A stretch of 44,507 nucleotides of DNA from Syntrophomonadaceae bacterium (GTDB lineage: Bacteria; Bacillota; Syntrophomonadia; Syntrophomonadales; Syntrophothermaceae): positions 1 to 44,507 of the forward strand of contig JAAZLJ010000034.1 in NCBI GenBank assembly GCA_012799365.1, read 5' to 3'. A program made the translations under genes and the position numbers. The notes under the pieces are model-generated. The model searched no databases and was not told the DNA's origin. It worked only from the letters and a program-made list of their open reading frames with translations. Below are positions 1 to 44,507 of this stretch, one piece after another; the stretch's first letter is position 1; every line of letters begins with the position of its first letter.

Positions 1-703
1 GATAGTCATCCAATTCCCCGGCTATATTTTCTGTTATCAAACGACGATGGGGGCTGACCAGAACTCCGGGCTTCAGGGCCTTGATTTTCTCAATCGAGCT
101 GATAAAATCATCCACATTGGAAAGATAATCGCCGTACCAGGGGCCAAACCCTACCATATCCACATCCCCGGTAAAAAGCACACCCTCCTTTTCGAAAAAG
201 AATGAACAGTGGCCAGGAGTGTGCCCGGGGGTATGAACCACTGTAGCCCGGGTACGACCAAAATCAATTACTTCTTCATTCTGTAAAAAACGTTCAATCG
301 GCTTTACCCGATAACTTACATTGGGGAAATCTGCATCCGGCATCTTTTCCCGTTTCGTCTTACCATAGCTAAGCCTGGGCCCATCCACCACTTCTTCCCA
401 CAGGTGTACACCCTGAAAATAAATATAGTCCTCACGCGAAGACATAGGAGGATAATCCAGGGGATGGATAGCCCTTGTGGTATGGTCAAAAAGCTCATGC
501 CCATGGGTATGGTCAGTATGAAAATGAGTATATAGCACCAGGTCTACACCAGCAGCGTCAATCTCGGCGAATGACTGACTGCCGGCCCCGGTGTCGATAA
601 CGGCCTTTATGTCTGAATCAACATACAGACAGTGACAGTAAGGATAAGCTGCCCTGCCCCAGGCCCGAACGATTTTTATCCGTTCTGTAACCTCCTGTAT
701 CAA
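1..703 (-). CDS. MBL-fold metallo-hydrolase, 3' end outside window
   Basis: The reading frame is open from a TTG at 703 to the left edge, so the C-terminus is missing. The start is chosen because AGGTGAT sits three bases upstream. Residues 59-65 form the metal-binding THFHTDH signature of the metallo-beta-lactamase fold. Later pieces fit the same fold: a TPGHTPGH segment (third metal histidine), FTGD (bridging aspartate) and a SPH motif near the edge. These enzymes hydrolyse esters, thioesters or phosphodiesters with a di-metal centre; no substrate can be read from the sequence. No signal peptide is seen, so it is probably cytosolic. It is downstream of the UPF0182 gene but separated by a terminator-like hairpin, so it is likely transcribed alone. 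Confidence 0.88.
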   Translation of the reverse strand, partial: MIQEVTERIKIVRAWGRAAYPYCHCLYVDSDIKAVIDTGAGSQSFAEIDAAGVDLVLYTHFHTDHTHGHELFDHTTRAIHPLDYPPMSSREDYIYFQGVHLWEEVVDGPRLSYGKTKREKMPDADFPNVSYRVKPIERFLQNEEVIDFGRTRATVVHTPGHTPGHCSFFFEKEGVLFTGDVDMVGFGPWYGDYLSNVDDFISSIEKIKALKPGVLVSPHRRLITENIAGELDDY

Positions 704-824
704 GCTATCACCTCTGAAAACTATAAAATATCATCACTGATTCTAATGTAAAAATTGAAATCGCTTATATACACTAATCTCTTCAACCAGTTCATCGGCA
801 AGACCATATACATTGAAACACACA

Positions 825-846
825 GGGTGAGGAAAGCTCCTCACCC
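825..846 (-). terminator. Intrinsic terminator after the UPF0182 gene
   Basis: A perfect 9-bp stem (GGGTGAGGA with TCCTCACCC) closes a four-base loop. On the minus strand it is followed by the T-rich TGTGTGTTTC. It lies about 85 bp past the UPF0182 stop and ahead of the MBL gene. Confidence 0.6.
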
Positions 847-931
847 CTGATACTTCTCCACAAAAACACTTTACCAGAAACTGATCTAACGTACGAATAA
901 GAATTCCAGGTACCAGACCTCCAACTTCCGG

Positions 932-3688
932 TTATTTTCTGGATTCCGCTTCCATTCGTCCTATAACGCTTTCCAACTGCTTAATGCTGGCACCGTACCC
1001 GGCCCAGTCTCCGTCTTTGATAGCCGCCTGGGCTTTGTCGTAATGCTTGCGCGCTTCTGCTATCAGTTCCGCTATAGTACTATCCGTTTCCGGAGTCTCG
1101 GTCTCATCTATCTCCTGGGCCGGTGCTTGTGCTTCCGGTTTCTTTCCAGGGGCAAACAGTTTCGCCAGGCCCTGTTCCAGGGTCTCCTCCATCACCACTC
1201 TATCACCATAAACCATAATAACCCTGCGCAGTTCCGGGATCTGACTTTGCTCTGCCTGCAGATAAAGAGGCTCTACATAAAGTATCGATTGATTGATGGG
1301 TATAACCATGAGATTCCCCTTGAAGGTACGAGAGCCTTTCTGATCCCACAGGGTCAACTGCTGGGCGATATTAGAATCCTGGTTGATACGCGACTCTACC
1401 TGCATAGGACCGAAGATCAGTTCCTGTTTGGGGAAATTATAAACCAGCAGTTTACCGTAGTTCTCTCCGTCCGAACGAGCACACAACCAGGCGATCATAT
1501 TCTGTTTGCGATTGGGAGTAAAAGGCAGCATCTGTATATACTCCGGTTCTGATTCGCCAGGCAGCCGCATGATGATATAGTAAGGAGACATTGAAGCTTG
1601 TTTATTATCTATCAGCTCATTGGGAATATTCCATTTGTCTTCCTTGTTATAAAACACCTGCGGATCCTGCATATGATATATAGTGAACATCTCGGACTGG
1701 ATCAGGAACATGTCTTCCGGATAACGTACGTGCTCAAAAAGTCCCTTCGGCATCTCCTCCATTGGCTTGAATAATCGAGGGAAGATGCTGCCAAAGGATT
1801 GCACCACCGGATCCTTAGTGTCAGCCAGATAGAAGGTAGTTTCACCAGAATAGGCATCGACCACTATCTTAACCGAATTACGAATATAGTTATTCCCCCG
1901 GCTATCAAAAGGTGCCGAATAAGGATACATAGAACTGCAGGTATAGGCATCCTGAATCCAGAAAATTTTACCGTCACTGATAACTACATAAGGGTCCTGT
2001 TCAAACTTCAAAAAAGGTGCTATTTTTTCCGTACGCTCGTGGATATTGCGGTTGAACAAAACATAACTATCATTGGTTATATCATTGGACAACAGCATCT
2101 TGTAGTCACGGAAAACCCATGCCAGGGCCAGCTTTCTACCCAATGAGTTGATACGCACTCCGCTCTCACCCTCATACCGGGTCCATACGTTCTCATCTCC
2201 GGAAGGATAATCGAATTCCTCGGTCCGGGTATTGACAAACACAACCTCATCGGTTTTTTCGCCATAGTAGATCTCCGGACGATCAATTTTCAAGTCGGTA
2301 GTAAAGCGGGGCGGAATATCTCGGATAAACAGATGGGGCAGCCCCTCTGTAGCCACTTCATTAACCGGACTCATAGCTATACCGTGACCGTGCGTATATT
2401 TAAGCCGCTGGTTGAGCCAGGTCTTGCCCTGTTCTGGCAGGTCTTTTTGTACCAGTTCCCGGGGGCTCAGCATCACCTGACGATACTTGCCGTCAATGAC
2501 ATAACGGTCGATATCGATATCATTAAATGAATAATAAGGCCGGATCTCCTGAATTTCTTTATAAGTGGTTTTAAGAGGCTGCCAATCCCACAGCCGAATG
2601 TTTCTGATGGTATCCTCATTGTCCTCAATGTCTTGGGCCGTAAGATCGTACTTGATATCGAAAACTTTATTTTCTACCTTATCCAGTCCATAAGCCTCCC
2701 GGGTAAACTTGATACTATGCTTAATGTAGGGCTGCTCACGGGCAAACTCATTGGGCTCGACCACGAACTTCTGCAGGAAAACCGGATAGACCCCCGTTAA
2801 GAGAATAGAAGTCAGCAGCCACACTCCCAGACCGGCTGCCACCCAGCTCATTTTCTCTATAAAGATGTTGGCGATTACCACCACGCCAACCAGCAGGGCC
2901 ACCACCAGGAGCACCTTGTATCCCAATAATCGGGCATGAATATCGGCATAGCCGGCACCATAAACCACCCCATCGGGTGAATAGAGAATACTATAAGCAG
3001 CCAGCCTGTATCCCCAGGCTTTTAACAAAAGAATAGCTGCCAGCAATACCGAAAGGTGTTTTTTCGGCCAGTTAAACTCCCGCCATTCAATGGCAAATAA
3101 TTGGAAAGAGGCTTTCATCAGGTAAATAATAGCAGCTCCCAGGGCCGCCATTATTAAGCTGGCCATCAGAAATCCATACACCATCTGGTAAAAACGTAGT
3201 TTAAAAATATAAAACGAAATATCTTTGCCGAAAATCGGATCCGCGCTGCCAAATGGCACTGCATGCAGGAACTGCTGGACAATAATCCAGCGGTCACCGC
3301 CGGACGCCCCGAGCAGTAAAGCCATGAGCAGACTGGCGGCCAGCAGCAGCCACCAGGCCGACTTGCTGCGCAAAAACTTATCCCAGGGAAGTTCATAATC
3401 GTCCAGGTAGATTATCTTGCGTCCTTCATCGTTAATTTCTGGATCCGGTTCCCGGATCATATAACGACGAGCTATCACCAGGTTGCCCCAGATGATAGCA
3501 AACGCCACCACCACTCCCACCACTGCTACCAGAATCTTGGTTAATAAAGTAGTAGTAAAAACCGAACTAAAGTTGAGGGAACCAAACCACAGATAATCAA
3601 TGTATAGATGGGCCAGTACCGAAGCCAGGATTAGTACACCCAACAATGTCCCCCAAAAAATATAACTCCCGGTCTTTTTTGACTCCAA
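932..3688 (-). CDS. UPF0182 family large membrane protein
   Basis: A protein of about 918 residues that I recognise as UPF0182 (Pfam PF03699), a conserved family of unknown function in Firmicutes, Actinobacteria and Cyanobacteria. The first third holds about seven hydrophobic segments. A long soluble part follows, probably extracytoplasmic, with the family's characteristic WDWQPL and YGEK-type stretches. The C-terminal end is acidic and helical. I place the start at TTG 3688, preceded by GGGAGGG at five bases. An in-frame ATG at 3721 would add 11 residues but has a poorer ribosome-binding site. It appears to be a single-gene unit with a hairpin terminator after it. Confidence 0.92.
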   Translation of the reverse strand: MESKKTGSYIFWGTLLGVLILASVLAHLYIDYLWFGSLNFSSVFTTTLLTKILVAVVGVVVAFAIIWGNLVIARRYMIREPDPEINDEGRKIIYLDDYELPWDKFLRSKSAWWLLLAASLLMALLLGASGGDRWIIVQQFLHAVPFGSADPIFGKDISFYIFKLRFYQMVYGFLMASLIMAALGAAIIYLMKASFQLFAIEWREFNWPKKHLSVLLAAILLLKAWGYRLAAYSILYSPDGVVYGAGYADIHARLLGYKVLLVVALLVGVVVIANIFIEKMSWVAAGLGVWLLTSILLTGVYPVFLQKFVVEPNEFAREQPYIKHSIKFTREAYGLDKVENKVFDIKYDLTAQDIEDNEDTIRNIRLWDWQPLKTTYKEIQEIRPYYSFNDIDIDRYVIDGKYRQVMLSPRELVQKDLPEQGKTWLNQRLKYTHGHGIAMSPVNEVATEGLPHLFIRDIPPRFTTDLKIDRPEIYYGEKTDEVVFVNTRTEEFDYPSGDENVWTRYEGESGVRINSLGRKLALAWVFRDYKMLLSNDITNDSYVLFNRNIHERTEKIAPFLKFEQDPYVVISDGKIFWIQDAYTCSSMYPYSAPFDSRGNNYIRNSVKIVVDAYSGETTFYLADTKDPVVQSFGSIFPRLFKPMEEMPKGLFEHVRYPEDMFLIQSEMFTIYHMQDPQVFYNKEDKWNIPNELIDNKQASMSPYYIIMRLPGESEPEYIQMLPFTPNRKQNMIAWLCARSDGENYGKLLVYNFPKQELIFGPMQVESRINQDSNIAQQLTLWDQKGSRTFKGNLMVIPINQSILYVEPLYLQAEQSQIPELRRVIMVYGDRVVMEETLEQGLAKLFAPGKKPEAQAPAQEIDETETPETDSTIAELIAEARKHYDKAQAAIKDGDWAGYGASIKQLESVIGRMEAESRK

Positions 3689-3760
3689 ACTAAACCCTCC
3701 CGTAAATATACCTGCTAACATGCTATTATTTGCTCACCGTCTGCATGAAAATATTTTTGG

Positions 3761-3825
3761 AACCGCAGATGAACGCTGATGATCGCAGATAACACAGAAA
3801 ACTTATGAATACGCTGAAAATAGAC
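3761..3825 (+). repeat. R1 dispersed repeat, copy A
   Basis: The sequence reads CGCAGATGAA, CGCTGATGAT, CGCAGATAAC in succession, a 10-bp periodic unit, followed by an AAACTTATGAATACGCTGAA tail. The tail is nearly identical at 20147-20216 and, in reverse, at 33690-33751. It occupies most of the 213-bp gap between the UPF0182 start and the MTAP-family stop. No gene is seen here. Confidence 0.75.
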
Positions 3826-3901
3826 TAATGATTCTACTGCGAAAACCCCTATTCAAATAAAAACCAGTGCATATATGGTTAAATGATGTGCAGTGGAATC
3901 A

Positions 3902-4738
3902 CTAATAGATCCCTTTCAGCAGGGTCTCCTTACGCAAATCATGACACGAGCAGTTCCTCACCCGTGACAGAGCCCGCAGGGTTTGAATAATCAACTTGCC
4001 CAGAGCGTACCCCTCGGTGTAAAATATCTCCTCCAATTCCTGATGTCTCCACGGTTCCGCCACTCCTTCGGCGTGGTTCACCACCAGGTACACCCCCGCA
4101 TAACAAGCCCCGATCTCTCGAGCCAGGTAAACCTCGGGACACAGGCTCTGCCCTACCACGTCTCCTCCACCGATACGGAACAGGTTCACCTCGGCCGGAC
4201 TCTCGAAATGGCGGCCATCGGTAACCACATAGGTGCCTCGATCGAATACCCTGTATACCGGATCCTTTTCTGCTATCTGCACCAGACATTCACGAATTTC
4301 CGGACACAGTGCATCGCGCATAACCAGCAGGTAACGATCCTCCAGACCGGTGTCCTTGCGCATGGAAAAATCCATATAATCATCCGGTATTACCACATCC
4401 CGCGGTTTCAACAGGTGATTAATAGCACCTACTCCGCCTTCGGCAATTATTCTTTTTACCCCGGCTTCACGCAATACCCAGAATACCTGCTGGGATGCGA
4501 CCCCACGCGCAACCCCCTGTCTCCACCCATGCATCTTGCAGGTAAGTACCTGAAAACTACCGCCATCTTCTCCCGCCACTTGTAATAGTTTAAACGGTGG
4601 ACTTTTACCATAGGGAGTGTCAAAGACCAGGTCTTCACCCGACACCTCCACTCCGTTCAGGTGTAACTCCTCGGGAAAACATATCTTAAAAGTTCCCGAA
4701 CCCCCAATTACCGCATACTCTGCTCCAGGAATCACCAT
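3902..4738 (-). CDS. MTAP/PNP-family nucleoside phosphorylase
   Basis: This 278-residue protein matches the S-methyl-5'-thioadenosine phosphorylase branch of the purine nucleoside phosphorylase family. It has an N-terminal IGGSG phosphate-binding motif and a central VGAINHLLKPRD-VIPDDYMD block. The GTYVVTDGRHFES-AE segment (base/ribose pocket) and VGQSLCPEVYLARE follow. The family cleaves 5'-modified adenosines with phosphate to adenine and a 5-modified ribose 1-phosphate. The ATG at 4738 has GGGGAGGGGTGGG upstream. It lies 72 bp after mqnC on the same strand and is probably co-transcribed. It could therefore salvage 5'-deoxyadenosine or MTA, or act on the menaquinone intermediate aminodeoxyfutalosine; the sequence alone does not decide. 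Confidence 0.88.
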   Translation of the reverse strand: MVIPGAEYAVIGGSGTFKICFPEELHLNGVEVSGEDLVFDTPYGKSPPFKLLQVAGEDGGSFQVLTCKMHGWRQGVARGVASQQVFWVLREAGVKRIIAEGGVGAINHLLKPRDVVIPDDYMDFSMRKDTGLEDRYLLVMRDALCPEIRECLVQIAEKDPVYRVFDRGTYVVTDGRHFESPAEVNLFRIGGGDVVGQSLCPEVYLAREIGACYAGVYLVVNHAEGVAEPWRHQELEEIFYTEGYALGKLIIQTLRALSRVRNCSCHDLRKETLLKGIY

Positions 4739-4810
4739 TTTTTACCCACCCCTCCCCAGTATTTCACCATCAGCAACCCGGATCTTTCCGCGTATTGCTA
4801 TGGTGTATTC

Positions 4811-5878
4811 TCAGTCAAATAGTTCCAGGATATTATAAGCAGTATCACGCCGGGCCGGAACTTTACCGGCCTGTCTTATCAGATTAATCATTTCCCCTTT
4901 TTGCATTCGGTAAGCCAATCCGGCCGCACGAACCACGTTCTCCTCAATCATAATGCTGCCCAGATCATCCGCCCCAAAAAACATGGAAAGCTGTCCCACC
5001 TGTTTCCCCTGGGTCACCCAGGAGCCTTGAATATGCTCAAAATTATCCAGGTAAAGCCGGGCCAGGGCCAGCATACGCAGATACTCCAGACTGCTAACCC
5101 GGGAACCCATCAGCTGGTTGTTGCCCGGTTGATAAGTCCACATGATAAAGGCCCGAAAACCACCGGTTCGATCCTGCAATTTTCGAATCTCCTGCAGGTG
5201 AGCCAGACGATGTTCTACTTGATCCACACTGCCCATCATCATGGTAGCGGTAGTTTTCAGCCCCAGATCATGGGCTTCCTCCATGATTCTTAACCACTCC
5301 AAACTCTTGATCTTATTGGGACTAATGTAACTCCTTACCTCATCGTGCAGAACCTCCGCCCCACCACCGGGTAGAGAATCCAGCCCTGCCTCTGCCAGGC
5401 GCTGTAACACCTCCCGGGTGGTCAGATCAGATACCCGGGCAATGTAAGCGATCTCCGGAGCGGTCAAAGAATGGATGGTGATATCATACCTCTGTTTGAT
5501 GGCTCGGAACATATCTTCGAAAAACTCCACTTTCAGATCCGGATTAAGTCCACCCTGGATCATCAACTGCGTAGCTTCCAGTTCCAGAGCTTCCTCAATC
5601 TTCTGGAACAACTGCGCCTGGTCGATTACATAAGCATCGGGATCTTCCTCTTCCCGATAAAATGCACAGAACCGACACCGGCAGGAACAGATATTGGTGT
5701 AGTTTATATTACGGTCAATGACAAAGGTAATCACATCGCCGGGGAAACGCCTATCCCTGACCAGGGTAGCCGCATGACCTAATTCCAGCACATCAGCTTC
5801 ATGAAACAAGAACAGGAACTCCTCTTCGGTCATTCGCTTTCCAACCAGGATTTCCTGAATGATCTCAGGTGTCTTCAA
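4811..5878 (-). CDS. mqnC: Cyclic dehypoxanthinyl futalosine synthase (radical SAM)
   Basis: A 355-residue radical SAM enzyme of the futalosine menaquinone pathway. It converts dehypoxanthinyl futalosine to the cyclic form using a [4Fe-4S] cluster and SAM. The CX3CX2C cluster motif is seen as C-SCR-C-RF-C near residues 64-71. MIQGGLNPD, SLPGGGAE and the FIMWTYQPGN segment point to MqnC rather than its paralogue MqnE, which has FIPLPFHPEN at that place. The start is TTG at 5878. Its Shine-Dalgarno GGAGG overlaps the mqnA stop codon, so the two genes are translationally close. The order mqnE-mqnA-mqnC-MTAP suggests an operon. Confidence 0.93.
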   Translation of the reverse strand: MKTPEIIQEILVGKRMTEEEFLFLFHEADVLELGHAATLVRDRRFPGDVITFVIDRNINYTNICSCRCRFCAFYREEEDPDAYVIDQAQLFQKIEEALELEATQLMIQGGLNPDLKVEFFEDMFRAIKQRYDITIHSLTAPEIAYIARVSDLTTREVLQRLAEAGLDSLPGGGAEVLHDEVRSYISPNKIKSLEWLRIMEEAHDLGLKTTATMMMGSVDQVEHRLAHLQEIRKLQDRTGGFRAFIMWTYQPGNNQLMGSRVSSLEYLRMLALARLYLDNFEHIQGSWVTQGKQVGQLSMFFGADDLGSIMIEENVVRAAGLAYRMQKGEMINLIRQAGKVPARRDTAYNILELFD

Positions 5879-5881
5879 TAT

Positions 5882-6709
5882 CTATACCTCCACGAACTCC
5901 AGCGAGGGGACTTCATTTAGAACCCCAATGTTAGCCGCCTCTCGATAATAAGCCAGCAGGCCTCTTTGCTGCCGAGCATCAAAATCAAACCTCAGCATGT
6001 GAAAATACTCCTCCAGAAACTCCGGGGTAAAAATCTCCCATTCAGCCGCCTTTGCTGCCACATCCTGGATATTCTGCAGGCTGAACTGCATCGATTGGAT
6101 CATCGCCTGTTTTACCCCAGCCAGCTGTTCCCGTTCCCTCTGGGCAAACTCGCGGCGCACCACCCATACAGCAAATACCATGGCTTCACCGGTATGATCC
6201 TTCCATTCCTGCCCCAGATCGTAAACATAAAGCCGGTCTTTCAACCGATAGTTGGAACGTAAAGCGTCATCCCCGATAAGCAAGGCTGCATCTGCCTCCA
6301 GCAGCATAGACCCCAATTCCGGCGGAGACTCAAAATACTCAGGACTGAGGTGGTATTTCCGATTCAGGAGTATCCGGAGCAGGGCCTGGGAAGTAGCCGA
6401 GGTATTGGTCAAGGCCACCTTGCGCCCGTTCAGCTCCTCGATGGGAACCTTGGAAAACAAAAGAATACTCATAACCGCTCCATCACAGCTCACACAAATA
6501 TCAGGAAGTAACACCAGATCCCGAAAGTTGCGTGCGTACTCGATAGAAGAAATGGGTGCCAGATCCAGAAGGTTCTCCCGCAGCATGCGATTTAACTCCC
6601 GGGGAGTACCTTTCAGCAGGTCTACATCCAGTAAGACTTTGTGTTGAATAAGGCCATAATAGAGAGGAAAACAGTTCAAAAATTGAATATGGCCTACCCG
6701 AGGCCGCAT
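5882..6709 (-). CDS. mqnA: Chorismate dehydratase
   Basis: A 275-residue protein of the MqnA/MqnD periplasmic-binding-like fold. The N-terminus VGHIQFLNCFPLYYGL matches the MqnA form (family motif VG-I-YLN--P) rather than MqnD. It dehydrates chorismate to 3-[(1-carboxyvinyl)oxy]benzoate, the first step of the futalosine route. The TNTSATSQALLRILL and LLIGDDAL segments, typical of the family's ligand cleft, are present. ATG 6709 has AAGGGAGA at a good distance. No signal peptide is seen, as expected for the cytosolic enzyme. It sits between mqnE and mqnC; mqnB and mqnD are not in the window. Confidence 0.93.
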   Translation of the reverse strand: MRPRVGHIQFLNCFPLYYGLIQHKVLLDVDLLKGTPRELNRMLRENLLDLAPISSIEYARNFRDLVLLPDICVSCDGAVMSILLFSKVPIEELNGRKVALTNTSATSQALLRILLNRKYHLSPEYFESPPELGSMLLEADAALLIGDDALRSNYRLKDRLYVYDLGQEWKDHTGEAMVFAVWVVRREFAQREREQLAGVKQAMIQSMQFSLQNIQDVAAKAAEWEIFTPEFLEEYFHMLRFDFDARQQRGLLAYYREAANIGVLNEVPSLEFVEV

Positions 6710-6810
6710 AATAACATCTCCCTTTATTTTATCTAACCAAACTGCAGCTGCATGCTGATAACTTTATGGTTTACCCCAGAATAACCTGCCTGCATGCAAT
6801 AAATTAAGCA

Positions 6811-7890
6811 TTAGTATCTCTTGATCACGTTATAGACTGTATCTCGCTCCACCGGAGTATAACCGGCCGAACGGATAAGTTGGATGAGATCCGATTTAGG
6901 GATTCCTACATCAGTAGTGGCCCCGGCCGCATGGGTGATCTTCTCCTCTACCACGGTGCCGTCCAGATCGTTAGCCCCAAATGCCAGCGAAATCTGAGCC
7001 ACACCTATGCTCAGCATAATCCAGAAAGCTTTGATATGATCTACATTATCCAGCATCAAGCGGGATATAGAGATAACCTTCAGATCCTCTACCGCCGTTA
7101 CCCGAGGAATATGACTGAGTTTGGTATTTTCCGGATGAAAAGGCAGCGGTATAAAAGACTGAATGCCTCCAGTTTCATCCTGGAGTTCGCGTAAAGTCAA
7201 CATATGGTCCACCCGATCCTCCACCGACTCAATATGTCCGTACAGCATGGTCGTATTGGTAGGCAGACCCAGCTGGTGGGCAGTACGGTGTACATCCAGC
7301 CACTGCTGGCTGCTGGCCTTGCGAGGACAGGTAATATTCCGTAGATGATCCTTTAGAATCTCGGCCCCACCGCCTGGCAGCGAACCCAAACCGGCATCTT
7401 TCAGCTCCTGCAGCACCTCTTGAACACTGCGCCCGGAGATATCAGCAAAATACTGAATCTCTACCGCTGTAAAACCCTGAATGTGAATACCCGGGAAATT
7501 CTGCCGCAAAGCCTTAACCACATCCACATAGTACTGAAAGGGCAGATCTGGATGCAGGGCACTAACCACATGTAATTCAGTTATATTCATAGGCAAGGCT
7601 TCCCGGCCCAGACGTACCGCATCTTCCACCGTCATGCAGTAGGCCCCGGGATCATCCTTGTCCCTGCCAAAAGCACAGAACTTGCAGCGCGACATGCAGA
7701 TATTGGTCAAATTTATATGGCGATTAACGTTAAAATAAACATCACGCCCCGTTTTGCGGTTTCTTACCGACTGAGCCATTTCCCCCAGGCTTAGCAGATC
7801 ATTAACCGAAAAAAGATAGATACCATCCTCTCGAGAAAGCCTTTCACCAGCATCCACTTTTTCCTTGATTTCTGTAAGTTTCTTATCCAT
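6811..7890 (-). CDS. mqnE: Aminodeoxyfutalosine synthase (radical SAM)
   Basis: This 359-residue radical SAM enzyme adds the 5'-deoxyadenosyl group of SAM to the MqnA product, giving 6-amino-6-deoxyfutalosine. The cluster motif is C-MSR-C-KF-C followed by AFGRD. LHPDLPFQYYVD and SLPGGGAEIL are characteristic of MqnE. I choose ATG 7890 because GGGAGA lies six bases upstream. A longer frame to 7944 would overlap the promoter and lacks a ribosome-binding site. It is the first gene of the mqn group, with an extended -10 promoter just upstream and a 101-bp gap to mqnA. Confidence 0.92.
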   Translation of the reverse strand: MDKKLTEIKEKVDAGERLSREDGIYLFSVNDLLSLGEMAQSVRNRKTGRDVYFNVNRHINLTNICMSRCKFCAFGRDKDDPGAYCMTVEDAVRLGREALPMNITELHVVSALHPDLPFQYYVDVVKALRQNFPGIHIQGFTAVEIQYFADISGRSVQEVLQELKDAGLGSLPGGGAEILKDHLRNITCPRKASSQQWLDVHRTAHQLGLPTNTTMLYGHIESVEDRVDHMLTLRELQDETGGIQSFIPLPFHPENTKLSHIPRVTAVEDLKVISISRLMLDNVDHIKAFWIMLSIGVAQISLAFGANDLDGTVVEEKITHAAGATTDVGIPKSDLIQLIRSAGYTPVERDTVYNVIKRY

Positions 7891-7921
7891 AATCATTCTC
7901 CCTAACCCAGAAGTTTTCTCT

Positions 7922-7930
7922 ATTATAGCA
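7922..7930 (-). promoter_or_regulatory. Extended -10 promoter of the mqn group
   Basis: The minus strand reads TGCTATAAT, a TGn-TATAAT extended -10, 32 bp before the chosen mqnE start. No good -35 is seen at 17 bp, which is usual for extended -10 promoters. The 11-bp palindrome ACCAATATGGT lies just upstream. Confidence 0.5.
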
Positions 7931-7950
7931 AAACCAGTGACCATATTGGT

Positions 7951-9672
7951 CTAATTCTGTCTTAAACGTAAAGTACGCATGCGGTTAATCGCTGCCGCTG
8001 CCTCCAAAATCCGGGGATAAGCCAGGTCACCCGGGTGTTGTCCTTTAAACCGGGAAATCACATCCAGCCCTTTTTCCTCTACATCCCGGTACACCATTTT
8101 TAGTATCTCGGTCAGGCTTCTTCGCCCATCAACATAGCGAGCAGCGTAAAAAATAATCTCAGCCATAGCCCTGGTCTGACTGGCATCAACCAATTGCTCC
8201 AGAAGCCTTATATCGATAGAGGTATTTCCGAAAACTATATTTTCCAATCCCCGGGCATCAACTTTAACTTTGCGACCGCGATGGGGATCAAAGCTCTCCT
8301 TCAAAGGTACCCGCGGTCGAACTGTAGATAATACTACCGGTTCTGCCTCTACCTGACGATGGTTGGGAAACTCCCGGGCAATGCGCCGCGCCTCTTCGGT
8401 CACATCCTGAGGACGGTAGTTATCCATCATGATAACCCGGTCACAGACATCAAAATAGTCCCCGGCCCCACCCATTACTATAATAGTTGATACCGCTTGT
8501 TCCCGGTACAGCTCCCCTACTCGATCAATAAAAGGAGTAATAGGCTCTTTATCACTATGCACCAGCTGCTGCATACGTGCATCCCGGATCATGAAGTTGG
8601 TGGCACTGGTATCCTCATCCAGAAGAAGAACCTCGGCCCCCGCCTCCAATGCCTCGACAATGTTGGCTGCCTGCGAGGTACTCCCACTGGCATTATCGGA
8701 AGAAAACGCTATGGTATCCTGCCCCAACGGTAGGTTGTCAATAAAAGGTCTTATGTTAACTTGTTGCACAAACCTCCCGTCCTCCGCCCGGATCTTGACA
8801 GCCTGTGGAACCGTGATCACCCATTCCCTTCCGTCTCCTATAATATGATTATATACTCCCCTCTCCATCGCTTTCAGCAGGGTGGTTTTACCATGGTAGC
8901 CCCCTCCTACAATAAGGGTTACACCGGCTGGTATACCCATACCGGTAATATTTCCGTGATGTAGAGTTTTCAACTCCACTTCCAGTTCCCTGGGAGACAG
9001 GAAGGGAACCGCCTGATCTCTGGTCAGCGGCAAGTTACTAACCCCACTGCGACGGGGAAGAATAGAACCGTTACCCACAAAAGCCACCAGCCCCATGTTC
9101 TTTAACTGGCGGCGGATATGGTTCTGGTCTTCGTATAGAAGGATATGATCCCTTAATTCCTTCTCCTCCAAGCTGGCAAAGTACATGCTCTCCTCGACCA
9201 ACCGAGGAATTTCCTCAAGCAGCATGGCCTCGGCTTCCCGGGCCAGAACCCGACGTCCAGCCGCCGGCAAACCGATAGAAAGTCGGGCCTCCAAGTAATT
9301 AGTTCCCACCTTTACCGCGGTTCGGGCCAATACCTCCTGCCCTCCACTGTCGATGTATATCTGTCCACTCTTTCCCGTTCCTCTCCGGCCTTTTACCCAT
9401 CGTTTGATATCTTGAGCTATCTTTCGAGCGATAATATCGCCCAGAGCAATACAGCGTTCAGGATTGTTATAAAGATACTCGGGAAAACCGGCTTCCGGCT
9501 GCAAAACTCTCACCCGAATACGAGACGGAGAGGCAAAAGGATCCCCCTGTACATGATCGATAAACAGTATAAACCTTTCGCAGCGATATTCGCCCCGTAA
9601 GTCTTGATAAGCCTTATATCCCGCCCCATCAATACGTTGAAGTCTGTGCCGTAACTCCCTGGTATTTGACAT
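7951..9672 (-). CDS. COG3044-type predicted ABC-class ATPase
   Basis: A 573-residue protein matching the conserved 'predicted ATPase of the ABC class' family (COG3044, Pfam ABC_ATPase). The Walker A motif is GGGYHGKT at residues 256-263. A signature-like SSDNASGSTSQA lies near 324, and Walker B LLLDEDTSATNFM follows from about 349. There is no membrane segment and no partner permease nearby, so it is a soluble ATPase rather than a transporter subunit. Its biochemical role is not established. ATG 9672 has a full TAGGAGG at seven bases. It ends 21 bp before the mqn promoter and is probably a separate transcription unit. Confidence 0.9.
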   Translation of the reverse strand: MSNTRELRHRLQRIDGAGYKAYQDLRGEYRCERFILFIDHVQGDPFASPSRIRVRVLQPEAGFPEYLYNNPERCIALGDIIARKIAQDIKRWVKGRRGTGKSGQIYIDSGGQEVLARTAVKVGTNYLEARLSIGLPAAGRRVLAREAEAMLLEEIPRLVEESMYFASLEEKELRDHILLYEDQNHIRRQLKNMGLVAFVGNGSILPRRSGVSNLPLTRDQAVPFLSPRELEVELKTLHHGNITGMGIPAGVTLIVGGGYHGKTTLLKAMERGVYNHIIGDGREWVITVPQAVKIRAEDGRFVQQVNIRPFIDNLPLGQDTIAFSSDNASGSTSQAANIVEALEAGAEVLLLDEDTSATNFMIRDARMQQLVHSDKEPITPFIDRVGELYREQAVSTIIVMGGAGDYFDVCDRVIMMDNYRPQDVTEEARRIAREFPNHRQVEAEPVVLSTVRPRVPLKESFDPHRGRKVKVDARGLENIVFGNTSIDIRLLEQLVDASQTRAMAEIIFYAARYVDGRRSLTEILKMVYRDVEEKGLDVISRFKGQHPGDLAYPRILEAAAAINRMRTLRLRQN

Positions 9673-9719
9673 CGTTTAGCCTCCTAAGCAAATGTTGGCA
9701 TGAGCGGCTCCTCCAAAAG

Positions 9720-9751
9720 AACTAGCCTTAAGTCGCGACTTATGGCTAGTT
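9720..9751 (-). terminator. Palindromic hairpin between a small ORF and the COG3044 gene
   Basis: AACTAGCC and GGCTAGTT flank an inner 14-bp palindrome (TAAGTCGCGACTTA), interrupted only by T-T mismatches. On the minus strand TTCTTTT follows. It can terminate transcription from the upstream small gene, or serve as a protein-binding palindrome ahead of the COG3044 gene. Confidence 0.55.
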
Positions 9752-9777
9752 TGTCACTTCCAGATGATTTATTTACC

Positions 9778-10125
9778 CTACCTCTTTCCGGTAGGTATTA
9801 TTTTCTTGGTTTTTCTGCGTCTTTTGGGCCTCGTGGTCTGGGGTGGCGAAGGACTGGCATCAGTGCCCGCAAAAGTTAGCAGCCAATCCAGCCGGGTAAT
9901 AATTTCCTCCGTATTGCCATTTCCGGTATATATAAGAGGTTGACAGGAAAAACTCTGAATAAGTTCGAGCAGCTCACCGGCAGCTGTTTTTATCTTATGC
10001 ACCTGTTCCCTGGCTGCCTCCGCTTCTTCCCCGGCTGCACCCAACAGCTGTTCGAGCTGGGTGGCTGTCTCGTAAATGTCTTTTAGACGGTCATTAAAGA
10101 TCCCCGCCGATAGAAAATGTGTCAT
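9778..10125 (-). CDS. Small hypothetical protein with coiled coil and basic tail
   Basis: About 115 residues, family not recognised. Residues 10-55 are a heptad-like helix rich in Glu, Ala and Leu, suggesting a coiled coil. The C-terminal 20 residues are strongly basic, with a PKRRRKTKK stretch that might bind nucleic acid or membrane. No signal peptide or membrane segment is seen. ATG 10125 is preferred, with AAGGA nine bases upstream; an in-frame ATG at 10132-10134 directly abuts the same site. It lies between ddl and the COG3044 gene on the same strand, with a hairpin after it. Confidence 0.65.
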   Translation of the reverse strand: MTHFLSAGIFNDRLKDIYETATQLEQLLGAAGEEAEAAREQVHKIKTAAGELLELIQSFSCQPLIYTGNGNTEEIITRLDWLLTFAGTDASPSPPQTTRPKRRRKTKKIIPTGKR

Positions 10126-10238
10126 CCTTATCATTCCTTACCTGATACTGCTATGGAAAATGGCCGTAGAGAACTGTCTCTCTTGGGATTAAATTCTACT
10201 CATATCGCATTTTTCCTCTTTTATCCCTATTTTATTTA

Positions 10239-11183
10239 TTATTTTTCCAGAGCCAGCTTAACGATGCGCTCACATAGCTCGGCAAATTCCATCCCTGCTG
10301 CCCGCGCTGCATCGGGGAACAGGCTCATAGCAGTCATGCCAGGTATGGTATTAATCTCCAGAACCAACGGATTATCATCAGCATCGATAATAAAATCGAC
10401 TCGTGAAAAACCCCGACATCGAAAAACCTTGTAGACCTCCCTGGCCAGTTCAGCTGCTCTTTGTCGGGCCCGGTCGCTTATCCTGGCCGGTATGATATGA
10501 TGACTCATGCCCGGATTATATTTAGCCTCGTAATCATAAAATTCGTTTTCGGCCACAATTTCTATGAGCGGCAGCACCGTTGGATCATCATTACCCAGTA
10601 CCGCAGCCGTAACCTCTACCCCGTCAATAAACTTCTCCACCACGATCTCCCGGTCGTACTCCAGAGCAGCCCGGAGGGCCCCGACCAGAGCTTCCTCGGT
10701 TTTAACAATGCTGGTGCCAATACTGGAGCCTTCTGTCGCTGGTTTAACCACCACAGGTATTCCTAGCTCAGTGATTATCTCCTTCACCACATTCTCTATA
10801 TCTGCCTCTGATACAGAAATACCATGAAAATCATAAAGCAGAAAATCAGCGGTGGGTAGGCCCTCATAGGCCAGCAGTTTCTTGGTAAGCACCTTGTTCA
10901 TCGCCATGGCACTGGCCAGAACTCCCGGACCGGTATAAGGTAAATCCAGGATGTCCAGCAGCCCCTGAACAGTTCCATCCTCCCCGTACTTACCATGCAA
11001 AGCCAGAAAAACTACCTCCGGCCTTTCCGCCTCAATGTTGCCCACGCTTACCTCATTCAAGTCCCACAAGGTAACCTCATGCCCCTTTGACCCCAGGGCC
11101 TCAGCTACCGCCTTTCCGCTGCGCAGGGATACCTCTCTTTCTCGGGATCGCCCTCCAGCCAGAACCAGAACTTTATAACCCAA
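10239..11183 (-). CDS. ddl: D-alanine--D-alanine ligase
   Basis: A 314-residue ATP-grasp ligase that joins two D-alanines for the peptidoglycan stem peptide, in the cytosol. It shows GGRSREREVSLRSG at the N-terminus, LHGKYGEDGTVQG (D-Ala site), and VVKPATEGSSIG (ATP-grasp glycine-rich loop). The C-terminal segment LEINTIPGMT provides metal ligands and the last active-site loop. Length is normal. The start is TTG 11183, with AAGGGGTG seven bases upstream inside the preceding gene. It overlaps the PHP gene by 11 bp, so translational coupling is likely. Confidence 0.95.
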   Translation of the reverse strand: MGYKVLVLAGGRSREREVSLRSGKAVAEALGSKGHEVTLWDLNEVSVGNIEAERPEVVFLALHGKYGEDGTVQGLLDILDLPYTGPGVLASAMAMNKVLTKKLLAYEGLPTADFLLYDFHGISVSEADIENVVKEIITELGIPVVVKPATEGSSIGTSIVKTEEALVGALRAALEYDREIVVEKFIDGVEVTAAVLGNDDPTVLPLIEIVAENEFYDYEAKYNPGMSHHIIPARISDRARQRAAELAREVYKVFRCRGFSRVDFIIDADDNPLVLEINTIPGMTAMSLFPDAARAAGMEFAELCERIVKLALEK

Positions 11184-12042
11184 CCTGCAGCACCCCTTTC
11201 GCTCTTCTGGTCTCCGCTTTAAGAGATGAAACCACGTTTTCAGGCACCATCAACTCTCCCAACTTGACATCAGGTGAAAACCGGCCGTGGTAATCGCTTC
11301 CTCCGGTCATAATCAATCCGTTTTCCCGGGCGTATTTTTCGTATTTAGCCACCAATTGCTGTCTGCCGTTAAGATAGTAATAGTAGACCTCCATACCCAG
11401 ACGGGGATGCCGCATTAGATCCTGCACCAGATTATCGTCCCTTATTAAGCCAGGGTGAGCCAGAACCGGGATGCCCCCACATTCGAGGATCATCTCCACC
11501 GCTTCGTAGTAAGGATTATTGGTGAAATCCACGTAGGCCAGGCCCTTATGACTTAAATAGTTGCGCAAAATGTAGATAATTTCCTCACGACTACGGATAT
11601 AGCCTGCTTCTATAAGGGCAACCAGGTAGTGATTCTTGCCGATGGCCACATTGGCTCGGGCAATCTCCCTGACCCTCTCAAACGTTATCTTATAACCGTA
11701 GTGATTTAACTTATCCACCACTTCCACTGCCAGCTGATTTCTATCCTGTCGCAAATCCTGCAGCCAACCGGTGAGCTCAGGAGAATCCGCATCAACATAA
11801 TACCCCAGAAGATGGATTTCTCTACCCTGATAAATCGTCACCAATTCTACCCCCGGAATCACTTCGATACCTAACTCCCGGGCAGGCCCCACCGTCTCCA
11901 GATATCCCTCAATACTCTCGTGGTCACAAAAAGCTATCGTTTTTAAACCTGATGCGGCCGCTTCTTGAACCAGAGCTGCTGGATTGGTGGAACCATCTGA
12001 AGCTGTACTGTGCATGTGCAGATCCACGGTAGGTTCTCCCAT
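11173..12042 (-). CDS. PHP-domain phosphoesterase
   Basis: A 289-residue protein of the PHP superfamily with the metal-binding motif DLHMHSTASDGS at the N-terminus. FCDHESIEGY, an AHPGL motif in the second half and GGSDYHGRFSPD near the C-terminus complete the metal site. Relatives include RNase AM/YciV, which hydrolyse 3',5'-nucleoside bisphosphates or short RNA 5' ends. The exact substrate is not determined here. ATG 12042 is chosen over an in-frame GTG at 12051 because AAGGAG overlaps the GTG and lies eight bases before the ATG. It is first of a two-gene unit with ddl. Confidence 0.9.
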   Translation of the reverse strand: MGEPTVDLHMHSTASDGSTNPAALVQEAAASGLKTIAFCDHESIEGYLETVGPARELGIEVIPGVELVTIYQGREIHLLGYYVDADSPELTGWLQDLRQDRNQLAVEVVDKLNHYGYKITFERVREIARANVAIGKNHYLVALIEAGYIRSREEIIYILRNYLSHKGLAYVDFTNNPYYEAVEMILECGGIPVLAHPGLIRDDNLVQDLMRHPRLGMEVYYYYLNGRQQLVAKYEKYARENGLIMTGGSDYHGRFSPDVKLGELMVPENVVSSLKAETRRAKGVLQVGL

Positions 12043-12224
12043 ATTAAACACTCCTTCTTATAGCCTCTTATCTATCATAGCAAACATCGCAGAACCTATT
12101 CCATAAATTCTTAACGCCAGAACCCGGTAATTTGTTGGTCAGGCCGCTCCGACTATTGAACCATTTTAAATTATATGCTAGAATAACTTCGCAGTCAGGT
12201 GCTGCATATCAACCAGATCCATAG

Positions 12225-12230
12225 TATAAT
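12225..12230 (+). promoter_or_regulatory. -10 element of the tRNA-Trp gene
   Basis: TATAAT lies 12 bp before the mature tRNA 5' end. The -35 region 17 bp upstream (CTGCAT) is a poor match, so this call rests mainly on the -10. Confidence 0.5.
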
Positions 12231-12242
12231 ATATCTATATAA

Positions 12243-12318
12243 AGGGGAGTAGCTCAATTGGCAGAGCACCGGTCTCCAAAACCGGGGGCTGCGGGTTCGA
12301 TTCCTGTCTCCCCTGCCA
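12243..12318 (+). tRNA. tRNA-Trp (CCA anticodon)
   Basis: The cloverleaf is complete: acceptor AGGGGAG pairs with CTCCCCT, the D-arm is GCTC/GAGC, and the anticodon stem CCGGT/ACCGG encloses CTCCAAA (anticodon CCA). The T-arm carries TTCGATT. The 3' CCA is encoded. The gene stands alone between divergent protein genes and has its own promoter and terminator. Confidence 0.97.
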
Positions 12319-12331
12319 TATGAAAAAAAGT

Positions 12332-12365
12332 AACCGCGCGAGTTTGCGCGGTTTTAGTTTTTCTG
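12332..12365 (+). terminator. Terminator of tRNA-Trp
   Basis: AACCGCGC pairs with GCGCGGTT around a GAGTTT loop, followed by TTAGTTTTT. From here to 12505 I see no gene. Confidence 0.9.
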
Positions 12366-12505
12366 TCACTTTAATAGTATAATTGCCTCATGTATAATAT
12401 TACTATATCAGTTGGGTGACCAGTTCAAAAAATAAGCGGGCGGCAGGTTCGCTATCCGTTCCTCCTTTGACCCAACCCCTACATATTAAGGAATTCTTCC
12501 CCGGC

Positions 12506-14071
12506 CTAAAAATCATCGACGACATCTTTATCTCCTTCAATAACGCTAAATAACACTTCACTTAACTCCTTGATGCTGTACGGTTTGGTAATCATACCCT
12601 TGAATCCCCACTGCCGATATTCGGCCATTACCTGATCATTGGCATATCCGCTGGAAACAATAGCTTTAACCTCCGGATCCAGTTGGAGCAGCCTTTTTAT
12701 CGTTTCCCTGCCCCCCATCCCCCCTGGGATGGTTAGACCTATTATAACTGCATCATAGGGCTGCCCTGCTTCCTGGGCCTGGCGGTAAAGACTATGCACC
12801 TGATTACCGTCGACAGCCAGAGCCACCTGGTAGCCAAGCCGTTTGAGCATCTCACCCATCGTCTTGCGTACCCCCTCATAATCATCCATTACCAATATCC
12901 TCCCTTTTCCTACTGCTACCTGGTTATCGAAAGATTCTTCGGTAATGGTGCCATGAGAATGAGCTGGCAAATAAACCTTGAAGACCGTTCCGTTGTCAAC
13001 GACGGAATCTACGGTTATATGCCCGTTATGTTTCTTTACCGTAGAATAAGCCGTAGCCATACCCAGACCACTTCCCCGGGGCTTGGTGGTAAAATAAGGA
13101 TCAAACACCTTGGAGAGATGCTCTTCCGAAATGCCAATGCCTTCATCGCTCACTGTAATCTGCACATATTCCCCCGCTGGCAGGGAAGAAACATTGAGCT
13201 CGTCCAATACCACGTTATCACAGTGGATAGAAACCACCCCTCCTTCCGGCATAGCCTGGTCGGCATTGATGATCAGATTGCTGATAACCTGGCTGATCTG
13301 GCTTTCATCAACATCCACCGGCCAGATATTATCGGGTATTTCGTATTCACATCTTACATTGGAACCTCTAAGGGCAAAAACAGCCGACTCTCTGATCAGA
13401 TGCTCTATAGATACGGTTTTCTTAATCGGAGCTCCTCCCCGGGCAAAGGTAAGCAGCTGCTGGGTTAGATCTCGAGCCCGTTGACAAGCCTTTTCTGCTT
13501 CTATCAATAAGGTATAGGGAGCATCAGACGAGTCTATCCATAACCTGGCCAGAGATATATTACCCAATATAACCGTTAAAATATTATTAAAATCATGGGC
13601 AATTCCCCCTGCCAACAGTCCGAGAGACTCCAGCTTTTCCATGCGAAAATGTTCTTCTTCGATTCTTTTGCGCTCGGTTATATCGTGAATAATACAGCTA
13701 AACCCCACCCCCTGGTTTCCTGTGCCTTTAATAGGAGATACTGAAATTTCCACCTGTTTTCGGTTCCCATCTTTGAGCCATACGTAATGCTCCATACCCT
13801 TCATGGGAACGCCAGTTCTTTGTACTTTTTTGAAGACCTGGCTAACCTTATCAGCCAGATCTTCCTCCAGGTATTGACGATAATAACTCCCACTTAGCTC
13901 TTCCGATGAACACCCCAGCATCTTGCACAGGGAGTTATTAAAAAAAGTTACACATCCCTGATGATCAAGCTCACAATAACCATCTTCAATATTATCCAGA
14001 ATGTTATGATATTTTTCCTCACTGATTCTCAAGGCTTCTTCCATTTGTTCAAAACTATTCAAGATATTCAC
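12506..14071 (-). CDS. Soluble PAS-histidine kinase with degenerate receiver domain
   Basis: A 521-residue hybrid kinase without membrane segments. A PAS domain (about 15-135) is followed by a HisKA dimerisation domain with the phosphohistidine motif GGIAHDFNNIL (about 155-165). HATPase_c follows (N-box NLIINADQA; G-boxes DEGIGI and GSGLGM). The C-terminal receiver domain (about 390-510) keeps the acidic pair in VMDDYE, the VSSGY serine and the TKPY lysine. The phosphoacceptor aspartate is replaced by glycine at residue 445 (IIGLTIPGGMGG; GGT at 12737-12739). The GTG at 14071 is taken as start; a TTG at 14062 has a better-spaced GGGGGTGA and may be the real one. No partner response regulator is adjacent. 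Confidence 0.9.
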   Translation of the reverse strand: MNILNSFEQMEEALRISEEKYHNILDNIEDGYCELDHQGCVTFFNNSLCKMLGCSSEELSGSYYRQYLEEDLADKVSQVFKKVQRTGVPMKGMEHYVWLKDGNRKQVEISVSPIKGTGNQGVGFSCIIHDITERKRIEEEHFRMEKLESLGLLAGGIAHDFNNILTVILGNISLARLWIDSSDAPYTLLIEAEKACQRARDLTQQLLTFARGGAPIKKTVSIEHLIRESAVFALRGSNVRCEYEIPDNIWPVDVDESQISQVISNLIINADQAMPEGGVVSIHCDNVVLDELNVSSLPAGEYVQITVSDEGIGISEEHLSKVFDPYFTTKPRGSGLGMATAYSTVKKHNGHITVDSVVDNGTVFKVYLPAHSHGTITEESFDNQVAVGKGRILVMDDYEGVRKTMGEMLKRLGYQVALAVDGNQVHSLYRQAQEAGQPYDAVIIGLTIPGGMGGRETIKRLLQLDPEVKAIVSSGYANDQVMAEYRQWGFKGMITKPYSIKELSEVLFSVIEGDKDVVDDF

Positions 14072-14204
14072 CCCCGGGCCAGTCCCCTTCTGGTATATCG
14101 CAGCTTTTCGTTAAACAGGTTGAATATGGAATAAACTTATATCTGAGTTAATATTCGTCAAAGCCTCCGTAATTCCTGCTATCCTTTCCGCTTTTCTTTT
14201 CCAT

Positions 14205-14318
14205 AGGAGACGTTCATGACCCCCTGGTATCACCAGTCAGGGCATTAAACGTAACATTATTCCATTAAGGTATGATAATCCGCTCGCTTCTCGACTCGTT
14301 GACTGCAGTACCAGCGGA
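14205..14318 (+). repeat. Decayed copy of the R3-R2 composite repeat
   Basis: Within the 317-bp gap between the EF-G-like and kinase genes, pieces such as TGGTATCACCAGTCAGGG, CCGCTCGCTTCTCGACTCGT and GACTGCAGTACC align in order with 43510-43600. The right half of the element is missing. No gene is seen here. Confidence 0.55.
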
Positions 14319-14328
14319 TCAAAACACA

Positions 14329-14359
14329 ACCCCGGTCATGTCTGTAACATAACCGGGGT
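14329..14359 (-). terminator. Terminator of the EF-G-like gene
   Basis: On the minus strand CCCCGGTTATG and CATGACCGGGG form an 11-bp stem with one G-U pair, followed by TTGTGTTTTG. It lies 30 bp past the stop codon. Confidence 0.85.
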
Positions 14360-14388
14360 CACCTGCCTTATTGAACTTTCCTACTAGA

Positions 14389-16434
14389 TTATTTTTCCTC
14401 CTGCTCCCGTTTAGCTTTTTCGATTACCTTATCGGCCAGAGCCGCCGGGACTTCCTCGTAACTGGAAAAACTCATATGGAACTTACCCCGTCCCTGGGTA
14501 ATAGACTTCAGGTCAATACTGTAACGGAGCATCTCTGCCAGAGGAACCTGTCCTTTGATCACCTGATGCTTACCGCGGGGTTCCATTCCCAGCACTCGAC
14601 CCCGTTTGCTGTTAAGATCCCCGATGATATCGCCCATGTATTGTTCAGGAATTTCTACCTCGACATCCATGATAGGTTCAAGTAATACCGGCCTGGCCTC
14701 CTCCATACCCTTGCGAAAAGCCAGAATAGCTGCCATTTTAAAGGCCATCTCGGACGAATCAACCGGATGATAAGAACCATCATAGAGCGTTACCTTAAAG
14801 TTAGTAACTGGACACCCCGCCAGCACGCCTTCAACCATCGCTTCTCGGATACCCTTTTCTACAGCCGGGAAATAGTTACGCGGTACAGCTCCGCCAAATA
14901 CCTCTTCCTCAAAGACAAATTCTTCGTCTGTCAGTGGTTCCATCTTTATCCATACATGTCCATACTGTCCATGTCCACCGGTCTGTTTTTTGTGTTTCCC
15001 TTCTACCTCAACCGCCCTCTTAATAGTCTCGCGGTACGGTATCTTCATTTCGTTGGTATTTACATCGACTCCGAATTTACGGCTCAGACGTTCCATAATA
15101 ATGTCAGCGTGGGTCTCACCCAGGGTTTTGAGAATAGTCTGACGAGTTTCGGTATTCTTTTCAATGGTGATGGTGGGATCCTCCTCCATCAACCTCTGTA
15201 CTGCATTACTAAGCTTTTCCTCATCGCCCTTACCTACCGGTTCAATGGCTATCCCCAGCGAGGGCTCAGGATAATCTATCCCTTCCAAAACCACCGGATT
15301 CGCCTTCTCGGTCAGGGTATCCCCGGATAGAGTTTCAGATAGTTTGGTTACCGCAGCAATATCACCCGGGTGAAGTTCGGGAACCTGAATCTGATCCTTG
15401 CCCCGCATCAGGAGCAGGTTATTTATACGCTCTTCCTTGTCTTTATTAGGATTGTAAACGGTCGAATCGGATTTCATGGTTCCGGTAAATATCCGGAAAA
15501 AGTTAAGCCGGCCAATGTAAGGGTCAGCAATGGTCTTAAACACCAGGGCCGCCAGCGGCTCCTTGTCTAAATCCTCTTTATCTCGTACTTCCGGATGGTG
15601 GGTGGCATCAGGCATGCAATCAATAATAAAATCCATCAAGGGCTTGATACCTACATTATTAAGGGCTGAACCGCAGAATACAAACACCGCTGTACCATCG
15701 ACAACCGCATTCTTGATGCCGAATTGGATTTCTTCGTCAGTCAGCTCCTCACCTTCCAGATATTTGGTTAACAGATCATCATCGGTCTCGGCCGCGGCTT
15801 CAATTACCTGTTCCCGGTAGGACTCAACCTCATCCATCATGTCAGCGGGAATTTCCGCTTCTGTAATCTTACCACTCCCGGCCTCGAACAGCAGGGCCTT
15901 CATTTGTATCAGATCCACTACCCCTTTAAAATCATCCTCGGCCCCTATGGGAAGCTGCACGGGCACGATGTTTTCCGGGAATTGCTCCTTAATATCGGCC
16001 AGAACCTTATCGAAATTGGCGTTCTCTCGATCCATTTTGTTGACGAAAATAACCCGAGGAATGCCCTCGCTCTCGTCCCAGTATACCTCGGTTTGAACCT
16101 CAACGCCGGCCACCGCCGAAACTACCACCAGGACATTATCAGTTACGCGCAGAGCTTCTTTTACCTGTCCCGCAAAATCAGCATAACCGGGAGTATCAAG
16201 GATGTTGATCTTGAACCCCCTGTACTCGCAGGGTACAGGTGTAGTATTTATGGTAATCTTACGCTTGATCTCTTCCGGGTAAAAATCAGCTACCGTATTA
16301 CCTTCGTCGACTTTGCCCATCCTTTTAGTGGCACCGCTGTTGAACAGCATGGCTTCTGTCAGGGAGGTCTTTCCTGCTCCTCCATGGGCTATCAGTGCTA
16401 TGTTACGTATCTTTTCCGTGGGGTAAACATTCAC
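14389..16434 (-). CDS. Elongation factor G-like protein (EF-G paralogue)
   Basis: A 681-residue translational GTPase with the EF-G domain order. It has the P-loop AHGGAGKTSL (about 16-25), DTPGYADF (G3) and NKMD (G4). Domains II to V end in a typical EF-G C-terminus (MSFSSYEEVPA). The P-loop reads HGGAGKT instead of HIDAGKT, and the switch I region has EEIKRKITI instead of the canonical ERERGITI. This is the sign of the EF-G-like subfamily rather than housekeeping FusA. Its role in the ribosome cycle is not settled for this subfamily. The start is GTG 16434 with AAGGAGGG upstream. It is followed by a strong terminator, and no ribosomal-protein or tuf gene is near. Confidence 0.9.
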   Translation of the reverse strand: MNVYPTEKIRNIALIAHGGAGKTSLTEAMLFNSGATKRMGKVDEGNTVADFYPEEIKRKITINTTPVPCEYRGFKINILDTPGYADFAGQVKEALRVTDNVLVVVSAVAGVEVQTEVYWDESEGIPRVIFVNKMDRENANFDKVLADIKEQFPENIVPVQLPIGAEDDFKGVVDLIQMKALLFEAGSGKITEAEIPADMMDEVESYREQVIEAAAETDDDLLTKYLEGEELTDEEIQFGIKNAVVDGTAVFVFCGSALNNVGIKPLMDFIIDCMPDATHHPEVRDKEDLDKEPLAALVFKTIADPYIGRLNFFRIFTGTMKSDSTVYNPNKDKEERINNLLLMRGKDQIQVPELHPGDIAAVTKLSETLSGDTLTEKANPVVLEGIDYPEPSLGIAIEPVGKGDEEKLSNAVQRLMEEDPTITIEKNTETRQTILKTLGETHADIIMERLSRKFGVDVNTNEMKIPYRETIKRAVEVEGKHKKQTGGHGQYGHVWIKMEPLTDEEFVFEEEVFGGAVPRNYFPAVEKGIREAMVEGVLAGCPVTNFKVTLYDGSYHPVDSSEMAFKMAAILAFRKGMEEARPVLLEPIMDVEVEIPEQYMGDIIGDLNSKRGRVLGMEPRGKHQVIKGQVPLAEMLRYSIDLKSITQGRGKFHMSFSSYEEVPAALADKVIEKAKREQEEK

Positions 16435-16495
16435 TAAAAAAACTCCCTCCTTGCCAATTATCCAGCATTTTAAAATCCTCTTTATTATAACCCAT

Positions 16496-16735
16496 CTATT
16501 TTCTAAGGAAAATAGAGAAAACCCAGTAAATTACCACTCCTATTATAAACAGAACCATCAGTATCTGTATGCGCATGGCATCCAAAACCGTCAATATACA
16601 GCCCAGCATGGTCGGCAGAAAAAATGATGGGCGCCGCTGCGTCTGCGGGTTCTGCCGCTTTTCACCCATATAGGGAAGGTTAAAAAGCAGCAAAAATATT
16701 GACACATTTAGTATAAGATTCAGGCCAAATAGCAT
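16496..16735 (-). CDS. Small two-helix membrane protein
   Basis: 79 residues with two hydrophobic stretches (about 2-20 and 55-76) separated by a basic, polar loop containing KRQNPQTQRR. Family not recognised. ATG 16735 has AGGGGA five bases upstream. It begins 25 bp after the surE stop on the same strand, so it is probably the last gene of the ypmA-lepB-surE unit. Confidence 0.65.
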   Translation of the reverse strand: MLFGLNLILNVSIFLLLFNLPYMGEKRQNPQTQRRPSFFLPTMLGCILTVLDAMRIQILMVLFIIGVVIYWVFSIFLRK

Positions 16736-16760
16736 ATAATCCCCTGTTTCACCTGGAAGT

Positions 16761-17534
16761 TTAGAGCTCTATGTATGGTTCGTAGCGTTCTCGGAACAAC
16801 TCAATTAATCGATAGTCGGTCAGATCGAAGTGAATGGGGGTGATAGAAAGGTAGCCATCATTAACCGCGTTTACATCACTGTCCGGATCCTGTTCCTCCA
16901 GAACCACATCTCCTCCCAGCCAGTAATAACTGTTGCCACGAGGATCCTTTCTTTCTTCGAAGATGTTATCATAATTCCGGTTACCCAGTTTGGTAATTTT
17001 GACTCCCTTGATCTCCTGGCGAGGTATAGCGGGAACATTGATGTTCAAGACAATATCTGGAGCCACCCCCTCCCGCCAGAGAGTACGCAAAACCGCCCGG
17101 GCAAATCGCGCCGTAAAAGAAAAGTCCTGATCAACCCGAAAAGAATTCAGAGACACCGCCACAGAAGGTATTCCCATTACAACCCCTTCTACAGCAGCGG
17201 ATACGGTTCCCGAGTACAGGACATCAGTTCCCAGGTTGGCTCCACAGTTGATTCCCGCCACCACAAAATCAGGACGTTCTGGTACCAGGGCACTGAGGCC
17301 CAACTTAACACAATCCACCGGTGTACCATCGATAACCCAGGCCAGCGAAGAAGAATCTGGCAGGTCCACTTTTCGCACCCTTATAGGCTCGAATACCGTG
17401 ATACTATGTCCGGTTCCACTGCGTTCGCGATCCGGGGCCACCATATATACAGTAGCAAACTCCTCAAGTACCTGGCGCAGAGCAACCAGACCCGGAGAAT
17501 TTATACCGTCATCATTGGTAAGGAGAATTCTCAA
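16761..17534 (-). CDS. surE: 5'/3'-nucleotidase SurE
   Basis: A 257-residue cytosolic phosphatase that dephosphorylates nucleoside monophosphates with a divalent metal. The metal site motif TNDDGINSPG is at the N-terminus. APDRERSGTGHSIT and GINCGANLGTDVLYSGT complete the active site. Length is normal. The start is TTG 17534, whose TTGA overlaps the lepB stop by four bases, a classic sign of translational coupling. Confidence 0.95.
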   Translation of the reverse strand: MRILLTNDDGINSPGLVALRQVLEEFATVYMVAPDRERSGTGHSITVFEPIRVRKVDLPDSSSLAWVIDGTPVDCVKLGLSALVPERPDFVVAGINCGANLGTDVLYSGTVSAAVEGVVMGIPSVAVSLNSFRVDQDFSFTARFARAVLRTLWREGVAPDIVLNINVPAIPRQEIKGVKITKLGNRNYDNIFEERKDPRGNSYYWLGGDVVLEEQDPDSDVNAVNDGYLSITPIHFDLTDYRLIELFRERYEPYIEL

Positions 17535-18076
17535 TGAGAAATAACCTCCCGTTCTAACATTGTAATTCGATTAACCGGCCAGTAGGTCATAAAAGCCTTC
17601 CCTTTCAAGTGACTTTCACGCAACCAGGCATTCCACATGTGACTATCAAAACTCAAATTACGGTTATCACCCATGACGAAAAGAGCCCCCTCAGGAATTT
17701 TCACCGGCCCATACTCGTAATTGGGTTCTTCCATAATGTATGGCTCTTCTAACGATTTCCCGTCTATGTATACCTTGCCATCTTTTACTTCCAACGTTTC
17801 TCCCGGAAGTCCTATCACTCGTTTAATAAAGTCTTCTTTCTGGCCTAATTCTTCGGGGGGTTCAAATACCACTATATCCCCCCGCTGTGGATCTTTAAAA
17901 TAATAGTTGAACTTGCAGACCATAACCCGATCCTTGGGTTGGATGGTAGGCACCATAGATCCAGTGGGTATTACCCTGCCCTCAACGATAAACATTCTCA
18001 ATACCGTGGCCAGAATAAAAGCAATAATAATTATACTGACCATTTCTCGGAGAAAGTTCCGTAGTTCTTGGTTCAT
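17531..18076 (-). CDS. lepB: Signal peptidase I
   Basis: A 181-residue membrane serine protease that removes signal peptides from exported proteins. One N-terminal membrane anchor (about 12-30) precedes the catalytic serine S40 in PTGSMVPT. The general-base lysine is K85 in FIKRVIGLPGE. The GDNRNLSFDSHMW box near the C-terminus is the conserved substrate-cleft motif. The single anchor and short length are typical of Gram-positive SipS-type enzymes. ATG 18076 has GGGAGGA about 11 bases upstream. Confidence 0.96.
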   Translation of the reverse strand: MNQELRNFLREMVSIIIIAFILATVLRMFIVEGRVIPTGSMVPTIQPKDRVMVCKFNYYFKDPQRGDIVVFEPPEELGQKEDFIKRVIGLPGETLEVKDGKVYIDGKSLEEPYIMEEPNYEYGPVKIPEGALFVMGDNRNLSFDSHMWNAWLRESHLKGKAFMTYWPVNRITMLEREVISH

Positions 18077-18096
18077 TATCTTGCATATCCTCCCGG

Positions 18097-18297
18097 TTAG
18101 ATTTCGTAGATGTTGATGGTCATTTCCTGCCGCTCTTTATTCTTGGTAAGACCGAAAAGTACTTTTTTTGATTTGAGGTTTTTATTAAGGAAATCTACAA
18201 TCTTAACCAACTCGTCATTGGCTTTAAAGCTCTTATGGGCGACCAGCTGCAGCTTATCACTCTGATTCTGGTTTGAGACGCTCCCGTGTGACATCAT
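18097..18297 (-). CDS. YpmA-like DUF4264 family protein
   Basis: 66 residues. The core (KANDELVKIVDFLNKNL, KKVLFGLTKNKE, MTINIYE) matches the small Firmicute family DUF4264/YpmA, function unknown. The soluble fold is short and has no signal peptide. ATG 18297 has AAAGGA six bases upstream. It ends 20 bp before lepB, so it probably leads the lepB-surE unit. Confidence 0.8.
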   Translation of the reverse strand: MMSHGSVSNQNQSDKLQLVAHKSFKANDELVKIVDFLNKNLKSKKVLFGLTKNKERQEMTINIYEI

Positions 18298-18342
18298 ATT
18301 CCATCCTTTTCATTTTAGGATAAGTGCCTGTTAAATACAAGT

Positions 18343-18900
18343 TTATCCCTTAATTAAAGAAAATGCTTCCGCCCGGGAAGCAGGGTTCGACTCGAAGATA
18401 CCCCGTACAGCTGAAGTAACCGTTAAAGAACCGGGTTTCTTCACTCCTCGCATAGTCATACACATATGTTCAGCTTCAATTACCACCGCTACTCCCCACG
18501 GTTGAATCTTTTCCATTATAGAGTCAGCTATCTGACTGGTCAACCTTTCCTGCAGTTGTGGACGTTTAGCGAAGCCTTCCGCCACCCGTACCAGCTTGCT
18601 CAGCCCTGTAATCCTGCCTTTGCGAGGGATATATGCCACATGGGCCCGGCCATAAAAGGGCAGCAGGTGGTGTTCACACATGGAATACAGCGGAATATCC
18701 TTGACCAGAACCAGTTCATCATGGTGTTCAGTAAAAAGCACCTCCAGGTGTTCACTGGGATCCTCCTCCATTCCGCAAAACAACTCGGTAAACATGCGCG
18801 CCACCCTCTGCGGGGTGTATTTGAGTCCCTCCCGCTGTGGATCCTCGCCTATAGCCTCCAAGATCATGGCTACAGCCTGTTCGATCTTTCCGGTGTCCAT
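18343..18900 (-). CDS. folE: GTP cyclohydrolase I
   Basis: A 185-residue enzyme converting GTP to 7,8-dihydroneopterin triphosphate, the entry to tetrahydrofolate. Zinc ligands are visible: C75 in SMCEHHLLP with the following histidines, and C147 in [19 protein letters not shown] and KRPQLQERL are conserved family segments. ATG 18900 is chosen, with AGAGG nine bases upstream. In-frame ATGs further up (18909, 18906) lie too close to that site, and a longer frame to 18954 adds a non-family, basic extension. It stands alone and diverges from the DUF2225 gene. Confidence 0.94.
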
Positions 18901-19071
18901 ACTCATCATCCTCTTTTCAAATTGCTTACCACGTCTATGAGAATACAGATACACTTCATTTTAACACGTTCACCACCGAAAATCTCTCTTCCCCGCAAAC
19001 TCTAATACTCGGGTCAGGGATTGCCAGACCATAGTCCCATATTGCATACTATTAGACAGGAGGTTCGTGTA

Positions 19072-20166
19072 ATGACCAAAAACAAAGCATTTTTTTATCG
19101 TGAATTTACCTGCCCCATCTGCCGACTCGACTTCAAAAGCCGGGCGGTACGCAGCTCGGCCGCCATAGTCCAGGAACGTGAAAGCGATTTTCATGTCACC
19201 TACCAAAAAATAAGCCCCCTGCATTACTCCATCATGGTATGTCCACAATGCTGCTATGCTGGGAGTGCTACTGCCTTCAAGGAAAAGCTGCGCCCCGAAA
19301 CTACCAACCAATTAGCCTATGCTCTTAAAGCCCTGCGGCAGGAAGAACCGGATTTTGGCGAACTACGTGATATCGAAACCGCTTTACGGGCTTTTCAGCT
19401 GGCTGTTCAAACCGCCCAGCTTAAAAAGGCCCCCTATAATAATCTGGCCGGGCTGCTGTTGGGAGCCGGCTGGCTGGCTCGAGAGGCGGATATTCCGGAA
19501 CTGGAAATGGCGTACATAAAAACCGCCCTGGAGTGCTACCAGAAGTCTTTTGCCACCGAGGATTTAACTACAGGAGGTATGGACGAAATCCAACTGATGT
19601 ACCTCATCGGCGAACTGCATCGGCGAACCGGAGAACGTAACGAGGCCATCAACTGGTTTAACCGGGTAATAACCCATCCTAATATAAAAAACAACCCCTA
19701 CATAGAGAAACTGGCACGAGAACAGTGGGCACTAACCCGAGAACAGGCCGAGACAGAACCTGAAATCAGGGAGACAGCATCCTCCTCCAGCAGCCCTATC
19801 GAACCACCTGAAGGCGGGTCGAAGACAGTTACCCCGGCAGCCCGTAGTACCCGTAAGCCTGAACCGGCACCCCGGGCCCGTTCACAGGTGAAATTGATGA
19901 GCCGCCTCTACACGGATCAGGTGGATTGGCTGGCAGCGGTAGTAAACCGCTGTTATGATGCCGCCCACTCGCATATTACACGGGAAGAGGTCCTGCGAGC
20001 TGTACTGGACGCAGTAATAGAACTGTCCCGCGAAAAAGGTCCACTGCCGACAGCCTGTAAAAACGAAGAAGAACTAAAGGAAGAGATGCTGGCATACTTT
20101 AAAAGAGCTGATACCGACGATGGTGGGCCGACTGCTATTAAGATTAAAACCGCAGATATACGCTGA
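19072..20166 (+). CDS. DUF2225 family protein
   Basis: A 364-residue protein of DUF2225. Two CxxC pairs near the N-terminus (CPICRLDF and CPQCCYAG) likely bind zinc, and the middle part is TPR-like helical (about 75-215). A Ser/Pro-rich linker follows, then a C-terminal helical segment (RLYTDQVDWLAAVVNRCYD...) that could be a ribbon-helix-helix-like dimer domain; that is inference. ATG 19072 has AGGAGG eight bases upstream. The last eight residues and the stop codon are encoded inside an R1 dispersed repeat, so the original C-terminus was probably altered by repeat insertion. Confidence 0.87.
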   Translation: MTKNKAFFYREFTCPICRLDFKSRAVRSSAAIVQERESDFHVTYQKISPLHYSIMVCPQCCYAGSATAFKEKLRPETTNQLAYALKALRQEEPDFGELRDIETALRAFQLAVQTAQLKKAPYNNLAGLLLGAGWLAREADIPELEMAYIKTALECYQKSFATEDLTTGGMDEIQLMYLIGELHRRTGERNEAINWFNRVITHPNIKNNPYIEKLAREQWALTREQAETEPEIRETASSSSSPIEPPEGGSKTVTPAARSTRKPEPAPRARSQVKLMSRLYTDQVDWLAAVVNRCYDAAHSHITREEVLRAVLDAVIELSREKGPLPTACKNEEELKEEMLAYFKRADTDDGGPTAIKIKTADIR

Positions 20167-20216
20167 TGAATCGCGAAATAGACACATAATACCCAGAAAA
20201 CTTATGAATACGCTGA
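20147..20216 (+). repeat. R1 dispersed repeat, copy B, overlapping the DUF2225 3' end
   Basis: AAACCGCAGATATACGCTGA followed by TGAATCGCG and the shared AAAACTTATGAATACGCTGA tail. It supplies the stop codon of the DUF2225 gene. It is directly followed by GAGTGCATGGACG, a fragment of the R2 core also found at 22562-22574. Confidence 0.8.
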
Positions 20217-20254
20217 GTGCATGGACGTCGAATCCCAGAAGTTCGCTGGCACAG

Positions 20255-20698
20255 CTAGCTGTTAAGCAGGATACGAGCCGCTGCCGCCATCATAGCTACA
20301 CCCAGCAGATCCAAGTATTGAAACGAGATCTTCTTAACTCCGAATAGACCCAGGTGATCGATGAGCACAGCGGTAAGAAGCTGGGCAAAGACAATGGCAG
20401 TGGTGGCATTACCCACCCCCACCCGCGGAATACTTCTCACCACCGCATAGATAATAAGTACATTCAATAACCCACCCAGATATACATACCAGGGAGCCTT
20501 TCCGTATTGGGCCAGACCGTCAAATCCCAACCCCAGACCCACAATAATAGCCAACACGGCCAGAGTTCCTACTACATGTACCACCAGAGTTGATTCCCAC
20601 AATCCCACTACCTTCCCCAGGGCTGCATTCATGGTACCCTGTACAGCCATAGCTGCTCCTGCCAGTAGTGCTATTCCCAGGTAAAACCATTTACTCAT
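20255..20698 (-). CDS. DMT-superfamily (DUF606) membrane transporter
   Basis: 147 residues with about five membrane helices, matching the half-size DUF606/YdcZ branch of the drug/metabolite transporter superfamily. The N-terminus AMAVQGTMNAALGK and the VGNATTAIVFAQLLTAVLIDH segment are family hallmarks. Such proteins act as dimers; the substrate is unknown. ATG 20698 has GGAAAGG upstream. It is convergent with the DUF2225 gene, with the R1 repeat between them, and 58 bp downstream of the ZIP transporter stop. Confidence 0.87.
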   Translation of the reverse strand: MSKWFYLGIALLAGAAMAVQGTMNAALGKVVGLWESTLVVHVVGTLAVLAIIVGLGLGFDGLAQYGKAPWYVYLGGLLNVLIIYAVVRSIPRVGVGNATTAIVFAQLLTAVLIDHLGLFGVKKISFQYLDLLGVAMMAAAARILLNS

Positions 20699-20756
20699 AC
20701 GCCACGCTGCCTTTCCGCCATGATGAAATTTATTTATATTCTTTCATCACCAACGG

Positions 20757-21467
20757 TTAGATATACGTAGCAGCTGCGATCAAAGCCACACCCAGCCATA
20801 ACCCGGCGTAACGCCAGGGTGAACTGTGGCGCCGTGCCTCCGGCCACAGCTGGCACAACACCAGATACACCATGACTCCGGAAGCCAGGCTGAGTAAAAA
20901 GGGTAGACAACCCGGACTGTAGTGGGCAGCCACTTTTCCCAATACCGTTCCCAAAGGAGTGATCAAGCCTACCATTACCGCCTGCAGCAGGATGCGTATC
21001 CGACTGATTCCCGCCATCAACAAGGGAGCAGCAATCGCCATGCCCTCGGGAATATTATGAATACCGATACCCATGGCGATGACCATACCCGTACGGGCCT
21101 TCATTTCCTGTCCCAAAGCAATGGCCATACCTTCCGGCAGGTCATGAACCGCTATCCCCAGCATGATGAGATAACCCAGGGCGGCCAGGGACGAGTCCTC
21201 ATCGTCTCGCTTTAAAACCAGGTGGTTGAATAAGGCCAGCAGCACCATTCCACACCCTGATCCAACTACAGTAATCCCGAATCCTCCCGCCACCAGAGCC
21301 GAAGGCAGCAGGTCAAAGAGCACTACTGCTCCCATAACTCCTGAAGCCAGCCCCAGAAAGAAGGCCAGTCCCGCATCACCCCAGTCTCTTTTGGCAAACA
21401 GCATCACAACTCCAACTACCGTGCAGGCACCAGCAGCCAAACTCCACAGAAGGGCATCAGTAAACAT
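20757..21467 (-). CDS. ZIP family metal transporter
   Basis: 236 residues, about eight membrane helices. The two family metal-binding motifs are seen: HDLPEGMAIALGQE (helix 4) and HNIPEGMAIA (helix 5). ZIP proteins bring zinc, iron or manganese into the cytosol. ATG 21467 is preferred over a longer frame to 21515 because GGGGA lies six bases upstream and the family starts at the first membrane helix. A structured leader (21592-21653) lies upstream of it. Confidence 0.92.
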   Translation of the reverse strand: MFTDALLWSLAAGACTVVGVVMLFAKRDWGDAGLAFFLGLASGVMGAVVLFDLLPSALVAGGFGITVVGSGCGMVLLALFNHLVLKRDDEDSSLAALGYLIMLGIAVHDLPEGMAIALGQEMKARTGMVIAMGIGIHNIPEGMAIAAPLLMAGISRIRILLQAVMVGLITPLGTVLGKVAAHYSPGCLPFLLSLASGVMVYLVLCQLWPEARRHSSPWRYAGLWLGVALIAAATYI

Positions 21468-21591
21468 AAAAAATCCCCACCCCAGGTTTTGTCTATAAAA
21501 CCTATGGCAGGGCAAGCTAATTTATTCTATTTCCCGCTGCAGCACTCCCGATATATACCTTGCAGGGGCTCCATCTCTCGTCTTCGGCAAT

Positions 21592-21653
21592 GCAGGTCAG
21601 CAATGCTGACAATCCGGGGTTGGCTTACCCCGGGTTCGAACCAGTCAACCTGC
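21592..21653 (-). promoter_or_regulatory. Multi-stem RNA structure between the CopZ-like and ZIP genes
   Basis: GCAGGT at 21592 pairs with ACCTGC at 21648, enclosing three local hairpins: TCAGC/GCTGA, the 7-bp CCGGGGT/ACCCCGG and GGTTCGAACC. This four-way-junction-like layout could be a terminator for the chaperone gene, or a riboswitch-like leader for the ZIP gene whose start is 125 bp downstream. I could not match it to a known class. Confidence 0.4.
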
Positions 21654-21692
21654 CCCACTGAGAGCAGGATTCCGAACACAGGACGTATAGCA

Positions 21693-21908
21693 TTACTCGC
21701 CATTCAATACATCATAGCCGATATCCTCTATTTCCGCTTTGATATCTTCCAGTTCGACCATATCTTCATCGAACGTAACCGTTACCTCCGCCCGATCCAG
21801 ATCAGCATCGGCTTCCTCGACCCCTTCAATTTGTAATAGAGTTCCTTCCACACTGGCTTTGCAGTGCATACAGCTCATACCCTGCACTTTTAGAATCTCG
21901 CTTTTCAT
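21693..21908 (-). CDS. Heavy-metal-associated domain protein, CopZ-like
   Basis: 71 residues forming one HMA domain with the metal-binding loop GMSCMHCKAS near the N-terminus and the C-terminal IGYDV signature. Such chaperones carry Cu(I) to P-type ATPases; none is in the window. ATG 21908 is used; a strong AAAGGAGG lies 13 bases upstream, rather far. It is followed by the structured region and then the ZIP transporter on the same strand. Confidence 0.9.
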   Translation of the reverse strand: MKSEILKVQGMSCMHCKASVEGTLLQIEGVEEADADLDRAEVTVTFDEDMVELEDIKAEIEDIGYDVLNGE

Positions 21909-22070
21909 CTGATGATCTCGTCCTCCTTTCCTGATACAACTACAGTAATTCATCTACCCCTCATACCTGACGTCTCACTACCAAGCAGTTTCAAGAAATT
22001 TTCCTAACATTATTCTATACCTCCAACGAAAATTCTAAACCCGTTTTCTCCGTACTACCGAACCAGATCA

Positions 22071-22099
22071 TTGCACAGGCAGAATGATTCACCTATAAT
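22071..22099 (+). promoter_or_regulatory. Sigma-A promoter of the small membrane protein gene
   Basis: TTGCAC at 22071-22076 and TATAAT at 22094-22099 are separated by exactly 17 bp. The start codon follows 44 bp downstream. Confidence 0.75.
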
Positions 22100-22142
22100 A
22101 CTAATGGTATAGGAAAAAGATTCAGGGGAGAGGAGCAATAAT

Positions 22143-22352
22143 ATGCAGTGGGGAATTCTGCTGATCGTAATAGGTATAGTAGCCATCATTACAGGTTTAC
22201 TTCTGCTTAAAGCCAGAATTAAAACGGATAAGGATGAAGACCCCGTGGCATTTGCCCTTGATGTTGCCTACAGCCTCCCTGAACCATTTTACCTTACAGT
22301 CGCCGGCCTGGTTCTCTTAATCGCCGGTATCATTGTATCCATCGTGACATAG
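22143..22352 (+). CDS. Small two-helix membrane protein
   Basis: 69 residues with hydrophobic helices at about 3-22 and 50-68 and a charged loop (KARIKTDKDEDP) between them. Family not recognised. ATG 22143 has AGAGGAG seven bases upstream and a good sigma-A promoter. It stands alone, followed by the R2 repeat region. Confidence 0.7.
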   Translation: MQWGILLIVIGIVAIITGLLLLKARIKTDKDEDPVAFALDVAYSLPEPFYLTVAGLVLLIAGIIVSIVT

Positions 22353-22362
22353 GCACACGCCG

Positions 22363-22452
22363 GCACTGGCGAAACATCGTCGGTTTCGTAAGCCACTAGC
22401 CCGGTCAATACTCATCACCATCATAAGCAGCATGAAAATACACGGTTTATTG
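22363..22452 (+). repeat. R2 fragment and R3-like module left of R2 copy a
   Basis: GCCGGCACTGGCGAAACATC (from 22368) matches the interior of the R2 copy at 33609-33628. It is followed by ATCACCATCATAAGCAGC and CATGAAAATACACGG, which resemble the R3 module at 33471-33499. It lies in the 422-bp gap between the two small membrane genes, which holds only repeats and the hairpin leader. Confidence 0.6.
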
Positions 22453-22453
22453 G

Positions 22454-22658
22454 AATGTGCTAACCCAGCGAAGCGACCTATGAAGGCGACGTAGCAGTAG
22501 ACAGCGAAGCCGAGGGCTGTGAAGCGGAGCGAGAAACAGGACGTTTCGAGCAGGGAGAACTGAGTGCATGGACGCCGAATTTCGACCGATCCGCTTCACA
22601 CCGAGGCAAGCTGATGTACTGCAGTCGACAAGTCGGGGAGCGAGCGGGTTAGCACATT
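22454..22658 (-). repeat. R2 MITE-like element, copy a
   Basis: A 205-bp non-coding element bounded by perfect 13-bp terminal inverted repeats, AATGTGCTAACCC and GGGTTAGCACATT. An internal 11-bp inverted repeat, TGTGAAGCGGA (22518) and TCCGCTTCACA (22590), lets the core fold. The core lies in the opposite orientation to the copy at 43558-43765, hence the minus sign. No coding capacity is visible. Confidence 0.75.
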
Positions 22659-22701
22659 CTGTATAAGGATGTTAGTATTTTCATAACACTGATCATTAAA
22701 A

Positions 22702-22772
22702 ATCTCACCTCCGATATGAAATGCAGGCATATTTATTCCTGACCTGCATATTTTTCATACAGGAGGTGAGAT
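22702..22772 (+). promoter_or_regulatory. Shine-Dalgarno-sequestering hairpin
   Basis: ATCTCACCTCC (22702-22712) is perfectly complementary to GGAGGTGAGAT (22762-22772), which contains the ribosome-binding site of the TTG start at 22775. Inner stems TATGAA/TTCATA and ATGCAGG/CCTGCAT extend it to about 24 bp. There is no T-run, so it does not look like a terminator. Confidence 0.8.
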
Positions 22773-22774
22773 AA

Positions 22775-23146
22775 TTGTTCAGCCTATCCACCGAACTCAA
22801 AGGCCTGGCCCTCAGCACCCTGGTCGCACTGGTGCTGGGTTTTCTGGCTACAGTGCTTGTCTACTTTACCCCCTTGCAGGAAACTCTGCTCGACTCCCTG
22901 GCCCGACTAATCATGATCCTGGCCGTATTTACTGGAGGCAGTTACGTCGCCCGAACCCGCGGTCGGCAAGGGTTAATAGGCGGTGTCACGCTCGGTATCC
23001 TGTTTTTTATCCTCATGCTCATACTGAGCCTCATCTTCAACCCTGCTTTGATCTCCTTTAAAACCTTTATACAGCAATTTCTCATCTGCATAATTGCCGG
23101 GGCTTTGGGAGGAGTTCTGGGCATCGGCCTGGCCTACCAGGATTAA
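22775..23146 (+). CDS. TIGR04086 family membrane protein
   Basis: 123 residues with four predicted membrane helices (about 10-32, 40-58, 68-88, 98-120) and a GRQGLIGGVTLG loop. It matches the TIGR04086/YrzE-like family of Firmicute membrane proteins, function unknown. The start is TTG 22775, four bases after GGAGGTGAG, the only credible ribosome-binding site. That site is buried in the hairpin described above, so translation is probably regulated. Confidence 0.82.
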   Translation: MFSLSTELKGLALSTLVALVLGFLATVLVYFTPLQETLLDSLARLIMILAVFTGGSYVARTRGRQGLIGGVTLGILFFILMLILSLIFNPALISFKTFIQQFLICIIAGALGGVLGIGLAYQD

Positions 23147-23234
23147 GACCTTCCAGGATAATTATCATTGGTGTGCAGCTGCGGGTTCAATTTCTATAGC
23201 ACACTCCCGGTGAGAGTTATTTTATAGACCAACT

Positions 23235-23262
23235 AAAAAAGGGGGCAGCCCGCTGCTCCCCT
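23235..23262 (-). terminator. Terminator of dinG
   Basis: On the minus strand GGGGAGCAG and CTGCCCCC form the stem, followed directly by TTTTTT. It lies about 135 bp past the dinG stop. On the plus strand it may also slow transcripts from the TIGR04086 gene. Confidence 0.85.
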
Positions 23263-23397
23263 AACCCCAGATCTTCATAAGTAAATTCCTTAAAAACTTC
23301 GGTATCCTGATATAATAAACCCGCATCCAATTCACCCCTTTTTGGACATTTGCGTTTGCCTTATTATATGCATCTGTCCGCAAAAGGTGCTGCACTT

Positions 23398-25503
23398 CTA
23401 AGCAAAACTATTAAGCCAATCAGAGACCTCACGACCGGCTTCGTTCCGGCTTATCTCCACCACCCTGCGTTCCGGTAAACTGCGATGGAACATCTGCCCA
23501 TAGCTCTTCCCCCGGGGAGGTGCTGCCAACCTGCGATCCAGTATAACGGCCGCTCCCCAGTCCAATTCGCTGCGGATGAGCCGCCCCATCCCCTGTTTGA
23601 ACCTCAGTACCGCATCTGGAAGCGAATACCGATAAAATCCATTTTCTCCATTGTTCCGGTAGTAATCCTGCCAGGCAGAAGTAAGAGGATCAGACGGTGG
23701 ACGGAAAGGCAGCCTCACCATCACCAGACAGGTCAGGTTCTCACCTTTCAGGTCAACACCCTCCCAGAAGGTATCTACCCCCATCAGCACTGCCCTCTCC
23801 GCCGTCACCAAATCCGCGATCAGGGTGTTGAACTCTCCATCCTGGTGCTGAACCAGCAGCCTTATACCCTGTTCCTCCAGATGGGGACGCAGCCCGGCAG
23901 CCGTATCCAGCAGCATTCGCCTGGAGGTAAACAAAACCAGGGTTCGGCCCGGTACTTTCTCCAAAAACTCCTGCAAAAAATCCCCACACTGCCGTTCATA
24001 ATCCCGGTGCCCCGGATTGGCCAGATCGTTAACCACATACATACGACAGTTACTATCATAATCGAAAGGAGACTGCCGGGTGATGGTCGCCAGTTTTTCA
24101 CCCCGATATGCTTCCAGGCCGTTCCGTTCAATAAAATATGCAAAATCTTCGGCTATGGTCAAGGTTGCCGACACCATTATCAAACTCGCCAGATGCTCAT
24201 ACAGGGAATTGTCCAGAAGGTTCCCTATCCGCAGGGGAGAAGCAGAAACCGCAGCCGCCCGCCCATACCAAAAATCAATCCATACCACCTGTTCCGGGTC
24301 TCCCAATGCTTCATTCATAATAATCTGAATACCCTGGACACACTCGGTTAATCTTTCTATCAAGCCCGCTATTTCCAGGGCCTCAGGACTGTCCTGCAGA
24401 TCCCGCTGGAATTCCTGCAAAACCCCCAGCAAGCTGGCCATAACCGTATCCAGACCGACAAACACCTCCACCATCTCTTCTGGTAGTGGTCCGGAACCTT
24501 CTTTCCAGTGCAGACTGAAACTATTATCCCGGGTGGTCCGAGGTACCCCCCGGGTTATGTGCTTAAAGAAATTATCGACCTCCTGCCGACAATCTTCCAC
24601 CAATTTATGGGCCTGCTCCAATCGAGCCCTCATACTGGGATGCCGGTTCTGCAGCATGACCAGAAAACCGATCTGTACACCCCGCTGCTTCTGACTCAAT
24701 GAATTAAGAATATCCCGGACTTCAGCCCGGTTGAAGGTCAGGGAAAAATGGTCAAAAGCTTGTCTCTCCAGATTGTGAGCCTCATCTATGATCAGGTACT
24801 TGAATTCAGGCAAAACCCCGTTTCCTATCCGAGCACTGGTCAATAATAAGGCATGATTGGTAACTACGATATCGGCACTTTCCGCCCGTTTAATCATACG
24901 CTGGCGAAAGCATGAATCCTGGAAGGAACACTGTTCCCGGAGACAAGACCGCCAATCACAGGCCACCAGAGGCCAGTGTTGGAGCAGCTCATTATCCATA
25001 TGTAATTCCTGCCGATCGCCGGTGCGGGTACGGCTGGCCCAGACCACCACCTGGCGCAAGAATTCCTGTTCTTCCGGCTGCAGGTTAAAACCCCGTGATA
25101 CCAGATCAGTCAGCTTCCGCCGACACAGATAGTTTTCCCTCCCCTTGGCCAGCGCATAGAAAAAACCAAAAGGAAGGGCCTTTTGTAAAAGCGGCAGATC
25201 CTCTTTTATCAGTTGATCCTGCAGGGCTTTGGTCCGGGTAGCAACCACCACCCGATTCCTGGTGGAGCGGGCCCAGAACACCGCCGGGATCAAGTAGGCC
25301 AGCGACTTGCCCACTCCCGTTCCCGCCTCGGCCAGTAAAAACTCCTCCCCGGCTAAAGCCTCGGCCATACGCACCAGCAGATCCTCCTGCTCCTGCCGAT
25401 GACAGAACCCGGAAAGCACCTGACTTAAAGCCCCTCCATCCTCGATCAGGGCTCGCATTTCTTCTATTTCAAATTGTATTTCGGAGGCTCCCCTATCAGC
25501 CAC
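23398..25503 (-). CDS. dinG: DinG/XPD-family ATP-dependent DNA helicase
   Basis: A 701-residue superfamily 2 helicase. Walker A is GTGVGKS at 61-67 and the DEAH box is at 240-243. Cysteines at 127, 182, 187, 192 and 198 surround the place where XPD/DinG helicases hold a [4Fe-4S] cluster. The C-terminal helicase half has MGVDTFWEGVDLKG and FKQGMGRLIRS (motif VI). There is no N-terminal exonuclease domain, unlike the longer Bacillus DinG. It unwinds DNA 5' to 3' during repair. The start is GTG 25503 with GAGGGTG upstream. It stands as a single gene with its own terminator. Confidence 0.93.
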   Translation of the reverse strand: MADRGASEIQFEIEEMRALIEDGGALSQVLSGFCHRQEQEDLLVRMAEALAGEEFLLAEAGTGVGKSLAYLIPAVFWARSTRNRVVVATRTKALQDQLIKEDLPLLQKALPFGFFYALAKGRENYLCRRKLTDLVSRGFNLQPEEQEFLRQVVVWASRTRTGDRQELHMDNELLQHWPLVACDWRSCLREQCSFQDSCFRQRMIKRAESADIVVTNHALLLTSARIGNGVLPEFKYLIIDEAHNLERQAFDHFSLTFNRAEVRDILNSLSQKQRGVQIGFLVMLQNRHPSMRARLEQAHKLVEDCRQEVDNFFKHITRGVPRTTRDNSFSLHWKEGSGPLPEEMVEVFVGLDTVMASLLGVLQEFQRDLQDSPEALEIAGLIERLTECVQGIQIIMNEALGDPEQVVWIDFWYGRAAAVSASPLRIGNLLDNSLYEHLASLIMVSATLTIAEDFAYFIERNGLEAYRGEKLATITRQSPFDYDSNCRMYVVNDLANPGHRDYERQCGDFLQEFLEKVPGRTLVLFTSRRMLLDTAAGLRPHLEEQGIRLLVQHQDGEFNTLIADLVTAERAVLMGVDTFWEGVDLKGENLTCLVMVRLPFRPPSDPLTSAWQDYYRNNGENGFYRYSLPDAVLRFKQGMGRLIRSELDWGAAVILDRRLAAPPRGKSYGQMFHRSLPERRVVEISRNEAGREVSDWLNSFA

Positions 25504-25581
25504 GGTTTCACCCTCTCCCTGTTCTCCGATTCACTCCCCGTATAGTATCACACAACCTTGATGATATTTCCAGGTACCGAA

Positions 25582-25866
25582 CTAGGAAAACTCCAGGTTC
25601 TGTACCTCGGTTTTACGCCCATTCCTGGTGAGGCGAAATACCCCTTCGATGGAGACTCGATGCTCGACCAAAATCTGATAATGTTTTTTCACCTCCACCG
25701 GATTTACCTTTATCGCCAGGCCACAGCTGGTTGATACTTCTCGCGGGGTAGGCATCATCACAAAATCAGCCTCCGCCTGCTTCATTACTTTTTCCCCTTT
25801 AAGGGCATGTGAGGTAGAAATAAAAGTGAAAATACAATAATCTTGTAGACTCAGCAGATCCGTCAT
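25582..25866 (-). CDS. DUF3343 family protein (Se/S carrier-like)
   Basis: 94 residues. IFTFISTSHALKGEKVMKQA, followed by PTPREVSTSCGLAIKV, matches DUF3343, annotated as putative Se/S carrier-like. The conserved cysteine in STSCGLA is present. The last third lacks clear family features. ATG 25866 has a GGGAGA site. It lies 33 bp downstream of the thioesterase gene on the same strand, so the two are likely co-transcribed. Confidence 0.87.
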   Translation of the reverse strand: MTDLLSLQDYCIFTFISTSHALKGEKVMKQAEADFVMMPTPREVSTSCGLAIKVNPVEVKKHYQILVEHRVSIEGVFRLTRNGRKTEVQNLEFS

Positions 25867-25899
25867 CTTATTCTCCCTTTCCCTGATCGGTACCCAAAC

Positions 25900-26337
25900 T
25901 CAATCTACTTCAATAGGACCGGTGTTGAAGAAAACCCCGTGGGCCCTGGCTACCAATCGATCGGACCAAACCTCTGCCTCTACAAATAAGATATTACGCC
26001 CACTTTTGACCACCTGTCCCCTGCCCACCAGCTCTACGCCGGCAGACACCGGCCCCAGAAAACTCACACTGCACTCCACCGTCACCCCGGCCACCCCCAG
26101 AGAACGCACCGCATTACCCATGGCCGCATCAGCCAGAGACGTGTACATCCCCCCGTGAACCAGCCCCAGAGGGTTGGTGTGCCGGTTTTCATCAATCATT
26201 ACTACCATCTCGGCCCGGCCCGGAGCCAGGGCCCGGGTTTTGATTCCGATCAGCTGGTAGTAAGGCGCATTCAGGTTCGATTCTACAATATGTTGAAACA
26301 GCCTCTCGTCCAATCCTCGGTTAATTGGATCCGCCAT
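25900..26337 (-). CDS. PaaI-family hotdog-fold thioesterase
   Basis: 145 residues with one hotdog domain. The PaaI signature is clear: NPLGLVHGGMYTSLADAAMG, where the histidine-glycine turn and the acidic residue of the helix form the active site. These enzymes hydrolyse acyl-CoA thioesters in the cytosol. ATG 26337 has TAGGAGTGG upstream. Paired with DUF3343; the substrate is not known. Confidence 0.9.
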   Translation of the reverse strand: MADPINRGLDERLFQHIVESNLNAPYYQLIGIKTRALAPGRAEMVVMIDENRHTNPLGLVHGGMYTSLADAAMGNAVRSLGVAGVTVECSVSFLGPVSAGVELVGRGQVVKSGRNILFVEAEVWSDRLVARAHGVFFNTGPIEVD

Positions 26338-26414
26338 TATACCACTCCTATTTATTCATTTATCTAACTCCAGGTTATAAAAATAGACGCTGATTATTAT
26401 GATTTACGTTGACC

Positions 26415-26480
26415 GGCAAAGCGGGCTGATGTACTGCAGCAGTCGACGAGTCGGGGAGCGAATGGGTTAACCACACTCCA
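26415..26480 (+). repeat. Truncated R2 element, right end only
   Basis: GGGCTGATGTACTGCAGCAG, GTCGACGAGTCGGGGAGCG and the terminal GGGTTAACCACACTCC match the right end of copy a (22609-22658) and the inverse of the left end at 43558. The left half of the element is missing. It lies in the 393-bp gap upstream of ahcY. Confidence 0.75.
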
Positions 26481-26664
26481 AATGACTATTTTTAGCTCTT
26501 ATTGGTTATACCTTCGGCATTTTGAGCATTTATGTCAAAATTATACGGCGAATGCAATATTATAATTTTTTACGAGAATCAATAATACATGCTGATAACT
26601 ATTATAACCTAATCTCGGCTTTTGGAGGGCATTGCCTCCCATTTTTGCCAACAGAAGGACTGCA

Positions 26665-26694
26665 TTGGCATTCATGCCCGGGGTAGTGTAAAAT
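26665..26694 (+). promoter_or_regulatory. Probable ahcY promoter
   Basis: TTGGCA at 26665 and TAAAAT at 26689 with an 18-bp spacer, 36 bp before the ahcY start. Confidence 0.5.
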
Positions 26695-26730
26695 TGGGAC
26701 AGAAAATCATTGCAACTGGAGGTTAAATAT

Positions 26731-28008
26731 ATGGAAATCGCATCTGCCCCTGACACAATGCCAGAATCGATGATTCGCGATCTGGCACTGGCTCCGTCAG
26801 GTCACCGTAAAATTGAATGGGTACAGCATCACATGCCGATTATGAACATGTTGCGAGAAGAGTTCACCCGTACCCGCCCCCTGGCCGGCAAAACCATCGC
26901 CATGTGCCTGCATCTGGAAGCCAAAACCGCCTACCTGGCCCTGACCCTGCAGGAAGCCGGGGCCCGGGTAGTGGTTTGCGCCAGCAACCCTCTTTCTACT
27001 CAGGACGATGTGGTAGCTGCTCTGGTGGATTCAGGTATCATCGCTTTTGCCTGGTATGATGCCACCCCGGAGGAATACGAAACCCACCTGGCCCGGGCCC
27101 TGGATTGTATGCCAGACGCCATCATCGACGATGGCGGAGATCTGGTTAGCATGCTGCACCGGCACCGCCCCAACCAGGCTCGCGATATCATCGGTGGTTG
27201 TGAAGAAACCACGTCCGGCATCCTGCGTCTAAAAGCCATGGAAGATGAAGGTGCCCTGCTCTTTCCCATGATAGCTGTAAATGACGCCTACATGAAATAT
27301 CTTTTTGACAACCGCTATGGCACAGGTCAGTCAGTCTGGGACGGTATCATGAGAACCACCAATTTAGTAGTGGCCGGGAAAACCGTGGTAGTAGCTGGCT
27401 ACGGTTGGTGTGGAAAAGGGGTATCCCTGCGGGCGAAAGGACTGGGAGCCAAAGTAATCATCACCGAAATCGACCCCATCAAAGCTAATGAAGCCATCCT
27501 GGACGGTTTCCAGGTTATGCCCATGCAGCGTGCAGCCTCTCTGGGCGACGTATTTATAACCGTCACCGGTAACATCAATGTCATCCGCCGGGAACACATG
27601 CTGGCCATGAAGGATCATGCCATCCTGGCCAATGCAGGTCATTTCGATGTAGAAGTCTCCAAACCTGACCTGCAGGAGCTGGCGGTCTCCTCCCGCCAGT
27701 TAAAAAACAACATCGAAGAGTTCGTTCTGGCGGATGGCCGCAGGCTCTACCTGCTGGCAGAAGGAAGACTGGTTAATCTGGCAGCGGGTGACGGACACCC
27801 GGCTGAAGTTATGGATCTCAGCTTTTCTCTGCAGGCCCTGTCCCTCTTGTATGTAATTCAGAACCGGGAACATCTTGAACCCGGTGTTTATGACGTGCCG
27901 GAAGCGATTGATGAAAGAATTGCCTGGCTGCGCCTGCAGGCCCTGAAAATAAAGCTCGATGAGCTCACACCGGAACAAGAAAGCTACCTGGAGAGCTGGG
28001 AAGTATAA
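26731..28008 (+). CDS. ahcY: Adenosylhomocysteinase
   Basis: A 425-residue NAD-dependent enzyme that hydrolyses S-adenosylhomocysteine to adenosine and homocysteine, relieving product inhibition of methyltransferases. Substrate-site segments HLEAKTAYL and GCEETTSGILRL are present. The NAD-binding loop is VVAGYGWCGKG, and NAGHFDVEV and NLAAGDGHP follow. The length fits the short bacterial/archaeal form. ATG 26731 is chosen, with GGAGG eight bases upstream; an upstream in-frame start at 26710 has none. Monocistronic, with its own promoter and a perfect terminator. Confidence 0.95.
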   Translation: MEIASAPDTMPESMIRDLALAPSGHRKIEWVQHHMPIMNMLREEFTRTRPLAGKTIAMCLHLEAKTAYLALTLQEAGARVVVCASNPLSTQDDVVAALVDSGIIAFAWYDATPEEYETHLARALDCMPDAIIDDGGDLVSMLHRHRPNQARDIIGGCEETTSGILRLKAMEDEGALLFPMIAVNDAYMKYLFDNRYGTGQSVWDGIMRTTNLVVAGKTVVVAGYGWCGKGVSLRAKGLGAKVIITEIDPIKANEAILDGFQVMPMQRAASLGDVFITVTGNINVIRREHMLAMKDHAILANAGHFDVEVSKPDLQELAVSSRQLKNNIEEFVLADGRRLYLLAEGRLVNLAAGDGHPAEVMDLSFSLQALSLLYVIQNREHLEPGVYDVPEAIDERIAWLRLQALKIKLDELTPEQESYLESWEV

Positions 28009-28048
28009 TACCGCAAGCGGGTAAGTGACCGGTATTGACCAGAAGATT

Positions 28049-28077
28049 AAGAACCGGGGTTAACCCCGGTTCTTTTT
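28049..28077 (+). terminator. Terminator of ahcY
   Basis: GAACCGGGG and CCCCGGTTC pair perfectly around TTAA, followed by TTTTT. Confidence 0.95.
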
Positions 28078-28145
28078 ATGGATGGAAGGTCATGAGCAGT
28101 TCTCAATGAAATCGGCACCGAAGAATTGGCCCATATGGAAAATTA

Positions 28146-28367
28146 TTAGATAAGAGAAAGAGCGTCCAGGTTATCGTCGTAGTCATCGTCCCGGCGCGGG
28201 CGCAGGTACTTTTGCCCCTTCGAGTCAGTCCCCACGAATACCCCTTTGATGATTCCTTTTTCCGCCTCGGCGATGGCTTCCGGCCAACTCAAGGTTCGAC
28301 CATCATCAAGCTTGATGGATTCTATCTCGCCCGCTTCATTTCTACCTATGTCCTTAATACGCGGCAT
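28146..28367 (-). CDS. DUF3892 family small protein
   Basis: 73 residues matching DUF3892 (core GEIESIKLDDGRTLSWPEAI and a GVFVGTDSKGQKYLR segment), function unknown. The C-terminal tail is acidic (DDDYDDNLD). ATG 28367 has GAGGAGGTGA upstream. It diverges from spoIIP and converges with ahcY. Confidence 0.82.
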   Translation of the reverse strand: MPRIKDIGRNEAGEIESIKLDDGRTLSWPEAIAEAEKGIIKGVFVGTDSKGQKYLRPRRDDDYDDNLDALSLI

Positions 28368-28534
28368 ACATTCACCTCCTCTAACCTATGGTCTTAGTTT
28401 GGCCAGTCTATCGCTGTACATATACAGGCGGTCACCTTTTTCATTCCCACAGCCAAGTATAAAACTGGTGCACGCTCCAAAGACTATGATATGAAAAACT
28501 TACCCCCCATCTATAATCAAAGGGAGGAATAATC

Positions 28535-29482
28535 TTGATCCGTAATCGAACTCTCTGGCTTTTTTTCGGTATCCTGGCTATCATCATAGTTTCTTCAATA
28601 GTCCTTATACGAGTAACCACGCCACCCCCGGCCTCAAAACCACAGATAAACACCGCTGAAGCCACCGATGGTAATTTCTATTCTATTATGAATGGCCACG
28701 GCCAGCTGATTCTGAGGACTGGTTTTCCGGTTAATATAGGTGATATTTTCATCGATGAAAAAGATCGGGCCTTTAAGGTGGCCCAATTGGATGGCTGGAA
28801 GGCTACTGCCGAACCCACCAGTATTCCAGAAACCAGAAAAGACCAGCAGCAAGCAGCTGGCTTGCAGCTGGACAATACCAGTATTCCAGTCCAGGGGAAT
28901 GGCGACATCCACGTAGGTATGTATCATACTCATTCGGATGAATCCTATCCCATCAGTGATGGTACCAGCAGCATTCGGGGAAAAGGCACCATATATGAAG
29001 TAGGAAAATCCCTGACCGGCAGCCTGATAACTTCCGGCATCAGCGTCAGTCACAGCGACGCTACCCATGGTCCCCATGACCCCAATGCCTACTACCGTTC
29101 ACGTCGAACCGTCTTTCAGCTGTTAAAAGAACGACCGGATGCCGTTTTTGACGTACACCGGGATTCAGCTCCGTCAGAAGAGTACCTGACCCTGATTAAC
29201 GGCCTGCCCACCTCCCGTACCATGATCGTGGTGGGTCGCCAAAATCCTAACATGGGTTCAAACCTGGACTTTGCCCGCTATGTCAAAAAACAGGCCGATG
29301 AACTTTACCCCGGTCTAATGCGGGGCATATTCATCGGCCGCGGCAGCTACAATCAAGACCTCTATCCCAACGCCCTTCTATTCGAAATAGGAACAGATCA
29401 GCTGTCTCGGGAGAGCGCTGAACGAGGGGCCCGCAACCTGGGTGATGTCGTGGCCCAGGTACTTCGTGAAAATCGCCGTTAA
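28535..29482 (+). CDS. spoIIP: Stage II sporulation protein P
   Basis: 315 residues with one N-terminal membrane anchor (about 8-27) and a C-terminal SpoIIP domain. SpoIIP is the amidase/endopeptidase that, with SpoIID and SpoIIM, thins septal peptidoglycan so the mother cell can engulf the forespore. The zinc-amidase motifs HTHSDESY, DVHRDS and LFEIGT are visible. The start is TTG 28535 with AGGGAGGA six bases upstream. The usual neighbour gpr is absent here, so this may be one of several paralogues. It converges with the YvrJ gene, only three bases apart. Confidence 0.93.
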   Translation: MIRNRTLWLFFGILAIIIVSSIVLIRVTTPPPASKPQINTAEATDGNFYSIMNGHGQLILRTGFPVNIGDIFIDEKDRAFKVAQLDGWKATAEPTSIPETRKDQQQAAGLQLDNTSIPVQGNGDIHVGMYHTHSDESYPISDGTSSIRGKGTIYEVGKSLTGSLITSGISVSHSDATHGPHDPNAYYRSRRTVFQLLKERPDAVFDVHRDSAPSEEYLTLINGLPTSRTMIVVGRQNPNMGSNLDFARYVKKQADELYPGLMRGIFIGRGSYNQDLYPNALLFEIGTDQLSRESAERGARNLGDVVAQVLRENRR

Positions 29483-29485
29483 CCA

Positions 29486-29632
29486 CTAAGTTTTCATCTC
29501 AATAACCGCCTCCCGCAACCCGGTTATGGCCCGGGTCAGTTCGTCCAGTTTGTTTTCAATGCGGACCAGGAGGTAAATACTGATTACAATGGGAAATCCG
29601 TAATTCCCTATCTGGATCAACATATCTTCCAA
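29486..29632 (-). CDS. YvrJ family protein
   Basis: 48 residues translated from the minus strand: one hydrophobic helix carrying IGNYGFPIVISIYLLVRIE, then a charged helix. This is the YvrJ family pattern, function unknown. The start is TTG 29632, with GGGAGGTGG close upstream; an in-frame ATG lies at 29623. It belongs with the DUF2922 and DUF1659 genes behind it, a trio often found together in Firmicutes. Confidence 0.85.
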   Translation of the reverse strand: MEDMLIQIGNYGFPIVISIYLLVRIENKLDELTRAITGLREAVIEMKT

Positions 29633-29662
29633 TCTACCACCTCCCGGGGTTAAAAGTACGAA

Positions 29663-29680
29663 GGCCCGGGTATCCGGGCC
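29663..29680 (-). terminator. GC-rich hairpin between DUF2922 and YvrJ
   Basis: GGCCCGG and CCGGGCC form a 7-bp stem around a four-base loop. On the minus strand TTCGTACTTTT follows, a weak T-tract. It may be a partial terminator inside the small operon. Confidence 0.5.
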
Positions 29681-29697
29681 CTCAACCTGCTAACCTG

Positions 29698-29913
29698 CTA
29701 CAATTCCAACTCCAGCACATCTCTGGTAACCAATCGTGCACTGGCCTGGCCTACCAGGTCCCCACCGGTAGAAGTGAAAATATTAGTATTAACTATGCTA
29801 TCCATCGCCTGTTTCACTTCCGGTCCGGTCACATCTGCCCGAGCGTTGGTCACCCGCTTGGTAACCCTTCTTCCGGCGGCATTGGTAAAAATCATTTCCA
29901 GGGTATGTTCCAT
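29698..29913 (-). CDS. DUF2922 family protein
   Basis: 71 residues: TLEMIFTNAAGRRVTKRV, then a V-x-x-AMDSIV-TNIF segment, matching DUF2922, function unknown. ATG 29913 has AAGGGGGTGA upstream. It lies 52 bp after the DUF1659 gene and is presumably co-transcribed. Confidence 0.88.
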   Translation of the reverse strand: MEHTLEMIFTNAAGRRVTKRVTNARADVTGPEVKQAMDSIVNTNIFTSTGGDLVGQASARLVTRDVLELEL

Positions 29914-29965
29914 ACCAGGTTCACCCCCTTTCGTATTCGTTTTCAGAGCCCATCTCGGTCAGGTA

Positions 29966-30193
29966 CTAAATAGACTCCTCCAGATCGATGAGGTCACGCC
30001 TTTGAATTCCAGCTACAGGAAGCTCCTGCAGACTTCCCAGAGCCTGGCCTACGGCCAATAAATCCTCCGCAATCGCGGCAGGCTTGACCCCGTCATAACG
30101 ACGGGATCTAACTACTGGAAGTCCTCGAGCATCAACCCCATCCTCCACGTTAACCATCAGCTCACTGGCTACGGTAATTTCTTCTACTGCCAT
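29966..30193 (-). CDS. DUF1659 family protein
   Basis: 75 residues matching DUF1659, with the ending LPVAGIQRRDLIDLEE typical of the family; function unknown. ATG 30193 has GGGAGGTGA at a good distance. A GTG at 30202 overlaps that site and is rejected. It leads the DUF1659-DUF2922-YvrJ group. Confidence 0.88.
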   Translation of the reverse strand: MAVEEITVASELMVNVEDGVDARGLPVVRSRRYDGVKPAAIAEDLLAVGQALGSLQELPVAGIQRRDLIDLEESI

Positions 30194-30376
30194 CAATTTC
30201 ACCTCCCTTCTGACCCCATTGTAAGCCGCTGCCGGCTGATCCTGGTAATCTCTGGATTTATGAACCTCGGCTTCCTTCCGGCCGGAATCCCGAAATCGAT
30301 AACCAAAACCCGGCTCATTTGCAAGATTCAGATGGGTCTACCCACCGGTTTTTGATAATATGTAATAGTATAATTT

Positions 30377-30444
30377 GAAACCGCAGATGTACGCTGATGA
30401 ACGCAGATGAATTGTAAAATAAACGCAGAATACAGAATACTTAT
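30377..30444 (+). repeat. R1 dispersed repeat, copy C
   Basis: AAACCGCAGATGTACGCTGA, TGAACGCAGATGAA and AACGCAGAATAC repeat the 10-bp theme. It occupies the 356-bp gap between the DUF1659 and MFS genes. A weak promoter-like pair, TTGGTA (30463) and TATGCT (30485), follows it. Confidence 0.75.
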
Positions 30445-30549
30445 TTTCATTCATCGGCGGTGTTGGTACGACCGACACATATGTTATGCTATGATCCTAT
30501 TATTGGTGCCGGGCCACAGGTAAGAGATATGGGGAGGATGTGAGAGTTA

Positions 30550-31962
30550 TTGGAAGGTAGCAACAAATGGCTGGTCTTATTCATCGTCTCTATCGGAATC
30601 TTCATGTCCACCCTGGATAGCAGCATACTTAATATCGCCAACCCCACCATCGCCAACGATTTCTCGGTTCCGGTGGACCTGGTACAATGGGTGTCTACTT
30701 CCTATATGATGGTCATCACCGCCACCCTCCTGCTGTTTGGGCGGCTGGGTGACCGCATCGGTAATGACCGGGTCTACACCGGCGGCTTTCTTCTGTTTGC
30801 CGCCGGATCCTGGCTGTGCAGTACCGTCCCTACTCTGGGTTTTCTGATTCTATCCCGAATATTTCAAGGTATAGGTGCCTCCATGCTGATGGCCACCGGT
30901 ATAGGCATAGTATCCAACACCTTTCCGGCCGCAGAAAGAGGTAAAGCCCTTGGACTTACCGGCACTGTAGTGGGTATTGGTACCATGACCGGTCCCAGTG
31001 TGGGAGGGTTTCTGGTAGCCACCTGGGGATGGCCGGCCATTTTCCTCATCAACGTTCCCATCGGTGTTATGGGCTTCTTGATGGGCTGGAAATACTTCCC
31101 TGAACAGCCCCGCCAGCAGGATGATAAAAAACCCTTTGACCTGCCTGGTTTACTGCTGATGATGGCCGCAGTGGTTACCCTGCTGACCATACTGTCCCAA
31201 TACCTGGATGAAAAACCCGTACTTCTGGTATTACCTATGCTGCTGCTGACCGGCTTCTATTTTTATGAAAGACAGTCCCCCAACCCCTTGCTGGATTTTG
31301 AACTTCTGCGTATCCCCCAGGTTCTTTATGGCAGTATTCAGGCCGCCTGTTCTTACATGACACAGACCTTTCCCGTCTTTCTTATTCCGTTTTATCTGGA
31401 AAAAGTCCTGGGCTTTCTCCCCAGCCAGTCAGGCCTGATGATGACCATACTGCCTGTTTCGCACTCCATTGTTGCTCCCCTGGCCGGAAGCCTATCTGAC
31501 CGTATCGGCCCGGCCTACCTGACCTCCCTGGCTTTCCTGCTCCAGGGCACAGCCCACTTGATATTTGCTTCTCTGCAACCACACCCCGACCTGGTTCGCC
31601 TGGGAGTGGGCCTGGTCTTGATGGGGATCGGCAACGCCATGTTCGGTTCGCCCAACAACAGTTCTATCCTGGGAGCCTGCCCCCGTGAAAAAGCCGGATA
31701 CGCTGGCGGCTTCGTGGCTACCATCCGCAACCTTTTCTACGCCCTGGGCATCGCTACCTCGGTCGGATTCTTCACCTTCTTCCTGCAAAACAACCTGACT
31801 GCCGCGGTCCCCTACACCCAGGCCTTCACCGGCTCCCTGGCAGTCGTCTACCGTATCGCCGCTGCTATAGCACTGCTGGGTCTGGTCATTTCCTGGGAGA
31901 CCCGTAATATCCGCCAACCAGCTCCACCCCAGGTAGAATCAGAGGTAAATAGATCTGTTTAG
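30550..31962 (+). CDS. MFS transporter, DHA2-like drug exporter
   Basis: 470 residues with about 14 membrane helices, as in the DHA2 (14-helix) drug:H+ antiporter branch. Motif D1 near the first helix (STLDSSILNIANPTIA), motif A (LFGRLGDRIGNDRV) and motif C (GTMTGPSVGG) are present. It probably exports a small organic compound; the substrate is unknown. The start is TTG 30550, with GGGGAGGA 11 bases upstream, a wide spacing. An overlapping GTG is out of frame and stops at once. No regulator gene is adjacent. Confidence 0.92.
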   Translation: MEGSNKWLVLFIVSIGIFMSTLDSSILNIANPTIANDFSVPVDLVQWVSTSYMMVITATLLLFGRLGDRIGNDRVYTGGFLLFAAGSWLCSTVPTLGFLILSRIFQGIGASMLMATGIGIVSNTFPAAERGKALGLTGTVVGIGTMTGPSVGGFLVATWGWPAIFLINVPIGVMGFLMGWKYFPEQPRQQDDKKPFDLPGLLLMMAAVVTLLTILSQYLDEKPVLLVLPMLLLTGFYFYERQSPNPLLDFELLRIPQVLYGSIQAACSYMTQTFPVFLIPFYLEKVLGFLPSQSGLMMTILPVSHSIVAPLAGSLSDRIGPAYLTSLAFLLQGTAHLIFASLQPHPDLVRLGVGLVLMGIGNAMFGSPNNSSILGACPREKAGYAGGFVATIRNLFYALGIATSVGFFTFFLQNNLTAAVPYTQAFTGSLAVVYRIAAAIALLGLVISWETRNIRQPAPPQVESEVNRSV

Positions 31963-31991
31963 CTCGTCATTAGCTGCCGATCGGATTCGCT

Positions 31992-32020
31992 TTGACGTTT
32001 ACCGTTGCGTCTGCTATAAT
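31992..32020 (+). promoter_or_regulatory. Promoter of tRNA-Arg
   Basis: TTGACG and TATAAT with a 17-bp spacer, ten bases before the tRNA. Confidence 0.88.
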
Positions 32021-32030
32021 GTTCTGGCAA

Positions 32031-32105
32031 GCGCCCGTAGCTCAGGGGATAGAGCACTGGCCTCCGGAGCCAGGAGCACAGGTTCGATTCCTGTCGGGCG
32101 CACCA
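32031..32105 (+). tRNA. tRNA-Arg (CCG anticodon)
   Basis: Acceptor GCGCCCG pairs with CGGGCGC, and the D-arm is GCTC/GAGC. The anticodon stem CTGGC/GCCAG encloses CTCCGGA (anticodon CCG). The T-arm is ACAGG/CCTGT with TTCGATT. CCA is encoded. The gene stands alone. Confidence 0.97.
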
Positions 32106-32117
32106 TATTAGAGAATA

Positions 32118-32165
32118 AAAAAGCTCCTGAACTGGCATACAGCCCGGTCAGGAGCTTTTTATTAT
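32118..32165 (+). terminator. Terminator of tRNA-Arg, also facing the GT4 gene
   Basis: AAAAAGCTCCTGA pairs with TCAGGAGCTTTTT, followed by ATTATT. Its A-rich left arm lets it also serve the convergent glycosyltransferase gene. Confidence 0.9.
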
Positions 32166-32201
32166 TATATCAGGGGTAAAGTGTCGAACTTATCAAAACC
32201 T

Positions 32202-33221
32202 CTACGGTCGACCTTTTTTTACTACCTCTACATACACTTTCAGGTAGTCCTCGACCATACGCCGCTGGCTGAAGCGCTCCTCCACCCAGCGTCGGCAGGA
32301 ACGGCGGTCCAGAGCCGGCACATCCGGTATGGCCTCTACCGCTTCCCCAATATTTTCCACCAAATACCCGGTTTCCCCGTCTTTGATCACCTCGGGCATT
32401 GAGCCTTTATTAAAAGCGATTACCGGCGTACCGCAGGCCTGGGACTCCACCACACTCAGGCCAAAAGGTTCAGCAAAATTAATCGGATGCAGCAGCGCGT
32501 ACGCCCCACCCAACACCTCATTACGGCGTTCAGGCCCCACCGAACCGATATAGGTTATCTGTTCACCATCTACCCAGGGAGCCACCTTCTCCTTGTAGTA
32601 CGCCTCATCCTGGATAATACCCGCCATTACCAACTTCATATTCGCCTGACGTGCAATCTGAATGGCCTCATAGGCTCCTTTGTCATGATGAATACGGCCA
32701 AAGAAAAGCAGGTAGTCTCCAGTTTCAGGTACCAAATCAAAAGACTCCATATCTATACCATGGTACACCGTAGCCGCGTAATCTAATTCCGGGCTGCGGT
32801 CAGCATCACTGATGGAAACATAGAAACTGCGGTCGGAATACTCCCTATAAACTGGTAGAATACGGGAAGAAGAAAACCCATGGATGGTAGTCACCAGGGG
32901 AGTATCTACCAGCCGGCTATAGGATAAAGGTAGAAAATCGTAGTTATTATGGATAATGTCGAACTGCCCCGCCCGCTCAAACAGGTAGGCAATGTGCAAA
33001 CACTCCCAAACTTTCGGTTCCAGACTGTGATCCTCCTCATAAGGAGCCGGGCAGATATACTCCAACTTCCCATTGGTTAGAGAATCACCGGTAGCAAAAA
33101 GAGTGACATCCGCCCCCCGCTCCACCAACCCTTCACCCAGCAAAGAAACCACCCGTTCCCAAGGTCCATAATGCCGGGGCGGCGTCCTCCAGGCAATCGG
33201 AGACAAAAGCGCGATCTTCAT
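32202..33221 (-). CDS. GT4-family glycosyltransferase
   Basis: 339 residues with the two-Rossmann GT-B layout. The N-terminus MKIALLSPIAWRTPPRHYGP holds a family-type acceptor loop. DYLLFFGRIHHDKGAYEAI opens the donor domain. The E-x7-E retaining motif lies in EPFGLSVVESQACGTPVIAF. Donor and acceptor are unknown. ATG 33221 is chosen over an ATG at 33242 that lies within the ribosome-binding purine run. It is followed by a terminator. A glycoside hydrolase gene lies upstream on the same strand, now separated by a repeat cluster. Confidence 0.9.
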   Translation of the reverse strand: MKIALLSPIAWRTPPRHYGPWERVVSLLGEGLVERGADVTLFATGDSLTNGKLEYICPAPYEEDHSLEPKVWECLHIAYLFERAGQFDIIHNNYDFLPLSYSRLVDTPLVTTIHGFSSSRILPVYREYSDRSFYVSISDADRSPELDYAATVYHGIDMESFDLVPETGDYLLFFGRIHHDKGAYEAIQIARQANMKLVMAGIIQDEAYYKEKVAPWVDGEQITYIGSVGPERRNEVLGGAYALLHPINFAEPFGLSVVESQACGTPVIAFNKGSMPEVIKDGETGYLVENIGEAVEAIPDVPALDRRSCRRWVEERFSQRRMVEDYLKVYVEVVKKGRP

Positions 33222-33301
33222 CGTGTTATTACCCCTCCCCATTCCTAACTAAAACAGACCAGAACACATGCTGAAAAAATACCTCACCACATCTATCTAT
33301 T

Positions 33302-33337
33302 GGCTAGTTTACATAAGCAATGTTATGTAAACTAGCC
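33302..33337. repeat. Perfect 15-bp palindromic hairpin upstream of the GT4 gene
   Basis: GGCTAGTTTACATAA and TTATGTAAACTAGCC flank GCAATG. No T-run follows on either strand, so it is not a typical terminator. The GGCTAGTT/AACTAGCC arms recur in the palindrome at 9720-9751. Confidence 0.7.
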
Positions 33338-33448
33338 GAAATAAACCTTCAATAATCACAACAATACATATAAACTATGGCTCAGGCTTAACTTCCTTCC
33401 CGGCGCAGCAATGTCTATTTTTGTTAACCTGCGGTTTCGATTTTCGTA

Positions 33449-33503
33449 ATAGACCTCCATGATACTGGAGGTATCACCATCAGGGACATGAAAACTACAT
33501 ATT
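33449..33503 (+). repeat. R3 module, copy at 33.4 kb
   Basis: The small hairpin GATACTGGAGGTATC is followed by ACCATCAGGGACATGAAAAC and TACATATTT. It is almost identical to 43499-43553. Confidence 0.8.
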
Positions 33504-33665
33504 TAACCCGCTCGCTCCCGGACTCGTACGACTGCAGTACATCAGCTTGCCTCAGTGTGTACTGCGACGTCGCCTGCAGTCGGCGCTCAGGCTTCGCCTT
33601 CGATTCCGCCGGCACTTGCCGAAACATCGTCGGCTTCGTAGGTCGCTTCGCCAGGTTACCACACT
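33504..33665 (+). repeat. R2 element, copy c
   Basis: It starts AACCCGCTCGCTCCCGGACT and ends GCTTCGCCAGGTTACCACAC. Relative to copy d it lacks the GGAGTGTGGTT of the left terminal repeat, and its centre is diverged. It lies in the 537-bp gap between the GT4 and GH genes, which holds no gene. Confidence 0.75.
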
Positions 33666-33689
33666 ACCTGTAAGAATTGTTTTGTATCT

Positions 33690-33751
33690 TCAGCGTATTC
33701 ATAAGTTTTCTGCGTTAATCTGCGTCTATTTTTTATCATCTGCGGTTTCAA
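33690..33751 (-). repeat. R1 dispersed repeat, copy D
   Basis: Reverse orientation: CAGCGTATTCATAAGTTTTC, TGCGTTAATCTGCGTC, then ATCATCTGCGGTTTCAAA. It directly follows R2 copy c, as copy F follows R2 copy d. Confidence 0.8.
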
Positions 33752-33758
33752 AATTACT

Positions 33759-35030
33759 CTACCCCCGATTCTCACTATACTCCAGATAGCGGCGGTACAT
33801 CCTCTGCAGATTATCCCGGGGCTCCTGATAGAACTGTTCCCGTTCCTCCCCCTCCAACCAGGGCTTATCCTCTGTTCCCTCGGTCAGCTGCAGCCCGGTT
33901 TCACCTACGAAGTCCTGCCACGCCAGAGCCGCCACCTTGGGAGAACCATCATAACGAAACAGACCGAAATGCCGCTCATGAGGAGCCACATCCAGCGGCG
34001 GCCGACTCCATAACTCGGGATGGTAGTCTCCATAACACCAGGCCATGGCCCCGATCATCCCTTCCTTATGCAGCAGGTTCAGGGCCCGCCGGTAGTAGAA
34101 AGCCCCGGTTTCCTCCGACCACAAGGGGGTCTTGAATCGTCCTTCCTCCCCTGACTCATAAAACGGAGGCAGTAACGGCCTACCAGTAATACCAAACTCC
34201 TGAAATAAGACCGGTTTCTGCCCCAACCAGCGGGTCACCGCCCCCAGGAAAGGAAGCACCCGTGCATCTAACTCATCCTCTACCCAGTCCAGATAGAACG
34301 GATAGCCATGCATACACAAGAAATCGCAGTACCGGGCCGCGTCCTGCGGCCACAGGTTCCGATCCTCCTCCAAATCCTCGGCATGCATGCCCAGAATCAC
34401 CGGTAATCCTCCACTTTGTACCTTTAACTCCCCCACCATAGTCTCCAACCACACTCGGGCCGCTTCACGATGGGGAGGAATAACACAATTAGAAGACTCA
34501 TTACCCAGGTCATAACCCCATATCCCCGGATGCCCTTTTAAGGCCCGGGCCACTTCTCGGCACTGTAGCACCTGAGCCTGAATCGCCCTGACATCATTAT
34601 AAAAATTACGAACCTGATACCTGTTATCCAATCGGCCCCCACAAAACACGGGAAACCGCTGTACCCCACCCGCTTCCAACATCCAACCCGGAAACCAATT
34701 AACCCCGCTCATGTGACCGCAAAAAAGAGTGGGCATTAACTTTACTCCCGCCCCCACTGCCGCATCAGCCGCATCCACCAGGTGATTCAATGCCACAGCC
34801 GCTATCCAATCAGGCCGCGGCTGGAAGTCCTCCCACTGTAAAAAAATCCTTACTATCCGGCACTCGTACTCAGCCAGACGGATAAAATCCTCTCTCACTT
34901 CTTCCCCGTCATAATCCTTCCACCAGTACATGGCCCTGGAGCGCGGCCAGTAGTTAACCCCCAACGAAAAAAACTCCGGCTGTGGATAATTTTCGGCCAG
35001 GGCCTGACCTTTATTCATAACTATTGACAT
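33759..35030 (-). CDS. Intracellular GH-A clan (GH5-like) glycoside hydrolase
   Basis: 423 residues forming a beta/alpha barrel of clan GH-A. The acid/base glutamate is in WGYDLGNESS and the nucleophile glutamate in PVLFQEFGITG. The N-terminal strand SLGVNYWPRSRAMYWW is typical of cellulase/mannanase-like GH5 relatives. There is no signal peptide, so it acts inside the cell. ATG 35030 follows a GGGGGG run at seven bases; a longer frame to 35123 has no site. The substrate is unknown; the neighbouring GT4 gene suggests turnover of an intracellular glycoside or oligosaccharide. Confidence 0.83.
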   Translation of the reverse strand: MSIVMNKGQALAENYPQPEFFSLGVNYWPRSRAMYWWKDYDGEEVREDFIRLAEYECRIVRIFLQWEDFQPRPDWIAAVALNHLVDAADAAVGAGVKLMPTLFCGHMSGVNWFPGWMLEAGGVQRFPVFCGGRLDNRYQVRNFYNDVRAIQAQVLQCREVARALKGHPGIWGYDLGNESSNCVIPPHREAARVWLETMVGELKVQSGGLPVILGMHAEDLEEDRNLWPQDAARYCDFLCMHGYPFYLDWVEDELDARVLPFLGAVTRWLGQKPVLFQEFGITGRPLLPPFYESGEEGRFKTPLWSEETGAFYYRRALNLLHKEGMIGAMAWCYGDYHPELWSRPPLDVAPHERHFGLFRYDGSPKVAALAWQDFVGETGLQLTEGTEDKPWLEGEEREQFYQEPRDNLQRMYRRYLEYSENRG

Positions 35031-35330
35031 GGTCCTACCCCCCCTGTTCCCCAGTAATTGGAGTGGTGCTTTATGGCAAACACTCCTCCTCTGAGTCCTG
35101 ATCTTTATTGGTATAATCGCCACTTTTTCTAATGATTTCCTTATATCTCATCTTACCTTCCCCTCCGCTATACTGCAAGAAAAGGATACCAACAGCCCAA
35201 ACCTCAGGGTGGAGTTTTCACTCCATTGAAAACGTTAGAAAGGCCTCCAGCCCGGGCAGTCACCGCCTTATTAAACATTGCTCAGCCCTGCCAACTAATG
35301 TTTAGTCCCATGCCTTCAGATTTTAAAAAC

Positions 35331-35377
35331 AAAGGTCATGGACGATACCGGCTATCCAGCCGTCATCCATGACCTTT
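35331..35377 (-). terminator. Terminator of the acyl-CoA synthetase gene
   Basis: AAAGGTCATGGA pairs with TCCATGACCTTT, with an inner CCGGC/GCCG stem. On the minus strand GTTTTTAAAA follows. It lies about 110 bp past the stop codon. Apart from it and R1 copy E, the 455-bp gap shows nothing. Confidence 0.8.
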
Positions 35378-35430
35378 ATGCTCGAATTATGCTTTATTTC
35401 GCAACGTCTTACATCTAACGTCTCACTACT

Positions 35431-35465
35431 ATCAGCGTCCATCAGCGTATATCTGCGGTTTCAAA
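35431..35465 (-). repeat. R1 dispersed repeat, copy E (short)
   Basis: ATCAGCGTCCATCAGCGTAT followed by ATCTGCGGTTTCAAA, three 10-bp units in reverse orientation. Confidence 0.7.
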
Positions 35466-35485
35466 GCTATTTTCATGGCAGTCCT

Positions 35486-37048
35486 TTACACTACCCGGGC
35501 TACCTCTCCGCTGCAGTACATTTCCCGCAGTTTCGGCTTCTCGATCTTTCCAGTCGGGTTGCGCAATACCCTATCAAAAATAATCATACGCGGCCTCTTG
35601 TAACGGGGCAGTTCCAGACAGAATTCCATAACCTCTTCCTCGGTCAACTCCCGACCCGCCTTTAATTCTATCACCGCTACCGGAATTTCTCCCAGTCGCC
35701 GGTCTGGCATACCAATAACCGCTGCATCCTTTACATCCTGGTGCGCACGAAGAAACTCCTCTATTTCTACCGGATAGATATTTTCTCCACCAGAGATAAC
35801 CACATCTTTCTTCCGATCCACCAGATAGATAAATCCATCTTTATCCTGCTTCGCCATATCACCGGTATACAGCCATCCATCTTTAAGTACACTGCGGGTC
35901 GCTTCCGGATTCTTGTAGTAGCCCTTCATCAAGCCAGGCCCTCTTAAAATTAATTCCCCTACTTTACCTTTGGGAACCGGCCGGCCCTTATCATCCACAA
36001 TCACAGCTTCCCAGTTAAAACCAGGCAGTCCGATGGCCCCTACCTTATGAATATTCTCCAAACCCAAATGGACACAACCCGGGCCCGTAGATTCACTTAA
36101 ACCATAGTTAGTATCATATAACTGGTTGGGAAAGTGCTTCTTCCACCGACGAATCAAACTGGGTGGTACCGGCTGCGCACCGATATGCATCAGCCGCCAC
36201 TGCTCCAATTCGTAGTCCTTAACGTCCACTTCCCCATCTTCAATCGCATCGAGAATATCCTGAGCCCATGGTACCAGCAGCCAAACAATAGACACCCTTT
36301 CTTCTGATACCGCCTCCAGGATCCAGCGGGGTTCTACCCCCCGCAGTAAAACTGCCTTCGACCCTACAATAAGGCTGCCAAACCAATGCATCTTCGCTCC
36401 CGTGTGGTACAGGGGCGGAATGCACAGGAAATTATCCTCATGGGTCTGTAGATGGTGACGGTTTTCCGTAATACACGCTGATACCAGATTCCCATGAGTA
36501 TGAAGAATAGCCTTCGGGGTCCCGGTAGTACCGGAAGTGAAATAAAGTGCGGCATCATCCTGGTCATTAATCTCAACCTGGGGAGCAGTATCCAGCGACT
36601 CCCTCACAACTTCCCAGTAGCTCTCCGCCCCCGCGGGACAATCTTCACCCACAAATATCAGGTTCTCGACCGCCATCTCATCTCTGACTTTACATACCCT
36701 CTCCGTAAACTCCGGACCGTGAACCAACATCCTGGCCTCGGCCGTATTAACACAATTCCTGATTTCTTCCGCCGTATAGCGGAAGTTCAAGGGCACGGCC
36801 AGAGCCCCGGTCCTTAGAATTCCAAAATAAACCGGCAGCCACTCCAGACAGTTCGTCATTAACAGGGCCACCTTGTCATCCTTTTTAATTCCCCGTGCCA
36901 GCAAAGCATTGGCAAACTTATTGGCCAGCTTATCAAAATCCCGCCAGGTTATCTCTCTCCGTCTGCCTGCCGCCGGATCCCGTTCTACCAAACTAACCTC
37001 ATCGGGGAACATTCTAGCATTCCTGGCCAACATCTCGGTAATCGGCAT
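35486..37048 (-). CDS. Acyl-CoA synthetase (AMP-binding)
   Basis: 520 residues of the ANL adenylate-forming superfamily, closest in pattern to fatty-acyl-CoA ligases. The P-loop YFTSGTTGTPKA, the GLSESTG motif and the hinge region DGWLYTGDMAKQDKDG are present. RKKDVVISGGENIYP and the C-terminal catalytic lysine in NPTGKIEK complete the set. It activates a carboxylic acid with ATP and CoA in the cytosol, which fits fatty-acid use. ATG 37048 has GGGAGG and AGGAG upstream. It is single-gene, with a hairpin in its leader and a terminator after it. Confidence 0.92.
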   Translation of the reverse strand: MPITEMLARNARMFPDEVSLVERDPAAGRRREITWRDFDKLANKFANALLARGIKKDDKVALLMTNCLEWLPVYFGILRTGALAVPLNFRYTAEEIRNCVNTAEARMLVHGPEFTERVCKVRDEMAVENLIFVGEDCPAGAESYWEVVRESLDTAPQVEINDQDDAALYFTSGTTGTPKAILHTHGNLVSACITENRHHLQTHEDNFLCIPPLYHTGAKMHWFGSLIVGSKAVLLRGVEPRWILEAVSEERVSIVWLLVPWAQDILDAIEDGEVDVKDYELEQWRLMHIGAQPVPPSLIRRWKKHFPNQLYDTNYGLSESTGPGCVHLGLENIHKVGAIGLPGFNWEAVIVDDKGRPVPKGKVGELILRGPGLMKGYYKNPEATRSVLKDGWLYTGDMAKQDKDGFIYLVDRKKDVVISGGENIYPVEIEEFLRAHQDVKDAAVIGMPDRRLGEIPVAVIELKAGRELTEEEVMEFCLELPRYKRPRMIIFDRVLRNPTGKIEKPKLREMYCSGEVARVV

Positions 37049-37100
37049 TCTCCTGACCTCCCATACTACTAAATAATAAAAATCGACTAAAGATCACAAA

Positions 37101-37134
37101 AAATTCAACCTCTTCCCCCGAAAAAGTTGAATTT
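37101..37134 (-). promoter_or_regulatory. Attenuator-like hairpin ahead of the acyl-CoA synthetase gene
   Basis: AAATTCAAC and GTTGAATTT form a perfect 9-bp stem with a 16-base loop. On the minus strand the stem ends in TTTTTTG, like a terminator, 53 bp before the start codon. Confidence 0.5.
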
Positions 37135-37292
37135 CATATAGACACATATCACCCTGACCATCCTCCCATACTACAAATTGTATAGATTACCAATCCTACC
37201 TACCAAACCTACCGTAGTGCCTTCACTAAAATCTATACTATCAGATTTTTCTCGATCAGGGTAGTACCTGGGACGAAAAGATTAAAATTAAA

Positions 37293-37331
37293 AAAACTCC
37301 CCGGACTCCAGTAAGAGAACCAGGGAGTTTT
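37293..37331 (-). terminator. Terminator of the zinc-ribbon gene
   Basis: On the minus strand AAAACTCCC pairs with GGGAGTTTT, followed by TTTAATTTTAATC. Confidence 0.85.
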
Positions 37332-37340
37332 AACTTGCTG

Positions 37341-37634
37341 CTACCTATTGCGTCGGGCTCTGAAACATTCCTGGCAGTAAACCGGCCTGTCACCACGAGG
37401 CTCGAAAGGAACCGTCGTTTCCTGACCGCAATTTGCGCAAACAGCTGGAAACATTTGACGCTCCTGGCGTCCGTAGCCACCGCCCCGAGATTGGGCTTTT
37501 CTGGCAGCTCGACACTCCGGACAGCGGCCAGGTTCATTTTCGAACCCTTTTTCGGCATAGAATTCCTGCTCAGAAGCAGTAAATTCAAATTCGCGCCCGC
37601 ATTCTCTACATGTTAAGATTTTGTCCTGATACAT
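37341..37634 (-). CDS. Zinc-ribbon protein with four CxxC motifs
   Basis: 97 residues with cysteine pairs CREC, CPEC, CANC and CQEC, enough for two zinc ribbons. The first half (LTCRECGREFEFTASEQEFYAEKGF) matches the 'probable zinc-ribbon' family. The second half resembles a CxxC-x-CxxC domain found in many Firmicutes and Chloroflexi. Between them lies a glycine- and arginine-rich linker, which suggests RNA or DNA binding. ATG 37634 has AGGAGG six bases upstream. Single gene. Confidence 0.87.
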   Translation of the reverse strand: MYQDKILTCRECGREFEFTASEQEFYAEKGFENEPGRCPECRAARKAQSRGGGYGRQERQMFPAVCANCGQETTVPFEPRGDRPVYCQECFRARRNR

Positions 37635-37812
37635 AGAAACCTCCTCATTTTAATTACTCGAGCTAGAGAAGTGACCGTCATGCCTCTCTAAGCTGGGTAT
37701 TGAGAAGGTATTACCGTTCACTCGCAAATAACCGAGCCTGTATATTATAACCCTAATTCAGAGCAGAAGCAAAGATAAATATATATACAGTTAATTAATG
37801 CTGATTACCGTT

Positions 37813-39855
37813 CTAAATATCCGTCTGCTCCGCTGCACCTGAAACCGGGCCGGGCTCCGCAGGCGGAGGCGGCGGTGGAGGTGGAACCGGTTCCGGCTCA
37901 ATAGGAATTTCCACCGGTATATCTGGCGATTCTACCGGGTCTTCAATCGGTTCGGAATCAGGTTCTTCTCCCTCCTGCTCCTCTTCCTCGACCTCAGGTG
38001 GCACAGTCTCTTCCTCAGGTGGCATTTCCGCCGGGTCCTTCTCAGGCTCCACCGGAGACAGCCCCTTCCCCGCCAGCAATCCGCGAGAAATAAGAGAATT
38101 CATGTACTGCCGCCAGATAGGACCACAGCGGGTTCCTCCATACGTAGCCACACCCCGGATGGCTTTGTTATCACTGTTCCCCAACCAGACAGCAGTAGAT
38201 AGGTCAGAGGTATACCCCACAAACCACAAATCCCGGCTATCGCTGGTAGTCCCCGTCTTTCCCGCCGCCCGAACCTGGATGCGGGCTGAAGTCCCGGTTC
38301 CTCGCTTAACAACATCCTGCAGCATCGAACTCATCTTATTCGCAACACTGGAACTCACCACCTGCCGAACCGCCGGCTTGTGTTTATACAGAGTTCCTTT
38401 ATTATCTTCTATCCGTTCTATCATATAAGGTTCAACCCAGGTACCATCATTGGCCAACACCGCATACCCGGCAGCCATCTCCAACGGAGATATGCCGCGG
38501 TGGAGCCCGCCCAGACCTAGAGCCAGGTTCTCATCCTCCTTCGTAAGAGTAGTTACACCGAACTTCTCCAGATAACGTACCGCTTCTTTTACTCCCAGTT
38601 TATCCAGAACCTCCACTGACGCAACATTATAGGAGCGTACCAGAGCCTCCCGGACCGTAGCACGAGCCGGATTGCCGGTAGAATTCTGCGGACGATAACC
38701 GTTAAAGTCCCGAGGACGATTATTCAATTCCGTCTTATCTGTAATAAGACCATTTTCCATAGCCGCTGCATAGATAAAAGGTTTAATCGCGGAACCCGGC
38801 TGCCGGGGCTTAACCGCCATATTCACCTGGTTACGCTGGAAATCAGCCCCACCTACCAGCGCTTTTACCTCTCCCGTACCCGGTTGAACTGATACCAGCG
38901 CCCCGTCATTCGCAGTTATTCCCTGTGAATTCAATCGCTTCACCTGAGAAGCTACCGCTTCCTCAGCCAGCTTCTGCATCCGCGAGTCCACAGTAGTATA
39001 GACCTTGAGCCCGCCCCGATAGACAGCATCTTCCCCATACTCCTTCTTGAGTTGGGTCAGCAGATGAACCGTAACATAAGGATGCTTCATTTTCTTACGC
39101 TGAAATGGCTTGATCTCCAGTTTCTCAGATAATGCCCGGGCAGCATCCTCCCGGGTAATAACTTCCCGACCAGCCAATAAATTAAGCACTACCGCCTGAC
39201 GTATTCTTAAAGCCTCAGCATTTTTATCGGGGGAATAGTACTCCGGTGCACTGATCATAGCCACCAGGTAGGATATTTCCCCCAAAGACAGAGTCGATAC
39301 ATCCTTACCAAAGTAGGTTTGAGCAGCCGCCCCCATCCCACAGACCCCGCGGCCCATATAGATCTCGTTCAGATACATATTCAGTATTTCATCCTTGGTG
39401 TATTTTCTCTCCAGAGCCGTAGCAATGATTATCTCTTTCGACTTACGCATCAGGCTCTTCTGGTTGGTCAGAAAAAGAGTACGGGCCAGCTGCTGAGTAA
39501 TGGTACTGCCACCCTGCGCCTTCTCCCCCAGCCGCAGATCCACCCATAGAGCACGCATCATGCCCCGGGGATCGATACTGCCATGCTGGTAGAAGCGCCG
39601 ATCCTCCATCTCCACCACTGCCTTTTTCATTAAAGGAGGAAAATCAGCCTGATACTCCCGCTCATAGCCAAAATGAACCAGCACCTGCCCATCACTGGTA
39701 TACAGAGCAGTCTGGGCTGGAGCCTGGTAGTGCCAGTCATTCAAGCTCAGTCGATAATATTCAGCCAGAACTACCGGCAGCCCGGTTCCCAACAGAAAGA
39801 ATCCGATAAAGATAATGACCAACAATCCTGCAATGAACTTCGAGTTCCTACTCAC
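37813..39855 (-). CDS. Class A penicillin-binding protein (PBP1A type)
   Basis: 680 residues: one N-terminal membrane anchor (about 8-30), then a GT51 glycosyltransferase. Its catalytic glutamate is E84 in EDRRFYQHG, with GGSTITQQLAR. The transpeptidase domain has serine S355 in PGSAIKPF, SYN at 408-410 and KTGTT from 533. It polymerises and crosslinks peptidoglycan outside the membrane. The last 80 residues are a highly acidic, proline-rich tail ending in a run of eight prolines and a short Ala/Gly segment. That tail is longer than the family norm and probably disordered. The start is GTG 39855 with GGGGAGGGGAG upstream. Confidence 0.95.
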   Translation of the reverse strand: MSRNSKFIAGLLVIIFIGFFLLGTGLPVVLAEYYRLSLNDWHYQAPAQTALYTSDGQVLVHFGYEREYQADFPPLMKKAVVEMEDRRFYQHGSIDPRGMMRALWVDLRLGEKAQGGSTITQQLARTLFLTNQKSLMRKSKEIIIATALERKYTKDEILNMYLNEIYMGRGVCGMGAAAQTYFGKDVSTLSLGEISYLVAMISAPEYYSPDKNAEALRIRQAVVLNLLAGREVITREDAARALSEKLEIKPFQRKKMKHPYVTVHLLTQLKKEYGEDAVYRGGLKVYTTVDSRMQKLAEEAVASQVKRLNSQGITANDGALVSVQPGTGEVKALVGGADFQRNQVNMAVKPRQPGSAIKPFIYAAAMENGLITDKTELNNRPRDFNGYRPQNSTGNPARATVREALVRSYNVASVEVLDKLGVKEAVRYLEKFGVTTLTKEDENLALGLGGLHRGISPLEMAAGYAVLANDGTWVEPYMIERIEDNKGTLYKHKPAVRQVVSSSVANKMSSMLQDVVKRGTGTSARIQVRAAGKTGTTSDSRDLWFVGYTSDLSTAVWLGNSDNKAIRGVATYGGTRCGPIWRQYMNSLISRGLLAGKGLSPVEPEKDPAEMPPEEETVPPEVEEEEQEGEEPDSEPIEDPVESPDIPVEIPIEPEPVPPPPPPPPAEPGPVSGAAEQTDI

Positions 39856-40102
39856 ACATCTCCCCTCCCCCGGGAGTTTTCATTAATTATATACTATACC
39901 GTTTCGGCTTATTATTGTACCACAAGCTTCAAGTTCATAGTTAATACCACTTACAAATGTCATCTTTTTACTGAAAGTCCCACTTTTGCTTGACAATCGC
40001 AGCCCCACCCCGCCCGGGCTGATACCGGCAGAAAAATCTATAACAATTCACACCTCACAGGGGTGATTATTTCCAGAAACACGGGCCGCCCTGATCATAA
40101 GA

Positions 40103-40137
40103 AATCGGGGAGAAAACAAAGTGCTCGCTCCCCGATT
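40103..40137 (-). terminator. Terminator of the lipoprotein gene
   Basis: AATCGGGGAG pairs with CTCCCCGATT; the minus strand continues TTCTTATG. The rest of the 354-bp gap shows no gene. Confidence 0.65.
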
Positions 40138-40209
40138 CGTATGCGTTCTGAACATCTGCCTGGCGGCCGAGATTCTTAGATATAGATTTTCAGGTTAGAT
40201 TCGGTAGAA

Positions 40210-41175
40210 CTAATTTACCACCGTTATCTCAATCTCCTGGGCATGGTCCCAGTCATAGCCACCGTTAGGAACGATGGTCATGTTTAACTTCCCTGGTTTC
40301 TGTGCTGTATATACGTTATTGCCAATGTAATCAAGTATGTCTATAAAATCCTCATCTTCTCCAAATTGCATAATCCGTTCTTGTTGTTCCATTTTATCAT
40401 CCCGCATGAGAACCAGTCTCTGCCCAACTTTTAAGGTTACCTCGGTCGTACTGACCGTTAAGGGGCCTTCCTTACTCATAGCGTAATGAATTACTACATC
40501 ACCGGTGTTAACATCTGGTTTTACATAAATCTGCTGTCCGACAAATTTATCTCCGTTCCACTTATATTCTTTATAAATACCCATAGCTTCTACGACTAAC
40601 CTATCGGCTTGTACATCCAGGCAAGCTTTAGGGAGGTCGGTTTGGCAGAAATAGTTTTTAATCGCTTTTTCTTGGGTATCATAACCCAGTACCTGGAATC
40701 CCAGAGAATTATAATCAGCACCGTAGTAATTATAGCTTACAACCAGCTGCATCTGGTCGTTATCGAGAAGCCTGGCGGTTTTCATATTAACTATCTTATC
40801 AAAATTCAGCTTATTATCCTCATTGGCAAAAGTCTCCATGAACAAGTTTTTATATCCTGACTCCGCTTTTTGCAGCACCACCACTCCCACCTGGTTATCC
40901 CCATCTAGATAACTGCAAATCAGTTCTGGTTCCTCGTCTCCGGTCAAATCAACCTCTAACCAATCATTTTGCACATCCGTCAAGCCGTCTATCTTTAGTA
41001 ACTCCGTACCCTCAGGCAAAGACGCTTTGATTTTGGCCAGCATTTCGCCAGTACCACTGGCGGTCCCTGCTTGGGCAGTCGGTGCTTTCATGGTAGCCGC
41101 CGGATCGGTAACACAACCCCCCAGAGCAAACACACAGAAAAATCCTAGAAGTAATGCGGCAATTTTTTTCGTCAT
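40210..41175 (-). CDS. Predicted lipoprotein of unknown function
   Basis: 321 residues with a lipoprotein signal peptide: KK, a hydrophobic stretch, then the lipobox FALGGC with cysteine 21. The mature part has a VDLTGDEEPELICSYLDGDN segment resembling the acidic beta-propeller (FG-GAP/VCBS-like) repeat, followed by beta-rich sequence. No enzyme motif is seen. ATG 41175 has TAGGAGAGG upstream. It follows the histidine kinase by 134 bp on the same strand, so it may be regulated with, or act on, that system. Confidence 0.8.
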   Translation of the reverse strand: MTKKIAALLLGFFCVFALGGCVTDPAATMKAPTAQAGTASGTGEMLAKIKASLPEGTELLKIDGLTDVQNDWLEVDLTGDEEPELICSYLDGDNQVGVVVLQKAESGYKNLFMETFANEDNKLNFDKIVNMKTARLLDNDQMQLVVSYNYYGADYNSLGFQVLGYDTQEKAIKNYFCQTDLPKACLDVQADRLVVEAMGIYKEYKWNGDKFVGQQIYVKPDVNTGDVVIHYAMSKEGPLTVSTTEVTLKVGQRLVLMRDDKMEQQERIMQFGEDEDFIDILDYIGNNVYTAQKPGKLNMTIVPNGGYDWDHAQEIEITVVN

Positions 41176-41309
41176 CTTACCCTCTCCTAATTTAGTTAAT
41201 CAACAGCAGCTCTTACCGTCGTCGACTCTGGTAACTGTTTACATATTAAACATACCAGTAAAAGCCCCAAAGGTATTTACCAAGTAGTTAAATAAAAGTT
41301 ACCAAAAAG

Positions 41310-42716
41310 TTAACTCGTAACCGGCAGGTTAAAAATAACCACCGTTCCCCTGCCCACCTCACTGTCGATTTCCATGGTACCGCCATGCAGCCTTACCAGC
41401 TCATCGCAGATGGCCAGTCCCAGGCCGGCACCTTTATTAAGGGCGTTTTGAGGGCTTTTATAGAACCGTTCTTTAAGCAGTGAAACTTCAGCGGTCGGTA
41501 TCCCCGAACCAGTATCAGTTACGGTAATAGAATAGAAGTCCTGCTTTTCGATACGTCTCCGCCCACCTGACAAACAAATTTCCCCTCCTGGCGCAGTGAA
41601 TTTCAAAGAATTATCGAGCAGATTAATGAGTATCTGCTTGACCCGCCGGGGATCAATGTCAAGCACCTGTTCTTCGGCCGACAGTTCCAGCCGGTAATCC
41701 ACCCCCTGCTTATCAGCTCGCGGTTTCAACTGCTCGTAAGTGGTACGGAGTAAACCATTGATCTCGGTAGGCTCCGGGTACAATCGCAGCCGACAAGCTT
41801 CCAAACGGGACAGATCCAGCAGGTCCTCCACCATCTCGTTAAGACGCTCCGATTCAGAAATGATGATATCCAGACCATACTGCATCTCCTCCCTGGCTTC
41901 CGACGGGGTACCTTTCAAGGTCTGGGCCCAACCCTCGATCGAAGTCAGCGGTGTCCGTAGTTCATGGCTGATGGAAGATATGAACTCATTTTTCAGTTCC
42001 TCATGTTTCTCGAGCTGTGCCGCCATATGATTTAAAGACCCGGCCAGCACCCCGATTTCATCAGCCTGTACCACCTGGCTGCGTACCTTTAGATTACCTT
42101 GCGCCATCTGTTCCGCGGTTCGGGTTATCTCTTCGACTGGAACCACTATGGTCTGGGCTAGAAAATAACTGATTATAGATACCCCCAGGATCAAAAAAAG
42201 CCCAAATACAATCAAATATTGGGCCAGACCGTAAATGACCTGGTAGGTCAATTCCAAAGACGACGTAAAGCGTACCGCCCCCACCACCGTCCCCTGACTT
42301 ATCAGCGGAGCAGACCAGGAAGCTATCCTTTCTCCCGAAAATTGATCCCGTCCCTTGAACTTATCACCTGCACCCTGCAGAGCCTTCATGATATCAGTAG
42401 TATCCAAAACCTGATCCCGGGTTTGCCCCAAAGAATCGGCTATAACCTTCCCCCTCTTGTCGGTTATCTGAATCTGAAATGACTCTTGAGCAAATATATC
42501 GATTAGTTGTCTGGCACTGCTGTACAAATCTGTGGAATCCAAGAAATTATTATGAAACCCCGCCACCATTTCAGCCTGGTTTTTCAGGTTATTATTAATG
42601 CTGGATAAATAATAATAGTTAATTCCCGTAATTAAAGCCAACTCGAAAATAGCTACGGTAATAAAAATAACCAGAAAATAGGTTCCGGTTAACCTTCTTC
42701 CGATACCTAACTTCAC
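41310..42716 (-). CDS. Membrane sensor histidine kinase
   Basis: 468 residues. Two membrane helices (about 12-33 and 165-187) flank an extracytoplasmic sensor domain of about 130 residues with a Cache-like FQIQITDKRGKVIAD strand. HAMP follows, then HisKA with phosphohistidine H251 in SSISHELRTPLT. HATPase_c has NLLDNSLKF, DTGSGI and GAGLGLAI. ResE/PhoR-type architecture. The start is GTG 42716, one base after the response-regulator stop, so they form a coupled pair. The signal is unknown. Confidence 0.94.
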   Translation of the reverse strand: MKLGIGRRLTGTYFLVIFITVAIFELALITGINYYYLSSINNNLKNQAEMVAGFHNNFLDSTDLYSSARQLIDIFAQESFQIQITDKRGKVIADSLGQTRDQVLDTTDIMKALQGAGDKFKGRDQFSGERIASWSAPLISQGTVVGAVRFTSSLELTYQVIYGLAQYLIVFGLFLILGVSIISYFLAQTIVVPVEEITRTAEQMAQGNLKVRSQVVQADEIGVLAGSLNHMAAQLEKHEELKNEFISSISHELRTPLTSIEGWAQTLKGTPSEAREEMQYGLDIIISESERLNEMVEDLLDLSRLEACRLRLYPEPTEINGLLRTTYEQLKPRADKQGVDYRLELSAEEQVLDIDPRRVKQILINLLDNSLKFTAPGGEICLSGGRRRIEKQDFYSITVTDTGSGIPTAEVSLLKERFYKSPQNALNKGAGLGLAICDELVRLHGGTMEIDSEVGRGTVVIFNLPVTS

Positions 42717-42717
42717 C

Positions 42718-43404
42718 CTACCTCGCCCTCCACTTATAACCGATACCCCAAACCGTTTCTATATAAACCGGATCCGAGGGGTCGTCCTCAATCTTTTCTC
42801 GCAAGCGCCTGATATGCACATCTACCGTTTTGGTATCTCCGAAATAGTCTTCCTCCCACACCATATCCAGCAAACGGTCGCGGTTTAAAACCACTCCCGG
42901 ATGTTGAGCCAGGGTCACCAGCAGGTCGAATTCCCTGGGCGTCAGCTCTATTATCTGATCATCCTTATAAACCGTATGAGAAGCAGGGCTGATCTCGATT
43001 TGGCCATCAATGATTACCTTCGACTTCTCTGGTTGACTCTGACGGATACGGCGTAAAACAGCCCTTATCCTGGCAATCAGCTCATAGACGTTAAAAGGTT
43101 TGATGATATAATCATCCGCACCCAACTCCAACCCCATGATTTTATCTAAATCCTGGCTCTTCGCCGTAACCATAATAATGGCTATACCTGGATAATCTTC
43201 TCTTACCCGTCGGCAGACCTCAAAACCATCTATGCCCGGTAACCTGATATCAAGTACCATCAGATCAACCTCATGGTCTTGCAGCATAGCCAGAGCCTCT
43301 TCTCCGGAAACTGCCTGCAGGACATGAAAATCTTCCCTTCCCAGAACAATCGTCATAAATTCGCGGATGGGTTTTTCATCTTCTACGATTAAAATACGTT
43401 CCAC
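42718..43404 (-). CDS. OmpR/PhoB-family response regulator
   Basis: 228 residues: receiver domain with the acidic pair in VEDE, phosphoacceptor D52 in VLDIRLPG, the threonine in MVTAKS and the lysine in IIKPFN. A winged-helix DNA-binding domain follows (TPREFDLLVTLAQHPG, and VDVHIRRLREKIEDDP at the recognition helix). Partner of the downstream kinase. The start is GTG 43404 with GGGAGGGA upstream. Confidence 0.95.
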   Translation of the reverse strand: MERILIVEDEKPIREFMTIVLGREDFHVLQAVSGEEALAMLQDHEVDLMVLDIRLPGIDGFEVCRRVREDYPGIAIIMVTAKSQDLDKIMGLELGADDYIIKPFNVYELIARIRAVLRRIRQSQPEKSKVIIDGQIEISPASHTVYKDDQIIELTPREFDLLVTLAQHPGVVLNRDRLLDMVWEEDYFGDTKTVDVHIRRLREKIEDDPSDPVYIETVWGIGYKWRAR

Positions 43405-43498
43405 AGCATGTCCCTCCCCACCATCTCATTTTAACCATTTTAAGCTCCCCCTCAATCCTATGGCAAGCACCAACTACTGGCCAAACATTATCTTCATT

Positions 43499-43553
43499 AC
43501 AGACCTCCATGATACCGGAGGTATCACCATCAGGGACATGAAAACTACATATT
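43499..43553 (+). repeat. R3 module, copy at 43.5 kb
   Basis: Hairpin GATACCGGAGGTATC (6-bp stem, three-base loop), then ACCATCAGGGACATGAAAAC and TACATATTT. The 564-bp gap between the response regulator and the GNAT gene is almost wholly repeat-derived. Confidence 0.8.
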
Positions 43554-43557
43554 TACG

Positions 43558-43765
43558 GAGTGTGGTTAACCCGCTCGCTCCCGGACTCGTCGACTGCAAT
43601 ACATCAGCTTGCTTCAGTGTGAAGCGGACCCCTCAGGATTCGGCGTCCATGCACTCAGCCTTCGGTGCTCGAAACGTCCTGTTTCTCGCTCCGCTTCACA
43701 GCCTTCAGCTTCGCTGTGTACTGCGACGTCGGCTTCGTATGTCGCTTCGCCAGGTTACCACACTC
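43558..43765 (+). repeat. R2 MITE-like element, copy d (full)
   Basis: 208 bp bounded by GAGTGTGGTTAACC and GGTTACCACACTC, terminal inverted repeats differing by one base. The internal inverted repeat is TGTGAAGCGGA (43618) and TCCGCTTCACA (43690). Its core is opposite in orientation to copy a at 22454-22658. Confidence 0.8.
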
Positions 43766-43790
43766 CCCCGTATAAAGTTATTTTGTTATT

Positions 43791-43834
43791 TTTTATCATC
43801 TGCGTTCATCAGCGTTCATCTGCGGTTTCAAATT
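43791..43834 (-). repeat. R1 dispersed repeat, copy F
   Basis: ATCATCTGCGTTCATCAGCG, then TTCATCTGCGGTTTCAAA, in reverse orientation, just after R2 copy d. Confidence 0.8.
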
Positions 43835-43846
43835 ATTTTCATAGCA

Positions 43847-43934
43847 GACACCCATAATACCAGTGGTATCACCATCAGAGACATGAAAACAGCATGTTTA
43901 TTGGAGTGTGATAACCCGCCCGGGTGACCACAGC
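43847..43934 (+). repeat. R3 module plus internally deleted R2
   Basis: ATACCAGTGGTATCACCATC, AGAGACATGAAAAC and then GGAGTGTGATAACCCG are joined directly to CCGGGTGACCACAG. The two R2 ends meet with the whole core lost. Confidence 0.65.
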
Positions 43935-43968
43935 AGAAAAAAGGCCTATAATAAGAGGGTGTTATTAA

Positions 43969-44507
43969 ATGTACTATTTCAGGGGGTATTCAGTGAAAAT
44001 AAGAAAAGCACAACCAGAAGAAGCTAGAGAAGCAGCCTTTCTCATCCATCAAGCCGTAGGAGATATCGCCAATATTTTGTTCAGTACTAACACTGACAGC
44101 CGCATTCATACGGCTCTTGCCAGATTATTCCGCAAACATAACACCAGGGTTAGCTATGATTTTATAGATGTAGCCGAAGAATCACATGCCCTGGCCGGAC
44201 TGGCAGTTTCCTATCCTGGAAACACTATACCCAGAATAAACCAACCGGTCTTTAATTTTCTCCAGCAAGCGTACGGCAAGCATGCTTCGGCTCTAAAAAC
44301 CAATGTTATCCCCATCCTTAAAGCCCAGGAAGCTGAAATGGATGAATACTACCTGTGGACGCCCTGGCAGTACATCCTGACTTTACTGGCCGGGGTGTAG
44401 GCACCGCACTGCTCAAACATGTGCAAAAAAAGGCTAAGAGACTGGGCTATACCAGGACTTCCTTACTGGTAGAGAAAAATAATCCCCGGGCTTTCAAACT
44501 GTACCAC
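43969..44507 (+). pseudogene. GNAT N-acetyltransferase, frameshifted and cut by the window edge
   Basis: From ATG 43969 (GAGGGTG upstream; GTG 43993 with GGGGG is an alternative) the frame runs to a stop at 44400. The product starts IRKAQPEEAREAAFLI, typical of GNAT enzymes. At about 44356 the frame is lost. Removing the extra TG at 44356-44357 restores DEYYLDALAVHPDFTGRGVG and onward TALLKHVQKKAKRLG and NNPRAFKLYH. That is the complete acetyl-CoA site (R-G-V-G-T-A) and C-terminus. It is either a recent pseudogene or a sequencing error. The 3' end is outside the window. Confidence 0.8.

Follow-up and report, generated by a model that had tools for sequence, protein, structure and literature searches.

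We identified a sigma-E-type sporulation promoter lying inside a long inverted repeat immediately ahead of the TIGR04086/DUF3792 membrane protein gene, within a stretch of 44,507 nucleotides of a Syntrophomonadaceae genome (hereafter the window). The 3′ arm of this repeat carries the Shine-Dalgarno (SD) sequence of the gene, and we consider it probable that the sporulation promoter is nested in an SD-masking repeat whose hairpin blocks the translation of read-through RNA only. In such an arrangement, the RNA made from the gene's own mother-cell promoter during sporulation would begin just ahead of the SD, would lack the 5′ arm and would hence be translatable, and RNA reading in from upstream would carry both arms, fold into the hairpin and stay untranslated. 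The hairpin would in this way insulate a sporulation membrane-protein gene against unscheduled translation. The features on which the analysis draws are the following:

22143..22352, + strand: co-oriented hydrophobic open reading frame (ORF) of 69 aa, nearest possible source of read-through
22452..22662, strand not given: interspersed repeat R2, separate from the hairpin, about 40 copies in the genome
22702..22721, + strand: 5′ arm of the repeat, bearing the anti-SD and preceding the promoter
22726..22734, + strand: −35 element GGCATATTT of the sigma-E-type promoter (matrix match)
22747..22754, + strand: −10 element CATATTTT, its CATA invariant in 46/46 matrix orthologues
22753..22772, + strand: 3′ arm of the inverted repeat, including the SD
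22758..22762, + strand: expected transcription start region, placed by its distance from the −10 element
22762..22770, + strand: SD sequence GGAGGTGAG
22775..23146, + strand: TIGR04086/DUF3792 gene, encoding a membrane protein of 123 aa from a TTG start

The Hairpin Masks the Shine-Dalgarno Sequence

The pairing described in the first-pass annotation was recovered in full. It comprises a perfect outer stem of 11 bp (22702-22712 with 22762-22772, ATCTCACCTCC / GGAGGTGAGAT) and inner stems of 6 bp (22715-22720 with 22754-22759) and 7 bp (22721-22727 with 22743-22749), in addition to 2 further bp, and the stem ends just two bases (AA, 22773-22774) short of the TTG at 22775. Folding of 22702-22772 gave a minimum free energy of −37.7 kcal/mol against −17.5 ± 2.9 kcal/mol for shuffled sequences (z −6.87), a value that none of the 200 shuffles equaled. 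The predicted cost of opening the SD of the TIGR04086 gene was 16.6 kcal/mol, the runner-up among the 28 SD-bearing ORFs in the window requiring 7.7 kcal/mol. The hairpin sequence has one copy in the genome, where it is also the sole occurrence of the pattern CACCTCC-N20-50-GGAGGTG. Anti-SD hairpins as a genome-wide feature were considered and rejected, with 12 matches versus 10 in controls across 21 genomes; genome-wide controls were drawn from retrieved loci.

The assignment of the downstream gene to TIGR04086, which equals Pfam DUF3792, also held (84 bits against a cut-off of 30), and, of 150 genomes sampled across the phylum, 133 carried the family. A literature search on TIGR04086, yrzE and DUF3792 found nothing relevant.

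A Sporulation Promoter Lies within the Hairpin

The promoter, overlooked in the first-pass annotation, occupies 22726-22754, in the loop and 3′ half of the hairpin. Nearly all of 51 orthologue leaders of the TIGR04086 gene from the same class contained GTCATAATT-N12/13-CATATTTT, mostly 6-9 bases before GGAGGTG, a motif found at the same place in most class orthologues. A matrix built from 46 class orthologues, with the window sequence left out, scored 22726-22754 at 25.5 bits, ahead of every other placement in the window (177,896 in all), the next reaching 15.1 bits. The site combines an ATA-containing −35 element and a CATA-type −10 element at a spacing of about 13 nt, as looked for in a sigma-E promoter, and the sigE gene was found in the genome over the cut-off. 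In Clostridioides difficile, sigma-E and sigma-K promoters have a common −10 element and differ in the −35 element (ATA vs AC), and both spoIIIAA and spoIVA are sigma-E dependent (Saujet et al., PMC3789822). Since the strict promoter pattern matched only the TIGR04086 site across its own genome, we drew support from spoIVA and spoIIIAA, which show similarly spaced promoter elements here and in relatives. From the sequence, we infer that sigma-E is the factor acting at the TIGR04086 promoter.

If this promoter is used in sporulation, its transcript would be expected to start at about 22760. The 5′ arm ends ahead of the −35 element, and with such a start the gene's own mRNA would lack the anti-SD arm and could not form the hairpin. 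The predicted cost of SD opening was 18.2 kcal/mol in read-through RNA versus 6.2 kcal/mol in RNA starting at the promoter. By predicted energies, the SD is therefore masked when upstream RNA is included, and, given the expected start, the gene's own RNA would be free of the 5′ arm, two of the properties looked for in read-through silencing. The promoter also suggests mother-cell sporulation timing for TIGR04086/DUF3792, a membrane family of unknown function.

On the minus strand, positions 22711-22739 contain a weaker promoter look-alike, GGAATAAAT-N12-CATATCGG (11.4 bits), followed by GGAGGTGAG and ATG, which could either follow from the symmetry of the hairpin or be the relic of a divergent gene start.

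Masking Stems Recur with Different Sequences

The first-pass annotation had tied its reading to conservation of the stem in orthologous leaders, and at the sequence level such conservation was absent from the nearest relatives. In two members of the same family (G001 and G003), the left arm is missing and the right arm is kept as the −10 element plus SD. Covariation did not exceed that of shuffles among these two sequences and the window's own leader (2 pairs changed on both sides, compared with 1.0 in shuffles), and the stem was rejected as a sequence-conserved leader structure.

A wider sample joined 102 usable leaders from sampled genomes of the phylum to the class set, about 150 in total. 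An anti-SD stem with perfect pairing over 8 nt or more was found in 12/150 leaders (~8%) versus about 1 by shuffle, and about 92% of the orthologue leaders had no long masking stem. Other ORFs of the same loci were also in excess (8/218), so that TIGR04086 exceeds them by a factor of only about two (Fisher p 0.10). Greater stem length than in other genes was rejected as the distinguishing feature, and the neighbor-orientation test given below was more informative.

The recurrent stems differ in sequence and keep their pairing, as seen in CCCATCACCTC/GAGGTGATGGG, TTCCATCACCT/AGGTGATGGAA, ACCTCCTTTCCTCAA/TTGAGGAAAGGAGGT, TTCAACCTCC/GGAGGTTGAA and GACCTCCTTC/GAAGGAGGTC. In most of them the left arm lies within the −35/−10 spacer, and it is located upstream of the −10 element, so that it would be missing from the promoter's RNA in these leaders too; the predicted cost of SD opening falls there from 12-17 to 0.3-6 kcal/mol. 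A refined phylum promoter matrix gave a contrast of 13.4 v 1.5 bits, which is inflated because those very leaders had served to fit the matrix, and with the class-only matrix 9/29 leaders scored above 12 bits.

The sporulation gene yunB was examined as a second case of masking. In some relatives (G001, G005 and their kin), it shows a CACCTC(C)...GGAGGTG inverted repeat across a CATATATT-type −10 element (loci L120, 842-885 on the minus strand, L163, L157, L160 and L167). The yunB CACC appears, in most genomes, to be the −35 element of another (sigma-K-like) promoter type and extends to CACCTC(C) in a few; hence the repeat may be incidental, and the case was set aside.

Masking Follows Co-oriented Upstream Neighbors

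If the hairpin silences read-through, masking would be expected where read-through is likely, and this expectation was the basis of a neighbor test. Strong masking was defined by an SD that costs 12 kcal/mol or more to open and a close co-oriented gene as one within 150 nt, with yajC recognized by a short sequence motif plus position. Strong masking was observed in 8/18 leaders with yajC directly upstream, in 4/33 behind another close co-oriented gene and in 1/98 of the others, this last being the window's own leader. We take the upstream gene in several of the masked leaders to be yajC behind tgt, as named from the protein sequences. When composition was controlled by comparing each leader with its own shuffles, the mean z was 3.14 for yajC, 1.40 for other co-oriented genes and 0.21 for the rest; among control ORFs it was 0.63 when co-oriented and 0.24 otherwise. 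Among the TIGR04086 leaders themselves, the composition-controlled trend had a p of 5e-6, and in the comparison with co-oriented controls p was 0.003. Both values are optimistic, given that the tests were designed as the analysis went along and that the leaders are related by descent. Only a few families supply the strongly masked yajC cases, and a single family, in which three different stem sequences occur, accounts for four.

The position of the window's own leader in the "other" group speaks against read-through silencing, as does its surrounding, in which the co-oriented 69-aa ORF lies 350 nt upstream with R2 in between. Read-through could here arise from that ORF or from transcription through R2, which is the weakest link in the proposed mechanism. 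No family scored above cut-off for the 69-aa ORF, and the terminator scan between this ORF and the hairpin gave no terminator-like site.

In two loci (L012 and L045), the co-oriented gene immediately upstream of TIGR04086 differs from yajC and presumably encodes a YjbQ-type protein, judging from the protein sequence. The neighborhood of TIGR04086 thus varies and the promoter stays.

Alternative Explanations

The first-pass annotation had proposed that the hairpin controls translation in cis within the main mRNA, as an RNA thermometer or as a ligand or protein switch. The masking itself stands, for any RNA with both arms has its SD fully paired, but it applies only to RNA beginning upstream of 22702, the conserved promoter being inside the hairpin. 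The predicted probability of an unpaired SD rose from 0.0002 at 37 °C to 0.0097 at 85 °C, and since it stays below 1% even then, a thermometer is unlikely; a known ligand or leader switch family found no backing either, the Rfam search at gathering score having returned two tRNAs only and no riboswitch or other cis-regulatory family at the hairpin. Regulated masking in the main mRNA consequently appears very improbable. Because masking stems of other sequence recur behind co-oriented genes, cis-control nevertheless survives in a different form, as the probable silencing of read-through RNA.

The main rival to read-through silencing sees in the left arm a by-product with no selected function, which either arose recently by inverted copying of the −10/SD segment (fold-back template switch) or remains from a divergent gene start, the conserved part being the promoter and SD alone. 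The relatives G001 and G003, with their conserved right arm and absent left arm, would fit this explanation, as would the left arm itself, which reads GGAGGTGAGATTTTTAATG on the minus strand with a 15-codon ORF, and the facing ACCTCC of G001, which occupies the place expected for the SD of a 328-aa ORF running divergently. Masking stems that recur with different sequences and track co-oriented neighbors would, however, be unexpected of a by-product, and the stem at 22702-22772 is the strongest among about 150 leaders; we regard this rival as rather unlikely. The arms flank the promoter symmetrically, as would an operator for a dimeric regulator acting at the DNA level, but relatives differ in arm sequence while complementarity is kept, and where the arm lies relative to the −35 element varies among leaders, which leaves an operator extremely unlikely. 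We give hardly any credence to a minus-strand terminator directed against antisense transcription. The plus strand has no T-run after the stem, as the first-pass annotation had stated, and so lacks the stem-then-T-run form of an intrinsic terminator; on the minus strand, TTTTTAATG follows the stem and supplies five T (TTTTT), but this run is short and the terminator scan called none at the hairpin.

Relation to Known Systems

Read-through silencing by a promoter-flanking hairpin has precedents to which we propose that the TIGR04086 arrangement is similar in operation, although homologous to none of them. At Bacillus subtilis sigG (spoIIIG), as PMC5942855 relates with reference to Masuda 1988 and Sun 1991, a large hairpin of 20+ bp was proposed to block translation of the spoIIGA-sigE read-through RNA, and transcripts starting at the promoter of sigG itself are unable to form it. 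That system differs in concerning a sigma factor gene with a forespore (sigma-F/G) promoter, as opposed to the sigma-E type found here. In phage T4, the early RNAs of gene e and I-TevI mask the ribosome binding site, lowering lysozyme synthesis by ~100-fold, and the late-promoter RNA, without the 5′ strand, is translated (PMC3014915); the difference lies in the phage late promoters and in the lysis and homing functions of these genes. A further small hairpin at the sigG ribosome binding site (Mearls et al. 2018, PMC5942855) resembles the present one as an SD-occluding stem of a sporulation gene, but it is contained in the mRNA that the promoter yields and has a constant dampening effect on that mRNA.

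More broadly, and only tentatively, sporulation promoters in spore-forming Bacillota may have a spacer or an upstream flank that serves as an anti-SD as well, an arrangement that would have evolved repeatedly in proportion to the risk of read-through, notably behind tgt-yajC, and would unite promoter and translation block in a compact developmental insulator of which TIGR04086 would be the clearest case and 22702-22772 the strongest stem. This leads to a testable rule, namely that a sporulation gene behind an active gene may encode a promoter-region RNA block acting only on read-through RNA.

Repeats in the Window

The R2 copy annotated upstream of the hairpin was located at 22452-22662, and the hairpin as a part of this repeat was rejected, for R2, across its ~40 genome copies, excludes it. 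A further copy lies at 43554-43766; the repeat measures ~210 bp, has inverted ends (GAATGTGCTAACCC...GGGTTAGCACATTC), shows no evident coding function and occurs in several copies at contig ends. A second repeat family, at 33440-33505, 43490-43555 and 43835-43900, includes GACCTCCATGATACTGGAGGT, a short inverted repeat with an SD-like sequence.
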